Positions 1 to 64,000 of a DNA stretch of 64,000 bases are shown piece by piece. The DNA is from Pedobacter sp. SL55. GTDB lineage: Bacteria > Bacteroidota > Bacteroidia > Sphingobacteriales > Sphingobacteriaceae. A program made the position numbers and the translations under genes. Numbering within the stretch: position 1 is the stretch's first letter; every line of letters begins with the position of its first letter. The notes below the pieces were generated by a model. The model had not been told where the DNA came from, searched no databases, and worked only from the letters and a program-made list of their open reading frames with translations. The DNA is taken from NCBI RefSeq assembly GCF_026625705.1, contig NZ_CP113059.1, positions 2,790,001 through 2,854,000 of the forward strand. The letters are read 5' to 3'.

Positions 1-2
1 AC

Positions 3-923
3 CTAAATCCAGCGTTAAGTGGCGAGTTTGAAGGCGATATCCGTTTCAATATGATTTATCGTTCGCAGTGGACCAAAATACAGGGTGCGCTAGAAAGTTA
101 TACCTTTTCTGTAGATTATCAATTACCTGTTTTTGGTGGCGGTATTGGCCTGATCGCCAATAAATCAACAGAGGGTACAGCTTATCTTGCCAAGCTAAAT
201 TTGGCCGCTATACTGTCTTATAATGTAGAACTTAACGATTATAGCAGACTTTCTTTCGGGTTACAGGCAGGTATCATCAATCGTCGTATTGATGAAAATA
301 AATTGCTCTTCGCAGATCAAATAGACGATAGGGGGATCATCACAGGTGGAGCCTCCTCAGCTTCCATTTTTACCAATAATAACCGCAGTTTTTTTGATGG
401 TGGCGCTGGTATTAATCTTGTGGCAGGTAATTTTATGCTAGGTACATCTGCACAGCACATCAATCAACCTAATGAATCGTTTACCGGACAGGTCGCTAAA
501 TTACCCATGAGATATGGTTTCCATACCAGCTATTTAATTAGTTTAGATCGCTACGGAGAAGATCTGCCAGCTATCATACCCTCTTTAGTGGTTTACAGGC
601 AGGATAAGATCAATTCCGTTAGCGCTGGGTTTCAATATAAAACCAATGCCATCAATTTAGGGTTTTGGTACAGGGGAGATGGTAAGCAGCATGATGCTAT
701 CGTACTTTCTGTAATCTTAGATCTATTTAAAAAAGGAGATAAGACCAGTAAATTTAGGTTAGGTGTTAGCCATGATGCTACTACATCAAAATTGAATTAT
801 ACCAGCACTGGCGGAACAACTGAGGGCGCCTTGGTTTTTGAAACTGAAATACCGGGAAGGGCAGAGGCTAGATATCTTCGAGATCGTAGTAATAATTTTA
901 ATCGTTGTTATAAGTTTTATTAA
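3..923 (+). CDS. PorP/SprF-type outer-membrane protein, 5' end outside the window
   Basis: The reading frame is open from base 3, before the first ATG at 51, and begins LNPALSGEFEGDIRFNMIYR. The NPALSG motif near the mature N-terminus is typical of PorP/SprF proteins, outer-membrane beta-barrels of the type IX secretion and gliding machinery in Bacteroidota. The true start is therefore upstream of the window, and the ATG at 51 is internal. The rest shows alternating hydrophobic and glycine-rich strands. The final stretch (EARYLRDRSNNFNRCYKFY) is basic and contains a Cys; it is not an obvious beta-barrel ending, so a late frameshift is possible. In this family such proteins often sit behind large adhesin genes; that partner would lie off the window. 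Confidence 0.75.
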   Translation, partial: LNPALSGEFEGDIRFNMIYRSQWTKIQGALESYTFSVDYQLPVFGGGIGLIANKSTEGTAYLAKLNLAAILSYNVELNDYSRLSFGLQAGIINRRIDENKLLFADQIDDRGIITGGASSASIFTNNNRSFFDGGAGINLVAGNFMLGTSAQHINQPNESFTGQVAKLPMRYGFHTSYLISLDRYGEDLPAIIPSLVVYRQDKINSVSAGFQYKTNAINLGFWYRGDGKQHDAIVLSVILDLFKKGDKTSKFRLGVSHDATTSKLNYTSTGGTTEGALVFETEIPGRAEARYLRDRSNNFNRCYKFY

Positions 924-1456
924 TTGTTCAAAGGAGAAACAAAAGAAGCTTTAATTGCTAGCTCAGATTAGCCTCAAATGCTTTCAATCAATAAAATAAA
1001 ATTGTCCCTCTCATTTTTAAGGATTATCTATCCCGACATTTCGGTAGGGTTAGCTAGGCCTGTGCCGAATTTGCTTCGGTAGGGAGAGGTTCGCATCAAA
1101 TAAGCCCTTGGTTAAAACCCAAGGGCTATGAGTAATTTTACACCACGCTATCAAATCCCCAAATCCACGAATATCCAATAATCAAATCTCCAAATCCACG
1201 AATAACCAAATCACCTGTAGGGCTTAGGCTAAGCAATCGACCTATTGACTAAGCCACCAACTCACAACACTTAACTCATAACTCGCAATCAAATCACTAA
1301 ACAACGAACAACGAACAACGAAACTCGAATTACCGAATAGCCAAATCCACGCATCAACAAATCAACGAACAACGACGAACGAACAACGAAACTCGAATTT
1401 TTCTTCAACTTTATGGAAAACTGCAACGCTTAGCATCTTGATAAAAAAGAGACGAA
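924..1456. other. Non-coding, low-complexity intergenic stretch
   Basis: I see no convincing gene here. From about 1150 to 1400 the sequence is built from short degenerate words (AAATCCACGAAT, CAACGAACAACGAA) repeated irregularly. At 1028-1049 there is a small hairpin-like TCCCGACATTTCGGTAGGG, resembling the CCCGAT/ATCGGG elements seen elsewhere in the window. Confidence 0.5.
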
Positions 1457-2260
1457 ATGAAGAATAGCTTTCCCGTAGATATTCCAAAACCTTGTGGGCA
1501 ATCTTGGGAACAAATGGCCCAAACCGCCAATGGTAAATTCTGTAGCCATTGCAGCACCGAAGTAATAGATTTTACGCAAATGACTACCGCCCAGCTGCAG
1601 CTTTATTTTAAAAATACCACACAGCCTATCTGTGGACGCATCGATACCTTTCAACTGCATTGGTTAAACCATCCACCAGCGTTGCACACTCCTCAAATTG
1701 GATTTAGCTTTAAAATAGCGATGGCATCGGTAATGGCCTTGTTGGTAAGCACCAAAGCAAATGCCCAGCAAATGGCAGCGAAAGCTCAAACTACTACTCA
1801 TTTGAGCAGTACTATAGCTAAAATCAATACTCAAGTTAAGGACATCGCAACTGAGGGCAGCTTTCTCCTAAAAGGCACAGTGAAATCATTGGAAGATGGT
1901 CTTGCGCTTGAAGGAGCAAACATTAAGGTAATCGGTTTAAACCAAGCTACCATTACCAATAGTGACGGCATATTTAAACTTTTTGTAAAGGGCTTAGCAC
2001 AACAAGAGGTAACTTTATTAATTACTTATTTGGGACATTCGAGCCAACAAGTTAAAGTGAAGCTAACACAAGAACCCGAAGATCTAACGATAAGTTTAGC
2101 TTCCGACAGTATCATTCTAGGAAAAGTATCGGTCACTGCACCCGTAGTTGAGATCCGACATGTCATCACTGGTGGTATCATTGCCGTTAAAACAGAGGAG
2201 CTAAAAAGACCATCCTTCTTCAAGCGCATGTTGGATCATGTAGGCGGGTGGTTTAAATAG
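1457..2260 (+). CDS. Membrane-anchored protein with carboxypeptidase-regulatory-like domain
   Basis: 267 residues. The N-terminal part (1-75) contains a Cys-rich segment (PKPCGQSWEQM, KFCSHCSTEV, QPICGRID) that could bind a metal or form disulfides. A hydrophobic helix follows at about 83-103 (FKIAMASVMALLVSTKANA). Residues about 137-215 form a CarboxypepD_reg-like beta-sandwich (LKGTVKSLEDGLALEGANIKV). The same N-terminal CGQSWEQM / FCSHC arrangement is known to me from uncharacterised Bacteroidota proteins that carry such a domain. The enzymatic role is unknown. The gene stands alone between two long non-coding stretches. The ATG at 1457 is the only plausible start, 32 nt after an in-frame TAG. 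Confidence 0.6.
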   Translation: MKNSFPVDIPKPCGQSWEQMAQTANGKFCSHCSTEVIDFTQMTTAQLQLYFKNTTQPICGRIDTFQLHWLNHPPALHTPQIGFSFKIAMASVMALLVSTKANAQQMAAKAQTTTHLSSTIAKINTQVKDIATEGSFLLKGTVKSLEDGLALEGANIKVIGLNQATITNSDGIFKLFVKGLAQQEVTLLITYLGHSSQQVKVKLTQEPEDLTISLASDSIILGKVSVTAPVVEIRHVITGGIIAVKTEELKRPSFFKRMLDHVGGWFK

Positions 2261-2621
2261 ATGGCGTTTCCTTGCAAAAACAGTTAGGTAAACATTTAAT
2301 TTAATGATCAATAAACTTTACATTTTCTAGGTAATTCTTCGTGCCTCCTTCGGGGATTGTTCGGTAAAAAGGCTGTTTTTCGAAGGTTTCTCGAACAAAA
2401 CCCGAACAACACTCGAACAAGGGTAGACAAAACCAGCCAAATACAGTGAGTTTTGGCCAAAACCGGCGCAGGGGGATTTGGCAAAGTCTTGAATATAAAT
2501 AACATCACCTATTTAGAGATTACAATACAATTTACCGCGATTATAGCAACGCGTTCCCGTTTCGGTTGCTTGTGTTAGTACCTTAGTACCTCGGTAAGCT
2601 AGTTTTGATGGTATTAAATGC

Positions 2622-2700
2622 TATCTTTGCATGTAACAGTACTCGCCACGCTACCCGTCAGAACAGCGTCCCAGGGCGAGTCTTTTGCTTTTATACGCTA
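2622..2700 (+). ncRNA. Candidate small RNA: promoter-like box followed by a long bulged hairpin
   Basis: TATCTTTG at 2622-2629 matches the Bacteroidota -7 box. About 12 nt later a 12-bp stem begins: ACTCGCC (2641-2647) pairs with GGCGAGT (2675-2681), and ACGCT (2648-2652) pairs with AGCGT (2665-2669), with a 5-nt bulge at 2670-2674 and a 12-nt loop. It is followed by CTTTTGCTTTT, which would serve as a termination tract. No TTG lies at the expected 19 bp upstream (the nearest gives 14 bp), so the promoter is weak. No known RNA family is recognised. Confidence 0.3.
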
Positions 2701-2853
2701 GTAGATGGCGTAGGGTTTGGCCCATAACTTCTTTGCTAAAACAGCCCCTTTAGCAAAGCTGATACGAACACTATACGAAGAACGTACGAACAAATGGTGT
2801 TTTTTAGGTGATGGTTGCGGCCAATTCAATCATTGTCTCATTTAAAATTTAAA

Positions 2854-2873
2854 CCTTACGGGAAACCGTAAGG
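2854..2873 (+). promoter_or_regulatory. GAAA-tetraloop hairpin in the leader of the small gene at 2927
   Basis: CCTTACGG (2854-2861) and CCGTAAGG (2866-2873) form a perfect 8-bp stem closed by a GAAA (GNRA) tetraloop. It ends 53 nt before the ATG at 2927 and has no following T-run, so a structured 5' leader is more likely than a terminator. Confidence 0.4.
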
Positions 2874-2926
2874 AATTGTAATTGGCTTTAGGGAATTTTA
2901 GGGATGTTTTACTTAAATAAAATTTT

Positions 2927-3136
2927 ATGGCTTATTATCGATTAAACCTAAACCAACAGGCAAATGGCGATTATGAAGTGCATAAGGATGATTGCAGATA
3001 TTATCCTTCACAAAATTATGATTCCTTAGGTTCGTTCAGTATTTGTAAACCTGCGGTGGACGAAGCTAAAAGAAAGCATCCTTACAAGAAAATTAATGGA
3101 TGTGTACACTGTTCAGAGAGTTGCCACACAAGCTGA
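2927..3136 (+). CDS. Small Cys/His-rich conserved hypothetical protein
   Basis: 69 residues with the pattern YEVHKDDC - LGSFSICKPAVDEAKRKHP - GCVHCSESCHTS. The spacing of the five Cys and two His residues suggests a small metal-binding fold. I recognise the layout (HxxxC ... LGxF..C..AV..AK ... GC..C...CHTS) from short uncharacterised bacterial proteins, but no function is established to my knowledge. The gene stands alone, with a structured leader upstream and a strong terminator 15 nt after its stop. Confidence 0.6.
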   Translation: MAYYRLNLNQQANGDYEVHKDDCRYYPSQNYDSLGSFSICKPAVDEAKRKHPYKKINGCVHCSESCHTS

Positions 3137-3150
3137 TGTAGTTGCCTTGA

Positions 3151-3184
3151 AATCAATGCTCTTATTTCGAGCATTGATTTTTTA
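3151..3184 (+). terminator. Rho-independent terminator after the 69-residue gene
   Basis: AATCAATGCTC (3151-3161) pairs perfectly with GAGCATTGATT (3169-3179) across a 7-nt loop, and a run of T follows. Confidence 0.85.
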
Positions 3185-3424
3185 TATTGCTGATATAATC
3201 TTACATTAGCTAGCTCAATTAAATCTAAATGCTCATCTCAAATGTGCCCGGTAACGAACTCGAAGAACATCCCTATCTAAATCACTATAAAGAATTCGTA
3301 AAAAAATCCTATGCACATTCTAGCGGGGTTATAGTCGTTTAACATCGCAGATAAAATGAATTCCCCATACGTTTATCAAGGTAGATAAAAAGTAATGCAG
3401 GATTATAAATAATATTCCATCTAA

Positions 3425-3964
3425 ATGATAACAAAACTACAAGTTGAAGACATTATTGAAAAACGTTGGACTTCTTTAAAAGACCCAAAGGAGTTAATTA
3501 GTCTCTATAGTATTGAAAAACAAACCAATCAAGGTTACAATGGCAGGCAGTTGTTAGAGCTTTTTCAAAATTGTGAAGATGAGGGGGCCTCAATTGTGGA
3601 AATTTCTCTTGATACAGAAACATGCTCACTGACAATTAGCAATGATGGTCCTAAACCGTTTTCATTAAAAGGGTACGACTCTATATTTTATCCTGGTCTT
3701 TCTTCTAAAGTTTCGTCGGGGTATATAGGTAATAAAGGGTTAGGATTTCGTTCAATAATAAATTGGGCAGATCAAATTACGATCATCAGTAATGACTTTA
3801 AAGTTGTGTTCGATAACTCCTTTGATCGTCGAAATGACGGTATTATTTTACTTTTGAGACAGCCTCTTTTTTTTGCTTCGTGTAAAATTAAGGAGCAATT
3901 GGGTTTTTCTCAGCAACAACGTGTTGGTTGTTTCGTAGATCATCCGTGCTTGGGTAGGCCGTAA
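3425..3964 (+). pseudogene. Truncated N-terminus of a GHKL (sacsin-like) ATPase
   Basis: The first ~145 codons encode a Bergerat-fold ATPase start: N-box LLELFQNCEDEGAS, G1-like box ISNDGPKPF and G2-like box GYIGNKGLGFRS. This is the arrangement of sacsin/HSP90-type ATPase N-termini on large proteins of well over 1000 residues, several of which occur in restriction or phage-defence contexts. From about base 3856 the sequence changes to the terminator half and the antisense of the adjacent minus-strand gene, and the frame ends by chance at 3964. The gene is therefore a remnant. The defence association is family knowledge and cannot be shown here. Confidence 0.65.
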
Positions 3965-4231
3965 GCAACTCGGATAGATCGTCGAAGTCTTCGGTGTCGA
4001 AACTGATCACGCAACTAAGTGCTTCTCCATCACAGGAAGCGGTAGGCACATCCTGTACATCAATCGGCGTCCAATTACCGGGATCATCAATACCCGTTTC
4101 CTGGTCCAAATTATACTGATAGTACATGGTCACATTTTTAGCAGATTTCGCTTTAAAAGCACTCATACTAAATACCAGGCCGAACGCTAAACATAGCGCT
4201 GCTAGGCCAAAAACTAATTTACTTTTTTCAT
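3888..4231 (-). pseudogene. Small exported protein of DUF6520-like type, frameshifted in the signal peptide
   Basis: The open frame from 4166 encodes MSAFKAKSAKNVTMYYQY..., resembling the mature part of the small exported DUF6520-like proteins common in Sphingobacteriaceae. Upstream in the same frame lies KSKLVFGLAALCLAFGLVFS, a clear signal peptide, but it is one base out of phase with the ATG at 4231. Adding one A to the six-A run after that ATG restores MKKSKLVFGLAALCLAFG and a protein of about 114 residues. Either the gene is broken, or the A-run was miscalled, or translation starts internally at 4166 without a signal. The function of the family is unknown. Confidence 0.55.
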
Positions 4232-4256
4232 AACTATTAATTTTAATGTTTACTAT

Positions 4257-4308
4257 GGGTAAAGCCTTCGGCTGGTTTTTGGTTAATTATGTTGCCAAGG
4301 CTTTACCC
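4257..4308. repeat. 12-bp perfect inverted repeat upstream of the DUF6520-like gene
   Basis: GGGTAAAGCCTT (4257-4268) and AAGGCTTTACCC (4297-4308) are perfect complements separated by 28 bases. The repeat lies in the 5' leader of the minus-strand gene starting at 4231 and could fold in its mRNA. Confidence 0.6.
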
Positions 4309-4510
4309 CTAAATTTTGACTGCTTTATTGCATTTGAAAAAACAGCCGAAAAAGGGGGTTAAATTCCTTCCCCGCTACTGGTGCTTAATTGCTGAGGCTT
4401 GCCCAGAGCGCTGCGGAAGGCCAGAAATGGTACATTGCCGTTTTGGTGGGCCTACCTTTAAACCTTGCCTCCTGGAGGCGAGGCCTAAAATTTGTGTTTT
4501 TTTTTTTGTA

Positions 4511-4725
4511 ATGAAAACTCAAAAAAATGGACTTTGGCGCTTGCTTTGCTTTTACCGTTTTTGCATACTGCCAATTTAGAGCGCTTTTGTACGGGTGATA
4601 ACTGCTACAACGGTGTAAAAAATACTGTAGTTTGTACAGTTTTTTTCATAGCCAAACCGAGCTTTAAGGCCATGGGAGTAGCTAAGAAACGTGTTTTTGG
4701 GAAGGAAGCTGAAATAGCGTTTTAA
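4511..4725 (+). pseudogene. Putative small secreted protein, frameshifted after the start
   Basis: ATG at 4511 reads MKTQK and then leaves the coding phase. One extra A in the seven-A run at 4520-4527 would give MKTQKKWTLALALLLPFLHT, a convincing signal peptide, continuing ANLERFCTGDNCYNG to a stop at 4725 (71 residues). The mature part contains a closely spaced Cys pair. It converges on the Crp-like gene, overlapping it by 4 nt. I do not recognise the family, and with only a signal-like segment as evidence it could be a chance frame. Confidence 0.35.
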
Positions 4726-5282
4726 AGGAATTTTTGGTAATGGCGCACAAAATAATTGTAATTGATAGCTAGGTAATTGGCGATATTCTTTTTGGCAAGC
4801 AGAGGCACAATAGCCCTATATTCCGTATAAAAGCGCTGTATTTTGACTTCGGCGCTTTTCTCTTCGAGCAGAAATGGCCTCAACTGGCATTGGTTGATAT
4901 ATTGTACATTTAAATTCCTATAGATACGGATCAGTTCGGGGAATTGCAGCCATAGCTGTTGGAGCGCCTCCCAATTCCAATAATAAATGAGGGTAGGTAC
5001 GCAGGCCCGGAAGAATTGCTGCGCAGGCCTTTCGTCCATGAACAGAAATTGGTTGGTGTTAAAGAAGTTGACAATGGAAGGCCGGTCGCGGTACTGGCTG
5101 TTATATTCTTTCAGCAGCCCATCGGCCACGTAGGCAATACCTTTAGATTGGTATAGAAAGCCTTCGTTATACCTAACCTTTTTAAATTTCATTTCAGCAC
5201 AAATTGCAGCCCATGCCCTGGGACTTACCGCACCATTTTGCTGTAGTTGAAGTTTGAGTTTAAGATGGAGCGCTTCATTCAT
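4722..5282 (-). CDS. Crp/Fnr-family transcriptional regulator
   Basis: 186 residues from the ATG at 5282 (MNEALHLKLKLQLQ...); an upstream in-frame ATG at 5318 would add 12 residues. The middle shows the cyclic-nucleotide-binding beta-roll as it appears in Bacteroidota Crp relatives: FKKVRYNEGFLYQSKGIAYVADGLLKEY, then FLFMDERPAQQFFRACVPT. The C-terminus (LLAKKNIANYLAINYNYFV) aligns with the usual IASYLGITPETLSR helix-turn-helix but is divergent and short, so DNA binding may be reduced. The ligand is unknown. The gene faces the small exported-protein genes, and its promoter must lie in the long gap upstream. Confidence 0.65.
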   Translation of the reverse strand: MNEALHLKLKLQLQQNGAVSPRAWAAICAEMKFKKVRYNEGFLYQSKGIAYVADGLLKEYNSQYRDRPSIVNFFNTNQFLFMDERPAQQFFRACVPTLIYYWNWEALQQLWLQFPELIRIYRNLNVQYINQCQLRPFLLEEKSAEVKIQRFYTEYRAIVPLLAKKNIANYLAINYNYFVRHYQKFL

Positions 5283-6403
5283 AGGTGTTTTGTTTAAATA
5301 GTACTTCCCAATTTCCAAATATTAGACTAAAAAGCACTAAGATTTTCAGCCAAATTGTACTAACCCATACATTTTAATGTACTAACTCATAAAAAATCAA
5401 TAGACGGGCATCTGCTATCTTTTGCTTAATCAAAATTAAACGCTTGCACCCGCACGCACAATGAACATTAGGTTAACTTTTTTGATGTGTAAAAGTTGAC
5501 ATTTAAACACATTGGGTGCAACGTAGATTTATCCTAATGGTAAATTCTGCAGTACATAACCTTTTGTTTTCATAAATCCGTCTTTATTGAGAGTACGAAT
5601 TTAGATTAACAGGAGGCAATAGGGCGTTAGTTTTTCTTAAGAAATGCCGATGTGAAAAATTACCTTTTGTTAATTATTCTGGTTTGCTTAAAAGCATGAA
5701 ATCGTTTATTCGGTAAGTTAGTATTGCTTAAAATAAATGACAAACATTTTCCCGTCTAAAGTGGTGAAATGACCTTTTTAAATGGTAAATTGACTAAGTA
5801 GGGTAGCATATTGCTATATAGTTTTGCAATTAACCTGATCCCTGACTACTAATTCCTGACCACTTAAATAACCAATAAAGATAGTTTTGCAATTAACCTG
5901 ATCCCTGATCCTTAAAATAACCAAAAAACTATAGTTCAAAGATCCCTCCATTATAGTCGGGATGACGGAGTAGGAGAAGAGAGTGCTAGGGAACTTAAAT
6001 AAACTTAGGTACCTAAGGTGGTGAATGTTTAATAAAGAATAACCAATGAACCAATTCAACAACTCGCGGCTCGCAACCCACAACCCGCAACCCACAACTC
6101 AAAATCCAACCCAAAGCCAGCTCCACACAGCCTACACACAGGGTCGGCACAAGGATGACACATGAATCGCACATGAATGGCACATCATTGTTTTACACTC
6201 AAAGCTCCATAACCAAATAAACTAATAACTAATGAACCAATTGAACGTCCTGCAACAAGCCAAGCTTGGTACATCGCAAATGTCGGTGGTAAAGCCATCC
6301 CTTATACTACTTATATATAGGTATAGCGCATCTAAATTCCCGTTTACATTTTTTCTTCTTGTCTGTCAGCAGCTTATATAGCTATTTGGAATAAAAAGCG
6401 CTG
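5283..6403. other. Long AT-rich intergenic region before the rRNA promoters
   Basis: No supported gene lies in about 1.1 kb. It contains a 28-bp direct repeat (listed separately), a 14-bp palindrome CTTAGGTACCTAAG at 6004-6017, and degenerate CAACCCACAACCCGCAAC-type words at 6060-6105. A short open frame across the repeats at 5814-6095 has no protein-like character. Confidence 0.5.
5818..5908. repeat. 28-bp direct repeat, two copies
   Basis: The sequence beginning ATAGTTTTGCAATTAACCTG and ending ATCCCTGA occurs at 5818-5845 and again, identically, at 5881-5908. Confidence 0.8.
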
Positions 6404-6409
6404 TTTGTA

Positions 6410-6439
6410 TTGCGCAGGGATAATTTTTTTCTACCTTTG
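6410..6439 (+). promoter_or_regulatory. rRNA promoter P1
   Basis: TTG at 6410-6412 and TACCTTTG at 6432-6439 are separated by exactly 19 bp, the canonical -33/-7 arrangement for the Bacteroidota housekeeping sigma factor. The transcript would start near CTCCGCTTCGGAG, a 5-bp hairpin. Confidence 0.8.
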
Positions 6440-6514
6440 CACTCCGCTTCGGAGGAAGAGGGGACTGGATGAAAAGCACTAACAAACGGGAAAGAAAAAA
6501 GTTTTATTTTTTTC

Positions 6515-6544
6515 TTGGAAAATGGAAAAGTTTTTCTACCTTTG
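6515..6544 (+). promoter_or_regulatory. rRNA promoter P2
   Basis: TTG at 6515-6517 and TACCTTTG at 6537-6544, again with a 19-bp spacer. The -7 box and the following CACTCCGCTTCGGAGGAAGA are identical to P1. Confidence 0.8.
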
Positions 6545-6642
6545 CACTCCGCTTCGGAGGAAGAGGTTGAGGTTTTGAAAGAGGGAGAAGAGAGGGGTTG
6601 GTAAGATGAAGAAGAGCAAATAAAAAATATTTCATTTTTTAT

Positions 6643-6672
6643 TTGGAAAGAAGAAAAAGTTTCCTACCTTTG
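6643..6672 (+). promoter_or_regulatory. rRNA promoter P3
   Basis: TTG at 6643-6645 and TACCTTTG at 6665-6672, 19-bp spacer, followed by CAGTCCCAAACG instead of the P1/P2 hairpin. The leader from here to 6996 contains a short open frame with no protein-like features. Confidence 0.8.
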
Positions 6673-6996
6673 CAGTCCCAAACGAAACGGGAGCTGACGA
6701 ACGGAGTTCGCAGCTAAACAAAACAAGATTGAAACAATGAGCTACCAAACAGATGCGGAACATTAAGACCGCTGAAACACAAGTAGGGAATTGCAGGATA
6801 TATAGACCACCGCGAGGTAAGGTCGATAAGTTCATTAAAGAGATATCATTTACAAAAGCGCAGCGAGGCGAAAATGTTTACTGTAAAGTACATACAGCCG
6901 AACTGTTTTCTTTAGGTCGGTTCTTACAGACAATACAAATCAAGAACAGACAATCAATTTTAGTTAATAGATAGTCAGAGTTCGAATTCACATTTT

Positions 6997-8516
<1,520 letters not shown>

Positions 8517-8748
8517 CTGGAGTGGAACTGTCCACTCGCTGCGCCCAAATGATACTATATGATATAGTATAGGATGTAAATGATGATATATCTCTAAACA
8601 GGAAAAAAGAAACACCAAGAAGATGAAGCCATTCTAGCTTAGCTAGCGGCGAGATTGATTGTTAATTACGATTTACGAATTACGAGTTACGATTTAAGAA
8701 GGAAACGGAACAAATCTAAAATCGTCAATCTAGAATCTAAGATCAAAT

Positions 8749-8823
8749 AGTCCCGTAGCTCAGCCTGGTTAGAGCACTACACTGATAATGTAGGGGTCTC
8801 CAGTTCAAATCTGGACGGGACTA
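8749..8823 (+). tRNA. tRNA-Ile (GAT)
   Basis: A full cloverleaf is visible. The acceptor AGTCCCG pairs with CGGGACT, the D stem is GCTC/GAGC, the anticodon stem CTACA/TGTAG carries loop CTGATAA (anticodon GAT), and the T stem is TCCAG/CTGGA with TTCAAAT. CCA is not encoded. It lies in the 16S-23S spacer. Confidence 0.95.
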
Positions 8824-8834
8824 CGGATAGTTTT

Positions 8835-8914
<80 letters not shown>

Positions 8915-8992
8915 CTCGGTGAACAAAGATGAAAGAACAAAGATAAAAGACATGGTCTTTATTCCTTGCTCATTAATCCTTGCTCCACCTTG

Positions 8993-9014
8993 AGAAAGTT
9001 CTTTGACATATTGG
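8993..9014 (+). promoter_or_regulatory. boxA-like antitermination element before 23S
   Basis: GAAAGTTCTTTGACATATTG in the spacer resembles the boxA-type element commonly found shortly upstream of 23S genes in Bacteroidota. The assignment is by similarity only. Confidence 0.4.
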
Positions 9015-9146
9015 AAGAAGTTAAAAAAGAAGAGCAAACAACAATAGGCGACTGTTGTGTTTGTGCTCTCCCGATGCAAATCGGGGATGAGACATCATGA
9101 CAAGAGCAAAAAAGCATACCATGCGGCGCAAAAGGCGCATGAGTAG

Positions 9147-12018
<2,872 letters not shown>

Positions 12019-12098
12019 GCAGACGTTGTTTGCTCTTCGAAACTTAACTTCTTTCAATAATATGTCATTTATTATCACTGAATAATAACAAAGATATT

Positions 12099-12207
<109 letters not shown>

Positions 12208-12217
12208 AACTTAAACG

Positions 12218-12248
12218 GCCCCTTGCAGAAATGTCAAGGGGCTTTTTT
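12218..12248 (+). terminator. rRNA operon terminator
   Basis: GCCCCTTG (12218-12225) pairs with CAAGGGGC (12235-12242), followed by six T. Confidence 0.9.
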
Positions 12249-12638
12249 GTGTAATATAAAATTCCTGCGGTACTCGGCACTTCTGGCGTTTTATGCGACC
12301 ATGATTTATGGAAGAGTCAGAAAAAACCTTCGAAGGAAACAACTTCTTATAAATCTCCTTACTTTTCTGTGTAAATACTTAAAACTTGTCTAGCAGTGTC
12401 AGTGGTTAGTCTTAGTTACGAATTATAATTCTGAAATAGTTTCTTCCTTGTAGGTGTACGAACATCCGCCGCTGGGCAGAACCCACACTTGCAAAGCGGG
12501 AAATTCACACTTTTTTAAAAATTGATGTTGAATATCTTTTTAGAGATATAGACCCATAAACATTTAATTAGTATTGTAATTTCCTTAATCCTAAATGATT
12601 GATGATTACTATGATTTGCTTTTTTATTTTATGAAATA
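12249..12638. other. Intergenic spacer between rRNA operon and IS element
   Basis: I see no gene, RNA or strong repeat in these 390 bases; the stretch is AT-rich. Confidence 0.5.
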
Positions 12639-12682
12639 AAATTGTGTGCTTCCCTAAATTTCGTACCAATCAAAAATAGAAT

Positions 12683-13387
12683 TTATTGGCATAATTTGTA
12701 TTCTATTGGTGTTTTATTTTTGAGTGCTCTATGTGGCCTACTATAGTTATAGTCATTCATCCATTCTTCACTTATTGTTCTTACTTCCTGAATTGATTTA
12801 AATACGTAGGCATTTAATATATCCCTTCTGAAAGTTCCGTTTAACCTTTCGATATAAGCATTTTGCGTGGGCTCACCAGGCTGAATGAACACAAGTTGGA
12901 TCTTATTTTCCTTGCTCCAAATATCCAGTTTTGCACTAATAAATTCTGGCCCGTTGTCAACCCTTATCATTTTGGGATAACCCCTTTGCTGGGCGATTTC
13001 TTCCAAACTCCTTATTACCCGTAATGTTGGCAGCGATGTGTCTGTTTCTATCGTTAAAACTTCCCTGTTAAAATCATCAATCACGTTCAATAACCTTATT
13101 TTTCTGCCATCCCATAAGCTGTCACTCATAAAATCTATGCTCCAGACCTCGTTGATTTTGCCGGGCTGGAACAAAGCCTGTTTTACCCTTGCTGGCAATC
13201 TTTTTTTAGCCCTTCTTCTTATGTTCAGTTTTAGTGCGGTGTAAATCCTGTAGAGTTTTTTATGGTTGATCATTTCCCCTGACTTTCTTATCCGATGGTA
13301 GCATTGCCAAAAACCTATGCTTACGTGCTTTTCTGTCAAACCATTTAATAGTTCAATGTACTTGTCATCCTGCTTTATGCGGGCCAA
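12683..13387 (-). CDS. IS3-family transposase OrfB (DDE integrase)
   Basis: 234 residues from a TTG at 13387. The same frame stays open upstream ([20 protein letters not shown]...) back to the end of orfA, so the natural product is probably OrfAB made by frameshifting. An HTH_21-like region ([15 protein letters not shown]) is followed by the rve integrase core. Its catalytic D-D-E residues lie in [17 protein letters not shown] and [13 protein letters not shown], and the C-terminal [18 protein letters not shown] is typical. No interruption is seen. Confidence 0.92.
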
Positions 13388-13494
13388 GTAACTGAAGCTG
13401 CTTCTTGAGATTTTAATGCTATCACAAGCCTTGCGCTTACTGATCTGATGTTCGACAAGCAGAAAAGTAACAGCTTCTTTTTTATCGCAAGGCG

Positions 13495-13761
13495 CTAAAG
13501 CTTTTTTTCAATCAGATCCTTTAGCGCATCGTTCAAAAGTGCCAGATCGGTATACATCCGTTTCAGCTTGGAGTTTTCTGCCTCAAGTTCCTTTAGGCGT
13601 TTGAGATCGTTAATTTCCATCCCGCCATATTTGCTTCGCCATCGATAGAAGGTCTTCTCTGATATGCCGTTTGCTCTGGCAATATCTGTTACCTTAACGC
13701 CTTTTTCATGCTGTCTCAATATTGAAACAATCTGTGCCTCTGTAAATTGTGTTGTTTTCAT
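13495..13761 (-). CDS. IS3-family transposase OrfA (helix-turn-helix)
   Basis: 88 residues. [21 protein letters not shown] is the standard start of IS3 OrfA. The HTH is [24 protein letters not shown], followed by a leucine-zipper-like coil ([24 protein letters not shown]). The 3' end reads GAA AAA AAG CTT TAG. The A-AAA-AAG heptamer is a classical -1 slippery site, and a -1 shift there enters the orfB frame at GCT TTA GCG. It lies 22 bp inside the right inverted repeat region. Confidence 0.92.
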
Positions 13762-13962
13762 AATTGTTAATTAAAAATAGTGTCTTTTTTCTATTTTTAA
13801 TCGGACCAATTTCGGGGAAGCATACAAAATCAGTTACCTATTGTCTTTTGGCAACTTGCTAAGCTATAGATTTAAATACTAACAAGTAAGATATTTAGCA
13901 CCATATTTGACAAGTGATTAATGTCATTTTTATTGAGATTTTTCTTGTATTAAATCAATTAA

Positions 13963-13994
13963 TTGCTATAAGCCATATAATTTGGTTATCTTTG
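13963..13994 (+). promoter_or_regulatory. Promoter of the acyl-ACP desaturase gene
   Basis: TTG at 13963-13965 and TATCTTTG at 13987-13994 have a 21-bp spacer, slightly longer than the 19 bp seen at the rRNA promoters. The box ends 24 nt before the ATG. Confidence 0.5.
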
Positions 13995-14018
13995 TCTTTT
14001 ATAATCACATACATATAA

Positions 14019-14999
14019 ATGAGTTTTTTTGTCGAAAAAAGAAAGGAAGTAATGCAACATATAGAGAAATATATGCTGCAAATGCTACCTGAATATTTGA
14101 AACCTATAGATGAAATTTGGCAACCTTCAGATTTTTTGCCAGATGCTAGTAAAGATGATTTTTTTCAACGAATAAAAGATTTGCAAGAAAGTGCAAGTGA
14201 GCTTTCTTATGATTTAGTAGCTGTTTTAATTGGAGATACCATAACTGAAGAAGCTTTGCCAACTTACAGATCGTGGTTGGCTATGGTAGATGGCGTGAGT
14301 AGAGACGAAGAAGGAGGGTGGGTAAAGTGGAACAGACAATGGACTTCGGAAGAAAATAGACATGGAGATTTGTTAAACAAATATCTGTACTTATCTGGCC
14401 GTGTAGATATGCGTCAGATGGAAATGTCGACCCAATATTTAATTGCTGATGGTTTTGATATTGGAACTGGACATGATCCATATCGGAATTTTATTTATAC
14501 TTCTTTCCAAGAAATGGCCACAAATGTATCTCATAGAAGAGTGGCTTCTTTAGCTAAGAAAGATGGAGATACGCTCTTATCTAAAATGTGTGGGGTAATT
14601 GCTTCTGATGAAGCTAGACATGCTAAAGCCTATAAAGATTTTATCAAGCAAATTTTTAATGTAGATGCTAATGAAGCTATGTTGGCTTTTGAAGATATGA
14701 TGCGTAAGAAGATTGTAATGCCTGCTCATTTTTTAAGAGAAGTGGGTTTACCAATTGGGCAAGTTTTTGGTCATTTTACGGATGCAGCGCAACGTTTAGG
14801 TGTTTATACAGCTGTAGATTATGTTGATATATTGAAACAATTACTTGTAGAGTGGAACATAGAAAGCGTAAAGGAATTAAACGAGGCTGGAGAGAAAGCT
14901 AGAGATTATTTAATGGCATTGCCAAATAGATTGCTTAGAGTGGCAGAGCGAATGAAAGATCCAGGGATTGATTACAAATTCAAATGGATTTTAGCTTAA
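14019..14999 (+). CDS. Acyl-ACP desaturase, di-iron (plant-type stearoyl-ACP desaturase family)
   Basis: 326 residues, soluble, close to the length of bacterial FA_desaturase_2 proteins. The di-iron ligands are visible: a Glu in IGDTITEEALPTY, Glu/His in SEENRHGD, Glu in SFQEMATN and Glu/His in SDEARHAK. The enzyme would introduce a cis double bond into an acyl chain carried on ACP, using O2 and ferredoxin. A ferredoxin gene lies at 58547 in this window, but no link is shown. The gene is monocistronic, with its own promoter and terminator. The IS element lies upstream of its promoter and does not disrupt it. Confidence 0.9.
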   Translation: MSFFVEKRKEVMQHIEKYMLQMLPEYLKPIDEIWQPSDFLPDASKDDFFQRIKDLQESASELSYDLVAVLIGDTITEEALPTYRSWLAMVDGVSRDEEGGWVKWNRQWTSEENRHGDLLNKYLYLSGRVDMRQMEMSTQYLIADGFDIGTGHDPYRNFIYTSFQEMATNVSHRRVASLAKKDGDTLLSKMCGVIASDEARHAKAYKDFIKQIFNVDANEAMLAFEDMMRKKIVMPAHFLREVGLPIGQVFGHFTDAAQRLGVYTAVDYVDILKQLLVEWNIESVKELNEAGEKARDYLMALPNRLLRVAERMKDPGIDYKFKWILA

Positions 15000-15006
15000 A
15001 AGTTTA

Positions 15007-15044
15007 AAAAGAGGCTGTTTCGATAGAGACAGCCTCTTTTGTTT
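15007..15044 (+). terminator. Rho-independent terminator of the desaturase gene
   Basis: AAAAGAGGCTGT (15007-15018) and ACAGCCTCTTTT (15029-15040) form a perfect 12-bp stem with a 10-nt loop and flanking A/T tracts. Confidence 0.9.
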
Positions 15045-15265
15045 AATGGATGTTTATCTGCTAAGTTAGCTCAAAAACTTATTATTACCGTAAATGGTAG
15101 ATTATATTTAGTAGGTAAAGTGAATGGGCGCTATTCTTTTTTAAAATTGATACTCTTTTTTGAAGTGCTTTTTATGGCGCTTATTGTGTGTGAGAAATAG
15201 GAAAAGAAATTTGAATACTTATTTTTAAGTTAGGAAATGAAATTTAAACTATAAGCGATTTTATT

Positions 15266-16057
15266 ATGGGTTGGGATATCAGTTATCATCCAATAGCAGA
15301 AGAACAAATAAAAGAATGGTATTTTGACGTACTATTAGACCAAACACACCTACAAGTATTGGCCGATAAGTATGGCATTGAACCTTTTTATAAGCAAAAA
15401 TATGCAGATACGATTAAAGTAGCTTTAGGTACAGCTCCTGAAGTTCTTTTTGATACCACACATGGTTATTACATTGCGGTTATTCAAGGTTTTTTAAATA
15501 AGTATTTTTATATACGTGGTGGTGCGCTCTCATTTCTAGAGAATGATGTGCTAAAGCATTATTTTAAGCCTTGGCAAGAAATCATTCCAGAAGGCTTCGT
15601 TAACCAAAAAATACAGAATCAAATTACCACCAACTATTGTTCTGGTATTTATATCCCTAAAGAAAAAGTAGTTCAATTATTTGATGACTACCAAAGTGAT
15701 GCAACTGTAAAAGATACTTTAGATGAGCTTTTTTCGCACAACCGAATTACTGTATTTTTAAAAGCACTAGCCTATGCTAAAGCAAATGGATTAGGCTTGT
15801 TAGAGGCTACGGAAGTGGTAGAACCCAATCCAATAGATTTAAACCAGTCTGCCTGTTATTCTAATTTATTTAATTGCGATCCTGAAGGTGCACAATTATA
15901 TCGGCAGACTGCAATGGAGCAACTTGCAGCACTTGAAGAAAAGGAAGGATTGGAGAGTAGAACAATTTCAAAGAACGCATCATACGAAGTATCTAACACT
16001 GAGCCAGTGGTTCCAAAAAAGAATAAGGGATTTTGGAGCAAATTATTTGGTAATTAG
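15266..16057 (+). CDS. Hypothetical protein opening the ankyrin/DUF1266 cassette
   Basis: 263 residues, no signal peptide, not recognised as a known enzyme. It starts MGWDISYHPIAEEQIKEWYF. The body is mixed alpha/beta with conserved-looking aromatic segments (YYIAVIQGFLNKYFYIRGGALSF; NYCSGIYIPKEKVVQLFDDY). The C-terminus is polar and ends KNKGFWSKLFGN, an amphipathic basic tail. It lies 15 nt before the next gene, with which it is probably co-transcribed. The calcium-free, secretion-signal-free character suggests a cytoplasmic role, for instance as partner or immunity-like factor of the ankyrin proteins; that is inference only. Confidence 0.6.
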   Translation: MGWDISYHPIAEEQIKEWYFDVLLDQTHLQVLADKYGIEPFYKQKYADTIKVALGTAPEVLFDTTHGYYIAVIQGFLNKYFYIRGGALSFLENDVLKHYFKPWQEIIPEGFVNQKIQNQITTNYCSGIYIPKEKVVQLFDDYQSDATVKDTLDELFSHNRITVFLKALAYAKANGLGLLEATEVVEPNPIDLNQSACYSNLFNCDPEGAQLYRQTAMEQLAALEEKEGLESRTISKNASYEVSNTEPVVPKKNKGFWSKLFGN

Positions 16058-16072
16058 CTTTATTTATCTCTC

Positions 16073-16588
16073 ATGTTCATAGAAAAAACTAATTCATCAT
16101 TGGTTATCAATGAAAGTACATTATTTGCTGATGGTGTGATTTACATCAACAATGAGCAATGGCTTTTAGCGTATTCTACCTTTGCTTATTTGTGTAAAAG
16201 CAACAAAGAAAGGTCAATAGCTTTGCTTTATAACATGGCGCTTTGTCATCAGGCTGCGCAAGAATATGCAGAAGCCATTGCGCTATTAAATACGGCTAAA
16301 ATGCAGCTCAAATCAACAGCTGTTTTATCTCATCAAAATAAGGTGCCGTCAATACATTTATTAACGGATGAATACCATAGCGAACATTATCGTCTTGCAC
16401 TTAGCGAAGCAGCGGTAGCCTTAAATGCCAATATAATTAAGCTGCGCATACAAAGATTATTGTTAGATCTCCATATCGTACTCGAAAATTGGGAAGAAGC
16501 TGTTCGCTTATCGGCCTTGCCAGATATGGACAAATGTAAAAATGTGCAGGAAGCATTAATTCTTATTAAGTCTAAAACAACTACCTAG
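16073..16588 (+). CDS. TPR-like helical protein of the ankyrin cassette
   Basis: 171 residues. Helical repeats of TPR character are visible: FADGVIYINNEQWLLAYSTF, then IALLYNMALCHQAAQEYAEAIALL, then ALSEAAVALNANIIKLRIQR. This predicts a small alpha-solenoid for protein binding. No catalytic motif or export signal is seen. The stop is 9 nt before the next ATG, and the gene lies 15 nt after the previous one, a tight operon arrangement. Confidence 0.65.
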   Translation: MFIEKTNSSLVINESTLFADGVIYINNEQWLLAYSTFAYLCKSNKERSIALLYNMALCHQAAQEYAEAIALLNTAKMQLKSTAVLSHQNKVPSIHLLTDEYHSEHYRLALSEAAVALNANIIKLRIQRLLLDLHIVLENWEEAVRLSALPDMDKCKNVQEALILIKSKTTT

Positions 16589-16597
16589 AAAATATAC

Positions 16598-18181
16598 ATG
16601 AATTTATACGAAATTGAAAAGGCGTATCTGCAAGGAAATGAACTCTCTGCAATAAATGAGTTATACAAACCTATAATTGCCGAGGCTACCGAAGCACAAC
16701 AAATAGAAATTTGGCAACAGGTTTGCACTTTTGCCAATGCAGCAATGATAGGCTATTTAATAGAGCAAGGTTGGCGTGCTGCTACAGTTGAAGATAGATC
16801 TGGCAATACACCATTACATTTTTTAGCAGAACCAAAGCACACCTATAATTATTTTGTAACCGAACAGAATATGTACGAGTGCACCAAGTTATTGCTATCG
16901 GCAAAGGTAAGTATACTTAGAAAAAATAGCTACCAAGAAACGGCGCTAATGTTGGGGGCTAAACAAGGTTACGTAGGTATGTTGCAAGCTTACAGTGAGG
17001 CTGGCTCAAAAATAGATTTTACAGATAGAGATGGAAATAACCTGTTACATATTATTGCGCAATACTCCTCACACGCTTCTTCTACCTTAGAAAGTACCAA
17101 AGAAAGGTTAATAAACTACCAAAGTCGTCCAGATTTTGCGCCTGATAATGAGCGTATGGCCCAAGAGCAAGCAGCATTGCAATGGCAATTTAATGTAGCC
17201 AAAGAGCGGTTTGATCAATTTATAAGTTTTGCTTTTATGGCCCTAGAAATGGGTATAGATCCATTACAGAAAAACAACCAAAAAGAAACTGCGGTAGATG
17301 TTGCCATCTATTATAAATCTAAAATTATTGGCGCAATTTTAAATGGCCTCGATTCGCCGGATGAAGAAGTAGTAAAACTTTATTTCAAAGCTGGTGGAAT
17401 GAATGTTTATCAAGCCTGCATAACTAAGGATTTAGAGGCTTTACAAGCACTTATCCAAATTGGTGCTGATTTAGATGCTGCTTACGATAAAAATGAAGAT
17501 AGGTTTGACCAGATGACACCTTTAGCCATTGCTATGGTGCAACACTCGGCGGAAACTACAGATTTGCTACTTAAAAATGGCGCAGATGCTTCTTTGTTAG
17601 ATAGCAAGGGCTGGCATCCTTTTAGGTATTTGTATATCCCAATTTCTAATATCAATACCAATTTTGAGCAGTTTAAAGACAAAACCTTTCAACGCATACT
17701 TAAGGCCTACTTCGATGCTGGCTTTAGTATCGATAACATTTTAGATGACCAAGAAAATACGCTTTTAACTCTTTCTGCTAAACATGCAGATGGTTTAATG
17801 TTGTGCAATAACGATTCTGTGGCTAAAACATTGATAGATGAAGCAATTTACTCTAATGCCAATGTTAACCAAACCAATAGAGATGGTGTATCTGCTTTAA
17901 TGTACCTGTGTTTAACAGATGGAGATAGAGGAGAACGCAATTTAATTACCCTTTTAGAGCAGGGCGCTTCTACAGAGTTAATCGATAAAAATGGAAAAAC
18001 GGCATTGATGTATGCTGCTAATAATTCAAAACACACGGTGGCTAAAACCTATTGCGAACTGCTGGCCGAGTTTGGAAATGTGATGTTAAACGCCAAGGAT
18101 AATGAAGAAAAAACAGCATTAGATTACGCTGTAGAAAAAAATAACGAAGCGCTTGTGGCTTGGCTAGTAGAGCGGATGTAA
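16598..18181 (+). CDS. Large ankyrin-repeat protein
   Basis: 527 residues with ankyrin repeats spread over the whole length, e.g. DRSGNTPLHFLAEPKH, NSYQETALMLGAKQGYVGML, DRDGNNLLHIIAQYSS, DQMTPLAIAMVQHSAETTDL, NRDGVSALMYLCLTDGD, DKNGKTALMYAANNSKH and DNEEKTALDYAVEKNNEAL. Long insertions between repeats (about residues 150-215) make it irregular. There is no signal peptide or catalytic domain. It is expected to act as a binding scaffold in the cytoplasm. It is third in the cassette. Confidence 0.8.
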   Translation: MNLYEIEKAYLQGNELSAINELYKPIIAEATEAQQIEIWQQVCTFANAAMIGYLIEQGWRAATVEDRSGNTPLHFLAEPKHTYNYFVTEQNMYECTKLLLSAKVSILRKNSYQETALMLGAKQGYVGMLQAYSEAGSKIDFTDRDGNNLLHIIAQYSSHASSTLESTKERLINYQSRPDFAPDNERMAQEQAALQWQFNVAKERFDQFISFAFMALEMGIDPLQKNNQKETAVDVAIYYKSKIIGAILNGLDSPDEEVVKLYFKAGGMNVYQACITKDLEALQALIQIGADLDAAYDKNEDRFDQMTPLAIAMVQHSAETTDLLLKNGADASLLDSKGWHPFRYLYIPISNINTNFEQFKDKTFQRILKAYFDAGFSIDNILDDQENTLLTLSAKHADGLMLCNNDSVAKTLIDEAIYSNANVNQTNRDGVSALMYLCLTDGDRGERNLITLLEQGASTELIDKNGKTALMYAANNSKHTVAKTYCELLAEFGNVMLNAKDNEEKTALDYAVEKNNEALVAWLVERM

Positions 18182-18218
18182 CTGATATTTAATTCGTAAA
18201 TAACCTATACCTATAAAA

Positions 18219-19190
18219 ATGGATGCAATTTTTTTAAATGCCTGTAAAAACAATCAAAAAGCAATTGTACAAACTTTGCTTAAAAAAGGCGGAATTAATT
18301 TAGATAAACGTGATGCAATGGGCAATACGGCACTATATTACTCGTGTCAAAAAGGAGCCCGAGATATTGCCAAAATTTTAATAGATGGCGGTGCCGATGT
18401 AAACCTTGCCAACAATCAAAGTATTACACCTTTACACATGGTTTCGCAAAGCGGAAATAAAGAGATTGCTACTGTTTTACTAGCAAGTGGCGCCGATATT
18501 AATGCAACGGATAAAGAAGGTAAAACGGTGTTAATTTATTCTTTAGCCGAAGGATGAACCGAATTTACTAAGTTTCTTTTAACCAACGGAGCTGATAAAA
18601 CTATTAAAGATAATAGTGGCTACAGTGCATTAGATTATGCAACCAGCAGGGGGGTAAGAGATACGGTTGCTTTATTGGTTGATGGGGGCGATGATAAAAA
18701 TAGTACAGGCAATACACCTTTGCACCAAGCGGTGTGGAATAACCAGGCAGAAGTAGTTGCCGAATTGCTAAAACTGAATACTGCAAATATGAATGTACTG
18801 AACGATGAGGGCGATAGTGCTTTAGTATTGGCTTGTATGCAAAATAATTTACGAGTAGTAGAATTATTACTACAAGCAGGAGCTGATTTTTCGCTTAAAC
18901 GTTTGGATGGCAACACAGTTTTGCATTATAGTGCCGGCGCTGGTAACAAAGAAATGGTAAGTCTTTTGGTAACTAAGGGAATGGATGTGAATAGTAAAAA
19001 TAGCGAAGGCGAAACCTCACTTATTGTTGCAGCGATTTGTGGGTTTAATGAAGTAACCGAGTTGTTAATCGAAAGCGGAGCTGATGTAAATGTAAAAGAT
19101 AACGATAGAAATTCGGCCTTACATTATGCTGCTGAAAAAGGCTATAATGAAATTGTACAACAGTTAATTATGGCAGGAGCTGATTCTTAG
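18219..19190 (+). pseudogene. Ankyrin-repeat protein interrupted by an in-frame TGA
   Basis: One continuous frame runs from ATG 18219 to 19190 (323 codons) except for a TGA at 18555-18557. Before it lies DKEGKTVLIYSLAEG, and after it TEFTKFLLTNGADKTIKDNS continues the same ankyrin repeat without any shift. A single base change (TGG or CGA to TGA) is enough to explain it. About nine regular repeats are present (GNTALYYSCQKG, SITPLHMVSQSGN, GNTPLHQAVWNN, DGNTVLHYSAGAGN, RNSALHYAAEKGYNEI). As written, the product stops after 112 residues unless translation restarts; an ATG near 18675 keeps four to five repeats. Confidence 0.75.
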
Positions 19191-19259
19191 ATTAATGTGA
19201 TTGTATTTGATGTTAAGCTATGATAGAAAAAACAGATAATCTCCGATAAGCCAATAAAA

Positions 19260-20324
19260 ATGGCAAAGAAAAAGAAAACACTTCCAAAAGATTTTGGAGA
19301 CCTTATAGATCTCAAAGATATAGCAGCTTTGAAAAGCGTGTTTGATACCTGCGAACTAGATGCTAGAGGTGGTTACGGAAAAACAACAGCGTTAAGTTTT
19401 TATCGCATTCCGAATGAATTGGTACGTTGGTTGGTAGCGCAAGGTGCAGATTTGGAAGCGGTAGATACTTATAATCGTACGGCATTGCACCAGCATTGTA
19501 GTATAAGAGGTGGAGATATCAGTGTGTTTTTAGAGCTTGGCGCAAACGTACATGCTTTAGATACTTACGGCGATACACCATTACATTTCGCAGCAGGTAG
19601 CGGTTTTAATTTAACAGCAATAAAATTGTTGATGGAGCATGGCGCTGATGTTAAAGCTTTAGATAACTCTAAACAAACACCACTAGAAAGAGCTTTAAGT
19701 CGTGCTAGTAATATAGACTTGCCAAATTTAGTAGGAGTTTTGAAGCTGTTGCTAGAAGTAGATGGTACGATAACGCAAAAAATGAAAGATACCGTTACTC
19801 GAAAGGGCGAAGATTTTGAGTTTCATCGGGAGAATTTTAACAAAGATTATTTGAAAGAAACAGACGAAGCTTTAAACCATCTGTATGAAATTTTTGATGT
19901 GGTGCCAGTGAAAAGGCGAATTATGCATGATGGAGTTTCGCCTATTTTGGTTAGCGGTAAAATTTGGCAAGAACAGTATGAACAGTTATGGGAATTGCTT
20001 GTGCCATCTAAAGGCAGCGCCAAAACGGTTCAAGGTGAAGCGGTGCGTATTGCCGGAAAAGTTAGAGATGAAATTTATAGAAATGGTGGTGGTAATTGGG
20101 ATGCCAATTTTAAAAAGATGTTAGATTCACTTTTAGTATATTATTCATCTGGTAATGCGCTAAGTGCTGATGAGTTGGCTAATGCAGAAGAAATAGTGAA
20201 GTATATCCGCAAAAATGGAGATGGCGAAGTTGATGAGCTAAATTTTTTGTGCGAATTGGCTACAAAATGGGTGCTTGCTAATCCAAACCCAGTATTATTA
20301 GAAAAACCTAATTATAACCGATAA
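19260..20324 (+). CDS. Ankyrin-repeat protein with distinct C-terminal helical domain
   Basis: 354 residues. Residues about 10-175 hold four to five ankyrin repeats (GKTTALSFYRIPNELVRWLV, YNRTALHQHCSIRGGDISVF, YGDTPLHFAAGSGFNLTAI, SKQTPLERALSRASN). The remaining ~180 residues form a separate domain (YLKETDEALNHLYEIFDVVP, LWELLVPSKGSAKTVQGEAV, RIAGKVRDEIYRNGGGNW). I know this two-part architecture from an uncharacterised family widespread in bacteria, often beside other ankyrin and DUF1266 genes. The function is unknown. It starts 69 nt after the interrupted ankyrin gene and is followed 80 nt later by the DUF1266 gene. Confidence 0.75.
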   Translation: MAKKKKTLPKDFGDLIDLKDIAALKSVFDTCELDARGGYGKTTALSFYRIPNELVRWLVAQGADLEAVDTYNRTALHQHCSIRGGDISVFLELGANVHALDTYGDTPLHFAAGSGFNLTAIKLLMEHGADVKALDNSKQTPLERALSRASNIDLPNLVGVLKLLLEVDGTITQKMKDTVTRKGEDFEFHRENFNKDYLKETDEALNHLYEIFDVVPVKRRIMHDGVSPILVSGKIWQEQYEQLWELLVPSKGSAKTVQGEAVRIAGKVRDEIYRNGGGNWDANFKKMLDSLLVYYSSGNALSADELANAEEIVKYIRKNGDGEVDELNFLCELATKWVLANPNPVLLEKPNYNR

Positions 20325-20404
20325 TTTGAATATCTAACTACATTTTCATCTATATAAAGTTATTTTAATAAATTTTTACACCTATTTATAAAAACTAAAA
20401 GAAT

Positions 20405-21136
20405 ATGAACTCAAACATCTATTTCATTATTGGAGGGGTAGCCGTCTTATTTATCATTTACACGGTTGTTTTGCAGAACATGATGAAGAAAAGGAAGCAA
20501 AAACAATTGGAAGATTTTAATCGTAATCATTCTGGAAATCCGTTAAAAGAGCAACAAAAACGTTTGTTAACTTTTGGAGCGATCTTATTCTATCATCGTA
20601 TGGAAAAGATTTTAGGATTTGTACCAGAGCAAGGCATTGATCAGTATACCTATGGGTTAAAAAACCAATGGGAAATTTCTAGCTCGCAAGATGCTAGAGA
20701 AACTTTAGATAATTTGTTGGCACTTAGACGAAGTACGGAGTTTCAGCCACTTTTAAACCAACCGTCTTCAGATATCGTTAAAATTCAAAAGAAAATTGCC
20801 AAAGAGTTAGGTGTTGAACTTGCTGTTGTAGAGCAAACTACCTCTGCTTACGGTTGGGATATTTGCCGTGCTGTTTCTTTAGCTAAGTGGTGCTTTTGGT
20901 GTGGGTATTTAACAGAAGCCGAAGTATGGGATTATATAGAAAAAGCAGCTTCAATTGCCGGCCAGCAAGGTAGAGATTGGACTGATTATACCGTTTCATT
21001 CCTGTTGGGAAGAACTATCCAAGGCTTCGATTTGGACGATGTAGCTGTAGAAGCGAAAATGGTTTTACATAGTCAAAATCCAACCTTTGGCAAAACAGAA
21101 GACATTGATGTTTACAAAAGGTATTCTTTTAAATAA
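20405..21136 (+). CDS. DUF1266 protein with N-terminal membrane anchor
   Basis: 243 residues. A single N-terminal transmembrane helix (IYFIIGGVAVLFIIYTVVL, residues 5-23) is followed by a basic segment (KKRKQKQLEDFNRNH), so the domain is probably cytoplasmic. The rest matches the DUF1266 pattern: YGWDICRAVSLAKWCFWCGYLTEAEVW and SFLLGRTIQGF. The family has no established activity. It is last in the ankyrin cassette and is followed by a large hairpin terminator. As the only membrane-bound member it could tether the ankyrin proteins. Confidence 0.75.
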   Translation: MNSNIYFIIGGVAVLFIIYTVVLQNMMKKRKQKQLEDFNRNHSGNPLKEQQKRLLTFGAILFYHRMEKILGFVPEQGIDQYTYGLKNQWEISSSQDARETLDNLLALRRSTEFQPLLNQPSSDIVKIQKKIAKELGVELAVVEQTTSAYGWDICRAVSLAKWCFWCGYLTEAEVWDYIEKAASIAGQQGRDWTDYTVSFLLGRTIQGFDLDDVAVEAKMVLHSQNPTFGKTEDIDVYKRYSFK

Positions 21137-21167
21137 GGATTAAAATGTAATTAGCTAGCGTTAAGCT

Positions 21168-21218
21168 ATGCAAAAGAAAAGAGGATGACTGTAACAATCA
21201 TCCTCTTTTCTTTTGCAT
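21168..21218. terminator. Bidirectional terminator between convergent operons
   Basis: Two perfectly complementary 21-nt arms at 21168-21188 and 21198-21218 (centre AAGAGGATGA / TCATCCTCTT) enclose a 9-nt loop. A-rich and T-rich outer arms provide T-runs for both strands. Confidence 0.88.
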
Positions 21219-21226
21219 TAAATGTA

Positions 21227-22615
21227 TTAAACCTTTATGTCCATTATTTTGCCTTTTTTACGGCTCTTTTCGGCCATAAAGCCCATTAGGTGGCTTTCAA
21301 TAGAATCATCTATAGTAGAAGTTAAAAGTTTAGGATCTTGTTGGCTTACCGCATTTACAAAATCTCTGGTAAGTAGCCAATCTCCGCCACCATGACCATG
21401 ATCTTCGTAGCCTTTTACATCTTGTGCTTCTGGTATAAACTTGGTTTCTTTTCTGGTTCTAAAATCGTTGTGTACCAATTCTTTCATATCGCCAACCAAA
21501 TCTCCCATAGAGCCCATAATTCTGGTACGTCTGCCATGATAAGAGGTAAAGGCTTCCATAGAGAAACTTGCCGTTACACTATCTCCAAACTGTATACTTG
21601 TTACATAATGATCTGGCTGATCGTTATCCATACGGTAAACGCAACGTCCATAATTGCTGGTTTTTAGTTTTTCGAGGATGTATTCTCTGCGGTTTGGAAT
21701 GTTATCTGGTACATCTAAAACAGATAAGAAGTGGGTTTGTCTATCTGCATATTCTTTAACAGCAGAATAAGCACAATCGCGTTCTACGTTACAAGTTACG
21801 CATCTGTCGCTACTGTTTGCAGGTGCATTTTCTTTACGAAACCATTTTAAATCGCCCATGGCAACTATTTTTTTGCTTGGCTTGTTAATTACCCATTTAA
21901 TGATGTCTAAATCGTGGCAAGATTTAGCCAGGATGATAGGCGTAGTTTCTTTAGAATTGTGCCAATTTCCACGAACGTATGAGTGCGACATGTGGATATG
22001 CTCAATTGGTTCGAAATGCTGTACACTTACCACTTCTCCAATAGCGCCTTTTTCTATCAATTCTTTCATTTTGATGAAATATGGAGCATATCTTAATACG
22101 TGGCAAACCGCTACAATTCTATTTTTCTTTTTAGCTAAAGCCAATATATCCCTGCATTCTTTTTCTGTAGGCGCAATAGGTTTTTCTAAAAGGATATCGT
22201 AACCAAGCTCTAATGCTTTCATGCAGGGTTCGTAGTGCAGGTTATCTGGCGTAGAAATTACTATGGCATCGGCAAATTTGGGACGTTTGAAAACATCTTC
22301 CCAAGTGTTAAACCTGTTTTCTTGTGGGATAGAATGGATTTTGGCATACCTGTCGTTTCTGAAAGCAATTGGTTCGGCCACGCCAACTATTTTCATATCA
22401 TTAGGGAAATTCTCTGCATAAGTACCATACACCATCCCTCTGTTTCCGGCACCCAAGGTAATTGCGGTAACTGCTTTTTTAATAGGCTTGTGCAGTGGGT
22501 TGTCCTTAATTTTATAGCGATAGGTGTTCTTATCAACCTTTGCTAAAAGGTCTGAAGTGATCACAGTAGCTCCTAAGCTTAGCGTTAAAGTTTTTAAAAG
22601 ATTTCTTCTGTTCAT
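21227..22615 (-). CDS. Gfo/Idh/MocA-family NAD(P)-dependent oxidoreductase, exported type
   Basis: 462 residues. The N-terminus MNRRNLLKTLTLSLGATVI carries an Arg pair before a hydrophobic stretch, consistent with a Tat-type signal, as in many Bacteroidota members of this family. The Rossmann motif is ITLGAGNRGMVYG, and EKPIAPTEKECRDIL is the conserved family Lys loop. A Cys-containing insertion (CVTCNVERDCAYS) is unusual and may bind metal. It is expected to oxidise or reduce a sugar or sugar acid. It is the last gene of the minus-strand operon, 42 nt after the DHDPS-like gene. Confidence 0.85.
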   Translation of the reverse strand: MNRRNLLKTLTLSLGATVITSDLLAKVDKNTYRYKIKDNPLHKPIKKAVTAITLGAGNRGMVYGTYAENFPNDMKIVGVAEPIAFRNDRYAKIHSIPQENRFNTWEDVFKRPKFADAIVISTPDNLHYEPCMKALELGYDILLEKPIAPTEKECRDILALAKKKNRIVAVCHVLRYAPYFIKMKELIEKGAIGEVVSVQHFEPIEHIHMSHSYVRGNWHNSKETTPIILAKSCHDLDIIKWVINKPSKKIVAMGDLKWFRKENAPANSSDRCVTCNVERDCAYSAVKEYADRQTHFLSVLDVPDNIPNRREYILEKLKTSNYGRCVYRMDNDQPDHYVTSIQFGDSVTASFSMEAFTSYHGRRTRIMGSMGDLVGDMKELVHNDFRTRKETKFIPEAQDVKGYEDHGHGGGDWLLTRDFVNAVSQQDPKLLTSTIDDSIESHLMGFMAEKSRKKGKIMDIKV

Positions 22616-22657
22616 TTTGTTAGTGTTTAGGTGGTGTGTTTGCTAGCAAATTAGGTT

Positions 22658-23722
22658 TTAGTTAGACTTTTCTTTCAAGAACGTTTTTACAAACTCATCG
22701 TCATTTAGTTGTGGGTAATCTCTATAGATACGGTCTATCTCTTCGCTTTGTCCTGGCGAAAGTGTTTCTTTATCACTGATGCACCAAATTCCTTTCATCA
22801 ATCCTTGTCGGCGTAATACCTCGTGAATGCCAGAAATGCAACCATGAAAATCATGCGAAGGATCAAATAAAGCGGCATTACTATCGGTTACTGCAATGTT
22901 GTGGCTCAATAATTCATCAGCTACTGCTGCAGTGGGATTAAGTTTGTGCTGTTTAATTTTCTCTAACAGTTCTACTGCTTTCTGTGTCCATACTGCCCAA
23001 TGGCCTAAAAGCCCACCTCTGAAATTGATTTCTGTCTGCCCTTGTGGGGTAGGGAAGCGGTAGGTGGTTAGCAAATCGTTCACAATGTTGTCATCATTGC
23101 CTGTGTACATGGCTACTTCATCTCTTCTGCTAGAGTTAGCTAAAGCACGCATTACATCTAAGGTTTGGTATCTGTTGAAAGAAGCACATTTGATTGCTTC
23201 CACATTCTCAATTTCTACAAAATTCGCCCAAAAATCATAAGAAAAAATTCTGCCACCTACAGATGGTTGTAAATAAAAACCAAAAACTGGGATAATCTGA
23301 GCTACTTGGCGCACACGTTCTAAAATGTCTTCTTCTGTCCAAGCTTGTAGTCCGCCCATACTTAGCAAGCCCATGTGGTAACCATGTTTAACCGCTAATT
23401 TAGCTTCGTTAACCGCTTGTGTTGTTGGTCCGCAAATGCCGCAAACTTTAAGGAAAGGCCTGTCTAATTTCGCTTTCGCAATTTCCTCACTGGCTAATTC
23501 AATTACTTTTTCAAATAAATTTACCTCAGGATTTCTAATTTCAAACTGAGTAGAGTGCACGGCTATAGCAATGCCACCAGCACCCGAGCTCATGTAATAT
23601 TGTGTCAATAAACGTTGATGAGCTTCGTCTAAGGTTCTGTCTTCGTTTAGGGCTAAAGGATGTGCGGGTATTACCGTACCCTGCATTAGGTGTGCTTTTA
23701 GCTCTTTTGATAATTTGTTCAT
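22658..23722 (-). CDS. Dihydrodipicolinate synthase/N-acetylneuraminate lyase-family protein
   Basis: 354 residues, longer than the usual ~300. The TIM-barrel Schiff-base Lys is likely in VEAIKCASFNRYQ, and IPVFGFYLQPSVGGR occupies the YN-P strand. The family performs aldol cleavage or condensation with pyruvate, for example on 2-keto-3-deoxy sugar acids. Here the context points to cleavage of such an acid. The GxxGE substrate motif of true DapA is not seen, so a biosynthetic role is unlikely. The stop/start junction with the preceding epimerase gene overlaps by 1 nt. Confidence 0.8.
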   Translation of the reverse strand: MNKLSKELKAHLMQGTVIPAHPLALNEDRTLDEAHQRLLTQYYMSSGAGGIAIAVHSTQFEIRNPEVNLFEKVIELASEEIAKAKLDRPFLKVCGICGPTTQAVNEAKLAVKHGYHMGLLSMGGLQAWTEEDILERVRQVAQIIPVFGFYLQPSVGGRIFSYDFWANFVEIENVEAIKCASFNRYQTLDVMRALANSSRRDEVAMYTGNDDNIVNDLLTTYRFPTPQGQTEINFRGGLLGHWAVWTQKAVELLEKIKQHKLNPTAAVADELLSHNIAVTDSNAALFDPSHDFHGCISGIHEVLRRQGLMKGIWCISDKETLSPGQSEEIDRIYRDYPQLNDDEFVKTFLKEKSN

Positions 23723-24741
23723 TAAAATTTTCCTCCTCTCTCTTGGAAATGAGTGTCTTTATTCCAAAGTTCGCCGCCGTTTAAAATCCAGTTGGCGGTA
23801 TGTTCAATAGCTTCTCTAATGGTAGTTCTAGGGTAGCCAAATAATCGATGACATTCTGATGCGTTGTTTAACAAAGCGGTATCGGCACCTGATCCAGTAA
23901 ACTGCGGTGTTTTATTCAACAGCAAACCAAACTGTTCTGCTATCCATTTGGTAGATAAAATTTCTGGCCCGGTAACATTTAAAATTTTAGCAGGACTACT
24001 ACAGTGTAGTAAAGACCTTATGGCGATTTCGTTGGCATCGCCCTGCCAAATTACGTTAACGTTTTGTGTGGTAAGGTCTACAGGCTTTCCGGTATTTACA
24101 GCTTTGGCAATCTCTATCAATACGCCATATCTAAAATCAACAGCATAATTTAGCCTGTAAATTAACATCGGGGTATTGTTCTTTTTAGAAAAGTATTCGA
24201 AAATCCTTTCCCTACCCACACAAGATTGCGCATATTCGCCAATGGGTTCTGGAGATTGCTCCTCAGATACACCGCCTTCTTTGAGGCTTACAAATGGCAA
24301 TACATTTCCAGAAGAGAAAGCAACAATTTTAGAATTTTTGAAATGCGATGAAACTAGGCCAGGAAGATAAGCATTCATTGCCCAGGTGAAATCTTCGTTA
24401 CCTTTAGTTCCAAATTTATGTCCCGCTAGGTAAATGATATTAGGCACTTGCGGAAGTTTCTTCAAATCTTCTTCGTTCAGTAAATCGCAGGAAATGGTTT
24501 GGATGCCTTCGTTTTCTAGCTCCTCCTTTAATGCTCCAGAAGAAAACCTAGATACACCAATTACATTTTTCTCAATTCCGGCAGCTTTTAAAGCTCTAAT
24601 GGTTAAAATAGCCATACTAGGTCCCATTTTTCCGCCGATGCCCAAAAACATTATATCGCCATCTATTTTTTTGATGTCTTCAATTAATGCAGCTGAGGGC
24701 GCTAAGAGTTGCGTTTCAAATTCTTTTAAATTCAGTTTCAT
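23722..24741 (-). CDS. NAD-dependent epimerase/dehydratase-family protein
   Basis: 339 residues, extended SDR type. The nucleotide-binding loop is IMFLGIGGKMGPSMAILTIR, a variant of GxxGxxG. The catalytic pair is replaced: the region normally carrying YxxxK reads EPIGEYAQSCVGRERIFEYF, where YAQSCVGRE retains Tyr but has Gly-Arg at the Lys position. The activity may therefore be altered. The substrate is probably a sugar or sugar acid of the same pathway. It overlaps the Nramp-like gene by 4 nt and the DHDPS-like gene by 1 nt. Confidence 0.75.
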   Translation of the reverse strand: MKLNLKEFETQLLAPSAALIEDIKKIDGDIMFLGIGGKMGPSMAILTIRALKAAGIEKNVIGVSRFSSGALKEELENEGIQTISCDLLNEEDLKKLPQVPNIIYLAGHKFGTKGNEDFTWAMNAYLPGLVSSHFKNSKIVAFSSGNVLPFVSLKEGGVSEEQSPEPIGEYAQSCVGRERIFEYFSKKNNTPMLIYRLNYAVDFRYGVLIEIAKAVNTGKPVDLTTQNVNVIWQGDANEIAIRSLLHCSSPAKILNVTGPEILSTKWIAEQFGLLLNKTPQFTGSGADTALLNNASECHRLFGYPRTTIREAIEHTANWILNGGELWNKDTHFQERGGKF

Positions 24742-25976
24742 GTGTTGATTATTTTAGTAGGGGTGATAAGGTTGCTGATGGCTAATCCAATTAGTAGGAG
24801 TAGGCCTAATGCACCCCAAACTTTGGTTATAGGTTTGTTTACGTGTTCTTTCATGATCTTTCTATCGTTAGCAATCATGAATATGGCTACGCCAATAAAG
24901 GGTACTAGAAAAATGGTAATGCTTTGGGCAAATACAATGAGCTCCAGGGGCAGTTTTCCAAATATTAAGGCAATAAGCCCTCCGAATATCATTACTAACG
25001 AAATGAACATTTTAACCATTTTATGGTTAAGGTTGTTGCCGTATTGAAAAGTATCGCCAAGTAAAGAGCCGCCTAAAACTGCATTACCAATTAAAGAAGA
25101 AAAAGAAGCTCCAAAAAGGCCTATGAAAAACAATGCCTTTGAGCTTGAACCTAGCAGAGGCTCTAATGCTTTACCCATTTCTGAAGCCGAATTTACTTTG
25201 ATATGTTGGGGATAAAGCGTGTTGGCCGCACAAATAAGAACGGCAGCACTCATTATTCCTAATATAATGATGCCAACTTGGCTTCCCATGAGTGTTTCTT
25301 TTGACGTATGGTTGGTTGATAATTTTTTTCTGGTTTGTACCAAATAACTCTGATAAAATGCGCCAACAATAGAGAAACAAGAGGCTGTAAATGCTATAAT
25401 CAAACCTAAAGATCCTTCTGGAAAACTGGGTATTATACCTTGACCCAAATTGCTAATAGATGGGGGAGACATGACCACCGTAGTGAGAAATGCAAATAGC
25501 ATCAAGATAATTAGTGCTAGCATCAGTTTCTCGAAAATGAGATAGAACGAACGAAAAAAAAGCAGCGAAATGCCTATTAAATTGAAAACTATAATCCAAA
25601 TTTTTGGATCTGTGCCAGTCGCTTCCGAAATAGATAGAGATACACCAGTTGCATTACCAGCTTGAAACGAGGTAGCAACCAGAAAAATGCCAACGCCAAT
25701 AAACAAAGAAGAGGTTTTGCCATACTTTTTTCTAATTAAGGTTAACAAGCTCTCGTCTGCGGCCATGCCAATTCTCGAAGACATATTGGCATAAATTGAC
25801 ATAAAAAATATAGCCACCACAATGATCCAGAGTAAGCTAAAGCCGTAATCTGCACCCATTTTTGAGGTAATGGTCATTTTACTCGGACCAAAAATTAGTG
25901 CTGCCGTAATAATGCCCGGCCCAAGAATGGAGAGGGTTTTTCTTAAAAAGCTATTGCTTTTGCTAGTGGTTTCCAT
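24738..25976 (-). CDS. Nramp-fold transporter lacking the metal-binding residues
   Basis: 412 residues, about 11 hydrophobic helices. The start (LSILGPGIITAALIFGPSKM) aligns with Nramp TM1, but the metal-binding DPGN is GPSK (residues 30-33). TM6, normally carrying MPHN, reads FSIVGAFYQSYLVQTR. Asp, Asn and Met ligands of Mn2+/Fe2+ transporters are therefore absent. Within a sugar-acid operon this suggests a different substrate, perhaps an organic anion. It lies 3 nt after the dehydrogenase-cytochrome gene and overlaps the next gene. Confidence 0.8.
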   Translation of the reverse strand: METTSKSNSFLRKTLSILGPGIITAALIFGPSKMTITSKMGADYGFSLLWIIVVAIFFMSIYANMSSRIGMAADESLLTLIRKKYGKTSSLFIGVGIFLVATSFQAGNATGVSLSISEATGTDPKIWIIVFNLIGISLLFFRSFYLIFEKLMLALIILMLFAFLTTVVMSPPSISNLGQGIIPSFPEGSLGLIIAFTASCFSIVGAFYQSYLVQTRKKLSTNHTSKETLMGSQVGIIILGIMSAAVLICAANTLYPQHIKVNSASEMGKALEPLLGSSSKALFFIGLFGASFSSLIGNAVLGGSLLGDTFQYGNNLNHKMVKMFISLVMIFGGLIALIFGKLPLELIVFAQSITIFLVPFIGVAIFMIANDRKIMKEHVNKPITKVWGALGLLLLIGLAISNLITPTKIINT

Positions 25977-25979
25977 GGT

Positions 25980-27483
25980 TTATTTAGTTTGTTTAAATTG
26001 GTTTATGGTTATGGTAGAAGCTTGGTTCTTAAAATTGGTTCTAACATAGTTGATAATGGCAGTAGCCTCTTCGTCTTTTAAAAATGAAAAAGCTGGCATT
26101 GGTGCATCGTACTTTACGCCAGCAATGCTTTTGTTTTTTAATCCCTTAGAAATGATTTGGACTAAAGTTTTTATATCGCCATTTACTGTGGCCGATTTTT
26201 CTAGAGGAGGGAAAGTGCCAATAACTCCTTTTCCATCTGCTTTATGGCAAGAAGCGCAATAAGATCTCGTAAAGTATTTTTCCCGAAACTTCGGCTGTAG
26301 CTACTGCTGTCTCAGTTTTAACTGCTTGCAAAATAGTACCTGCGGCTTTATCGGTTAAGCTTAGTCTAAAGATTTTATCGTCGTCTTTTTTTGGAAAGCC
26401 TTTTTGAGGATTCCAGTCTCTATTGCTAGAACAAAAGTAAACGTCGCCATTTGGCAAAACCAGTACAGAACGTAATCTGCCCAATAAGTTTTTGAACAAA
26501 GTATATTCTTCAATTACTTTTTGTCCATCTTCAGAAAGTTTTAGAATACGCAATGATTGGCTTTTTAGTGTAGTTAAAATCAGGCTGTTTCTCCATTCTG
26601 GTATTTTGGTGTTGCCATAATAAGCAATGCCGGCTGGCGCAATTACTGGTGTCCAAGATTGAATTGGTGCAGTAAATGACACAGCTTTCATACTGTCCGT
26701 TTCCTTTTTTGGAGCATTTTTGCCTTCTATTAATGGCCAGCCATAGTTATGCAATGGTTGTATTAGGTTAACTTCGTCTTCCACGGCATCGCCATGCTCC
26801 GAAGTGTAGATCAATCCGTTTGCGCCAAGCGTTAAACCTTGCATATTTCTAAAGCCCCAGGCATACACATAACTATTAGGCATAGGATTGTCTTTTGGGA
26901 TACTTCCGTCTATATTGATACGAAGAATTTTGCCATTTAACCTAGTTACATCTTGTGCATTTGCGTCTATTGCTGCATCGCCTGTTGCCCAGTAAATTTT
27001 GCCATCGTTGCCAATAATTATTCTAGCACCATTATGTCCGGTGTTTCCTGGTATCTGTAAGAGCAGCTTCGGGTTTTCTATCGAGCCATTCTTGTATTTA
27101 TATCTGTATAAATTAGAATAGATTTTATCATCGGTTTTGGTGGTGTAAGAAACAAATAAATATTGTTCGTCCTCCCGTGGTTGGTAAATTGCCATTCCAA
27201 GCAAACCAGTAGTGCGCTGTTGAAAAACATTAGGAATGGTTTTGATTAACTGAACACTGTTATTGCTCAGGTCTATTTTTTTTATACTTCCTTTAATTTC
27301 TGAAAAAATAATGTAATTGTTGGTTTTATCGTACTGAAGATCCCAAGGTACCTCTAAGCTATCTGCTAATAACGAAAGTGCAAGCTTTGAATTTGCTAGC
27401 GCTACAGTATTTAAAGTATGTTCTTCTTTTCGTTTGCACGAGAAGATAGCAAGCATAATATATATTATAAACAGTTGTTTCAT
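25980..27483 (-). pseudogene. PQQ-type sugar dehydrogenase fused to cytochrome c, with one frameshift
   Basis: The N-terminus is a lipoprotein signal (MKQLFIIYIMLAIFSCKRKE). The glucose/sorbosone dehydrogenase beta-propeller follows (SLEVPWDLQYD, GNTGHNGARIIIGNDGKIYW, YAWGFRNMQGL, SEHGDAVEDEVN). The frame reaches VSGKILYE and stops at 26242. Removing one A from the five-A run at about 26280 instead gives EVSGKYFTRSYCASCHKADG, a CxxCH haem site, then MPAFSFLKDEEATAIINYVR with the distal Met, ending at 25980. The intact protein would be a periplasmic sugar dehydrogenase of about 500 residues with its own electron acceptor. Confidence 0.8.
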
Positions 27484-27552
27484 TGTTTTGTCGCCTAATT
27501 GTTCTGCGAATTAAAGTTAGTTACAAATAATAATATATACAAAAAAAGATTA

Positions 27553-27568
27553 AAATTGTATACAATTT
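27553..27568. promoter_or_regulatory. Probable GntR operator O1
   Basis: AAATTGTATACAATTT is a perfect 16-bp palindrome between the divergent dehydrogenase (minus) and SusC (plus) genes. Its TTGTATACAA core is of the type bound by GntR/FCD regulators. Confidence 0.6.
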
Positions 27569-27660
27569 AAGTTTAGTTTGGATTATTTTTTTTCTATAAA
27601 ATTTTGTTTTTTAAAAAATCATTTCTAATTTCATCTAAAAGTATTCAATTGTTGCTCTAT

Positions 27661-27674
27661 AATGTATACAATTT
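27661..27674. promoter_or_regulatory. Probable GntR operator O2
   Basis: AATGTATACAATTT repeats the O1 core with one change in the left arm, 44 nt before the SusC ATG. Confidence 0.5.
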
Positions 27675-27717
27675 ATACTAAGAAACAACCTAACAAACTA
27701 TATTAACCTAAAGTACT

Positions 27718-30700
27718 ATGAGGTGTAAATTTCTAAGGGCGGGGAAAATGCTGAAGTCTCGGTATTTCTTGTTGCTTTGTGCTAGTTATCCTGGTTTTAA
27801 TTATGCCAGCGATATTGGTCGGACTTATTCTTACGAAAGTGAACATGTTTTGTTTACTGATATTACGTATGTAGCTCCAAAAGTCTTGTTGCAAAAAACT
27901 GTCGTCGGTTTTGTGAAAGACGAACAAGGACTGCCTTTGCCAGGAGTTGAGGTGCGTAATTTGAACACCTCGATTGTAGCAGTCACGGACGGCGATGGTA
28001 AATTCCAGATTAAAGCAGCTGAAACTGATCAAATTCAGTTTAGGCTGATTGGATTTTCTGCGATAACGCTAAGCCCCAAAGAAGCTGCTTCGGTGGTAAT
28101 GAAAGCTGAGCTGAGTAAGCTTAACGAAGTGGTGGTGGTAGGTTATGGTGCGCAGAAAAAGGCAAATATTGTTGGTGCAGTTGCTTCGGCCAAATTTGAC
28201 GAAACCATAAGTAGTAGAGGGCTTTCCAATGCATCTTCGGCTTTGCAAGGCTTGCTGCCAGGTTTAGCGGTTACCCAAAGTTCGGGTATGGTAGGTAATA
28301 ATGCAGCAGAGCTTTTAATTAGGGGGTTGGGAACGGTAAACAACGCCGGGCCCTTAGTGATAGTAGATGGTATGCCCGATGTAAATATGAATAGGGTAAA
28401 CGTAAACGATATTGAAAGTGTTTCGGTACTTAAAGATGCTTCTGCCGCCGCAGTTTATGGATCTAGAGCGGCAAATGGTGTGATATTGATCACTACAAAA
28501 TCTGGTAAACGTAACACAAAGCCAAGTATTAGCTTTAATAACAGCTTATCGTTAGTTAGTCCAACGGCTAATGTAAATTTTGTAAATAATTACGCAAAAG
28601 CACTAACGGCCACACAGGTTGCGCAATCGGCTAATACTTTGCCTAACGCATTTAATTTTAAAAATGGAACCATAGATCAATGGTTGGCTTTGAGTATGAT
28701 TGATCCTAAAAGATATCCAAGTACCAATTGGTGGGATGTAGTTTTGAGAGATGGTTTAGCACAGAATTATAATATTTCCGTTAATGGTGGTAGCGAGAAT
28801 AGCAATTACTATTTATCGGTAGGTGCTTTAGATGAGCGAGGCATACAAATAGAAAATAACTTTAAGCGTTACAATTTGGCGTTCAATATGGATACCAAGA
28901 TTGTTGAAAAACTAACTTCGGGTATTAGGTTTGCTGGCAACTGGTCTGCTTTTAAGTATAACTACACCGAGGGCATGACAGCAAATGGTGCTAGTGGTCT
29001 AGATCTTTTTTCTGCACCCGCAGGTATCTTGCCTTATGATCCAGTTACGGGCTATTATGGAGGCGCAATGGCCTACAATGAAAGTTCTCAAGCTTCGAAC
29101 ATGTATGCAGATTATATGGTTAGAAACAGAAACAATATGGACCAAAAGCAGGCTAATTTAAACGGATATTTAGAGTGGAAGCCAGTTTCTGGGCTAACCG
29201 CAAACGTGAACTATGCACTGAGCTATAACAACAGGTTCGATTGGAGGGCTGATATGCCTACACAGGCCTATAATTTTCAAACAGATGCCTGGGGGCCTAG
29301 AATTTACGTAGGTAATAACGAACCTATCTACAATACAGACCGCGAAAATTTTAAAACGCAGCTTAATGCCAGTTTGGGTTATGATAAAACTTTCGGTAAA
29401 TCACATGTGTTTTCGGCAAAAGTAATTTACAGTGAAGAGTTTTGGAAGGATAGATATCTTGCCGCTAGTAGGGGTACGCGTTTAAATCCAAATATTTTTG
29501 AAATAGATGGGGCCTTAAATGATGTTCAAACCACCGGAGGTAGTTCAGAAATGGAAGGCTTGAGGTCATACATTGGACGTTTGGGTTACACTTTTAAAGA
29601 CAGGTACATTTTGGAAGGTACGTTCAGGGCTGATGGTTCTTCTAAATTTTTACCCGGAGACCAGTATGGCTACTTCCCAGCTGGAGCGTTTGGATGGCGT
29701 TTATCAGAAGAAGAATTTATTAAACCATTCTTTGAAAAAATTAAAATTAACTCGGCCAAATTTAGGGTTTCTTATGGTAGCTTGGGTAACAACTCTGGAG
29801 TTGGAAGATATGAGCAACAAGAATTACTTACAGCTGGTCATTATTTTATAGATGGTGCGGCGGTGGTTGGTTTAACCAATAAGAAATTTATCAATTACGC
29901 TCTTACTTGGGAAAAAACAAACATCTTTAACGTAGGTTTTGATGTGTCTATGCTAAATAATAAGCTCTTGGTAGAGTTAGATTATTATGATAGAAAAACG
30001 ATAGGCATGAACAGGTCATCTGATTTATCTACACACCTACTGGGCGTTTATATCGCTCCCAGAAGAAATATTGGGGATATGCTTAACCAAGGTTTCGAAG
30101 CCAATTTAACATGGAATGATAAAAAAGGCGATTTCAGGTACATGGTTAACTTAAACTATTCTACCAACAGAAATACTTTATTGTCTTGGAGTGAGACTTT
30201 ACAAAGAGGTTCCTTGTTTGTAAACATGCCTTATAATTTCGTTTATGCTTTCGAATCGATGGGGATTGCACAAACTTGGGAAGATGTTTATAAAGCAACG
30301 CCACAAGGTGCAGCGCCTGGAGATATCTTAATTAAGGATTTAAATGGCGATGGTAGAATTGATGCCAATGATAGAAAAGCTTATCCTAACTATCAGTTAG
30401 GTCGCCCTACCTCTAACTATGCTTTAAGGGGTTCAGCTTCTTGGAAAGGTTTTGATATGGCCATTTTATTGCAAGGATCTTATGGTAGAAAAGAGTTTTG
30501 GATGAATAGGGTAAACAGTTCGTTCCTAGGTACATCTGCACAAGCGGTTACCGATGAACAGTTGAATCAAACCTGGAACTTAGATAATAGAGGTGCCGAG
30601 TATCCTAGGCTGTTGCCTAGCGGATTGGGCTCCACAAGTACCAATAATTATGTAAGTATTTTTTTGGTTGCAAGATTTATCATACCTAAGGTTAAAAAAC

Positions 30701-30895
30701 GTGCAGTTGGGTTATACGTTTAAAAATAACCTCATTCAAAAAATTGGTGTAAAGAAAATAAGAGGTTTCGTTTCGGCTGATAACTTGTTAACATTTACCG
30801 GCTTTAAAGGCCTAGATCCAGAAAAGAGCACTTATGCCAATGATTCGTATCCGATTACAAAAACGTTTGTGTTTGGTTTAAACTTTGACTTTTAA
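27718..30895 (+). pseudogene. SusC/RagA-type TonB-linked outer-membrane receptor, one frameshift
   Basis: About 1058 codons if repaired. The signal peptide (MLKSRYFLLLCASYPGF) is followed by a carboxypeptidase-D-like domain (VVGFVKDEQGLPLPGVEVRN), the NEVVVVGYGAQKKANIVG segment and the plug (GLLPGLAVTQSSG, LLIRGLGTVNNAGPLVIVDG, DASAAAVYGSRAANGVILIT), then the barrel. The first frame stops at 30723. The real C-terminus (FWLQDLSYLRLKNVQLGYTF ... FVFGLNFDF) is in another phase from about 30664. The seven-T run at 30658-30665 has one T too many. It imports a glycan oligomer with the following SusD. Its stop overlaps the SusD start. Confidence 0.85.
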
Positions 30896-32736
30896 TGAAT
30901 AATCGCATGAATAAGAAATTTATATATATAGCTCTTTCCATTTTATCGGTTGCTTTTATGAGTAGCTGTCGGAAAGATTTATTAAATCAAAATGCCACGG
31001 TTTCTCCCAATAGCAATACTTTTTGGCTTACAGAGGCAGATGCCGTAACTGGCTTGATGGGTAATTACAACGAGTTTAGGCCATGTTTTGATAGAGATTA
31101 TCATTTCGATGGACATGGAGATTTTCTCAAGATGTATAACACTGGGGCGGCGCCAATCAGTATGACGGTAAACAGCCCAAGCGCTTATGGCAATGGAGCT
31201 GCAACACTGTACAGAGAGTTGTATGGTTCTATCAACACTTCTAATTATGTAATAGAAAATATTAGGGCCAAATTGTTGCCTAATGCGGTAACAACAGCAT
31301 CAAGGCAAAATTTGGAAGCAATTATTGGCGAAGCTCGTTTATTGAGAGGTATAGCTTATTTCCGCTTAATTTCTTTGTGGGGAGATGTGCCTTATATCTA
31401 TAAGATCGTTAATGCGCCAATTGAGGTTGATACCATTTCTAGGTCATCAATCACAAAAGTTAAGGATTCTATTTATGCAGATTTTACCTATGCGGCAGAA
31501 AAGTTGCCAAACAGGGCAGCTGCTATTGGAAGAGCTGCTAAACCTGCTGCTTTAGCTTTTAGAGGTAAGTTGCAATTGTTTTGGGGTTCGTGGAAAAAGC
31601 ATGGCTGGCCAGAATTGGAAGGCTTTCAGCAATCTGCTGCCGAAGCTAGAACCGCATTTGAAGGTGCCGCTGCTGATTTTAACCGTGTAATCACAGAGTT
31701 TGGCCTAAACCTGTTTAGAGGTGGTGCGCCAGGCGAATGGGGCGAAATGGGCAAGGCCGATGTATTGCCAAATTACTACTATATGTTTATCCCTTCTACG
31801 GGTAATCCAAATGCCGATGGCGAAATGTTAATGGTGCTTACTCACGGAGGTAATGCGACTGGACAAAGTGAAGAATATATGAGGGTTTGGACTGGGGTTT
31901 CTGTGGGGCTGTCTCAAAATCAGGCTATACCTAGATGGGAATTGGCAGATAGGTATCAGTCTACCATTACAGGTGATTTTTTGCCTAAAATGACCCAGCT
32001 AAACCCATCAACTAATCCGGCAGCAAGAACAACCCCTAACTCTTCGGTTAATCCAGATTCTTACAAGGATAGAGATTATAGAATGAAAGCTACTTTATTG
32101 TGGGATAATGAAAAAATTATGGGTATTGGCACTACAGAAACTACTGGTTTCGTAGCATTTCGCTATAAAACTTGGAGCGGTAACATCACTATAGATGGCG
32201 TAACCTATCCTGCTTTTAATGATAATACAACCAACCTTTCGGGTTTGCAATCAAGAAAGTTTGTACGTAACTACGGTGGTCAAAACAGAAGTTCTGGCGA
32301 TTACAATTGGCCATTAATGCGTTTGGCTGATGTTTTCTTGATGTATGCCGAAGCCACCAACGAGGTAAACGGGCCACAGCCAGCGGCTATTGCTTTAGTA
32401 AACAGAGTAAGAGCAAGAGGTAAATTACCAGCTTTGGCGGCAAGTAAAACTGCCAATGCAACAGCTTTTTTTGACGCTATAGAGCAAGAAAGAATTGTAG
32501 AGTTATTTGGCGAGGGTCAAAGGGCTTTTGATTTGAGAAGATGGAGAAAACTAGAGACCGTTTTTGGAGCGCCTTATGGTGCTGGTAAATGGTTTCAAGA
32601 TAGTTGGGGCAACAATTGGGAGCGCTTTTTCTTTAATGCGGATGAGTTAGTTTACCAACGTTGCTATATTTATCAGATACCTGAAGCAGAAAGAGTAAGA
32701 AACAGCAATCTTACCCAAAACAAACCTTGGAGATAA
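30895..32736 (+). CDS. SusD/RagB-family surface glycan-binding lipoprotein
   Basis: 613 residues. The lipoprotein signal is IALSILSVAFMSSCRKDLL, with the lipid-bearing Cys near residue 26. SusD helices are typical: AVTGLMGNYNEF, LEAIIGEARLLRGIAYFRLISLWGDVP, WPLMRLADVFLMYAEATNEV and ERIVELFGEGQRAFDLRRW. It caps the SusC barrel and binds the polysaccharide at the cell surface. The ATG at 30895 overlaps the SusC stop; an in-frame ATG at 30907 (MNKKFIYIA) is an equally likely start. Confidence 0.92.
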   Translation: MNNRMNKKFIYIALSILSVAFMSSCRKDLLNQNATVSPNSNTFWLTEADAVTGLMGNYNEFRPCFDRDYHFDGHGDFLKMYNTGAAPISMTVNSPSAYGNGAATLYRELYGSINTSNYVIENIRAKLLPNAVTTASRQNLEAIIGEARLLRGIAYFRLISLWGDVPYIYKIVNAPIEVDTISRSSITKVKDSIYADFTYAAEKLPNRAAAIGRAAKPAALAFRGKLQLFWGSWKKHGWPELEGFQQSAAEARTAFEGAAADFNRVITEFGLNLFRGGAPGEWGEMGKADVLPNYYYMFIPSTGNPNADGEMLMVLTHGGNATGQSEEYMRVWTGVSVGLSQNQAIPRWELADRYQSTITGDFLPKMTQLNPSTNPAARTTPNSSVNPDSYKDRDYRMKATLLWDNEKIMGIGTTETTGFVAFRYKTWSGNITIDGVTYPAFNDNTTNLSGLQSRKFVRNYGGQNRSSGDYNWPLMRLADVFLMYAEATNEVNGPQPAAIALVNRVRARGKLPALAASKTANATAFFDAIEQERIVELFGEGQRAFDLRRWRKLETVFGAPYGAGKWFQDSWGNNWERFFFNADELVYQRCYIYQIPEAERVRNSNLTQNKPWR

Positions 32737-32753
32737 TCTATAAAAAATAAGAC

Positions 32754-33152
32754 ATGAAAAAAATATTCATATTTCAATTAATACTGTTGCTGTTTGTAGT
32801 GGCTGCTTGTAAAAAAGATTATCCAATGGATGATGACGGGCTATTGATCACAAATAGGTCAGATTGTTATGTAAGTGCATTTGAGTTGTTGGGCGCCGAT
32901 TTTCAGACGGTAAGAACCAAAGCAGCAACTATAGATACCACGGCACAAACTATTAATGTAGAGGTGCTGTACGGTACAGATCTAAAAAACCTTTACCCTC
33001 AATTCAGTTTGGTAATTGATGCGGTGCTAGATCCAAAAATTGTGGGTAAGGTAGATTTTTCGGATCTCTCTAAGCCAAAGGAATGGACGATGGTATCTGG
33101 GAACCGAAAGGTGAGAAAAACTTACAAAGTTTATTTAACTGTAAAACAATAA
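32754..33152 (+). CDS. Small outer-membrane lipoprotein of the PUL
   Basis: 132 residues. The signal FQLILLLFVVAACKKDYPMD gives a lipoprotein, Cys near residue 20. The rest is a single beta-sandwich-like domain (YVSAFELLGADFQTVRTKAA, INVEVLYGTDLKNLYPQFSL, RKVRKTYKVYLTVKQ), similar to the short lipoproteins that accompany SusC/SusD. It is probably an accessory glycan binder. It lies 17 nt after SusD, and a hairpin lies between it and the next gene. Confidence 0.65.
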   Translation: MKKIFIFQLILLLFVVAACKKDYPMDDDGLLITNRSDCYVSAFELLGADFQTVRTKAATIDTTAQTINVEVLYGTDLKNLYPQFSLVIDAVLDPKIVGKVDFSDLSKPKEWTMVSGNRKVRKTYKVYLTVKQ

Positions 33153-33162
33153 GCTAAGCGAA

Positions 33163-33221
33163 ATAAAGCCATCATGATTTGCCAATGAAAAAATATCACA
33201 ATCAAATCATGACAGCTTTAT
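33163..33221 (+). promoter_or_regulatory. Intra-operon hairpin
   Basis: The 19-nt arms ATAAAGCCATCATGATTTG (33163-33181) and CAAATCATGACAGCTTTAT (33203-33221) pair at 17 of 19 positions. No T-run follows, so it may stabilise the upstream mRNA rather than terminate. Confidence 0.45.
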
Positions 33222-33247
33222 CACAGCTGAAAATAAAATTTAAATAG

Positions 33248-34244
33248 ATGAAACAGATAAATTTTAAAATATTGATGTCTTTAATGCTGCTTGCTTTATG
33301 CTTTGGCGCATGTAAAGACAAAGAGTACGCCATTCCAACTACATCAGATAAGTTGCAGAACGATTTAATAAAGAGGTCGTTGGGGCCAAATATTGTAGGC
33401 GGAACTATTGAATTTGCCTATGCGGCAGCAATTTTGCCAGAAAAAGGCAAGTTAACCTCTATGACGGTTGAAGCTAGCATAGCAGGCGCTACAGGAACAT
33501 ATTTAGACCATAGGTTTTACAATACCAACAATTCTGGAACCGATGTAGGTACAGCCGTTGGTGATCCGTCTGTAACCACAGGAAAAACTACGCAGGTAAC
33601 TTACACTGGCGATTTTTCTGCAGCAACTTTGCGTTACTTCTATAAAATTCCGGAAGAAGCTCGCGGAAAAACCGTTAGTTTTACTTTTACTGCAAAATCT
33701 AGCAATGGGTAAAACCATATCTTACCAGTCTGGTCCGCATGAAATAAGAAATATGGATATGGCTTTAGATTTGGTAGCTAAAGATGGTACAGATTTTTAC
33801 TTGTCTATTGCAGATATGAAGCTTTACAATGCAACTTTTGCAGCTGCAAATCCAGATAAAATAGACTTGGTTTACCTGTACAGAACGCCAACAAACGTAA
33901 CGTATTTGCATTCTTTGGTGGCGCCAACAGCAGATCCGATTTATTTGCCAACGTTTACCATGCCTCCAGTATTAAAAAATAAAACAAAAATAGTTAAAGC
34001 CTTTACTGTGCGTGATCAACAATTATCTAGAATACAATATGGTGTTTTTGTAGATGATATAGATTTAAGGTCTAAAGATTTTACTGATGCGCCAGATTTT
34101 GCTATCAACATGAAAGCTGAAGGTGGCGTTTGGGTGCAAACGGCAGATGGTAAGTACAATGCTTATATTTACGTAAACGCGGTTACTAACACCGCTACAG
34201 TAAAAGAAATGAGGTTGAGTATGAAAAGGCTGACTGTTAAGTAA
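33248..34244 (+). pseudogene. DUF4466-like PUL lipoprotein, one frameshift
   Basis: The lipoprotein signal is MSLMLLALCFGACKDKEYA. LQNDLIKRSLGPNIVGGTIE is the region I recognise from DUF4466 proteins found beside SusC/SusD pairs. The first frame ends FTAKSSNG-stop at 33712. The second begins GKTISYQSGPHEIRNMDMAL at 33705. Changing GGG to GG at 33705-33708 joins them to a protein of about 331 residues. It is likely a surface glycan-binding component. Whether the frameshift is real is uncertain. Confidence 0.7.
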
Positions 34245-34246
34245 CT

Positions 34247-36990
34247 ATGTTTAGAATATATTTGGCTAAAACTGCAAATCAAGGAAAGTTTTTAATGGCT
34301 TTCCTTTGCAGTTTATTTGCGTTTCAGGTTGTTTTTGCACAACAACACCATATTGAGTTAAAAGCACAACAGCTCGAAAATAAAAGGGCTAAAGTAAATA
34401 ACCAAGTTGTTAAAACATCATTCAATGGGCAAATGGCCTTTTATATTGATGGAATTAACAGGGACTTGGAAACTGATGTTCGGCCAGATTTGGAATGGAT
34501 TGTTCAAGTCCCCAAATCTGGTTGGTACGTTTTAGAGGTAGAAACACAACCTGTTGATCTTGAAAGGCTAAAAAAAGAAGACCTGACAGGGAAACTAACT
34601 TTGAAGGCCAAACTCCAAAATGGAAACGACAGACCAACTTTCCGCATCGTTTATGATGTATATAAGGGTGGTTTGCAAGAGCTGGGTAAGTTTGAGTTTA
34701 AATCGAAAAGCCAAAAGCTAAAAGTTTGGCTGCCTGCTAATCTGGTACTCAAACGATTGTCAATAAAACCCTACGTAGCTCCCGCACCTCCGGCAGATGC
34801 AGAAAATTATATACCGAAAATTGTTCCTCCAAGCGGGCACCCGAGGCTGTGGGTTAATCAAGAAACATTGCCCATCATTAGACAACGAACTTTAGATACG
34901 GCCCATCAAACTGCTTGGTCTACAGTTGAGGCAAAGGCAGCATTATCATTCAAATTCGCTTTTGACAGTAACAAAGAGATGTTTCACGATGAAAAGCTTG
35001 AAAGCATTATCGAAGCAAAGGCTTTTTATTACCTGATAACCGAGGATAGGAAAGTGGGTGCTGAGGCAGTTCAGCTGGCGTTAGATTACCTGTCGGTTTT
35101 GGAATTTGGCAATGTTACTTATGGAGATATTACCAGAGAAGTAGGCCGTGCAATGTACACCGCATCTTTGGTTTACGATTGGTGTTTTCCACTCATGAAT
35201 ACAGACAGCAGGGCGCAGTTAAGGAAAGATTTAATGCGTTTAGCTACCGATATGGAAATGGGTTGGCCACCATTTTTTGGCATAGAAAGCGTAGTGAATG
35301 GACACGGTAACGAAGCACAGATTTGCCGCGATTACCTCTCAATGAGCATTGCAATTTATGACGAAGACCCACTTCCTTATAAATATACCTCTTATTGGAT
35401 ATTAGATCAGTTGGTTCCTTTACGTAAGTTCGAGTATCAGTCGCCGAGGCATAATCAAGGTGTAGATTATGGAGGTTACAGGTTTGGCTGGGAAATGCAT
35501 GCGGCCTGGCTCTATTACAGAATGTTGGGCCATCCTGTTTTTGATGATAATATTAAAAATATGGCCGAGTATTGGGTTTACATGCGTACCCCAGATGGTA
35601 AAATGCTTCGCGATGGCGATATGTTTAACGTAAAATATGGTAAAAGCGAAAATTTCTACTGGAAAAATCCGCAAACCATGTTGCTTTGCTATGCCTACTC
35701 TGGTAACAGGATTATTAAAGGCGAATTTATAAAGCAGGGTGGTCTAAAAGATAATCCAGTGCTTTTTTTGTTATTAGACGACCCCAAATTAAAGCCAGAT
35801 TTCGACCTCAACCAGCTACCGCTCACTAAAGATTTTGGACCAGTGCTAAACAGTATGGTAGCAAGAACAGGCTGGGAAGAGAAAAGAAGTAGTGGCAATG
35901 TGGTAGTGGAATTAAAAGGTGGTGGCTTTCATTTTGGAAATCATCAACATGCAGATGCGGGTGCGCTCCAAATTTATCATAGAGGCATCCAGGTTGGAGA
36001 TTTAGGATTGTATCTTTCTTACGGCTCTCCTTACGATTTTAACTTTAACAAAAGATCTGTATCTCATAGTATGATGTTAGTTCGTGATCCAAAAGAGCCT
36101 TTGCTTTTAGAACAAAAACCAACGACGGCGGTACTAGGTTTAGTCAGCGGTTTCCTAGAAATGTGAAGGAGGTTTTAAACGATTCTTGGTTTCAAACCGG
36201 TTTCGTGAGGTCATCGGCTATAGGTTCAGATCATCTAAAACCTTCATTTAGTTATTTTAACATCGATATCACTAATGCCTATTCAGAAAAAGTAGAAGCT
36301 TATACTAAAAGCATGTTGTTTCTTAATTTAAAAAGAAATGACGTGCCAGCGGTGTTAATACTTTTAGATCATGTGGTTTCTAAAGAGGCTGGAATGAAAA
36401 AATATTGGCAAATAAATTCTTTGGAGAAGCCTTCGTTGGCCGATGGTACATTTGTTCTTGCAAATGAGTTGGAAGCTAAAAAGGCGATTACTTATGTAGA
36501 TATGTTTAAACCAAAGCTTGCAGATAGGGACGTAAATATGTTGTCTGGCGATTCGAGTACGAAAGTATTTGAAGACCTTTATACTGTTAAATCGGTTTGG
36601 CCAGAAGCCAAGGGAACTAGGGTAATGGTTAGTCCTAAGCAGGATGAAAAACTGTCGGAATTTGCTACGATATTTCAAATGACAGAAAACGGGGCGGCCA
36701 AACTACCTGTTGAAGTTTCTGAAAAAAATCACTACTTTACATTTAAGCTGGCCGATAAAATAATTGTCTTGGCAAAGCCAAATGTTTATCTAAAAGAGGA
36801 AATCGAAATTGATGTGCCAAATGATAAAACTTATGAAGTGATATGTTTAGGATTACAAACAGGTTTTTGGAACATTGAAAATTTAAATAATAAAAAAGTA
36901 ACCAATAAGAATATACTAAAAGATCAGAATGCGCTCTCTTGGAATGCTGAGGCTGGAACTTATAGGGTACGTCCTTCAAGAGTAAATTGA
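34247..36990 (+). pseudogene. Heparinase II-like polysaccharide lyase (PL21-like), one frameshift
   Basis: Signal peptide (FLMAFLCSLFAFQVVFA), an extra N-terminal beta-domain of about 150 residues, then the lyase toroid starting SGHPRLWVNQETLP. Residues aligned with the active site of P. heparinus heparinase II are present: His353/Glu356 in NGHGNEAQICRD, Tyr408/Arg412 in VDYGGYRFGW, and NHQHADAGALQIYHRG (His566/His568). The frame stops at 36166. One more A in the five-A run at 36114-36118 gives NDGGTRFSQRFPRNVKEVLN and continues to 36990 (about 913 residues). Expected role: eliminative cleavage of a uronic-acid polysaccharide in the periplasm or at the surface. The exact substrate is not readable. 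Confidence 0.8.
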
Positions 36991-37047
36991 TAGCTCAATT
37001 TTGAAAATTAAATTGTATTCTTATTTTTGGTTAAAAATGTATGCGAA

Positions 37048-37686
37048 ATGAAAGAAGATTCGTTAGCTTTTAAAGTTTATTTAGAGGTTAGAAAAAAAAT
37101 ACTTTCTAGTCAATTGGCAGGAGGATCTCGTTTAGTAGAGAATTTCTGGGCCGAAAAAATGTCGGTAAGTAGGGTTGCGGTAAGAGAGGCTTTTATGAGA
37201 CTGGCCGGAGAAAGTTTGGTGGAGTTTGGAGGCAAAGGCGGCTGCTTTGTTAAAAGCATGACGATTGAGGATGTGAAAGAAATCCGTGAGATACGGGAAA
37301 TATTAGAAGTTGGCGCATTAAAAATACTTTTCGCGAAGAAAGATAAAGAAGTAGTGAAAGAACTTGAGCTAATTTGCAACGATTTTTCTGAGATGGTAGA
37401 GAAAGGCTATTATGGTGGAGCTTGCGAAGCGGATGTGAAATTTCATGAAAAAATGATTGAAAGTTCTGGTAATGCTCGATTGATATTGATGTATAAAAAT
37501 AGCAATATCCCTCTGTTTCACATGAGGTTAGGTGCTGTAATGGATCAGATGGAAGATTACCAAGATACAGATAGGGAGCACAGAGAAATAGTGAAAGGTT
37601 TGGCTACTGGTAATTGGGAATTGTCTTATTCGTCCTTGGTCAGACATCTTTATCGCGGAGAACAAGAAGCTTTAGAACTCGTTTAA
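37048..37686 (+). CDS. GntR-family transcriptional regulator (FadR/FCD type)
   Basis: 212 residues from the ATG at 37048; a TTG at 37027 would add seven. The winged HTH is VYLEVRKKILSSQLAGGSRL ... SVSRVAVREAFMRLAGESLV. The C-terminal FCD domain shows the metal/ligand residues (EADVKFHEKMIESSGN, DTDREHREIVKGL, SSLVRHLYRG). FCD regulators usually sense sugar acids or carboxylates and are released from DNA on binding. It sits in the middle of the catabolic locus, and GTATAC palindromes lie in the two divergent promoter regions. Confidence 0.9.
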   Translation: MKEDSLAFKVYLEVRKKILSSQLAGGSRLVENFWAEKMSVSRVAVREAFMRLAGESLVEFGGKGGCFVKSMTIEDVKEIREIREILEVGALKILFAKKDKEVVKELELICNDFSEMVEKGYYGGACEADVKFHEKMIESSGNARLILMYKNSNIPLFHMRLGAVMDQMEDYQDTDREHREIVKGLATGNWELSYSSLVRHLYRGEQEALELV

Positions 37687-37695
37687 ATTTTAAAA

Positions 37696-37725
37696 AGGGA
37701 TTACTAAATAATCCCTCTTTTTTTT
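37696..37725 (+). terminator. Terminator after the GntR gene
   Basis: AGGGATTA (37696-37703) pairs with TAATCCCT (37709-37716), followed by CTTTTTTTTG. It overlaps the last codons of the convergent SMP-30 gene. Confidence 0.8.
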
Positions 37726-38501
37726 GTTTGGTATTGGACCAATAGGCCTTTTTCTGCTTCGGTAATAATTAGACCTTTTTTACCAGATGGATCTAAAGCG
37801 CAGTTGGTTGGCTTGTAGCCCTGTGCATCTATTTCTTTTATTAATACACTGTTTTCATCCCAAACCTTTACTGTTCCAGAGCCGTAAACCGCAACGTATA
37901 AATTACCATCTTGGTCAAAAGCAATGCCATCTGGGCCAATTTCGCCTCCCGTTTCTGTAAATAAAATTCTGTTTTTTAGTTGTTTACTTTCATTGTCCCA
38001 TTCAAATTTCCAAACTTGTTGTGTTCCAGTTTCAGCAACAAATAAATGAGATTGGTTTTTGTTAAGCGCCAATCCATTTGGGTAAAACATCCCTTCAAAA
38101 ATTTTAAAGAGTTTGCGGCTTGGTGTTAAGCAGCAAATATATCCGGTATTGTCGTCTAAACTATCGCCTGGGCAGGTAAATAGTAAGTTGCCATGTTGGT
38201 CAAAAGTTAAGTCGTTGGGCATTTTAAGAGCTTCGCCTTCAAAATTATCAATTATTGTTGTTGTCTTTTCTAGTGCAGGATCAAATGTTCTGATGTTATT
38301 TTGCTTCGAGTCGCAAAACCAAACTAGGTCGTTATCATCAATGGCAATTCCGTTGGGCGCTCCGTCTACTTGATACTTATGATGGCTGTTGTCGCTAACT
38401 AATACCAAATTGCCAGCATCTTTTTCAACTAGCCAAATATTGCCTTTGCTATCGAAGCAAGGCCCTTCAGGGAAATTTAGATGATCTAAAATGATAGCCA
38501 T
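37704..38501 (-). CDS. SMP-30/gluconolactonase-family protein
   Basis: 265 residues, a six-bladed propeller without a signal peptide. Metal-ligand motifs are present: LNFPEGPCFDSKGNIWLVE (Glu), LKMPNDLTFDQHGNL (Asn/Asp) and IGPDGIAFDQDGNLYVAVYG (Asp). It probably hydrolyses a sugar-acid lactone to the free acid, the step following a sugar dehydrogenase. It is divergent from the aminotransferase operon across a spacer with two GTATAC sites, and convergent with the GntR gene. Confidence 0.85.
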   Translation of the reverse strand: MAIILDHLNFPEGPCFDSKGNIWLVEKDAGNLVLVSDNSHHKYQVDGAPNGIAIDDNDLVWFCDSKQNNIRTFDPALEKTTTIIDNFEGEALKMPNDLTFDQHGNLLFTCPGDSLDDNTGYICCLTPSRKLFKIFEGMFYPNGLALNKNQSHLFVAETGTQQVWKFEWDNESKQLKNRILFTETGGEIGPDGIAFDQDGNLYVAVYGSGTVKVWDENSVLIKEIDAQGYKPTNCALDPSGKKGLIITEAEKGLLVQYQTKKRGII

Positions 38502-38526
38502 AGAAAAAAAATAAAATATTATTTAA

Positions 38527-38536
38527 ATGTATACAT
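38527..38536. promoter_or_regulatory. Probable GntR operator O3
   Basis: ATGTATACAT is a perfect 10-bp palindrome in the spacer between the SMP-30 (minus) and aminotransferase (plus) genes, with the same GTATAC core as O1 and O2. Confidence 0.5.
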
Positions 38537-38548
38537 AAAAATTGTAAT

Positions 38549-38560
38549 TTAGTATACAAT
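38549..38560. promoter_or_regulatory. Probable GntR operator O4 (one intact half-site)
   Basis: TTAGTATACAAT keeps the GTATACAA right half of O1. It lies 12 nt beyond O3. Confidence 0.45.
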
Positions 38561-38639
38561 AATAATTAGTTATGGGATACATAATTTTAAGTTGTATCTG
38601 CCTAATAGTTTACAAAATTATAACAACGAATAACGTTTT

Positions 38640-39962
38640 ATGCAAGAGAATTTAAAATCTGCAGCCATTTTGCAGAACAATGAACAGTGGATACCTGGAG
38701 GGGTAGTTTCATTAAATAGGAAAACAGATCCTAATATTTGTTTTGTGAAAGGGCAAGGCAGTAGGGTGGTAGATGCTGACGGTAAGGAATATATCGACTA
38801 TCAGGCAGGTTTTGCTGCTTCTTTTTTTGGTCATAACGATGAGGATATTAACTCGGCTGTAAGGCGCACACTTTCAGAAAATCAAGTATTGATGGGGGCT
38901 GGCCCAACCTTGTTAGAAGGCGAGTTTGCGAAAATGTTTTGCGAAAGTGTACCCAGTGCAGAAAGTATACAAATTACTACTACGGGTTCGGAAGCCACGT
39001 ACCATGCCATCAGAATTGCTAGGGCAGTAACCAAACGCGACCATATTATTGTAATGCAAGGTGGTTACAACGGTTGGCACAACGATGTGGCTTGTAACGT
39101 AATCAGCAGGTTAGCAGATGTGGGCGAATATGTTAGTCCAGGAGAATATCCTTTCGACTCGCTAAGTGCTGGGGTGCCAAAATCGCATAGCGATTTAGTG
39201 CATGTAGTAAATTATAACGATTTAGACAGCATCAGCTATGTTTTAGAAAAATATGATGTGGCCTGTATTTTACTGGAGCCGCTTTTACAAAATATCGGAA
39301 TCGTTAAACCGCAAGTTGGTTATTTAGAAGGTTTACGTGAGCTTTCGGATAAAAATGGTTGTTTACTGATTTTTGACGAGGTAAAAACTGGTTTCAGACA
39401 TGCGCTAGGTGGTTATCAGTCTATTTGTGGCGTTACTCCAGATTTGTCTACCTTCGGTAAAGCAGTTGCAAATGGCTACCCGCTTGGCGTAATTGCTGGC
39501 AAGAAAAAATATATGGATTATTTCGTTCATCCTGATAAGGAAAACAGAGTTTTAATTGCTGGGACTTATAATGCATTTCCATTAACAACCGCTGCGGCAA
39601 TTGCAACTTTAGAGAAATTAAAATCGCCTGTGCATAAGGTATATGAACACATAGAAAAGCTTGGTGCTGCTTTAGAGAAAGGTTATCAAGAAATATTTTC
39701 TAAATTAGACAGACCAGTGTATGTAGCCAGGCAAGGCTCGGCATTTTGCGTATATTTTATGGATCACGAGCCAATTAATTTCCATGATGTTTTACTAAAT
39801 CACGATTTTGATTTTGATGCTCGCTACCGTAAAGAATTAATTAAGGGCGGTGTATATAATTTTCCGGCGCCAATTAAGCAGGGAAGTATTTCTTTTGCAC
39901 ATAGCATGGAAGATATTGAGCAAACTTTAGAGGTTGCTGCACAGGTTTTAAAACAAATATAA
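38640..39962 (+). CDS. Class III aminotransferase (glutamate-1-semialdehyde aminomutase-like)
   Basis: 440 residues. PLP features: ITTTGSEATYHAIRIARAVT for the phosphate/substrate loop, CLLIFDEVKTGFRHALGGYQ with the conserved Asp, and DLSTFGKAVANGYPLGVIAG with the Schiff-base Lys. It resembles HemL, but being inside a catabolic operon it more likely moves or removes the amino group of an amino-sugar derivative. It is first of seven co-directional genes with short spacers, and its promoter region carries two operator-like palindromes. Confidence 0.88.
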   Translation: MQENLKSAAILQNNEQWIPGGVVSLNRKTDPNICFVKGQGSRVVDADGKEYIDYQAGFAASFFGHNDEDINSAVRRTLSENQVLMGAGPTLLEGEFAKMFCESVPSAESIQITTTGSEATYHAIRIARAVTKRDHIIVMQGGYNGWHNDVACNVISRLADVGEYVSPGEYPFDSLSAGVPKSHSDLVHVVNYNDLDSISYVLEKYDVACILLEPLLQNIGIVKPQVGYLEGLRELSDKNGCLLIFDEVKTGFRHALGGYQSICGVTPDLSTFGKAVANGYPLGVIAGKKKYMDYFVHPDKENRVLIAGTYNAFPLTTAAAIATLEKLKSPVHKVYEHIEKLGAALEKGYQEIFSKLDRPVYVARQGSAFCVYFMDHEPINFHDVLLNHDFDFDARYRKELIKGGVYNFPAPIKQGSISFAHSMEDIEQTLEVAAQVLKQI

Positions 39963-39969
39963 TTGAGAA

Positions 39970-41148
39970 ATGAAGATTACTGCAATTGAGACCTACGTGT
40001 GCAACGCACGTATGAGGAATTGGATTTTTGTTAAAGTAGTGACCGATCAGCCTGGTTTATGGGGTTGGGGCGAAGCTACTTTAGAATGGCATACCAAAAG
40101 TGTAGTTGGTGCTATCGAAGATATTTCTCAATTATTGGTAGGCGAAGATCCTCGAAGAGTAGAATACTTATGGCAAATGATGTACCGCCAACATTTTTGG
40201 CATGGAAACGGCATTGTGCGTGGTACAGCCATCAGCGGTATCGATATTGCCCTTTGGGATATTGTAGGAAAAATACATAACGTACCTTGTCACGAACTGT
40301 GGGGCGGCAGAGTAAGAGATCATATTCGTTTGTACTGCCATTTAGGTGGGGGCAAAATGGAAGATTTTTACGAAACTGCTCCTGGCGATGCAAAACGTTT
40401 TGGCGAGTTGGCTCAAGCCGCGGTAGAAGAAGGTTTTACGGCCTTCAAATCTATGGCAGTTCCAGAAACTATGCCTTTGGAGGGTTTGCGGCCGGTTAAA
40501 TATGCAGAAGCTTGTGTGGCGGCAATGAGAGATGCTGTTGGCGATGATATCGACATCATGGTAGATTGCCACGCCCGTCCTAGCCCTAGAATGGGAATGT
40601 TGTTTGCCAAAGCTCTGGAGCCCTATGGCCTTTACTTTTTTGAAGAACCTTGCTGGCCAGAAACCATGGAAGATATTGCTTTAATTCAAAGAGCGGTGCA
40701 AACACCAATTGCTTCTGGTGAGCGTTTGGTAGGTGTACATGCGTTTAGAGAATTGTTAGAAAAACGTGCTGTAAGTGTAATTCAGCCAGATATTACGCAT
40801 TGTGGAGGTTTAAGTGAAGCCCGTAAAATTGGTGCTTTGGCCGAAGCTTACCGAGTTTCGATGGCACCGCACAATCCACAAGGACCAGTGAGTACAGCAG
40901 CTTCTATCGAGTTAGGCTTTGCTACACCGTCTTATATCATTTGCGAAAGCGTTCATAAAGATGTAGAATGGAGAGAAGATGTAGTTTCGGAAGGATTTAC
41001 GGTTCAAAAAGAAGGCAGGCTTGTATTGCCTAATGGTCGCCCAGGTTTGGGTATCGAGATTAACGAAGAGGAAGTTAAAAAGCACCCTTTTCAGCAAGAA
41101 GTTTTGCAGAGAACATTTTATAAAGATGGTAGCGTAGGCGACTGGTAA
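39970..41148 (+). CDS. Mandelate racemase/enolase-superfamily sugar-acid dehydratase
   Basis: 392 residues. The capping domain carries [20 protein letters not shown]. Metal ligands Asp/Glu/Glu are in [20 protein letters not shown] and [10 protein letters not shown]; the His of VDCHARP and [18 protein letters not shown] supply the acid/base residues. This layout fits the galactonate or mannonate dehydratase branch. Expected reaction: loss of water from an aldonate to give the 2-keto-3-deoxy acid. Seven nt separate it from the aminotransferase and nine from the SDR. Confidence 0.88.
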
Positions 41149-41157
41149 TCACAAAAT

Positions 41158-41925
41158 ATGCAGGAATTGAAAGATAAGGTAGTTGTAATTAGCGGCGCAT
41201 TGGGCGATATCGGATTGGCCATTGCAACCGCTTATTTAAAAGCGCAATCTATTGTGGTGCTAAGCGATATCGTGCCTTTAGATAAAGCAGAAGAAAAATT
41301 ACTTTTGTTAAAAGACTACAACGGTAATTTCGAATACAAATCTTTAAACGTTGCTGATTATAACGATGTGGAAGTTTTTATCAACTACGTTGTAGAAAAA
41401 TACGGTAGAATAGATCATTGTATTGCTAATGCAGCGAGGGTAACTATCAAAGATTTTAAAACTTTAAGTCCAGAAGAGTGGTCTACAGAAATGCGTGTTA
41501 ACGTAGATGGAGCCTTCTATTTTGCCAATTTTGCCGCTAAAAACATGGTACAGCAACAAGTTAAGGGAAGTATCCTTTTCTTGGGCAGTTGGGCTGCACA
41601 TGCGGTTCATCAAAATTTGCCAGCTTATAGTGTTTCTAAAGCTGCTGTACGGATGATTAATCAAACCATGGCGCTAGAATATGCTACAAATGGTATCCGA
41701 GTGAATGAAATTGCACCAGGTTACGTTAATGCAGGTTTAAGTAAAACGGTGTGGAGCGAGTTACCAGAGCAAAAATCAATCTCGCAAAATAAAGTTCCAC
41801 TAGGTAAAATTATGGAAGCTGATGAAGTAGCTGCACAAGTGTTATGGCTAAATTCTAGCCAATGCCAACACGTAACGGGTTCTACTTTTTTAATGGATGG
41901 CGGACTTTCGCTACTTAGACCTTAA
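41158..41925 (+). CDS. Short-chain dehydrogenase/reductase
   Basis: 255 residues, classical SDR: cofactor loop VVISGALGDIGLAIATAYLK (a variant of TGxxxGIG), NAARV in the NNAG position, catalytic Ser in LFLGSWAAHA, and YSVSKAAV as YxxxK. It is likely NAD-dependent given the Asp after strand two (LSDIVPLDKAEE). In context it could oxidise a 2-keto-3-deoxy acid to a diketo acid, feeding the FAH-family hydrolase at 45925. This follows the non-phosphorylative fucose/rhamnose scheme and is inference. Confidence 0.87.
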   Translation: MQELKDKVVVISGALGDIGLAIATAYLKAQSIVVLSDIVPLDKAEEKLLLLKDYNGNFEYKSLNVADYNDVEVFINYVVEKYGRIDHCIANAARVTIKDFKTLSPEEWSTEMRVNVDGAFYFANFAAKNMVQQQVKGSILFLGSWAAHAVHQNLPAYSVSKAAVRMINQTMALEYATNGIRVNEIAPGYVNAGLSKTVWSELPEQKSISQNKVPLGKIMEADEVAAQVLWLNSSQCQHVTGSTFLMDGGLSLLRP

Positions 41926-41940
41926 TCTATCGAATTTAAT

Positions 41941-43308
41941 ATGGCTACTGTATCTTCAAACTCAGTTACTTCATTAAAATTTCAAATTGTAGAGACTGAT
42001 ATTACGCCTCCCAAAGGAATTTATTCGAGAAATTGGGGTGCCGCAAAGTTTGATGTGGCTTCTGGTGTACACAAACCATTATTTCTATCGTGTTTAGTTA
42101 CACAGAGTGATGATGGTATTTTAGGAGTAGTCATTGCAGCAGATTTAGGTTGGTGGAAGAATAATGATGATGAACGAAGTTTAAGAACGGCAATTCTTAC
42201 AGCCTGTGGTTTACAGGAGCAACAGCTACTATTTTGCCTATCACACACCCATGCCGGGCCAAGTATTTGCACTAACGATAAGGACCAAAATGGAGGGAAA
42301 CTTATTATTCCATATTTGGAGTTTTTGAAGAAAACAGCCATTGAAAGCATAAACAATGCTAAAGAAAATTTGACTGATGGTTTTCTGTCTTGGGAGTACG
42401 GATGTTGCGATTTAGCAACAAAGAGAGATTTGAATGTGAATGGTGGATACCTAATTGGTTATGACCCATCTGCAAATGCAGACCAAACACTTTTGGTGGG
42501 AAAATTAAGCAATGCTGACGGAGAACTGAAAGCGGTAATTTGCAATTATGCTTGTCATCCCACTACGTTTGCTCATGAAAATATACTCATTTCGCCAGAT
42601 TACGTTGGTGCAATGCGTGAACTAATTGCTGAAAAATTAAATGTGCCTACTGTCTTTTTGCAAGGCGCATCTGGAGATTTGGCACCTAAAAAACAATACG
42701 TTGAAGATCCCGAAATAGTAGATGCCAATGGTAGAAAATTGGGTTATGCCATTTTATCGACTTTAGAAAATACATCGCCCGTTGGCAAAAAATGGACTTT
42801 TGACTACGCTTTGCAGTCTGGTGCGCCTTTAGCTATTTATGCGGAGAAAGAGACTATTGCCAACCAAACTTTTAAACAGCTGAAATTTGAAGTTAAAATT
42901 CCTTACAAGCAATTAGATTCTATCGAAAAAATAGAACAAGATTTTAACGCTTGCGAAGATAGGGTAATGAAAGATCGCTTATGGCGGAAGTTAAACACCC
43001 GTAAATCTATTGGAGAGCAAACTTATGCCGTATTGCCCGTATGGATTTGGCAATTTGGGGATGCTTTCGTAGTGGCACAAGCTAACGAAGTTTATGCTGT
43101 TGGGCAGGAACAGATTAGAGTACATTTTAAAGATAGGCATATAGTTTTTATCAACATCGCCAATGGTTATTTAGGTTATTTACCACCACAAGATTTGTAC
43201 GGAAAGGATATTTATGCCGTATGGCAAACACCTTTTGAAAAGGGCGGATTAGAGCTTTTAATTGCTGAAATAATTTCGAAAATAGAGCAGTTAACAACAA
43301 CCTCATAA
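41941..43308 (+). CDS. Neutral/alkaline ceramidase-like amidohydrolase, cytoplasmic
   Basis: 455 residues, matching the N-terminal catalytic domain of neutral ceramidases: VETDITPPKGIYSRNWG, VIAADLGWW, LSHTHAGPSICTND (zinc His pair), CNYACHPTTFAHEN (zinc His) and GASGDLAPKKQY. True ceramidases are secreted and have a C-terminal Ig-like domain; here there is neither signal peptide nor that domain. Within a sugar operon it more plausibly cleaves an N-acyl group from an amino-sugar metabolite. It lies 15 nt after the SDR gene and 28 nt before the symporter. Confidence 0.82.
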   Translation: MATVSSNSVTSLKFQIVETDITPPKGIYSRNWGAAKFDVASGVHKPLFLSCLVTQSDDGILGVVIAADLGWWKNNDDERSLRTAILTACGLQEQQLLFCLSHTHAGPSICTNDKDQNGGKLIIPYLEFLKKTAIESINNAKENLTDGFLSWEYGCCDLATKRDLNVNGGYLIGYDPSANADQTLLVGKLSNADGELKAVICNYACHPTTFAHENILISPDYVGAMRELIAEKLNVPTVFLQGASGDLAPKKQYVEDPEIVDANGRKLGYAILSTLENTSPVGKKWTFDYALQSGAPLAIYAEKETIANQTFKQLKFEVKIPYKQLDSIEKIEQDFNACEDRVMKDRLWRKLNTRKSIGEQTYAVLPVWIWQFGDAFVVAQANEVYAVGQEQIRVHFKDRHIVFINIANGYLGYLPPQDLYGKDIYAVWQTPFEKGGLELLIAEIISKIEQLTTTS

Positions 43309-43336
43309 AACAACCAAACTAACCAAACAACCTAAA

Positions 43337-44902
43337 ATGAAACTTGAATTAATTGATATCGCAATTTTTACCATTTATATTATTGGTATCGTTGCGTTAG
43401 GACTTTACGCTTCCAAGCAAAGTTCCAAATCGAAGAGAGATTATTTCCTAGCGGGAGATAAATTACCTTGGTGGATGATTGGCGGAAGTATCATCGCCGC
43501 TAATATCAGTAGCCATCATTTAGTAGGTGCAATGGGTGCGGCTTATGATAGAGGTTTTGTGGCCATTACCTTAGAATGGGGAGCTATATTGATTGGTTTC
43601 AATGCACTTTTGTGGATTTTTCTTCCTTTTTATATCAGAAACGGATTTTACACCGTTCCCGAATACCTAGAAAAACGTTTCGGAACTTCTGCAAGGGTGC
43701 TTTACGCTATCTTAATTTTGTTTACTTATATTTTTGTAGAGATAGGTGCGGTGTTGTATTTGGGCGGCTTAACACTGCATGCACTTTTTGATGTTCCAAT
43801 TTTCTACAGCATTATTGGTATGGCACTTTTAACAGGCTTATATACTATTTTAGGTGGGTTAAAAGCAGTAATATGGACTGAGATGGTGCAATTGGTAATT
43901 TTAGTCTTGGGCGGATTGGTACTTACTTTTGCTACTATCGATAAAGCTGGTGGTTTCGGTGCCATTGTAGAATCATCTAAAGATTGGAAAATGTTCTATC
44001 CAGCCAATGATCCAGATTTTCCTTGGACCATGTATTTAGGTGGTTTGCTTTGTATCAGCGTATTTTACTGCGCCACTAATCAGTTTATTGTGCAGCGAGT
44101 GCTGGCTGCAAAAAATGAATGGCATGGCCGTATGGGCGTTATCTTTGGCGATTACCTAAAGTTTTTTGTACCATTGATCATTACCATCCCAGCTTTGGTA
44201 GCTCCTGCATTTTTACCAGCACTAGAACAACCAGATTTACTATTTTCAACGCTAGTTAAAACCTTATTACCAAATGGCTTAATCGGTTTGGTAATGGCGG
44301 GCTTGATTTCGGCAATTATGTCGCATATTTCTGGAGCAATTAATTCTTGTACTACTATTTTAACGGTAGATGTTTACAGCGAATACATCAATAAAAATGC
44401 TACAGATGAACAAGCTATCCGTTTCGGAAAAAGGTCGGGCGTAGCCATCATATTCTTCGGGATTTGTAGCGCAGTTTTGTTACTCAGCTATTCTGACAAG
44501 CCAATATTCCTATATTTAATGAACCTTTACGGTTTATTTACTCCTGGTATCGCTACCATGTTTTTAATGGGCGTTTTTTGGAAAAAGACAAAATCGCAAG
44601 GTGCTTTAGCAGCAGGATTATTAACTATTCCACTTTCTTTGATCATGGAATTTACTTTCCCAGAAATGCCATTTTTTAACCGCACCGGAATTGTATTTTG
44701 GACCTGTATGATTGTTTGTGCTGTAGTAAGCTTACTTTTCAAACCAAAATCTGAATTAGAGTTAAACGGTTTAGTTATCGAATACGGAAAAGGTGGTGGA
44801 ATACCAAAATCAGAGCAGATCTATAAAGACATAAAAAATCCCACTTTGTGGTGGGCAATTATTACCGCTGCAGTATTGTATTTTTATGTGAGGTATTTTT
44901 AG
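43337..44902 (+). CDS. Sodium:solute symporter (SSS family, SGLT-like)
   Basis: 521 residues, about 13-14 transmembrane helices. Family signatures are clear: SSKSKRDYFLAGDKLPWWMIGGSIIAANIS, GFYTVPEYLEKRFG, YTILGGLKAVIWTEMVQ and QFIVQRVLAAKNEWHGR. It probably imports the sugar or sugar acid released in the periplasm, driven by Na+. It sits between the ceramidase-like and second Gfo/Idh genes, 2 nt before the latter. Confidence 0.9.
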   Translation: MKLELIDIAIFTIYIIGIVALGLYASKQSSKSKRDYFLAGDKLPWWMIGGSIIAANISSHHLVGAMGAAYDRGFVAITLEWGAILIGFNALLWIFLPFYIRNGFYTVPEYLEKRFGTSARVLYAILILFTYIFVEIGAVLYLGGLTLHALFDVPIFYSIIGMALLTGLYTILGGLKAVIWTEMVQLVILVLGGLVLTFATIDKAGGFGAIVESSKDWKMFYPANDPDFPWTMYLGGLLCISVFYCATNQFIVQRVLAAKNEWHGRMGVIFGDYLKFFVPLIITIPALVAPAFLPALEQPDLLFSTLVKTLLPNGLIGLVMAGLISAIMSHISGAINSCTTILTVDVYSEYINKNATDEQAIRFGKRSGVAIIFFGICSAVLLLSYSDKPIFLYLMNLYGLFTPGIATMFLMGVFWKKTKSQGALAAGLLTIPLSLIMEFTFPEMPFFNRTGIVFWTCMIVCAVVSLLFKPKSELELNGLVIEYGKGGGIPKSEQIYKDIKNPTLWWAIITAAVLYFYVRYF

Positions 44903-44904
44903 GT

Positions 44905-45876
44905 ATGAATAGAAGGAAATTTACTTTTGCTGCTGCTACGTTAGGCTTAGGCTCTGCTGTTTATGGAGCTAGCGCCTTCTCGTTTCCATCGTTAAAAAAG
45001 CGTGTTGGCGTGGTAGGTTTAGATTCTTCTCATGCCATTGCTTTTACCAAAGAACTTAATGCTAACACTACCAACGAGAGTTATAAAGGCTATCAGGTAG
45101 TGGCGGCCTATTCAATGGGAAGTCCTAGTATCCCTTTAAATGCAGAACGGATACCTAAGTTTACCGAAGAGATTAAGAAACTCGGTGTAGAAGTAGTAGC
45201 CAGTTTGGACGCTTTGCTTAGAAAAGTAGACGTAGTGCTCTTAGAAACTAACGATGGAAATGTACACTTACAACAAGCAGAAATTATCCTTAAAGCGAGA
45301 AAGCCCCTTTTTATTGATAAGCCTATCGCCAATAGTTATGAAGATGCCTCAAAAATATTTGAACTGGCGGATAAATACAAAACCCCAGTATTCTCAACCA
45401 GTTCGCTACGTTACATAACCGGTATAGAAGAAATAGACAAGAAAACGGTTTTAGGAGCTGATATTTATTCTCCTGCCTATACAGAGCCTTCGCACAAAGA
45501 TTTGTACTGGTATGGCATACATGGCGTAGAGATGTTGTTTACCCTGCTGGGCCAAAACTGTGTAAGTGTTCAAACACAGCATACCACAGATTTTGATAGC
45601 TATATTGGCGAATGGGATGGCGGTAGGATAGGTACTTTAAGAGGAATTAGAAAAGGTGCAGATGGTTTTGGAGGGGTGGTGTTTATCCAAGATAAGATAG
45701 TGCAATTAGGGGCTTTTCAGGGGTATAATCCCTTGTTAAAACAGATTATTTCCTTTTTTGAAACGGGCAAAGAACCTGTGCAAAGGCTAGAGACTTTAGC
45801 AGTTTGTAAATTTATAGACGCTGCTCATCAAAGTAGGTTAGAGGGGGGTACTAAAGTGATTTTAAATAATAAATAA
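44905..45876 (+). CDS. Second Gfo/Idh/MocA-family oxidoreductase, probably exported
   Basis: 323 residues from the ATG at 44905. MNRRKFTFAAATLGLGSAVY is a Tat-like signal. The Rossmann start is RVGVVGLDSSHAIAFTKELN, where the usual GxGxxG is degenerate, and FIDKPIANSYEDA is the family Lys loop. It differs clearly from the copy at 21227. The enzyme may act on a periplasmic intermediate; the degenerate dinucleotide motif leaves cofactor use open. It starts 2 nt after the symporter stop. Confidence 0.8.
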   Translation: MNRRKFTFAAATLGLGSAVYGASAFSFPSLKKRVGVVGLDSSHAIAFTKELNANTTNESYKGYQVVAAYSMGSPSIPLNAERIPKFTEEIKKLGVEVVASLDALLRKVDVVLLETNDGNVHLQQAEIILKARKPLFIDKPIANSYEDASKIFELADKYKTPVFSTSSLRYITGIEEIDKKTVLGADIYSPAYTEPSHKDLYWYGIHGVEMLFTLLGQNCVSVQTQHTTDFDSYIGEWDGGRIGTLRGIRKGADGFGGVVFIQDKIVQLGAFQGYNPLLKQIISFFETGKEPVQRLETLAVCKFIDAAHQSRLEGGTKVILNNK

Positions 45877-45924
45877 TTTTATCAATTGGTCGGTGTTAAG
45901 CGCTGGCCTTTATATTAATTAGAA

Positions 45925-46779
45925 ATGAAATTAATACGTTACGGAAATTTAGGACAAGAAAAAATTGGCGTTCAAATTGATGCTAAAAATTACGATTTAT
46001 CTTCTTTTGGAGAAGATTATAATGAGCAGTTTTTTGCTAATAATGGAATAGAACGTTTAAAGACGTTTGTTGAACAAAATAGAAATACACTAAAGGAAAT
46101 TCCAACAGCTAGTAGGATTGGAGCGCCTATCGCTCGTCCATCAAAGATTGTTTGTATTGGCTTAAATTATCTAGATCATGCCAATGAAACAGGAGCGGCT
46201 ATTCCGAAAGAGCCTATTATTTTCTTTAAGTCTACTACTTCTATTGTGGGGCCATTTGATAATATCATGTTGCCAAAAGATTCTGAAAAAACAGATTGGG
46301 AAGTAGAGTTTGGTGTAGTAATTGGCAAAACAGCAAGATATGTAGATGAAGCTAACGCAACAGAATACGTCGCCGGTTATGTATTAATTAACGACGTTTC
46401 AGAGCGTGAATTTCAGTTGGAACGAGGCGGTACTTGGGATAAGGGAAAAGGTTGTGATACTTTTGCGCCAATGGGACCATATTTGCTAACGAGAGATGAG
46501 ATGCCAGATATTTCGAATGTAGGTTTGTGGTTATCTGTAAATGGAGAAATGTACCAAAACGGAAATACCAAAAACTTAATTTTCTCTGTACCAGAGCTTA
46601 TTGCTTATGTTTCAAAATTTATGACTTTGTTGCCTGGAGATGTAATTTCTACAGGTACACCAGCTGGTGTTGGCTTAGGTTTTAAACCTCCAATTTATTT
46701 AAAGGAAGGAGATGTAGTAGAATTGGGTGCAGATGGATTAGGTGTGGCTAAGCAAACCGTCGTAGCATTTAATCTATAA
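45925..46779 (+). CDS. Fumarylacetoacetate hydrolase-family protein, probable 2,4-diketo-3-deoxy acid hydrolase
   Basis: 284 residues. The fold start is KIVCIGLNYLDHANETGAAI. Metal ligands are in WEVEFGVVIGKTA and INDVSEREFQLERGGTWDKG. FQLERGGTWDKGKGCDTFAP is the segment typical of diketo-acid hydrolases of the non-phosphorylative L-fucose/L-rhamnose routes and of ureidoglycolate-lyase-annotated relatives. Expected reaction: C-C hydrolysis to pyruvate plus a hydroxy acid. It closes the seven-gene run and is followed by a terminator. Confidence 0.85.
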   Translation: MKLIRYGNLGQEKIGVQIDAKNYDLSSFGEDYNEQFFANNGIERLKTFVEQNRNTLKEIPTASRIGAPIARPSKIVCIGLNYLDHANETGAAIPKEPIIFFKSTTSIVGPFDNIMLPKDSEKTDWEVEFGVVIGKTARYVDEANATEYVAGYVLINDVSEREFQLERGGTWDKGKGCDTFAPMGPYLLTRDEMPDISNVGLWLSVNGEMYQNGNTKNLIFSVPELIAYVSKFMTLLPGDVISTGTPAGVGLGFKPPIYLKEGDVVELGADGLGVAKQTVVAFNL

Positions 46780-46814
46780 ACGTAATTTTATCCATTTTTA
46801 GTGGCTTGTTAAAG

Positions 46815-46850
46815 TAAAAAGTTCTTAGCGCCTTTGCTAAGGACTTTTTA
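46815..46850 (+). terminator. Terminator at the end of the catabolic operon
   Basis: TAAAAAGTTCTTAGC (46815-46829) pairs with GCTAAGGACTTTTTA (46836-46850) with one G-U pair, loop of six. Confidence 0.85.
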
Positions 46851-46999
46851 CAAAATTGCTTAATGCAATATTTAATGCGATCACATCATCTTGGTAGTTG
46901 GGATATCTCTCTATATTTCGTACACTGTGATTTTGCTGGTTTACGGTTCCAATAGCTTGTTTTTCGAAAAACGGCACATCTATCACCAATCAGTTTACA
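46837..46999 (-). pseudogene. C-terminal fragment of an unidentified protein
   Basis: On the minus strand a frame reads VIDVPFFEKQAIGTVNQQNH, then SVRNIERYPNYQDDVIALNI to a stop at 46837-46839. Composition is protein-like, but there is a stop immediately upstream and no start. It ends 15 nt from an IS-like terminal repeat, so the rest was probably lost by that element. I do not recognise the family. Confidence 0.4.
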
Positions 47000-47014
47000 A
47001 TGTGTAGATTTCGT

Positions 47015-47408
47015 CAAAAGTGACCACCGCCTTCCGTTCCAAACTGGCCACCAGACCCACTATGCCCTTGATAATTCGATTTTCATAATATGGGGTCCAG
47101 GGAATTTCAAGTATTTACTCTTTCTAAGCCTCTTTTGCTACGCAAAAGGCTACATCTTCTCCGTTTATCAGCAAAATTCTGAACGAAAATCCAACTGCAT
47201 TAGAACGGACAAAAATCTTTCAATTTTACGCAAGTTTAAGAAGATATGAAGCATTTAAATTATAGTGGATACGTCAATACAGAACAATGATTTTAATTTT
47301 TAAAATCATTTATTAAGTCAGACGAATGATCACTTTTAAGCGAAATTAGGTGGATACTCTAGTGCGTAATATGTGGCCACTTTGTATAAAAAAAGGTGGT
47401 CACTTTTG
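47015..47408. mobile_element. Paired IS21-like ends enclosing about 0.4 kb, no transposase
   Basis: CAAAAGTGACCACC (47015-47028) and GGTGGTCACTTTTG (47395-47408) are perfect 14-bp inverted repeats. A second internal motif TGGCCAC occurs at matching distance inside each end (47050-47056; reversed at 47374-47380). Multiple internal repeats near each end are a feature of IS21-family elements. No istA/istB frame lies inside, so this is an internally deleted derivative. The family assignment is tentative. Confidence 0.4.
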
Positions 47409-47654
47409 GAATATCCCCCAGAAAAGATCAAAAAATTAAAATATGAACTATCAGAGGCAAAGAGACAAAACTCGAATATTTCAAACATTGATCGCATGAT
47501 TACACAGGCCGTAAATGCGCTTTCCCATCTCAGGACGCTATATTTGAGTTGTGATTTGCTAAAGAAAAGGCAAATTTTCGGTTGGATATTTCGTGAAAAC
47601 ATACGATTTGATGGAACAAATTATCGAACCACTAGATTGAACGAAAGAAGCTGA
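47373..47654 (+). pseudogene. C-terminal remnant of a serine recombinase
   Basis: 93 codons open into upstream repeat sequence. From about residue 14 it reads PPEKIKKLKYELSEAKRQNS, then SNIDRMITQAVNALSHLRTL and LLKKRQIFGWIFRENIRFDG, which is the tail of the large serine recombinases common in Bacteroidota mobile elements. The resolvase catalytic and recombinase domains are missing. The fragment overlaps the right IS21-like end, so one mobile element appears to have been inserted in or recombined with another. Confidence 0.55.
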
Positions 47655-47690
47655 ATTATATAATTGATTACCAAATAATTGGGAGGAAGC

Positions 47691-47729
47691 AAAAACGGGA
47701 AGTCACGTCTTTTGGAACGTGCCTTCCGT
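47691..47729 (-). terminator. Terminator at the downstream end of the tRNA/GIY-YIG array
   Basis: ACGGGAAGTCACGT and ACGTGCCTTCCGT pair with one or two mismatches. On the minus strand the stem is followed by a T-run (complement of 47691-47695). Confidence 0.6.
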
Positions 47730-47733
47730 TGAG

Positions 47734-47798
47734 TACTCAGAGCGGGAATCGAACCCGCACGCCTGTTGAGGGCATCCCGATTAAGATCGGGACGTGTC
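47734..47798 (-). repeat. tRNA-Leu 3'-half with hairpin in place of the anticodon arm, copy 1
   Basis: On the minus strand the variable arm, T arm (CGGGTTCGATTCCCG) and 3' acceptor TCTGAGTA of tRNA-Leu are intact. The anticodon arm is replaced by TCCCGAT-CTTA-ATCGGGA, a 7-bp stem with a 4-nt loop, and the 5' half is missing. It sits directly downstream of GIY-YIG copy 1. Confidence 0.75.
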
Positions 47799-48045
47799 AG
47801 CCATTGTTTGCAATCAGTGCTTCAATATATTTTCTGCTTTTTTTGGATTTGATTTCCATCTCACGTATGTTAGCTTCCGCTTTGGTCTGGAATTTTTCAG
47901 AGTAGGCTATTTTCCAAGGTCCCTTATTTCTGGTAGAAATCACGAAGCCATTATTATGCCTATCCAACCTAGCTGTCAGATCTTCGGTGTGTCCAATATA
48001 GAACCTTCCGCTCTTTTCAGATTGAAGTACATAGGTAAAAAACAT
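47797..48045 (-). CDS. GIY-YIG nuclease, tandem copy 1 (intact)
   Basis: 82 residues from the ATG at 48045 (MFFTYVLQSEKSG), the usual start of this family; an upstream ATG at 48069 adds eight. Single GIY-YIG domain: YVL, RFYIGHTEDLTARLDRHN with the catalytic Tyr and Arg, and a Glu in AEANIREMEIKSKK. The tail continues SRKYIEALIANNG. It is of the UPF0213/YhbQ-like small nuclease type. It is the only one of three tandem copies with an intact C-terminus, and its stop abuts a tRNA-Leu 3' half. Confidence 0.85.
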   Translation of the reverse strand: MFFTYVLQSEKSGRFYIGHTEDLTARLDRHNNGFVISTRNKGPWKIAYSEKFQTKAEANIREMEIKSKKSRKYIEALIANNG

Positions 48046-48097
48046 AGACCAAAAAATAAAAGCCATCATTTCTGATAGCTTTCCTTAGATTTTTATG

Positions 48098-48162
48098 TAC
48101 TCAGAGCGGGAATCGAACCCGCACGCCTGTTGAGGGCATCCCGATTAAGATCGGGACGTGTC
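48098..48162 (-). repeat. tRNA-Leu 3'-half with hairpin, copy 2
   Basis: Identical to copy 1 at 47734-47798, 364 bases away. Confidence 0.75.
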
Positions 48163-48177
48163 AGCCATTGTTTGCAA

Positions 48178-48408
48178 TCAGTGCTTCAATATATTTTCTG
48201 CTTTTTTTGATTTGATTTCCATCTCACGTATGTTAGCTTCAGCTTTGGTCTGGAATTTTTCAGAGTAGGCTATCTTCCAAGGTCCCTTATTTCTGGTAGA
48301 AATCACGAAGCCATTATTATGCCTATCCAACCTAGCTGTCAGATCTTCGGTGTGTCCAATATAGAACCTTCCGCTCTTTTCAGATTGAAGTACATAGGTA
48401 AAAAACAT
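48178..48408 (-). CDS. GIY-YIG nuclease, tandem copy 2 (altered C-terminus)
   Basis: Same protein as copy 1 up to EMEIKSKK, then AENILKH-stop. One G is missing compared with copy 1 (CTTTTTTTGA against CTTTTTTTGG on the plus strand), replacing the last 13 residues. The catalytic Tyr, Arg and Glu are all before the change. Two silent or conservative substitutions also separate it from copy 1. The start is taken at 48408 by analogy; 48432 is the alternative. Confidence 0.8.
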   Translation of the reverse strand: MFFTYVLQSEKSGRFYIGHTEDLTARLDRHNNGFVISTRNKGPWKIAYSEKFQTKAEANIREMEIKSKKAENILKH

Positions 48409-48460
48409 AGACCAAAAAATAAAAGCCATCATTTCTGATAGCTTTCCTTAGATTTTTATG

Positions 48461-48525
48461 TACTCAGAGCGGGAATCGAACCCGCACGCCTGTTGAGGGC
48501 ATCCCGATTAAGATCGGGACGTGTC
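48461..48525 (-). repeat. tRNA-Leu 3'-half with hairpin, copy 3
   Basis: Identical to copies 1 and 2, exactly 363 bases after copy 2. Confidence 0.75.
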
Positions 48526-48540
48526 AGCCATTGTTTGCAA

Positions 48541-48771
48541 TCAGTGCTTCAATATATTTTCTGCTTTTTTTGATTTGATTTCCATCTCACGTATGTTAGC
48601 TTCAGCTTTGGTCTGGAATTTTTCAGAGTAGGCTATCTTCCAAGGTCCCTTATTTCTGGTAGAAATCACGAAGCCATTATTATGCCTATCCAACCTAGCT
48701 GTCAGATCTTCGGTGTGTCCAATATAGAACCTTCCGCTCTTTTCAGATTGAAGTACATAGGTAAAAAACAT
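48541..48771 (-). CDS. GIY-YIG nuclease, tandem copy 3 (altered C-terminus)
   Basis: It appears identical in sequence to copy 2, including the missing G and the AENILKH ending, and differs from copy 1 at the same three sites. The 2/3 duplication is therefore the youngest event. Start 48771, alternative 48795. It lies immediately downstream (on the minus strand) of the complete tRNA-Leu at 48824-48908 and would be co-transcribed with it. Confidence 0.8.
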   Translation of the reverse strand: MFFTYVLQSEKSGRFYIGHTEDLTARLDRHNNGFVISTRNKGPWKIAYSEKFQTKAEANIREMEIKSKKAENILKH

Positions 48772-48823
48772 AGACCAAAAAATAAAAGCCATCATTTCTG
48801 ATAGCTTTCCTTAGATTTTTATG

Positions 48824-48908
48824 TACTCAGAGCGGGAATCGAACCCGCACGCCTGTTGAGGGCACAGGATTTTAAGTCCTGCGTGTCTACCAGTTCCACC
48901 ATCTGAGC
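48824..48908 (-). tRNA. tRNA-Leu (TAA), copy 1
   Basis: 85 nt. The acceptor GCTCAGA pairs with TCTGAGT, discriminator A; the anticodon stem CAGGA/TCCTG with loop CTTAAAA gives anticodon TAA; a long variable arm and T arm CGGGTTCGATTCCCG are present. CCA is not encoded. Its acceptor differs from copy 2 (GCTGAAG/CTTCAGT), with compensating changes on both sides. Its 3' half is the one repeated in the GIY-YIG array. Confidence 0.9.
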
Positions 48909-48935
48909 CTTTAAACATGGCGCTTGCTTATTGAC

Positions 48936-48984
48936 GGCATCCCGATTTTCATCGGGACGTGTCTACCAGTTCCACCACTTCAGC
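48936..48984 (-). pseudogene. tRNA-Leu 5'-half ending in a CCCGAT hairpin
   Basis: On the minus strand the acceptor 5' strand GCTGAAG and D arm (TGGTGGAACTGGTAGACACG) match tRNA-Leu copy 2. The anticodon arm is replaced by TCCCGATGAAAATCGGGA and the gene then ends. It is the mirror partner of the 3' halves in the array. Confidence 0.7.
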
Positions 48985-49036
48985 AAAAGCATAATGCTTT
49001 CTAAAATTAAATGCCTCCTGGTAGGAAGGCATTTAG

Positions 49037-49109
<73 letters not shown>

Positions 49110-49181
49110 ATTGTTAATATCATCCGATATTTTATATATTTTTAAATTTTATTTTCAAGGCATCATCATCATGAAATCTTG

Positions 49182-49216
49182 AAAAAAAACCTTCTTTAGA
49201 TGAATAAAGAAGGTTT
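49182..49216 (-). terminator. Terminator between the two tRNA pairs
   Basis: AAACCTTCTTTA (49187-49198) and TAAAGAAGGTTT (49205-49216) form a perfect 12-bp stem. The eight A at 49182-49189 give a T-run on the minus strand. Confidence 0.8.
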
Positions 49217-49217
49217 G

Positions 49218-49302
49218 TACTGAAGGCGGGAATCGAACCCGCACGCCTGTTGAGGGCACAGGATTTTAAGTCCTGCGTGTCTACCAGTTCCACCACTTCA
49301 GC
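49218..49302 (-). tRNA. tRNA-Leu (TAA), copy 2
   Basis: 85 nt. Acceptor GCTGAAG/CTTCAGT, discriminator A, anticodon arm CAGGA-CTTAAAA-TCCTG, long variable arm. Outside the acceptor it matches copy 1. Confidence 0.93.
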
Positions 49303-49353
49303 AAAGCTTAAAGCTTTTCAAAATTAAATGCCCCCTGATAGGAGGGCATTTAG

Positions 49354-49426
<73 letters not shown>

Positions 49427-49494
49427 ATTGTTAATATCATCCGATATTTCAAAACTTTTGACTTCTTTAAGAGGTCGTTTTCGTTTTGGTGTTG

Positions 49495-49524
49495 CAAATA
49501 TACGCAGATTTATATTTTTGCCAA
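49495..49524 (-). promoter_or_regulatory. Promoter of the tRNA-Gly/tRNA-Leu operon
   Basis: On the minus strand TTG (49524-49522) and TATATTTG (49502-49495) are separated by exactly 19 bp, as at the three rRNA promoters. It is about 70 nt upstream of tRNA-Gly. Confidence 0.75.
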
Positions 49525-49744
49525 GAAATATTTAATAAAAAATTAACGTTTTGTTCTAACTTGTTGTTGTTCATTAAACTATAATTTTCTTTTTGGTGGC
49601 TAAAGGTTCTTTAGCATGATAAAATAATTACGCCATTGCCGTGTTTAATGGTTATTTTATCATGAACAGTTCGCATTTATACATTTTTTGTTTGAGAACC
49701 TATCCTCAAAATCTTACTTTTTGATAGTATGCTAGTACATGAAA
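49525..49744. other. AT-rich gap between tRNA operon and recX
   Basis: I see no gene or clear repeat in this stretch. Confidence 0.4.
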
Positions 49745-50224
49745 TTAGGTGGTTTTTAATAGAGTAAAGATTAGATCTTTCTCATAACCTTTGCTATGAA
49801 GATAATTTAAGAGTTTAAATTGTCGCTTAATGGTATTTTTCTCTTTCTCGGTCTGTTGCTTTTTCTCTAGCAATTGTTGTAGGGTTTCGAAATATTCATC
49901 GCCATCAATGCTATTTAGGGCTTTTTTAATGAGAGGCTCGGGTACGCGTTTTAGTTTAAGCCCTTGCTTTATTTTTATTTTACCCCATTTTTTAATTTTG
50001 AACTTGCCAGAAACGTAAGCAAATGCAAATCTTTCCTCGTTTAAAAAGTTCTCAGAAATAAGCGCCGAGATAATTTCTTCCACTTCAAAAGGTTTCATTT
50101 GCCATTCGTACAGCTTATCTCTTACTTCTTGCTGCGATCTTTCTTGGTAGGCGCACCAGTTTGCAGCTTTCTGTAAAGCGGTTTTAATGTCGTAATTGTA
50201 TTTTCTTTCTTGTGCACTATTCAT
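49745..50224 (-). CDS. recX: Regulatory protein RecX
   Basis: 159 residues. Three-helix RecX repeats are visible: WCAYQERSQQEVRDKLYEW, SENFLNEERFAFAYVSGKFK and KWGKIKIKQGLKLKRVPEPL, followed by FKLLNYLHSKGYEKDLIF. RecX binds RecA filaments and restrains recombinase activity. It is separated from recA, as in many Bacteroidota. It is divergent from the murF-alr fusion gene. Confidence 0.88.
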   Translation of the reverse strand: MNSAQERKYNYDIKTALQKAANWCAYQERSQQEVRDKLYEWQMKPFEVEEIISALISENFLNEERFAFAYVSGKFKIKKWGKIKIKQGLKLKRVPEPLIKKALNSIDGDEYFETLQQLLEKKQQTEKEKNTIKRQFKLLNYLHSKGYEKDLIFTLLKTT

Positions 50225-50365
50225 CTGTTTATATTTATGTTTTATTTGTTAGATGTTCTTCATCATTAAATCATCATACATTTTCTAAACAATTCTCATT
50301 TAATCATACACGGTTCATAAATATTTGTTGAAATTCGTAAAAAATTCTCATAACTTATCAATACC

Positions 50366-52840
50366 ATGTCTAAAGCGGATATTTATACCATTGAACAAAT
50401 TGCTGAAATAATTAAGGGCAAAGGCTTATTCGTAAATAAAGACGCATGTATTACAAGTTTGGTAATTGATAGCCGTACACTAAGTAATGCGCCGCAAGCG
50501 CTGTTTTTTTCCATTAAGGCGCAAAGAGATGGCCATCAATTTATTGGCAACGCTTATCAAAATGGTATCCGTAATTTTGTTGTTTCTAGCGATATAGCGC
50601 AAGACCAATATCCGGAAGCTAATTGGATTAAGGTAGGAGATGCACTTTTGGCGCTACAACAGTTGGCGATACATCATCGTGCTAAACACCATTTAAAAGT
50701 GCTAGGAATTACCGGTAGCAACGGCAAAACGGTTGTAAAAGAGTGGTTGTATCAATTATTAGCTGCAGATTTTAACATTGTACGCAGTCCCAAAAGCTAT
50801 AATTCGCAAATAGGCGTTCCCCTTTCGGTATGGCAAATCAATAATAGCCACAATTTAGGGATTTTCGAAGCAGGTATTTCTACGGTTGGAGAAATGGAGC
50901 GACTGGCTGCCATTATTAAGCCGAGCATAGGCATACTAACCAATATTCGCGAGGCACATGATGAAGGTTTTGCCAATAAAGCAGAAAAGCTAAAAGAAAA
51001 ACTACAACTTTTTGAAGGGGTAGAAACCTTTATTTATTCGCCAGAACATATAGTGGCAGATATTGCCTTGCCAGGTAAGAAAAAGTTTGCATGGAGTTTT
51101 AACCAAGCCGCAGATCTACAAATAGTGGATGTTTTAAACCAAGGAACAAATACTATTTTAAAAGCGAAATATGCAGAAGAACAATTTGAAGTTACGATAC
51201 CATTTACAGACGCGGCGTCAATTGAAAATGCAGTAATTTGTTGGGCAACGTTGCTTGCAATGGGATATACTGCACAAAATGCAGCGAACAGGTTGTCAAA
51301 ACTGGTTAAGGTAGGAATGCGCCTACAGTTGATTAATGGGATAGACAATTGTTCTTTAATTGACGATAGTTACAGTGCTGATATTTCTTCGCTTAGCATT
51401 GCTTTGGATTTTTTAAATCAGCAAAATCAACATCCAAAACGAACTTTAATCTTATCTGATTTGCACGAAACGGGTAAATCTGCCGATGAACTTTATCAAG
51501 AAATATCACTTTTGCTTAACCAAAAGAAGATAAATCGGTTAATTGGTATAGGCGAACAGATTGGCGCTCATCAACATCTGTTTAAAATAGAAAGTAGTTT
51601 TTATAAAGATACTGAACACTTTTTGGCCAACATTAGCGAGCAGAATTTTCATAATGAAACTATTTTGGTAAAAGGTGCCCGTAAGTTTGGTTTTGAACAG
51701 GTGGTTAAGCGTTTGACACAAAAAGTACACGATACCGTATTGGAAGTTAATTTGAATGCGCTGTTAGCTAATTTGCAATTTTATAGGTCTAAATTATCTC
51801 CAGGTGTAAAAACTATGGCCATGGTAAAGGCATTTTCTTATGGTAGTGGTAGTTTCGAAATCGCCAATTTATTACAGTACCACAAAGTGGATTATTTGGC
51901 CGTAGCTTATGTAGATGAGGGTATCGCTCTGCGTAAAGCTGGCATTAGTTTGCCAATTATGGTCATGAGTCCAGAGCCATCTGCATTTGATGCCATGTTA
52001 AGGTATCAATTAGAACCAGAAATTTATAGTTTGGAGGTGCTGCAGAGCTTTCTATCTTTCTTACCAAGAGATGTAGTAGATTTTCCAATTCATATTAAAC
52101 TAGATACTGGAATGCACCGATTGGGATTTGAGCATTACCACATGGCCGAGTTAGCTGCCTTGCTTAAAAACACGCAACAGCTTGAAGTGGTATCTATATT
52201 TACACATTTGGTAGCTACAGATGACAAGCAACACGATGAGTTTACCCAATTACAGGTAATTTGGTACGAGCAAATGTACGAGGTATTGGCCAATTACCTT
52301 ACTTACAAGCCTATTAGGCACGTGCTAAATACTTCGGGCATTAGCCGCTGGGCACAGTATCATTTTGATATGGTAAGGTTAGGGATAGGTTTGTATGGTT
52401 TTGATGCTGCGCTTGAAGCTCAAAAAGATAGGGGGAGAGCAGATGGTTTAAGAACTGTGGCCACTTTGAAAACTACCATCACACAAGTTAAACACATTTA
52501 TGCGAACGAAACGGTAGGCTATGGCAGAAGAGGCAGTTTACCCAATGGCGGGCAAATTGCTACTGTAAAAATTGGCTATGCCGATGGTTATAGCCGTGCT
52601 TTTGGTAATGGTGTTGGTAAAATGTTGGTAGATGGGAAATTGGCGCCAACCGTTGGCGCTATTTGTATGGATATGTGTATGATAGATATTACCGGTTTAA
52701 ATGTGGAAGTAGGAGATGAGGTAATTGTTTTTAATGAAGAGCACAGCATTGTTGCTTTGGCCAAAGAAATCAATACCATTCCTTACGAGATTTTAACCAA
52801 TGTATCGCAAAGGGTAAAGCGGGTTTATTATTACGAATAA
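50366..52840 (+). CDS. Bifunctional MurF-Alr: UDP-MurNAc-tripeptide D-Ala-D-Ala ligase / alanine racemase
   Basis: 824 residues. The N-terminal ~450 are MurF, with the ATP-binding GITGSNGKTVVKEWLYQLLA near residue 113 and the family NSQIGVPLSVW. The C-terminal ~370 are alanine racemase, with the PLP Lys in MAMVKAFSYGSGSFEIANLL, HIKLDTGMHRLGFE and the second catalytic Tyr in VGYGRRGSLPNGG. The fusion makes D-Ala and joins D-Ala-D-Ala to the peptidoglycan precursor. It is a known arrangement in Bacteroidota, not a novelty. The start at 50366 lies 141 nt from the divergent recX. Confidence 0.93.
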   Translation: MSKADIYTIEQIAEIIKGKGLFVNKDACITSLVIDSRTLSNAPQALFFSIKAQRDGHQFIGNAYQNGIRNFVVSSDIAQDQYPEANWIKVGDALLALQQLAIHHRAKHHLKVLGITGSNGKTVVKEWLYQLLAADFNIVRSPKSYNSQIGVPLSVWQINNSHNLGIFEAGISTVGEMERLAAIIKPSIGILTNIREAHDEGFANKAEKLKEKLQLFEGVETFIYSPEHIVADIALPGKKKFAWSFNQAADLQIVDVLNQGTNTILKAKYAEEQFEVTIPFTDAASIENAVICWATLLAMGYTAQNAANRLSKLVKVGMRLQLINGIDNCSLIDDSYSADISSLSIALDFLNQQNQHPKRTLILSDLHETGKSADELYQEISLLLNQKKINRLIGIGEQIGAHQHLFKIESSFYKDTEHFLANISEQNFHNETILVKGARKFGFEQVVKRLTQKVHDTVLEVNLNALLANLQFYRSKLSPGVKTMAMVKAFSYGSGSFEIANLLQYHKVDYLAVAYVDEGIALRKAGISLPIMVMSPEPSAFDAMLRYQLEPEIYSLEVLQSFLSFLPRDVVDFPIHIKLDTGMHRLGFEHYHMAELAALLKNTQQLEVVSIFTHLVATDDKQHDEFTQLQVIWYEQMYEVLANYLTYKPIRHVLNTSGISRWAQYHFDMVRLGIGLYGFDAALEAQKDRGRADGLRTVATLKTTITQVKHIYANETVGYGRRGSLPNGGQIATVKIGYADGYSRAFGNGVGKMLVDGKLAPTVGAICMDMCMIDITGLNVEVGDEVIVFNEEHSIVALAKEINTIPYEILTNVSQRVKRVYYYE

Positions 52841-52937
52841 GTACATCCAAATCTTTCCAGAGGGAAGACTTTTAGCCGAAATATAAAAAGCTTAATGATC
52901 TTGGTGTACTTTGTGGTTTAATCAATAATTTTGCGGC

Positions 52938-53528
52938 ATGAATAAGATTGGAAAAGCACTGTTAAACTACCTAATTAAAGGACTATTAATTGTGATGCCA
53001 ATTGCCCTTAGTATTTTTATAGTAATTTGGGCAGTTAGTACGGTAGATAGTTGGTTAAATATCAATAACATTTTAGGTGTAGATCCAAATACGGGCGAAA
53101 GCCGTAACATTCCGGGTTTAGGTTTGGTATTAGTTTTGGCCATTATTCTTGCGGCGGGCATTTTTGTAACCTATTTTGTAACCGAGCCTATGTACAGCTG
53201 GTTTAGACGCTGGTTAAATAAATTACCGCTTTTTAATTTTATTTATACTTCTATTAAAGATCTTACCGAAGCATTTGTTGGCGACGAAAAGAAATTCAAT
53301 CATCCTGTTTTGGTAGAAACAGAAGGCGATATGAAACGCATAGGTTTTTTAACGCAAAACGACTTGAGCAAGCTGGATATGATGGACGAAGCAATTGTTT
53401 ACTTCCCATTTTCTTACTCTTTTGCAGGACAAATTTATATTGTAAAGAAAGATAAAATTAAGCCGCTTAACATGAGTGCCGCAGATGCCATGAAACTGGT
53501 TGTTAGTGGTGGTGTTACCCAGCTTTAA
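52938..53528 (+). CDS. DUF502-family inner-membrane protein
   Basis: 196 residues. Two transmembrane helices: LIKGLLIVMPIALSIFIVIWAVS (about 10-32) and LGLVLVLAIILAAGIFVTYFVT (about 61-82). The conserved cytoplasmic part IPLFNFIYTSIKDLTEAF-like (PLFNFIYTSIKDLTEAF) and VYFPFSYSFAGQIYIV identify DUF502. No function is established. It converges on the next gene, overlapping it by 4 nt. Confidence 0.85.
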   Translation: MNKIGKALLNYLIKGLLIVMPIALSIFIVIWAVSTVDSWLNINNILGVDPNTGESRNIPGLGLVLVLAIILAAGIFVTYFVTEPMYSWFRRWLNKLPLFNFIYTSIKDLTEAFVGDEKKFNHPVLVETEGDMKRIGFLTQNDLSKLDMMDEAIVYFPFSYSFAGQIYIVKKDKIKPLNMSAADAMKLVVSGGVTQL

Positions 53529-54019
53529 ATACCTCTTACAGCTACCATTATGGCAACAAATGCAATAAATGCAACAAGTATACGAGAAAAGAATTCTTTA
53601 ATGTAAAGACCAGCTATTAAGGCCAGTTCATTGTTGAGGTTTATGCCTGTAACTGTGCCCGAACCAGAAGATGCTCTGAAGTGCATCTGCGTATTTTGAT
53701 GGTTGCTTAAATTCCAACTACTTAACCAGCTATTACTATAATTCCAGGTAAAAGGTGTTTGGTTTTTTAGGGCAATAATTGCTCTAAATTGCCATAAATG
53801 AAAAGTAATAATGCCCAACTCTTCATTATTGTCGCCATAAATTGTAGTGGTAATATTTGAAAATCCTTTAGTTCTAAAATGGTAGTTTTTTTGCGACATG
53901 ATGCCGAAAGCATGGTTGTTCCAAGTTTCGAAAATTAAGTTTCCGCAAATTTGTCCATCGCTAAATATCTGATATGAGCTATCAAATACTCCCTTTGTCC
54001 ACGTAATCACTTTGTCCAT
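53525..54019 (-). CDS. Hypothetical protein with C-terminal membrane helix
   Basis: 164 residues. Mostly beta-strand with aromatic repeats (YQIFSDGQICGNLIFETWNN, YHFRTKGFSNITTTIYGDNN, GIITFHLWQFRAIIALKNQT), ending in one hydrophobic helix FFSRILVAFIAFVAIMVAV. It resembles a tubby/LURP-type small beta-barrel only in general layout; I do not claim membership. The function is unknown. Confidence 0.55.
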   Translation of the reverse strand: MDKVITWTKGVFDSSYQIFSDGQICGNLIFETWNNHAFGIMSQKNYHFRTKGFSNITTTIYGDNNEELGIITFHLWQFRAIIALKNQTPFTWNYSNSWLSSWNLSNHQNTQMHFRASSGSGTVTGINLNNELALIAGLYIKEFFSRILVAFIAFVAIMVAVRGI

Positions 54020-54201
54020 TTTGCTGTTTTTCTATTAGATAAATTGAAGTTCTGTTCGTTACAATTAAAGCTAGAAGCTAACCTTAGTTTACTTTAATAT
54101 TACAGAACGTAGTGGGCTTTTATTTGTTTGTAAAGAATGAATTTGATTGATCAATGAATTATTAGAAGACTAAAATCATTTAATAAAAAATGGAACATCA
54201 T

Positions 54202-54238
54202 AAAAAAAGCCCTCTAAAGTTTTCACTTATTGAGGGCT
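54202..54238 (-). terminator. Terminator downstream of dnaJ
   Basis: AGCCCTC (54208-54214) pairs with GAGGGCT (54232-54238). On the minus strand the stem is followed by seven T. Confidence 0.8.
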
Positions 54239-54258
54239 GTATGATATTTAGCATCCTG

Positions 54259-55425
54259 TTATTCGAAGTATTCTTTCATTTTGTCGAAGAAACTTTTGTC
54301 GTTTTTACCAGGTTGCGGTTTAAAGTTTGGAGATTCTCTTAATTTTTCGAGCAATGCCCTTTCTTCGCTATTTAAAGCTTTTGGCGTCCAAATGTTTACG
54401 TGTATAATTTGATCGCCTCTGTGGTAAGAATTTACCTCTGGAATACCTTTTCCTTTTAAGCGAAGCAGTTTTCCGCTTTGCGTACCTGGCTCAATCTTAA
54501 TTTTTGCCTTGCCATCAATGGTTGGTACTTCTACGCTGGCGCCTAAAGCAGCATCTGGAATGCTCACGTGCAAATCGTAAACTACGTTATTTCCTTCTCT
54601 TTTAAGGGTTTCGTGCGGAGTTTCTTCAACTAAGATAATTAAATCTCCGGGTACGCCACCATTTGGTGCTGCATTACCTTTGCCAGCCATACTTAATTGC
54701 ATGCCTTCGCTCACACCTGCCGGGATATTGATGGTAATGGTTTCTTCGCCACGAACAGTTCCATCGCCATGGCAAGCACCACATTTTGCTGTAATTTTTT
54801 GTCCGCTACCATGACAAGTAGGGCAGGTTGCTGTAGTTTGCATCTGTCCTAAAATGGTATTGGTTACTCTACGTACCGAACCTGCACCACCACAAGTGCT
54901 ACACGTACTTACAGAACCTTTATCTTTTGCTCCAGTGCCATCACAAGTTTTACAGCTTACTTGCTTGTTAACCTTGATTTTTTTCTCGGCACCGTTGGCA
55001 ATTTCTTCTAGAGTTAGTTTTACTTTGATACGTAAATTAGATCCCTTGGCCACTCTGCGACCACCTCTCTGTTGCCCGCCACCGCCAAAGAAACTATCAA
55101 AAGGGCTACCACCGCCGCCACCAAAAATATCTCCAAACTGGCTAAAGATATCTTCCATGTTCATGCCGCCACCGCCGTAACCACCACCACCGGCTGCACC
55201 GCCAACTCCAGCGTGTCCAAACTGGTCGTAACGTTGTTTTTTCTCTGGGCTACTTAGTATTTCATAAGCCTCGGCAGCTTCCTTAAACTTATCTTCTGCA
55301 GATTTGTCATCAGGGTTTTTATCTGGATGATATTTAATTGCCAGTTTACGGTAAGCCTTCTTAATTTCTTCTGCCGATGCGCCCTTAGCAACTCCAAGTA
55401 CATCGTAATAATCTCTTTTGCTCAT
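54259..55425 (-). CDS. dnaJ: Chaperone DnaJ (Hsp40)
   Basis: 388 residues. J-domain at 1-70 with the HPD motif in [12 protein letters not shown]; a Gly/Phe-rich linker ([13 protein letters not shown]); four zinc-binding CxxCxGxG repeats ([32 protein letters not shown]); and the C-terminal substrate-binding domains. It stimulates DnaK ATPase and delivers clients. It lies 83 nt after grpE on the same strand. Confidence 0.97.
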
Positions 55426-55508
55426 TTTTTATTAATGATTAAATGATTAAATGAGAAAATGACCAAATGTATTATTCAATCATTTAAAATTTAATCATTC
55501 AAAATTTT

Positions 55509-56111
55509 TTATGCTCCCACTACCACTTTTGCGAAACGCACTACTTTGTCGTTAAGCGTATAACCTTTTTCTAACTGATCAATTACCTTTCCTTTTTGCT
55601 CTTCTGTTGGCGAAGGAATTTGAGTTATTGCCTCATGTAAATCGGTATCAAAAGGTGTGTTTAAACTTTCGATTTCTTTTAATCCTTTTTGGCTTAAAAT
55701 GCTTTTCAGTTTAGTTTGTACCAACTCAATACCTTCGCGAACTGGCGCTACTTCTGTAGATTTTTCTGTTGCTTTAATGGCACGTTCAAAATCGTCTAAT
55801 ACAGGCAAAAGAGAAACAACGATATCTTTACCAGCTGTTTGCAAAAGTTCTACACGTTCTTTTTGTGTACGGCGTTTAAAGTTGTCGAACTCGGCAAAAA
55901 GACGTAGGTATTTGTCGTTTAGCTCTGCAACTTGTTGTTGTAATTTTTCTTCTACAGATAATTCAACTACGGGCTCGCTAGCTACTGTTTCATTTTGCGC
56001 TGCTGCTGTATTTTCCACGCTTTCGTTGACGTTTTCATTCATGCTTTCTGCTGCTTCAGCTGTATTATTTTCAACCACTGGTTCTTCTTCTTTCTTCTTC
56101 TTATTAAACAT
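55509..56111 (-). CDS. grpE: Nucleotide exchange factor GrpE
   Basis: 200 residues. An acidic, disordered N-terminus (KKKEEEPVVENNTAEAAESM) is followed by the coiled coil (LQQQVAELNDKYLRLFAEFD, NFKRRTQKERVELLQTAGKD) and the GrpE C-terminal beta domain (EGIELVQTKLKSILSQKGL). It exchanges ADP for ATP on DnaK. It is the upstream partner of dnaJ. Confidence 0.96.
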   Translation of the reverse strand: MFNKKKKEEEPVVENNTAEAAESMNENVNESVENTAAAQNETVASEPVVELSVEEKLQQQVAELNDKYLRLFAEFDNFKRRTQKERVELLQTAGKDIVVSLLPVLDDFERAIKATEKSTEVAPVREGIELVQTKLKSILSQKGLKEIESLNTPFDTDLHEAITQIPSPTEEQKGKVIDQLEKGYTLNDKVVRFAKVVVGA

Positions 56112-56283
56112 GTGTACTCGTGTTTTTTTACTAAGGGATTTCTCTGGTATGGCTTAACAAAAGTTTTGCCAGCCTAAAAAAAACAGCCATGCTGTCAGTT
56201 TTATTTAGCGTAGAACTAACAGAATGGCTGTAAACTAAAATTTTGTCAGAATAGGTGTCTGTTGTTTGTTAACTTTAGCTCAT

Positions 56284-56966
56284 TTAAGCTATTTGAACGT
56301 CTTCGTGTACCAATCCATTTTCGCACTTAATGATACGCGAAGGGAAGGTACGGATGATATGATAATCGTGGGTGGCCATTAAAACAGCAGTTCCATTTTG
56401 GCTAATCTGTTTCAATAAAAGCACAATTTCTTCAGAAGTTTCTGGGTCTAAGTTGCCTGTTGGTTCATCGGCCAAAATAATTTCTGGATTGTTTAGTAAA
56501 GCTCTGGCAATTACAATACGTTGTTGCTCGCCACCAGACATTTCGTGAGGCATTTTTTTGATTTTAGAACGTAAGCCAACTTTCTCTAATACATCCTTAA
56601 TTCGTTCTGTAATTAGGTTTTTGTCTTTCCAATAGAGTAGCTTTTAACACAAACTCAAGGTTTTGCTCAATTGTTCTATCGCTCAATAGCTGGAAATCTT
56701 GAAAAACAATTCCTAATTTTCTTCTCAAAAAGGGTACTTCTTTTTCTTTAAGGTTTTTTAAGTCAAAATTAGCTACGCTTCCTTCGCCATTGCCAATATG
56801 TAAGTCGCCGTAAATGATTTTTAGTAAACTACTTTTTCCTGAACCAGTTGCGCCAATTAAAAATACAAATTCGCCTTTAGCAACATCAAGTTTTACATTA
56901 GAGAGTATTTAAATGTTTCTGCTGAAAAACATCAACATTGTTTAAGGTTATTACGTTTTCTGCCAT
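56284..56966 (-). pseudogene. ftsE: FtsE-type ABC ATPase with two frameshifts
   Basis: The three phases together encode a normal FtsE of about 226 residues. ATG at 56966 gives MAENVITLNNVDVFQQKHLN. From about 56906 another phase gives SNVKLDVAKGEFVFLIGATG and the Walker A GATGSGKSSLLKIIYG. From about 56640 a third gives TYWKDKNLITERIKDVLEKV, then the signature MSGGEQQRIVIARALL, Walker B IILADEPTGNLD and the H-loop ATHDYHII. Each join needs one base fewer (or two more). FtsE works with FtsX at the division site to control peptidoglycan hydrolases. No ftsX is adjacent. Confidence 0.8.
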
Positions 56967-56967
56967 G

Positions 56968-57171
56968 TTAAATATCTAGTTTAGTTACCTGTCCAAAAGG
57001 CAACTCGTTAATAAAACTCATTATTTTTTCCTGTTTGTCTCCAAAACCCAATTTCTCTAAAGATTTATCAGGTCTGTCTACTCTAAAATAAGCCAGCAAA
57101 GTAAACTTTTCGTCTCTTAGTTGTACGTAATCTGGTATTTTTGCTATGCCTTTGACTTTGATAATATACAT
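56968..57171 (-). CDS. Short conserved hypothetical protein upstream of ftsE
   Basis: 67 residues from the ATG at 57171: MYIIKVKGIAKIPDYVQLRD, then EKFTLLAYFRVDRPDKSLEK and ending FINELPFGQVTKLDI. The longer frame back to 57315 only translates the AAGTCCG microsatellite and is not part of the gene. No function is recognised. Its stop is 2 nt before the ftsE ATG, so it is probably translationally coupled to ftsE; small proteins of this kind do sit next to ftsE in Sphingobacteria in my recollection. Confidence 0.65.
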   Translation of the reverse strand: MYIIKVKGIAKIPDYVQLRDEKFTLLAYFRVDRPDKSLEKLGFGDKQEKIMSFINELPFGQVTKLDI

Positions 57172-57186
57172 TGTTTCAAAAGTTAA

Positions 57187-57269
<83 letters not shown>

Positions 57270-57379
57270 TTCCAAATTGGGCAGGCAAGTTAGCTATAAC
57301 TTTGCAACATTTCAACTTTATAACATTTCAACCTTGCAATCTTTCAACAATAAAAACAATCTATCAATTGGACAATTTT

Positions 57380-57463
57380 CCCTAATCCCTAATCCCTAAT
57401 CCCTAATCCCTAATCCCTAATCCCTAATCCCTAATCCCTAATCCCTAATCCCTAATCCCTAAT
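57380..57463. repeat. Heptanucleotide microsatellite CCCTAAT, 12 copies
   Basis: Exactly twelve uninterrupted copies over 84 bases. The end of the acyl-CoA reductase gene (residues GIRD and the stop at 57445) is encoded inside it. Confidence 0.95.
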
Positions 57464-58467
57464 AAAAACGCAATCGTATCCACATTATCTGCATAATCCC
57501 AAAGTTTAGGGTGTTGGCTTTGCCCAAATGCAAGCGTTTGTAAATCTTCATCAGCTATTTTGCTCACTACACATTGAATTTGCTCTTGCTGTTGTTTCAG
57601 CTTTTCCATTACTTCGTTTACATTTTCGTAAGTTTCATAATAGAGTACTGCCAAAGGCGATGAAAAGCCTTCATCTTCTTTTAGGAGTAGAAAGCCATTG
57701 TCATAGTGCTTTTGCTGATTTACTAAGTAGATAGACTTGTTGTAATCGTAGTTGTTGTTGTATTTAAAATGGTTAATGATGTCTTTAAATTGCTCTATTG
57801 GTTCAAAAAAGTTTTTGATTTCGTAACCTTTAGGGATAAAAATTTTTGAAATACTACGGCATCCCATACCAAAGTAATCTAGAATATCGTGGCCTAGTGC
57901 GGCTATTTCTGCTGTGGTTTCATTGCCAGTTAGCACCGCTACACTATTTCGGTTTCTTCTAATAATGTTAGGCACTTTCCCAAAATAATACTCAAAATAT
58001 CTTGAAGTATTATTGCTTCCAGTAGCAATTACCGCATCAAAATCTTTCAGCTGCTCGGCATAAATGATATGATTTATCAATTCTGGTAAAAATTCGCAAA
58101 GCTGATTTAGTACAAAAGGCAGCAATTTATTATCAGATGAAGATAATTTGATCAGGGCAATGTTGCCAGTAGCCAGTACACACATCACATCGTGAAAACC
58201 AACCAATGGGATATTGCCCGCTAAGATTAAACCTACTTTTTTAGGCGCTGCTGTTACTTCAATATGCTCGAACCATTGTTCTAAATCTGTCTCATTTAGC
58301 ATCTCTGCCAATGCGTTTACAGCTTTGCCTACCTCTTCTTCGGTAAACCAGGCATTGGCATTTTTGGCCGAAAAAATTGCCAAGCTAAGCGCTTCGTTGG
58401 GCTGGCTGAGAAAATTGCCAAGCTGTTTAAAGGCAAAAATTAAATGTTCTTTACGAATTGAAGACAT
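57445..58467 (-). CDS. Acyl-CoA reductase-like protein (LuxC-related)
   Basis: 340 residues from the ATG at 58467 (MSSIRKEHLIFAFKQLG); the longer frame to 58548 runs into the ferredoxin promoter and is rejected. The aldehyde-dehydrogenase fold is recognisable: KKVGLILAGNIPLVGFHDVM, FDAVIATGSNNTSRYFEYYF and the catalytic Cys in LDYFGMGCRSISKIFIPKG. In Bacteroidota this family sits beside a ferredoxin gene, as here, where the two are divergent. The C-terminal residues come from a microsatellite. Confidence 0.85.
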   Translation of the reverse strand: MSSIRKEHLIFAFKQLGNFLSQPNEALSLAIFSAKNANAWFTEEEVGKAVNALAEMLNETDLEQWFEHIEVTAAPKKVGLILAGNIPLVGFHDVMCVLATGNIALIKLSSSDNKLLPFVLNQLCEFLPELINHIIYAEQLKDFDAVIATGSNNTSRYFEYYFGKVPNIIRRNRNSVAVLTGNETTAEIAALGHDILDYFGMGCRSISKIFIPKGYEIKNFFEPIEQFKDIINHFKYNNNYDYNKSIYLVNQQKHYDNGFLLLKEDEGFSSPLAVLYYETYENVNEVMEKLKQQQEQIQCVVSKIADEDLQTLAFGQSQHPKLWDYADNVDTIAFLLGIRD

Positions 58468-58546
58468 ATTTAGAACTATTATAAATGGATTATGTATTAT
58501 ATTTGCGACGCAAAGGTAAACTTCGCATTTAGATTTAGACGAAAAC

Positions 58547-58897
58547 ATGGCAATTAAAATAACAGACGAATGTATAAACTGTGGGGCATGTGAGCCAGAA
58601 TGCCCTAATAATGCAATTTATGATGCAGGTACGGCTTGGAGATTTTCTGACGGTACTAATTTAGATGGCATCATTGATTTTGGTGGCTCTCAAATTGATG
58701 CGGGCGCTGCTCAAGATGCAGTTTCTGATGAGGTATATTATATTGTTTCTGATAAATGTACCGAGTGTAAAGGTTTTCACGACGAGCCTCAATGTGCTGC
58801 TGTTTGTCCAGTAGATTGTTGTGTAGACGATGAAGATATTCGTGAAACGGAAGAAGAATTATTGGCTAAAAAAGCTTGGTTGCACCAAGAGAACTAA
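58547..58897 (+). CDS. 4Fe-4S dicluster ferredoxin
   Basis: 116 residues. Two cluster-binding sets: CINCGACEPECP at residues 10-21, and CTECKGFHDEPQCAAVCPVD with the 8-residue insertion typical of the 2[4Fe-4S] Alvin-type ferredoxins. It transfers low-potential electrons. A TATATTTG -7 box lies at 58498-58505, 41 nt before the ATG. It is divergent from the acyl-CoA reductase gene. Confidence 0.93.
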   Translation: MAIKITDECINCGACEPECPNNAIYDAGTAWRFSDGTNLDGIIDFGGSQIDAGAAQDAVSDEVYYIVSDKCTECKGFHDEPQCAAVCPVDCCVDDEDIRETEEELLAKKAWLHQEN

Positions 58898-58964
58898 GTT
58901 AAAAGTATCCGTTAGGATAATAAAATATAGGAGATGCAAAATTTGTATCTCCTTTTTTGTGGGT

Positions 58965-59843
58965 TTATATTTCGATGTTAGGATCGGCAACTTCGTTTTT
59001 GGTTTGTTTTTTTACCAAAGATGCACCTAAACTCGCAACTACTACCAAAGCTATAGCAAGCCATTCGACTATAGAAAGATGTTCGCTTAAAAATAAAATA
59101 CCGCAAATGGCTGCTACTGCAGGTTCTAAGCTCATTAAAATACTGAATGTTTTTGCTGGTATATGCTTTAGGGCACTCATTTCTAGAGTATAAGGTATAG
59201 CGCTAGAAAGCAAGGCGATGGCCAATCCTAAAGTTAGTAACTTGGCGTTTACTTGTGCTAAGCCTCCATCGGCAAAAGCAAATGGTAAAACAACACAGCT
59301 GGCTACTGCCATACCAATACTTACGGCATCTCCACTTTCCATTGTTTTAGAAACCTTGCCACCAATAATGATATAGGCTGCCCAAAATGCCCCAGCTAAA
59401 AGAGCCAAACTAGCACCAATTAAGTCTATGTTGCTATTTTCGCCCCACGGAGCTATTAGAAAAATCCCTGCCGATGCCATGATAGCCCATAAAAAATCTA
59501 AGGCTTTCCTAGAAGTTGATACGGCTAAAGCAAGTGGGCCAATGAACTCCAAAGTAACCGCTAAGCCCAATGGTATTTTGGCTAAAGAAAGATAGAAACT
59601 CAAATTCATAGCTCCCAAAACCACACCGTAAGGGATTACAAGTTTCCACTGGGTGGCAGTTATGGTTTTTAAATTAGGGCGGTAAGCTAGCCCCAAAATA
59701 ATTGCTGATAATACAATGCGTATCGTTGCCGTACCTGTAGCACCTAAAAATGGAAATATGCCTTTGGCAATGGCCGCCCCACCTTGAACGCTAATGATGG
59801 CTAACAAAACAGCAGGAATGGGCGGTATGTTTTTGAGTTTCAT
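58965..59843 (-). CDS. EamA-family (DMT) transporter
   Basis: 292 residues, ten hydrophobic helices in two EamA halves: IPPIPAVLLAIISVQGGAAI, FLGATGTATIRIVLSAIILG, MNLSFYLSLAKIPLGLAVTL, SAIPYTLEMSALKHIPAKTF and LEPAVAAICGILFLSEHLSI. Members such as RhtA export amino acids or metabolites; the substrate here is unknown. It converges on the ferredoxin gene and stands alone. Confidence 0.9.
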   Translation of the reverse strand: MKLKNIPPIPAVLLAIISVQGGAAIAKGIFPFLGATGTATIRIVLSAIILGLAYRPNLKTITATQWKLVIPYGVVLGAMNLSFYLSLAKIPLGLAVTLEFIGPLALAVSTSRKALDFLWAIMASAGIFLIAPWGENSNIDLIGASLALLAGAFWAAYIIIGGKVSKTMESGDAVSIGMAVASCVVLPFAFADGGLAQVNAKLLTLGLAIALLSSAIPYTLEMSALKHIPAKTFSILMSLEPAVAAICGILFLSEHLSIVEWLAIALVVVASLGASLVKKQTKNEVADPNIEI

Positions 59844-60041
59844 TTCTGTGCAAAAATAGTCTTTTTATACTTAGCCAAAACCTGCTAAGCTAATTTATAG
59901 CCTTTTTTTTAAAGCTTTTTGATAGAGATAAAAACGAGCTGAATATTTTGTCGCAACGTTTTTGTATGTCAACTATTTTTGCTAACCAATGGGATTTTAG
60001 CATTTATCTAGCTCTATATATTATAACTAAAATATAAAACG

Positions 60042-61289
60042 ATGACTAGAATAAGAAAGCGTATTCTCTTTTGTACACTGTTATTGGCTTCATGGAGTAT
60101 CGCCTTTGGCCAAAAAACAAATTTTGTAACCAAAAGTTTTAAAGCAGCAGCTCCATTGTATGATAATTTATTGGCTAAAACCAAAGGCAATTTTACCGAT
60201 TATCCGCACTCGCTATACGAAAACGGCGAAATCAAATATTTGCAGATTGATGAATGGACAGGAGGTTTTTGGCCTGGTGCCTTGTGGTACATGTACGAGT
60301 TTACAAAAGACAAAAAATGGAAAGATGCAGCTTTGGCTTGGACACATTCTTTAGAAAGTAACCAATACAATACGGCACATCATGATATTGGCTTTATGAT
60401 GTATTGCAGTTATGGTAATGCGTTTCGTTTCGTGAAAGATGAAAAATATCCGAAAATTCTACTTCAGTCGGCAAAATCATTGTGCCAAAGATATTCTCCA
60501 GTGGTGGGTAGCATCCAATCTTGGAATAAAAGAAAATCAAAAGGCGATATCAATACTTGGGAATATCCGGTAATTATGGACAACATGATGAATTTAGAAC
60601 TGTTGTTTTATGCAAGCAAAATTAGTGGCGATAAAACTTACAGAGATGTAGCCATAAAACATGCAGAGCAAACCATGAAAAACCATTTAAGAAAAGATTT
60701 TAGTTCTTATCATGTGGTAAATTATGATCCTAAAACCGGAAAAGTTCTACATAAACAAACACTGCAAGGTTTTTCTGATGGGTCTACTTGGGCTAGAGGG
60801 CAAGCTTGGGGGATACACGGTTTTACTACCGTTTATCGCGAAACAAAAGATAAACGCTTTTTACATACGGCAATGAAAATGGCCGATTATTTTATCGATA
60901 ATCCAAATCTGCCAGCAGACAAAATTCCTTATTGGGATTTTAACGTGGGGCAACCAGGTTTTAAACCAGATTGGGATTATCAGCCTGCAAAATTTAAAGA
61001 AACCCCGAGAGATGCATCTGCCGCAGCCATTGCTAGCGCAGGTTTGCTAGAGCTAAGCACTTTTCTAAAAGATAAAGAAAAACAGAAGTATTTTAATGCT
61101 GCTGTGGCGATGTTAAAATCACTTAGTACAGATAAATACCTAAATACAGACCAGCAAAATCCGTACTTTTTATTGAAACATAGTACAGGTAATTTACCTT
61201 CGGGCAGAGAAATAGATGTACCATTGATTTATGCAGATTATTACTTTTTGGAAGCTTTATTACGTTATCAAAAAATAACCAAGTTTTAA
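60042..61289 (+). CDS. Glycoside hydrolase family 88, unsaturated glucuronyl hydrolase
   Basis: 415 residues with a signal peptide (ILFCTLLLASWSIAFG). The (alpha/alpha)6 barrel of GH88 is clear: DEWTGGFWPGALWYMYEFTK, HHDIGFMMYCSYGNAFR and YPVIMDNMMNLELLFYASK with the two catalytic Asp positions, GSTWARGQAWGIHGFTTVYR and DASAAAIASAGLLEL. The enzyme hydrates and removes the 4,5-unsaturated uronic acid left by polysaccharide lyases. It stands just before an ECF sigma/FecR/SusC trio, 13 kb from the lyase gene. Confidence 0.92.
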   Translation: MTRIRKRILFCTLLLASWSIAFGQKTNFVTKSFKAAAPLYDNLLAKTKGNFTDYPHSLYENGEIKYLQIDEWTGGFWPGALWYMYEFTKDKKWKDAALAWTHSLESNQYNTAHHDIGFMMYCSYGNAFRFVKDEKYPKILLQSAKSLCQRYSPVVGSIQSWNKRKSKGDINTWEYPVIMDNMMNLELLFYASKISGDKTYRDVAIKHAEQTMKNHLRKDFSSYHVVNYDPKTGKVLHKQTLQGFSDGSTWARGQAWGIHGFTTVYRETKDKRFLHTAMKMADYFIDNPNLPADKIPYWDFNVGQPGFKPDWDYQPAKFKETPRDASAAAIASAGLLELSTFLKDKEKQKYFNAAVAMLKSLSTDKYLNTDQQNPYFLLKHSTGNLPSGREIDVPLIYADYYFLEALLRYQKITKF

Positions 61290-61370
61290 TTCGTTTTTTT
61301 CTCGTTAGTTTCGGGTATTTTTGTTTAATCGAAAATATTAGATAGCTTTGATTTCCGTACTTCAACAAGT

Positions 61371-61952
61371 ATGATAAAATCAATAGACCATAACGTAGAC
61401 GATCAATATTTACTAACACAAATGAAAGGCGATGACGAATCTGCCTTTCATTTGCTGTACGATAGGTATTGGGAGCAAGTTTACAATGCTGCATACAAGC
61501 GTTTAAAAGATGCCGATTATGCGAAAGATATTACCCAAGATATATTTTTGCAACTGTGGTCTAGAAGAAAAGAGCTAAATATTGCCTTTGTACCTTCTTA
61601 TCTTTACATGTCTGTTAGAAACAATGTTTTTAAATGGATGGAAAAGGAGCAGCGGTTTACCACAATTCCGGATTTGCTCTCTTGTTTAGAACAACGCAGC
61701 GATAGGGCGGATGTAGAATTGCTAAGAAAAGAGTTCATGGCTAAATATGAGGCTATGGTAAACAGCTTGCCGGCAGCACAACAGACTATTTTTAAACTTC
61801 GTTTTCACGAAGATTTGAGTACCAAAGAAATTGCAGAAAAGCTCAACATTAGTAGAAAAACTGTACAAAACCAATTAGGCAAAAGCGTAGGGCAGCTTCG
61901 CGATGCTTTAGATTTGCTTTACATTGTTGCATTATTGCATCTCGGAAATTAA
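61371..61952 (+). CDS. ECF RNA polymerase sigma factor (FecI-like)
   Basis: 193 residues. Region 2: DESAFHLLYDRYWEQVYNAA and DYAKDITQDIFLQLWSRRKE. Region 4: LPAAQQTIFKLRFHEDLSTK and EIAEKLNISRKTVQNQLGKS. It belongs to the Bacteroidota FecI-like group paired with FecR anti-sigma factors and SusC receptors, and directs transcription of the downstream PUL when released. The FecR gene starts 82 nt downstream. Confidence 0.93.
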   Translation: MIKSIDHNVDDQYLLTQMKGDDESAFHLLYDRYWEQVYNAAYKRLKDADYAKDITQDIFLQLWSRRKELNIAFVPSYLYMSVRNNVFKWMEKEQRFTTIPDLLSCLEQRSDRADVELLRKEFMAKYEAMVNSLPAAQQTIFKLRFHEDLSTKEIAEKLNISRKTVQNQLGKSVGQLRDALDLLYIVALLHLGN

Positions 61953-62034
61953 TTTTTATTTTCTTGTGGGAGTTTTTAAGGTTAGCGGCTCTTGTATATA
62001 AAGGCTGTGTAAAAACTGTTGCGGCAAATAAAAA

Positions 62035-63198
62035 ATGGATAAAAAAATATTTCTAGAAATTCTTAATAAGTACAACCATGGTAAGGCTAGCGAGCAAGAA
62101 ATTGAGATGCTACACGCTTATTACGACTTGTTTGATGCAGAAGAGAATGTGCTAGAGCAGATGACGGCAAGCCAAAAGGATAACGCAAAGCAACAAATTG
62201 CGACAGGTATTGCGGCACAAATGTATTTAACGCCTGTTAAAAAGGCTACTTTTTCGTTAAACAGAAAATGGCTAGCTGCAGCGGCAATGCTAGTTTTGGT
62301 TTGCTCGGTAGGTATTTTGTTATTTAATAATGAAAAGACCAAGCCAAATCCAAATAAGAGCCAAACAGCGGCGGTAGTAATTAAACCAGGCCACAACCAA
62401 GCGGTACTTACTTTGGCCGATGGTTCTACTATTGGCTTAAATGATAAAGAACAGGGCGTAATTGTACAAGCTGCTGGTTTAAAAGTTACCAAAAGAAATG
62501 CTGATGGGCTGGTAAAGTACGAATCGGATAGGGAAGCTGCACCATCTATCAACACCATTGCTACACCACGTGGTGGCCAGTACCAATTGGTATTGGAAGA
62601 CGGAACCAAGGTTTGGTTAAATGCAGCATCATCCATAAAATTTCCTACCCATTTTGCTGGCTCCCAAAGAATGGTTGACATTACCGGGGAAGTGTACTTT
62701 GAAGTTGCGAAAAATAAAAAAATGCCTTTTATCGTACGTACACAAAATCAGCAAATAGAAGTTTTAGGCACGCATTTTAACGTAAATAGCTATACAGACG
62801 AGGCAAAAGAAACCACCACGCTTTTAGAAGGGAGTGTAAAAGTGGCTAAATTAAGAAATGGAGCGGTCCAAGCTAGTGTTGCTAAAATTTTAAGCCCAGG
62901 GCAAGAGGCTTCTTTAACAAGTACCGATAAAGTAATAAACATTAACCCTGCCGATTTGGAAGCAGCGGTTTCATGGAAAAATGGCTATTTTAAATTTGAC
63001 AAGGCAGATATACAAACTGTAATGCGTCAAATATCGAGATGGTATAATGTAGATGTTAAATACCAAGGAGAGATCAGTGCAGACCTATTTGTAGGCAAAA
63101 TTAAACGTACCGAAGATATTGCAGGTGTACTAAGGATATTAGAACTGAGTAAAATAAATACTTCTGTAAAAGGAAGAACAATTGTTATAACTAACTAA
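62035..63198 (+). CDS. FecR-family anti-sigma factor
   Basis: 387 residues. A cytoplasmic N-terminal part (1-80) is followed by one transmembrane helix KWLAAAAMLVLVCSVGILLF (about 81-100). The FecR domain follows (IATPRGGQYQLVLEDGTKVWLNAASSIKFP, VDITGEVYFEVAKNKKMPFI, VLGTHFNVNSYTDEAKETTT), and then DUF4974 (GYFKFDKADIQTVMRQISRW, YNVDVKY). It senses the loaded TonB-dependent receptor in the periplasm and controls the sigma factor upstream. Confidence 0.93.
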   Translation: MDKKIFLEILNKYNHGKASEQEIEMLHAYYDLFDAEENVLEQMTASQKDNAKQQIATGIAAQMYLTPVKKATFSLNRKWLAAAAMLVLVCSVGILLFNNEKTKPNPNKSQTAAVVIKPGHNQAVLTLADGSTIGLNDKEQGVIVQAAGLKVTKRNADGLVKYESDREAAPSINTIATPRGGQYQLVLEDGTKVWLNAASSIKFPTHFAGSQRMVDITGEVYFEVAKNKKMPFIVRTQNQQIEVLGTHFNVNSYTDEAKETTTLLEGSVKVAKLRNGAVQASVAKILSPGQEASLTSTDKVININPADLEAAVSWKNGYFKFDKADIQTVMRQISRWYNVDVKYQGEISADLFVGKIKRTEDIAGVLRILELSKINTSVKGRTIVITN

Positions 63199-63268
63199 TT
63201 ACTAACCAAATTTAAACCCAACCTCGTATGAAAACGTAATCAGTAGACTAATAGAGGGAGGCCAAAAA

Positions 63269-63296
63269 AACCGGAAGTGCGGGAACACAACCGGTT
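63269..63296 (+). promoter_or_regulatory. Conserved-looking hairpin in the leader of the TonB-dependent receptor
   Basis: AACCGG (63269-63274) pairs with CCGGTT (63291-63296) around GAAGTGCGGGAACACA-type loop sequence. The block resembles a leader sequence I recall between fecR and susC genes of other Sphingobacteriaceae. It is about 80 nt before the ATG at 63379. Confidence 0.4.
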
Positions 63297-63378
63297 AATC
63301 GCTGTTAAAGCATGTTTGGCTTAAACCTAAAAGCTGTGTTAAAGAACCTTTAATTCAAAAACCAAACCTTACAAAAGT

Positions 63379-64000
63379 ATGCAATTAAATTTTTATGGTA
63401 GAATCCAATCTCCATTTGGGTTTTGCCTGTCCAAAATGTTTCTAGTAATGAAACTTACGGTGTTGATTATTATTGTTAGCTGCTTCCATATTAGTGCGAA
63501 GAGCTATTCGCAAAGTGTTAGCGCATCAGGAAAAAACGTTTCGCTGGCCAAGGCCTTAACGCTTATTAGCGAGCAAAGTGGCCATTACCTTTTTTATAAA
63601 CATAACGAGGTAAAGGATGCAGCACCCGTTACTTTTAATTTAAAAAATGTAGCGCTTGCTACAGCACTAAAAGAAATTTTAAAAGATCAACCTTTTACTT
63701 TTTCTATCGAACAAAAAACAATTGTGGTTACCAAGGTAAAAACAACGCCAGCCAAAAGCGCCGCTGTTTTTATCGATATTAAAGGAAAGGTGTTGGGAGA
63801 AAATGCTACTCCTTTGCCAGGTGCTGGTATTCGTGTGAAAAATGGTAACCAAACTGCTACTACAGATGCTAACGGTAACTTTAGCTTAGCTAATTTGCCA
63901 GAAAATGCAGTGCTAATTGTTAGTTATGTAGGTTACGTAACACAAGAAGTACCAGTAGGCAACAGATCTAGCATTACCGTTAACTTGGTAGAAGAAGCAG
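63379..64000 (+). CDS. SusC/RagA-type TonB-dependent receptor with STN domain, cut by window end
   Basis: The first 207 codons are present, starting at ATG 63379. Signal/anchor segment MKLTVLIIIVSCFHISAKSY, then an STN (secretin/TonB short N-terminal) domain at about 48-105 (KNVSLAKALTLISEQSGHYL, VALATALKEILKDQPFTFSI), then a carboxypeptidase-D-like domain (DIKGKVLGENATPLPGAGIR). The STN domain is the part that signals to FecR, fitting the two genes upstream. The SusC at 27718 lacks this domain. Confidence 0.92.
   Translation, partial: MQLNFYGRIQSPFGFCLSKMFLVMKLTVLIIIVSCFHISAKSYSQSVSASGKNVSLAKALTLISEQSGHYLFYKHNEVKDAAPVTFNLKNVALATALKEILKDQPFTFSIEQKTIVVTKVKTTPAKSAAVFIDIKGKVLGENATPLPGAGIRVKNGNQTATTDANGNFSLANLPENAVLIVSYVGYVTQEVPVGNRSSITVNLVEEA

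Follow-up and report, generated by a model that had tools for sequence, protein, structure and literature searches.

A small GIY-YIG nuclease gene between counterfeit tRNA copies: a candidate homing-type mobile element of bacterial tRNA genes

In Pedobacter sp. SL55, a tRNA-Leu gene is followed by a tandem array in which a small GIY-YIG nuclease gene alternates with defective copies of the same tRNA. We think it likely, from comparison with related loci, that the array derives from a free-standing, homing-type mobile element of tRNA genes, which would invade the gene of one isoacceptor, restore the tRNA and amplify by recombination. Such an element would consist of the small GIY-YIG gene, the whole tRNA of one isoacceptor (or the part that rebuilds it) with its terminator, and defective border copies. 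In the border copies, found at one or both ends of the putative element, one tRNA arm would be represented by a G+C-rich hairpin.

The window, meaning the whole 64,000-nt stretch that was analysed, carries this locus on the minus strand. Read in the direction of transcription, the order is tRNA-Gly, tRNA-Leu, tRNA-Gly, a tRNA-Leu 5' part, an intact tRNA-Leu(TAA), and then three rounds of a GIY-YIG ORF with a defective tRNA-Leu behind it. The features, with the evidence for each, are as follows.

48925..48984 (approximate outer limits), minus strand: 5' part of the invaded tRNA-Leu gene, hairpin and decayed variable arm (sequence)
48958-48984 and 48940-48957, minus strand: subdivision of this relic into the tRNA-Leu 5' part and the hairpin TCCCGATGAAAATCGGGA, which replaces the anticodon arm (sequence; the same relic in G071, an unbroken tRNA-Leu here in G140)
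48823..48908, minus strand: intact tRNA-Leu(TAA) within the cassette (ARAGORN and Rfam; acceptor unlike that of the invaded tRNA-Leu)
48777..48808, minus strand: terminator-like hairpin and T run 3' of the intact tRNA, with the ORF starting at the end of the hairpin stretch (sequence; same stretch in G105 and G275)
48541..48795, minus strand: GIY-YIG ORF closest to the tRNA, 84 aa, C-terminus lost by frameshift (ORF list, unit comparison)
48460..48535, minus strand: defective tRNA-Leu copy, with D-arm remnant, hairpin 48502-48519, variable arm, T arm and acceptor 3' strand (repeats, sequence)
48178..48432, minus strand: second GIY-YIG ORF, frameshifted, 84 aa, same sequence as the first (ORF list, PF01541, unit comparison)
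48097..48172, minus strand: second defective tRNA-Leu copy, hairpin 48139-48156 (repeats, sequence)
47797..48069, minus strand: third and intact GIY-YIG ORF, 90 aa in the list, with the conserved protein starting at 48045 (ORF list, PF01541, alignment, model)
47733..47808, minus strand: last defective tRNA-Leu copy, hairpin 47775-47792, 3' end meeting the resident flank (repeats, sequence, G140 comparison)
47690..47728, minus strand: resident terminator of the invaded tRNA-Leu, now behind the array (match to the stretch directly 3' of the unbroken tRNA-Leu in G140)

The original prediction had described a three-unit array of 363-364 bp, pairing a GIY-YIG gene with a tRNA-Leu 3' half beside a whole tRNA-Leu, and this description holds: the tandem units span 47733-48096 (364 bp), 48097-48459 (363 bp) and 48460-48822 (363 bp), all on the minus strand, and each contains one GIY-YIG ORF and one tRNA-Leu copy without its 5' end. 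Units 2 and 3 are identical, as had been noticed, and share three differences from unit 1, namely one missing base (47845) and substitutions at 47878 (C/A) and 47911 (T/C). The missing base shifts the frame, and the two nuclease copies nearest the tRNA therefore lose the conserved C-terminus (84 vs 90 aa). The placement of the array downstream of the tRNA is correct in the sense of transcription, since the whole locus lies on the minus strand. One point had to be revised and one added. The defective copies retain a D-arm remnant, TCCCGATCTTAATCGGGA at the place of the anticodon arm, the variable arm, the T arm and the acceptor strand, so the hairpin (in the form TCCCGAT-loop-ATCGGGA) sits on the 5' side of the half rather than at its end. 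In addition, a hairpin-bearing tRNA-Leu 5' part on the other side of the intact tRNA had been overlooked. The hairpin in place of an arm, the left 5' part, a mirror-image form and a link between nuclease lineage and isoacceptor all lie beyond what had been predicted. Because the SL55 genome is one contig, the copies differ, and genome G334, also one contig, carries eight copies of its own unit spaced 397-399 bp, an assembly artefact is an unlikely source of the array, as judged from assembled genomes rather than reads.

Three pairs of filled and empty sites (the empty ones being G140, G514 and L313) allowed comparison with loci lacking the unit; in each case, the filled and empty genomes are different species. 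Genome G140, a related Pedobacter, aligns to the 1.2 kb upstream in the window at 71% identity and has one unbroken tRNA-Leu of the invaded type, in an assembly with an N-run before the tRNA-Gly, adjoining the site. The terminator directly 3' of this tRNA-Leu corresponds to the stretch 3' of the last defective copy in the window (81% over ~150 nt, ending near 47655). Because the tRNA-Leu of G140 is unbroken and has the terminator right behind it, the SL55 cassette sits inside a tRNA gene. The last displaced half in the window has the acceptor of the carried tRNA, unlike the invaded one, and a later exchange within the array is therefore needed. In G071 (L029), the cassette lies between a 5' part and a 3' part, and the left part and the first right part share the acceptor of the invaded tRNA. 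Further states are seen in G275, which has a single unit at the same locus as the window array, and in G105, which has the carried tRNA-Leu and its terminator, no nuclease, and apparent decayed halves. A nuclease gene is present in 2/30 Pedobacter Gly-Leu loci (that of the window and G290), and the exact hairpin junction occurs in 3/301 genomes of the family.

The same arrangement was found in Flavobacterium. At a tRNA-Ala gene, the site is empty in G514 and occupied in both G472 and G492, where a new terminator lies inside and the old one has been displaced. The displaced half of G472 has the T arm of G514 and the intact tRNA differs, whereas in G492 the T arm does not separate the carried from the resident half; G492 has a 5' part with hairpin on the left. 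At a tRNA-Asn gene, L313 is empty, L314 is filled, and L315 has the terminator of the element without the nuclease. Among 30 tRNA-Asn loci, not all of them orthologous, six have a nuclease gene or a piece of one (in one case ~750 nt off). A search for an empty counterpart of L174 matched 3/28 genomes, these being itself and two partial matches, and the comparison of L296 with L297 was uninformative.

For all three filled/empty pairs, the terminator that the empty genome has after its tRNA is located, in the filled genome, 3' of the defective copy, and a different terminator lies between. Comparison of these sequences thus shows insertion at a tRNA gene, with an intact tRNA present afterwards, at three loci. 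It also shows a replacement gene end completing the host gene and the native end displaced: the terminators indicate this in 3/3 comparisons, the T arm in G472 and not in G492, and the acceptor in G071 and not in the window. These comparisons support the earlier idea of a mobile unit, homing-like or directed at tRNAs, by which the 3' half of the target is rebuilt.

A simpler history would be a local tandem duplication of the tRNA, with the nuclease gene lying between the copies by chance, one copy decaying and no mobility involved. In its favour, each defective copy was scored against the tRNA beside it, but the terminator of the intact tRNA is unlike the resident one, which stands 3' of the defective copy, and 5' parts on the left occur as well as 3' parts on the right. 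Similarly, tRNA genes are often tandem (as in the Gly-Leu-Gly cluster of the window) and arrays do grow through plain recombination, yet the same plan with the same nuclease family recurs at unrelated isoacceptors in many genera. Where the filled member of a pair has foreign sequence inside, as at the Flavobacterium tRNA-Ala and tRNA-Asn genes, this history is refuted, and as a general account, we consider it unlikely.

The two forms of the ORF match PF01541 with E values of 2.2e-14 and 3.5e-14 (53.9 and 53.3 bits, against a curated cut-off of 22.6). Residues Y13, Y24, G26, R34 and E70 are invariant across an alignment of 29 sequences; the conserved Tyr, Gly, Arg and Glu are residues of the GIY-YIG active site. 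With a match above the cut-off and these residues kept, the protein is by sequence a member of the GIY-YIG nuclease superfamily. One of the three copies in the array is intact, and relatives match its longer, 90-aa form. Codons 1-8 of this ORF (MMAFIFWS) fall within the tRNA terminator and the conserved protein begins at M9, giving an intact nuclease of ~82 residues. A protein search returned 28 relatives, many on very short contigs; five of the six with an organism name are Pedobacter. The predicted structure has a mean pLDDT of 88.2, and the closest sequences of solved structure are two UPF0213 proteins, followed by the structure-specific SLX1. Omega was 0.08-0.42 in six nuclease pairs, and a seventh pair was saturated.

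Scanning contigs with the nuclease alignment gave at least 502 relatives, of which the best 80 were analysed. A same-strand tRNA lies within 600 nt upstream in 58/80 of these best relatives, and the same tRNA matches again 3' of the ORF in 48 of the 58. By record titles, and with many MAGs among them, these 48 loci fall into nine named phyla: Bacteroidota, Thermodesulfobacteriota, Nitrospirota, Myxococcota, Chloroflexota, Armatimonadota, Ignavibacteriota, Acidobacteriota and, by weak matches only, Fidelibacterota. A profile search of Bacteroidota matched 87/148 genomes. Our sample of 89 Bacteroidota loci consists of 29 taken one per genome (own genome excluded) and 60 picked by hand among the matches listed, with tandem neighbours and contig-edge matches mostly excluded from the 60. 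A tRNA lies within 400 nt at 81/89 of these loci, on the same strand in all that were shown, and the CCCGA..TCGGG hairpin is present at 32/89; either a tRNA or the hairpin is present at 85/89. The tRNA is upstream of the ORF at 64 loci (type A), with a defective copy 3' of the ORF in 48/64, downstream at 15 (type B), with a defective copy 5' of the ORF in 14/15, and between ORFs at two. No tRNA was near the ORF at 8/89 Bacteroidota loci, or at 26/169 over both samples.

Across both samples, a tRNA is present at 143/169 loci, and on the other side of the ORF the own tRNA of the locus matches at 116/143, compared to 22/143 for a random tRNA of another isotype and 3/143 for the own tRNA against a more distant stretch. 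At E below 1e-5 in the same test, the corresponding numbers are 77, 2 and 1; at the threshold used, 27/143 tRNA-linked loci have no defective copy. The check named in the original prediction, a consistent association with tRNA halves elsewhere, thus came out in its favour, but over many isotypes and not only for tRNA-Leu. ARAGORN calls some hairpin copies tRNAs (L038 and probably also the 'tRNA-Lys' at L131), so errors are possible in a few isotype labels. Sequence comparison establishes the architecture and its generality, and likewise that the active-site residues are conserved. In viral contigs, scanned once with a single peptide pattern, two relatives were found; phage cargo as the main vehicle is unsupported. 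At none of the seven other PF01541 loci of the SL55 genome (two of them in long ORFs) was a tRNA found within the 3.2 kb around, ruling out that every GIY-YIG gene is tRNA-linked.

Right-hand tRNA copies (n=97) lack the 5' end, and 73 of them reach the 3' end within 2 nt, whereas left-hand copies (n=39) begin at the 5' end and lack the 3' side. A left-hand copy was found in 36/118 type A loci, versus 5/118 for a foreign tRNA; the 118 are the loci where 100 nt or more precede the tRNA, and the control draw scored a minus-strand tRNA as no match. Put together, these left- and right-hand copies give a complete form that runs from a hairpin-bearing 5' part through a whole tRNA, a terminator and the nuclease gene to a hairpin with a 3' part; it is present in the window and in G071. 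A mirror-image form, which restores the tRNA 5' half, exists as well.

The hairpin pattern occurs four times in the window, compared to 0.00 in shuffles, and in the SL55 genome it is found at 22 palindromic places, compared to 0 for the reversed pattern. Since 18 of the 22 lie outside the array locus, the hairpin sequence is not confined to it; the 13 non-locus places displayed are terminator-like or within REP-like repeats. In single-stranded DNA folding, the new arm reaches -7.8 kcal/mol (z -3.2), versus -4.4 (z -1.6) for the normal anticodon arm. Over the 80 best relatives, CCCGA..TCGGG occurs between -40 and +150 around the ORF end at 43/80 loci and in the 400 nt 5' of the ORF at 35/80, with 0 or 1/80 for reversed and permuted controls; elsewhere in those loci, it occurs 8 times in 329 kb. 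Other lineages have different stems, such as TCCGCC (tRNA-Met), TGGCGC (tRNA-Pro(CGG)) and CTCCGA (tRNA-Lys), and the tRNA-Met loci include both TCCCGA-stem and TCCGCC-stem lineages. Among 66 loci, similarity of the hairpin arms tracks protein identity when isotype is allowed for (partial r 0.24, 0/2000 permutations). When permuted within isotypes, the observed match between hairpin and nuclease is reached in 106/2000, a borderline result, and the match is therefore only a moderate part of the case. The hairpin is probably the nuclease's own site, and we infer that the nuclease recognises it. A comparison of stem and loop between left and right hairpins was set aside, because the pairs had been picked by their best-matching arms. 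The hairpin as the exact border of the element is weakened by several type B loci, in which it interrupts the D or T loop and is followed by more tRNA sequence, and by G290, whose left hairpin is not within a tRNA and which has a duplicated stretch reaching from the tRNA-Leu anticodon arm to beyond a tRNA-Gly.

It could be argued that the nuclease serves palindromic repeats generally, as a REP-like or Ssn-like system, and that tRNA genes are merely frequent neighbours. The identical hairpin sequence is indeed dispersed in the SL55 genome, and one G290 hairpin lies outside a tRNA. Furthermore, other GIY-YIG genes of this genome sit between dispersed palindromic repeats. Such a role would leave unexplained, however, why a copy of the same tRNA flanks the gene (116 vs 22 of 143), why lineages keep to one isoacceptor and why tRNA parts are restored, and we regard it as very unlikely.

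Alternatively, the hairpin tRNA copies could be functional RNAs, either decoy tRNAs or RNAs controlling the nuclease as in RNA-based toxin-antitoxin pairs, with the unit kept for that use. The stem persists, varying in a compensatory way from lineage to lineage, and three hairpin tRNAs of G299 have a full cloverleaf with a 7-nt loop and are called tRNA-Val by both ARAGORN and Rfam. Most copies, however, lack one end and are unable to form a tRNA, the copy is sometimes 5' and sometimes 3' of the ORF, and units come and go between close species; a retained RNA function appears highly unlikely to account for the unit.

In a tree of 88 nucleases (86 columns, many forks unresolved, and MAG assignments that can be wrong), isoacceptor required 18 changes, compared to 44.8 when shuffled, and 0/200 shuffles were as low. 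This tree contains L026, which is in the wrong frame and on a long branch, and which was excluded from a larger tree. Asn, Val(TAC), Met and Arg(TCT) each fall on one side of a branch, the Val(TAC) label having been set by hand for L035-L039, of which L035 has no tRNA call and L036 has its tRNA ~1 kb off; Leu, Asp, Gly and Ala do not. The Asn group covers three phyla. In the larger tree, with 148 labelled rows, isoacceptor took 61 changes vs 113.8 shuffled. For the 37 named rows of the first sample, the values were 10 vs 21.7 for isoacceptor and 16 vs 26.7 for host family, and for the 78 rows of the second, 40 vs 61.9 for isoacceptor (24 states) and 40 vs 53.4 for host family (15 states). Host phylum clustered too (15 vs 22.6, 60 rows), less than isoacceptor. 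By this comparison of trees, nuclease lineages follow the tRNA isoacceptor more than the host family, with host kinship also visible. The putative element would have been transferred between species.

We propose that the target is a tRNA gene of the same isoacceptor as the carried tRNA sequence. The nuclease would drive movement and, as the most likely trigger, would recognise and break its own hairpin, whereupon the freed ends with their tRNA homology would invade another tRNA gene. Alternatively, the first step may be a cut of the classical homing type, made in the tRNA gene while it is still empty. A point against the account is that a tRNA serving as the cutting site would, being intact, remain cuttable after insertion. 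In either case, the tRNA segments would serve as homology arms that guide repair, and because they do so, the host would be left with a working tRNA. This tRNA would come wholly or partly from the element, and the resident part would be pushed behind the nuclease gene. Later multiplication would occur by recombination between the repeated 3' parts, to which we attribute the tandem growth (three units in the window, eight in G334), and decay would leave the replacement tRNA behind. We infer that the element uses homologous recombination.

Several known systems share parts of this plan. Ssn enzymes are site-specific, single-strand GIY-YIG nucleases with repeated cognate sites; compared by description only, they resemble the present case in combining a small GIY-YIG protein with a repeated, possibly palindromic site, and we know of no tRNA link for them. 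Integrative elements with tyrosine recombinases enter tRNA genes, restore the 3' end and leave a displaced fragment. The tRNA-gene insertion, the restored 3' end and the displaced fragment are alike here, but the breaks lie in the tRNA body, a hairpin is added and a mirror-image form exists. The array contains no recombinase gene: apart from its three GIY-YIG ORFs it has only frames, none above 93 aa, that are antisense or overlap a tRNA, and units of 363-399 bp are too small for one. In tRNA-Leu(UAA), group I introns with a homing endonuclease likewise pair an endonuclease with insertion at the anticodon region; unlike them, the present element would restore the tRNA in DNA. A group I intron is ruled out by Rfam scans, which found no intron RNA family at gathering thresholds in the window and 12 loci, or at E up to 1 around the array.

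Of the two closest precedents, one is in fungal mitochondria, where mORFs carry a replacement C-terminus of the host gene (Glomus atp6, atp9, cox2 and nad3, and Allomyces atp6), such that a foreign 3' end completes the host gene and the native end, matching an empty relative, lies behind the ORF (PMC3630166). As far as the available text of that report goes, the likeness comprises a free-standing endonuclease ORF in a conserved gene (GIY-YIG in atp9), the swap of gene ends and the displaced native end (PMC3630166). The mORFs occupy mitochondrial protein genes, whereas the element here occupies bacterial tRNA genes, and the hairpin-bearing counterfeit copy, the mirror-image form and the lineage-isoacceptor link are not among the features described for mORFs in that text (PMC3630166). 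The other is in phages, where the GIY-YIG homing endonuclease SegB cuts within tRNA genes and drives tandem amplification of a tRNA-nuclease segment via homologous recombination (PMC13096335). Both systems place a GIY-YIG gene beside tRNA genes (here at 81/89 loci), with a parallel in tandem growth by recombination; the likeness is drawn at the level of the GIY-YIG domain, and SegB, in the available text, belongs to phage genomes with larger multi-tRNA segments and no defective hairpin tRNA described (PMC13096335). We found no description of the present architecture in the literature searched, which comprised titles and abstracts, with most subscription papers and bioRxiv outside its coverage. 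As far as this search extends, what is new is that the target is a tRNA in bacteria, that the counterfeit tRNA has a hairpin specific to the lineage, that a mirror-image form exists and that the loci occur in several phyla.

We lean towards the view that these loci represent an undescribed class of very small bacterial mobile elements (~360-400 bp per unit). In each, a single-domain GIY-YIG nuclease would recognise a hairpin in a counterfeit tRNA, and the element would move into genes of the same isoacceptor, sparing the host because it carries a replacement tRNA or part of one. Each lineage would have one isoacceptor and its own kind of hairpin, and the class, spread over several phyla, would be an overlooked source of replaced and tandemly duplicated tRNA genes.

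tRNA genes are treated as fixed, essential landmarks. If the proposal is true, many of them contain a nuclease element that exchanges the gene in part or in full, or owe their present sequence to one, with consequences for tRNA gene evolution, copy number and annotation; the risks for annotation are false tRNA calls on hairpin copies and GIY-YIG ORFs whose ends are tRNA sequence. The nuclease-hairpin pair would be testable with one protein of ~82 residues. The elements would be among the smallest units capable of moving on their own, and they would bring the gene-end swapping of fungal mitochondrial mORFs into bacteria.

Eight nuclease ORFs were observed in each of two long tandem arrays, L205 (G387) and L049 (G334), of which the L205 array has no tRNA within 400 nt. 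A locus from a Patescibacteria MAG (L128) carries a type B element, with the tRNA downstream of the nuclease ORF and the defective copies before it, located at tRNA-Ala(TGC). In two left-hand copies, long hairpins that contain GAGGATCCTC have been inserted into the D loop. At a G290 locus (L225:1480-2600), hairpins are present on both sides of the nuclease gene; the left one is an altered form of the stretch GTGCTGAGCAATCGTGCA. An unaltered copy of this stretch, not part of any tRNA, stands where the duplication ends on the right.

Two loci, L223 (G105) and L315 (G500), are remnants in which the nuclease gene is gone and the tRNA brought by the element, or its terminator, is still there. In both, the replacement tRNA looks as if it had been domesticated. 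In G299, we observed three tRNA-Val copies (L038:1045-1465) that have CCCGA/TCGGG as their anticodon stem and a loop of 7 nt, with no nuclease gene between them. Both ARAGORN and Rfam call them tRNAs. They may be hairpin copies that stand alone, or possibly even functional tRNAs.

The window itself also contains an rRNA operon:

6997-12209: complete rRNA operon (16S, tRNA-Ile, tRNA-Ala, 23S, 5S)

Elsewhere in SL55, the TCCCGAT..ATCGGGA palindrome forms the centre of REP-like repeats at six loci (L011, L012, L016, L018, L020, and L022), where its flanks are AAACCCGAT-like and GCGGGACT-like. Small GIY-YIG genes of a subfamily other than that of the array are found at five further SL55 loci (L001, L002, L003, L007, and L008). 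These genes do not adjoin tRNAs and are flanked by dispersed palindromic repeats (e.g., GTCATTGCGAGGCACGAAGCAATC). Possibly, they and their repeats are nuclease-repeat pairs that follow the same logic as the tRNA-linked element.
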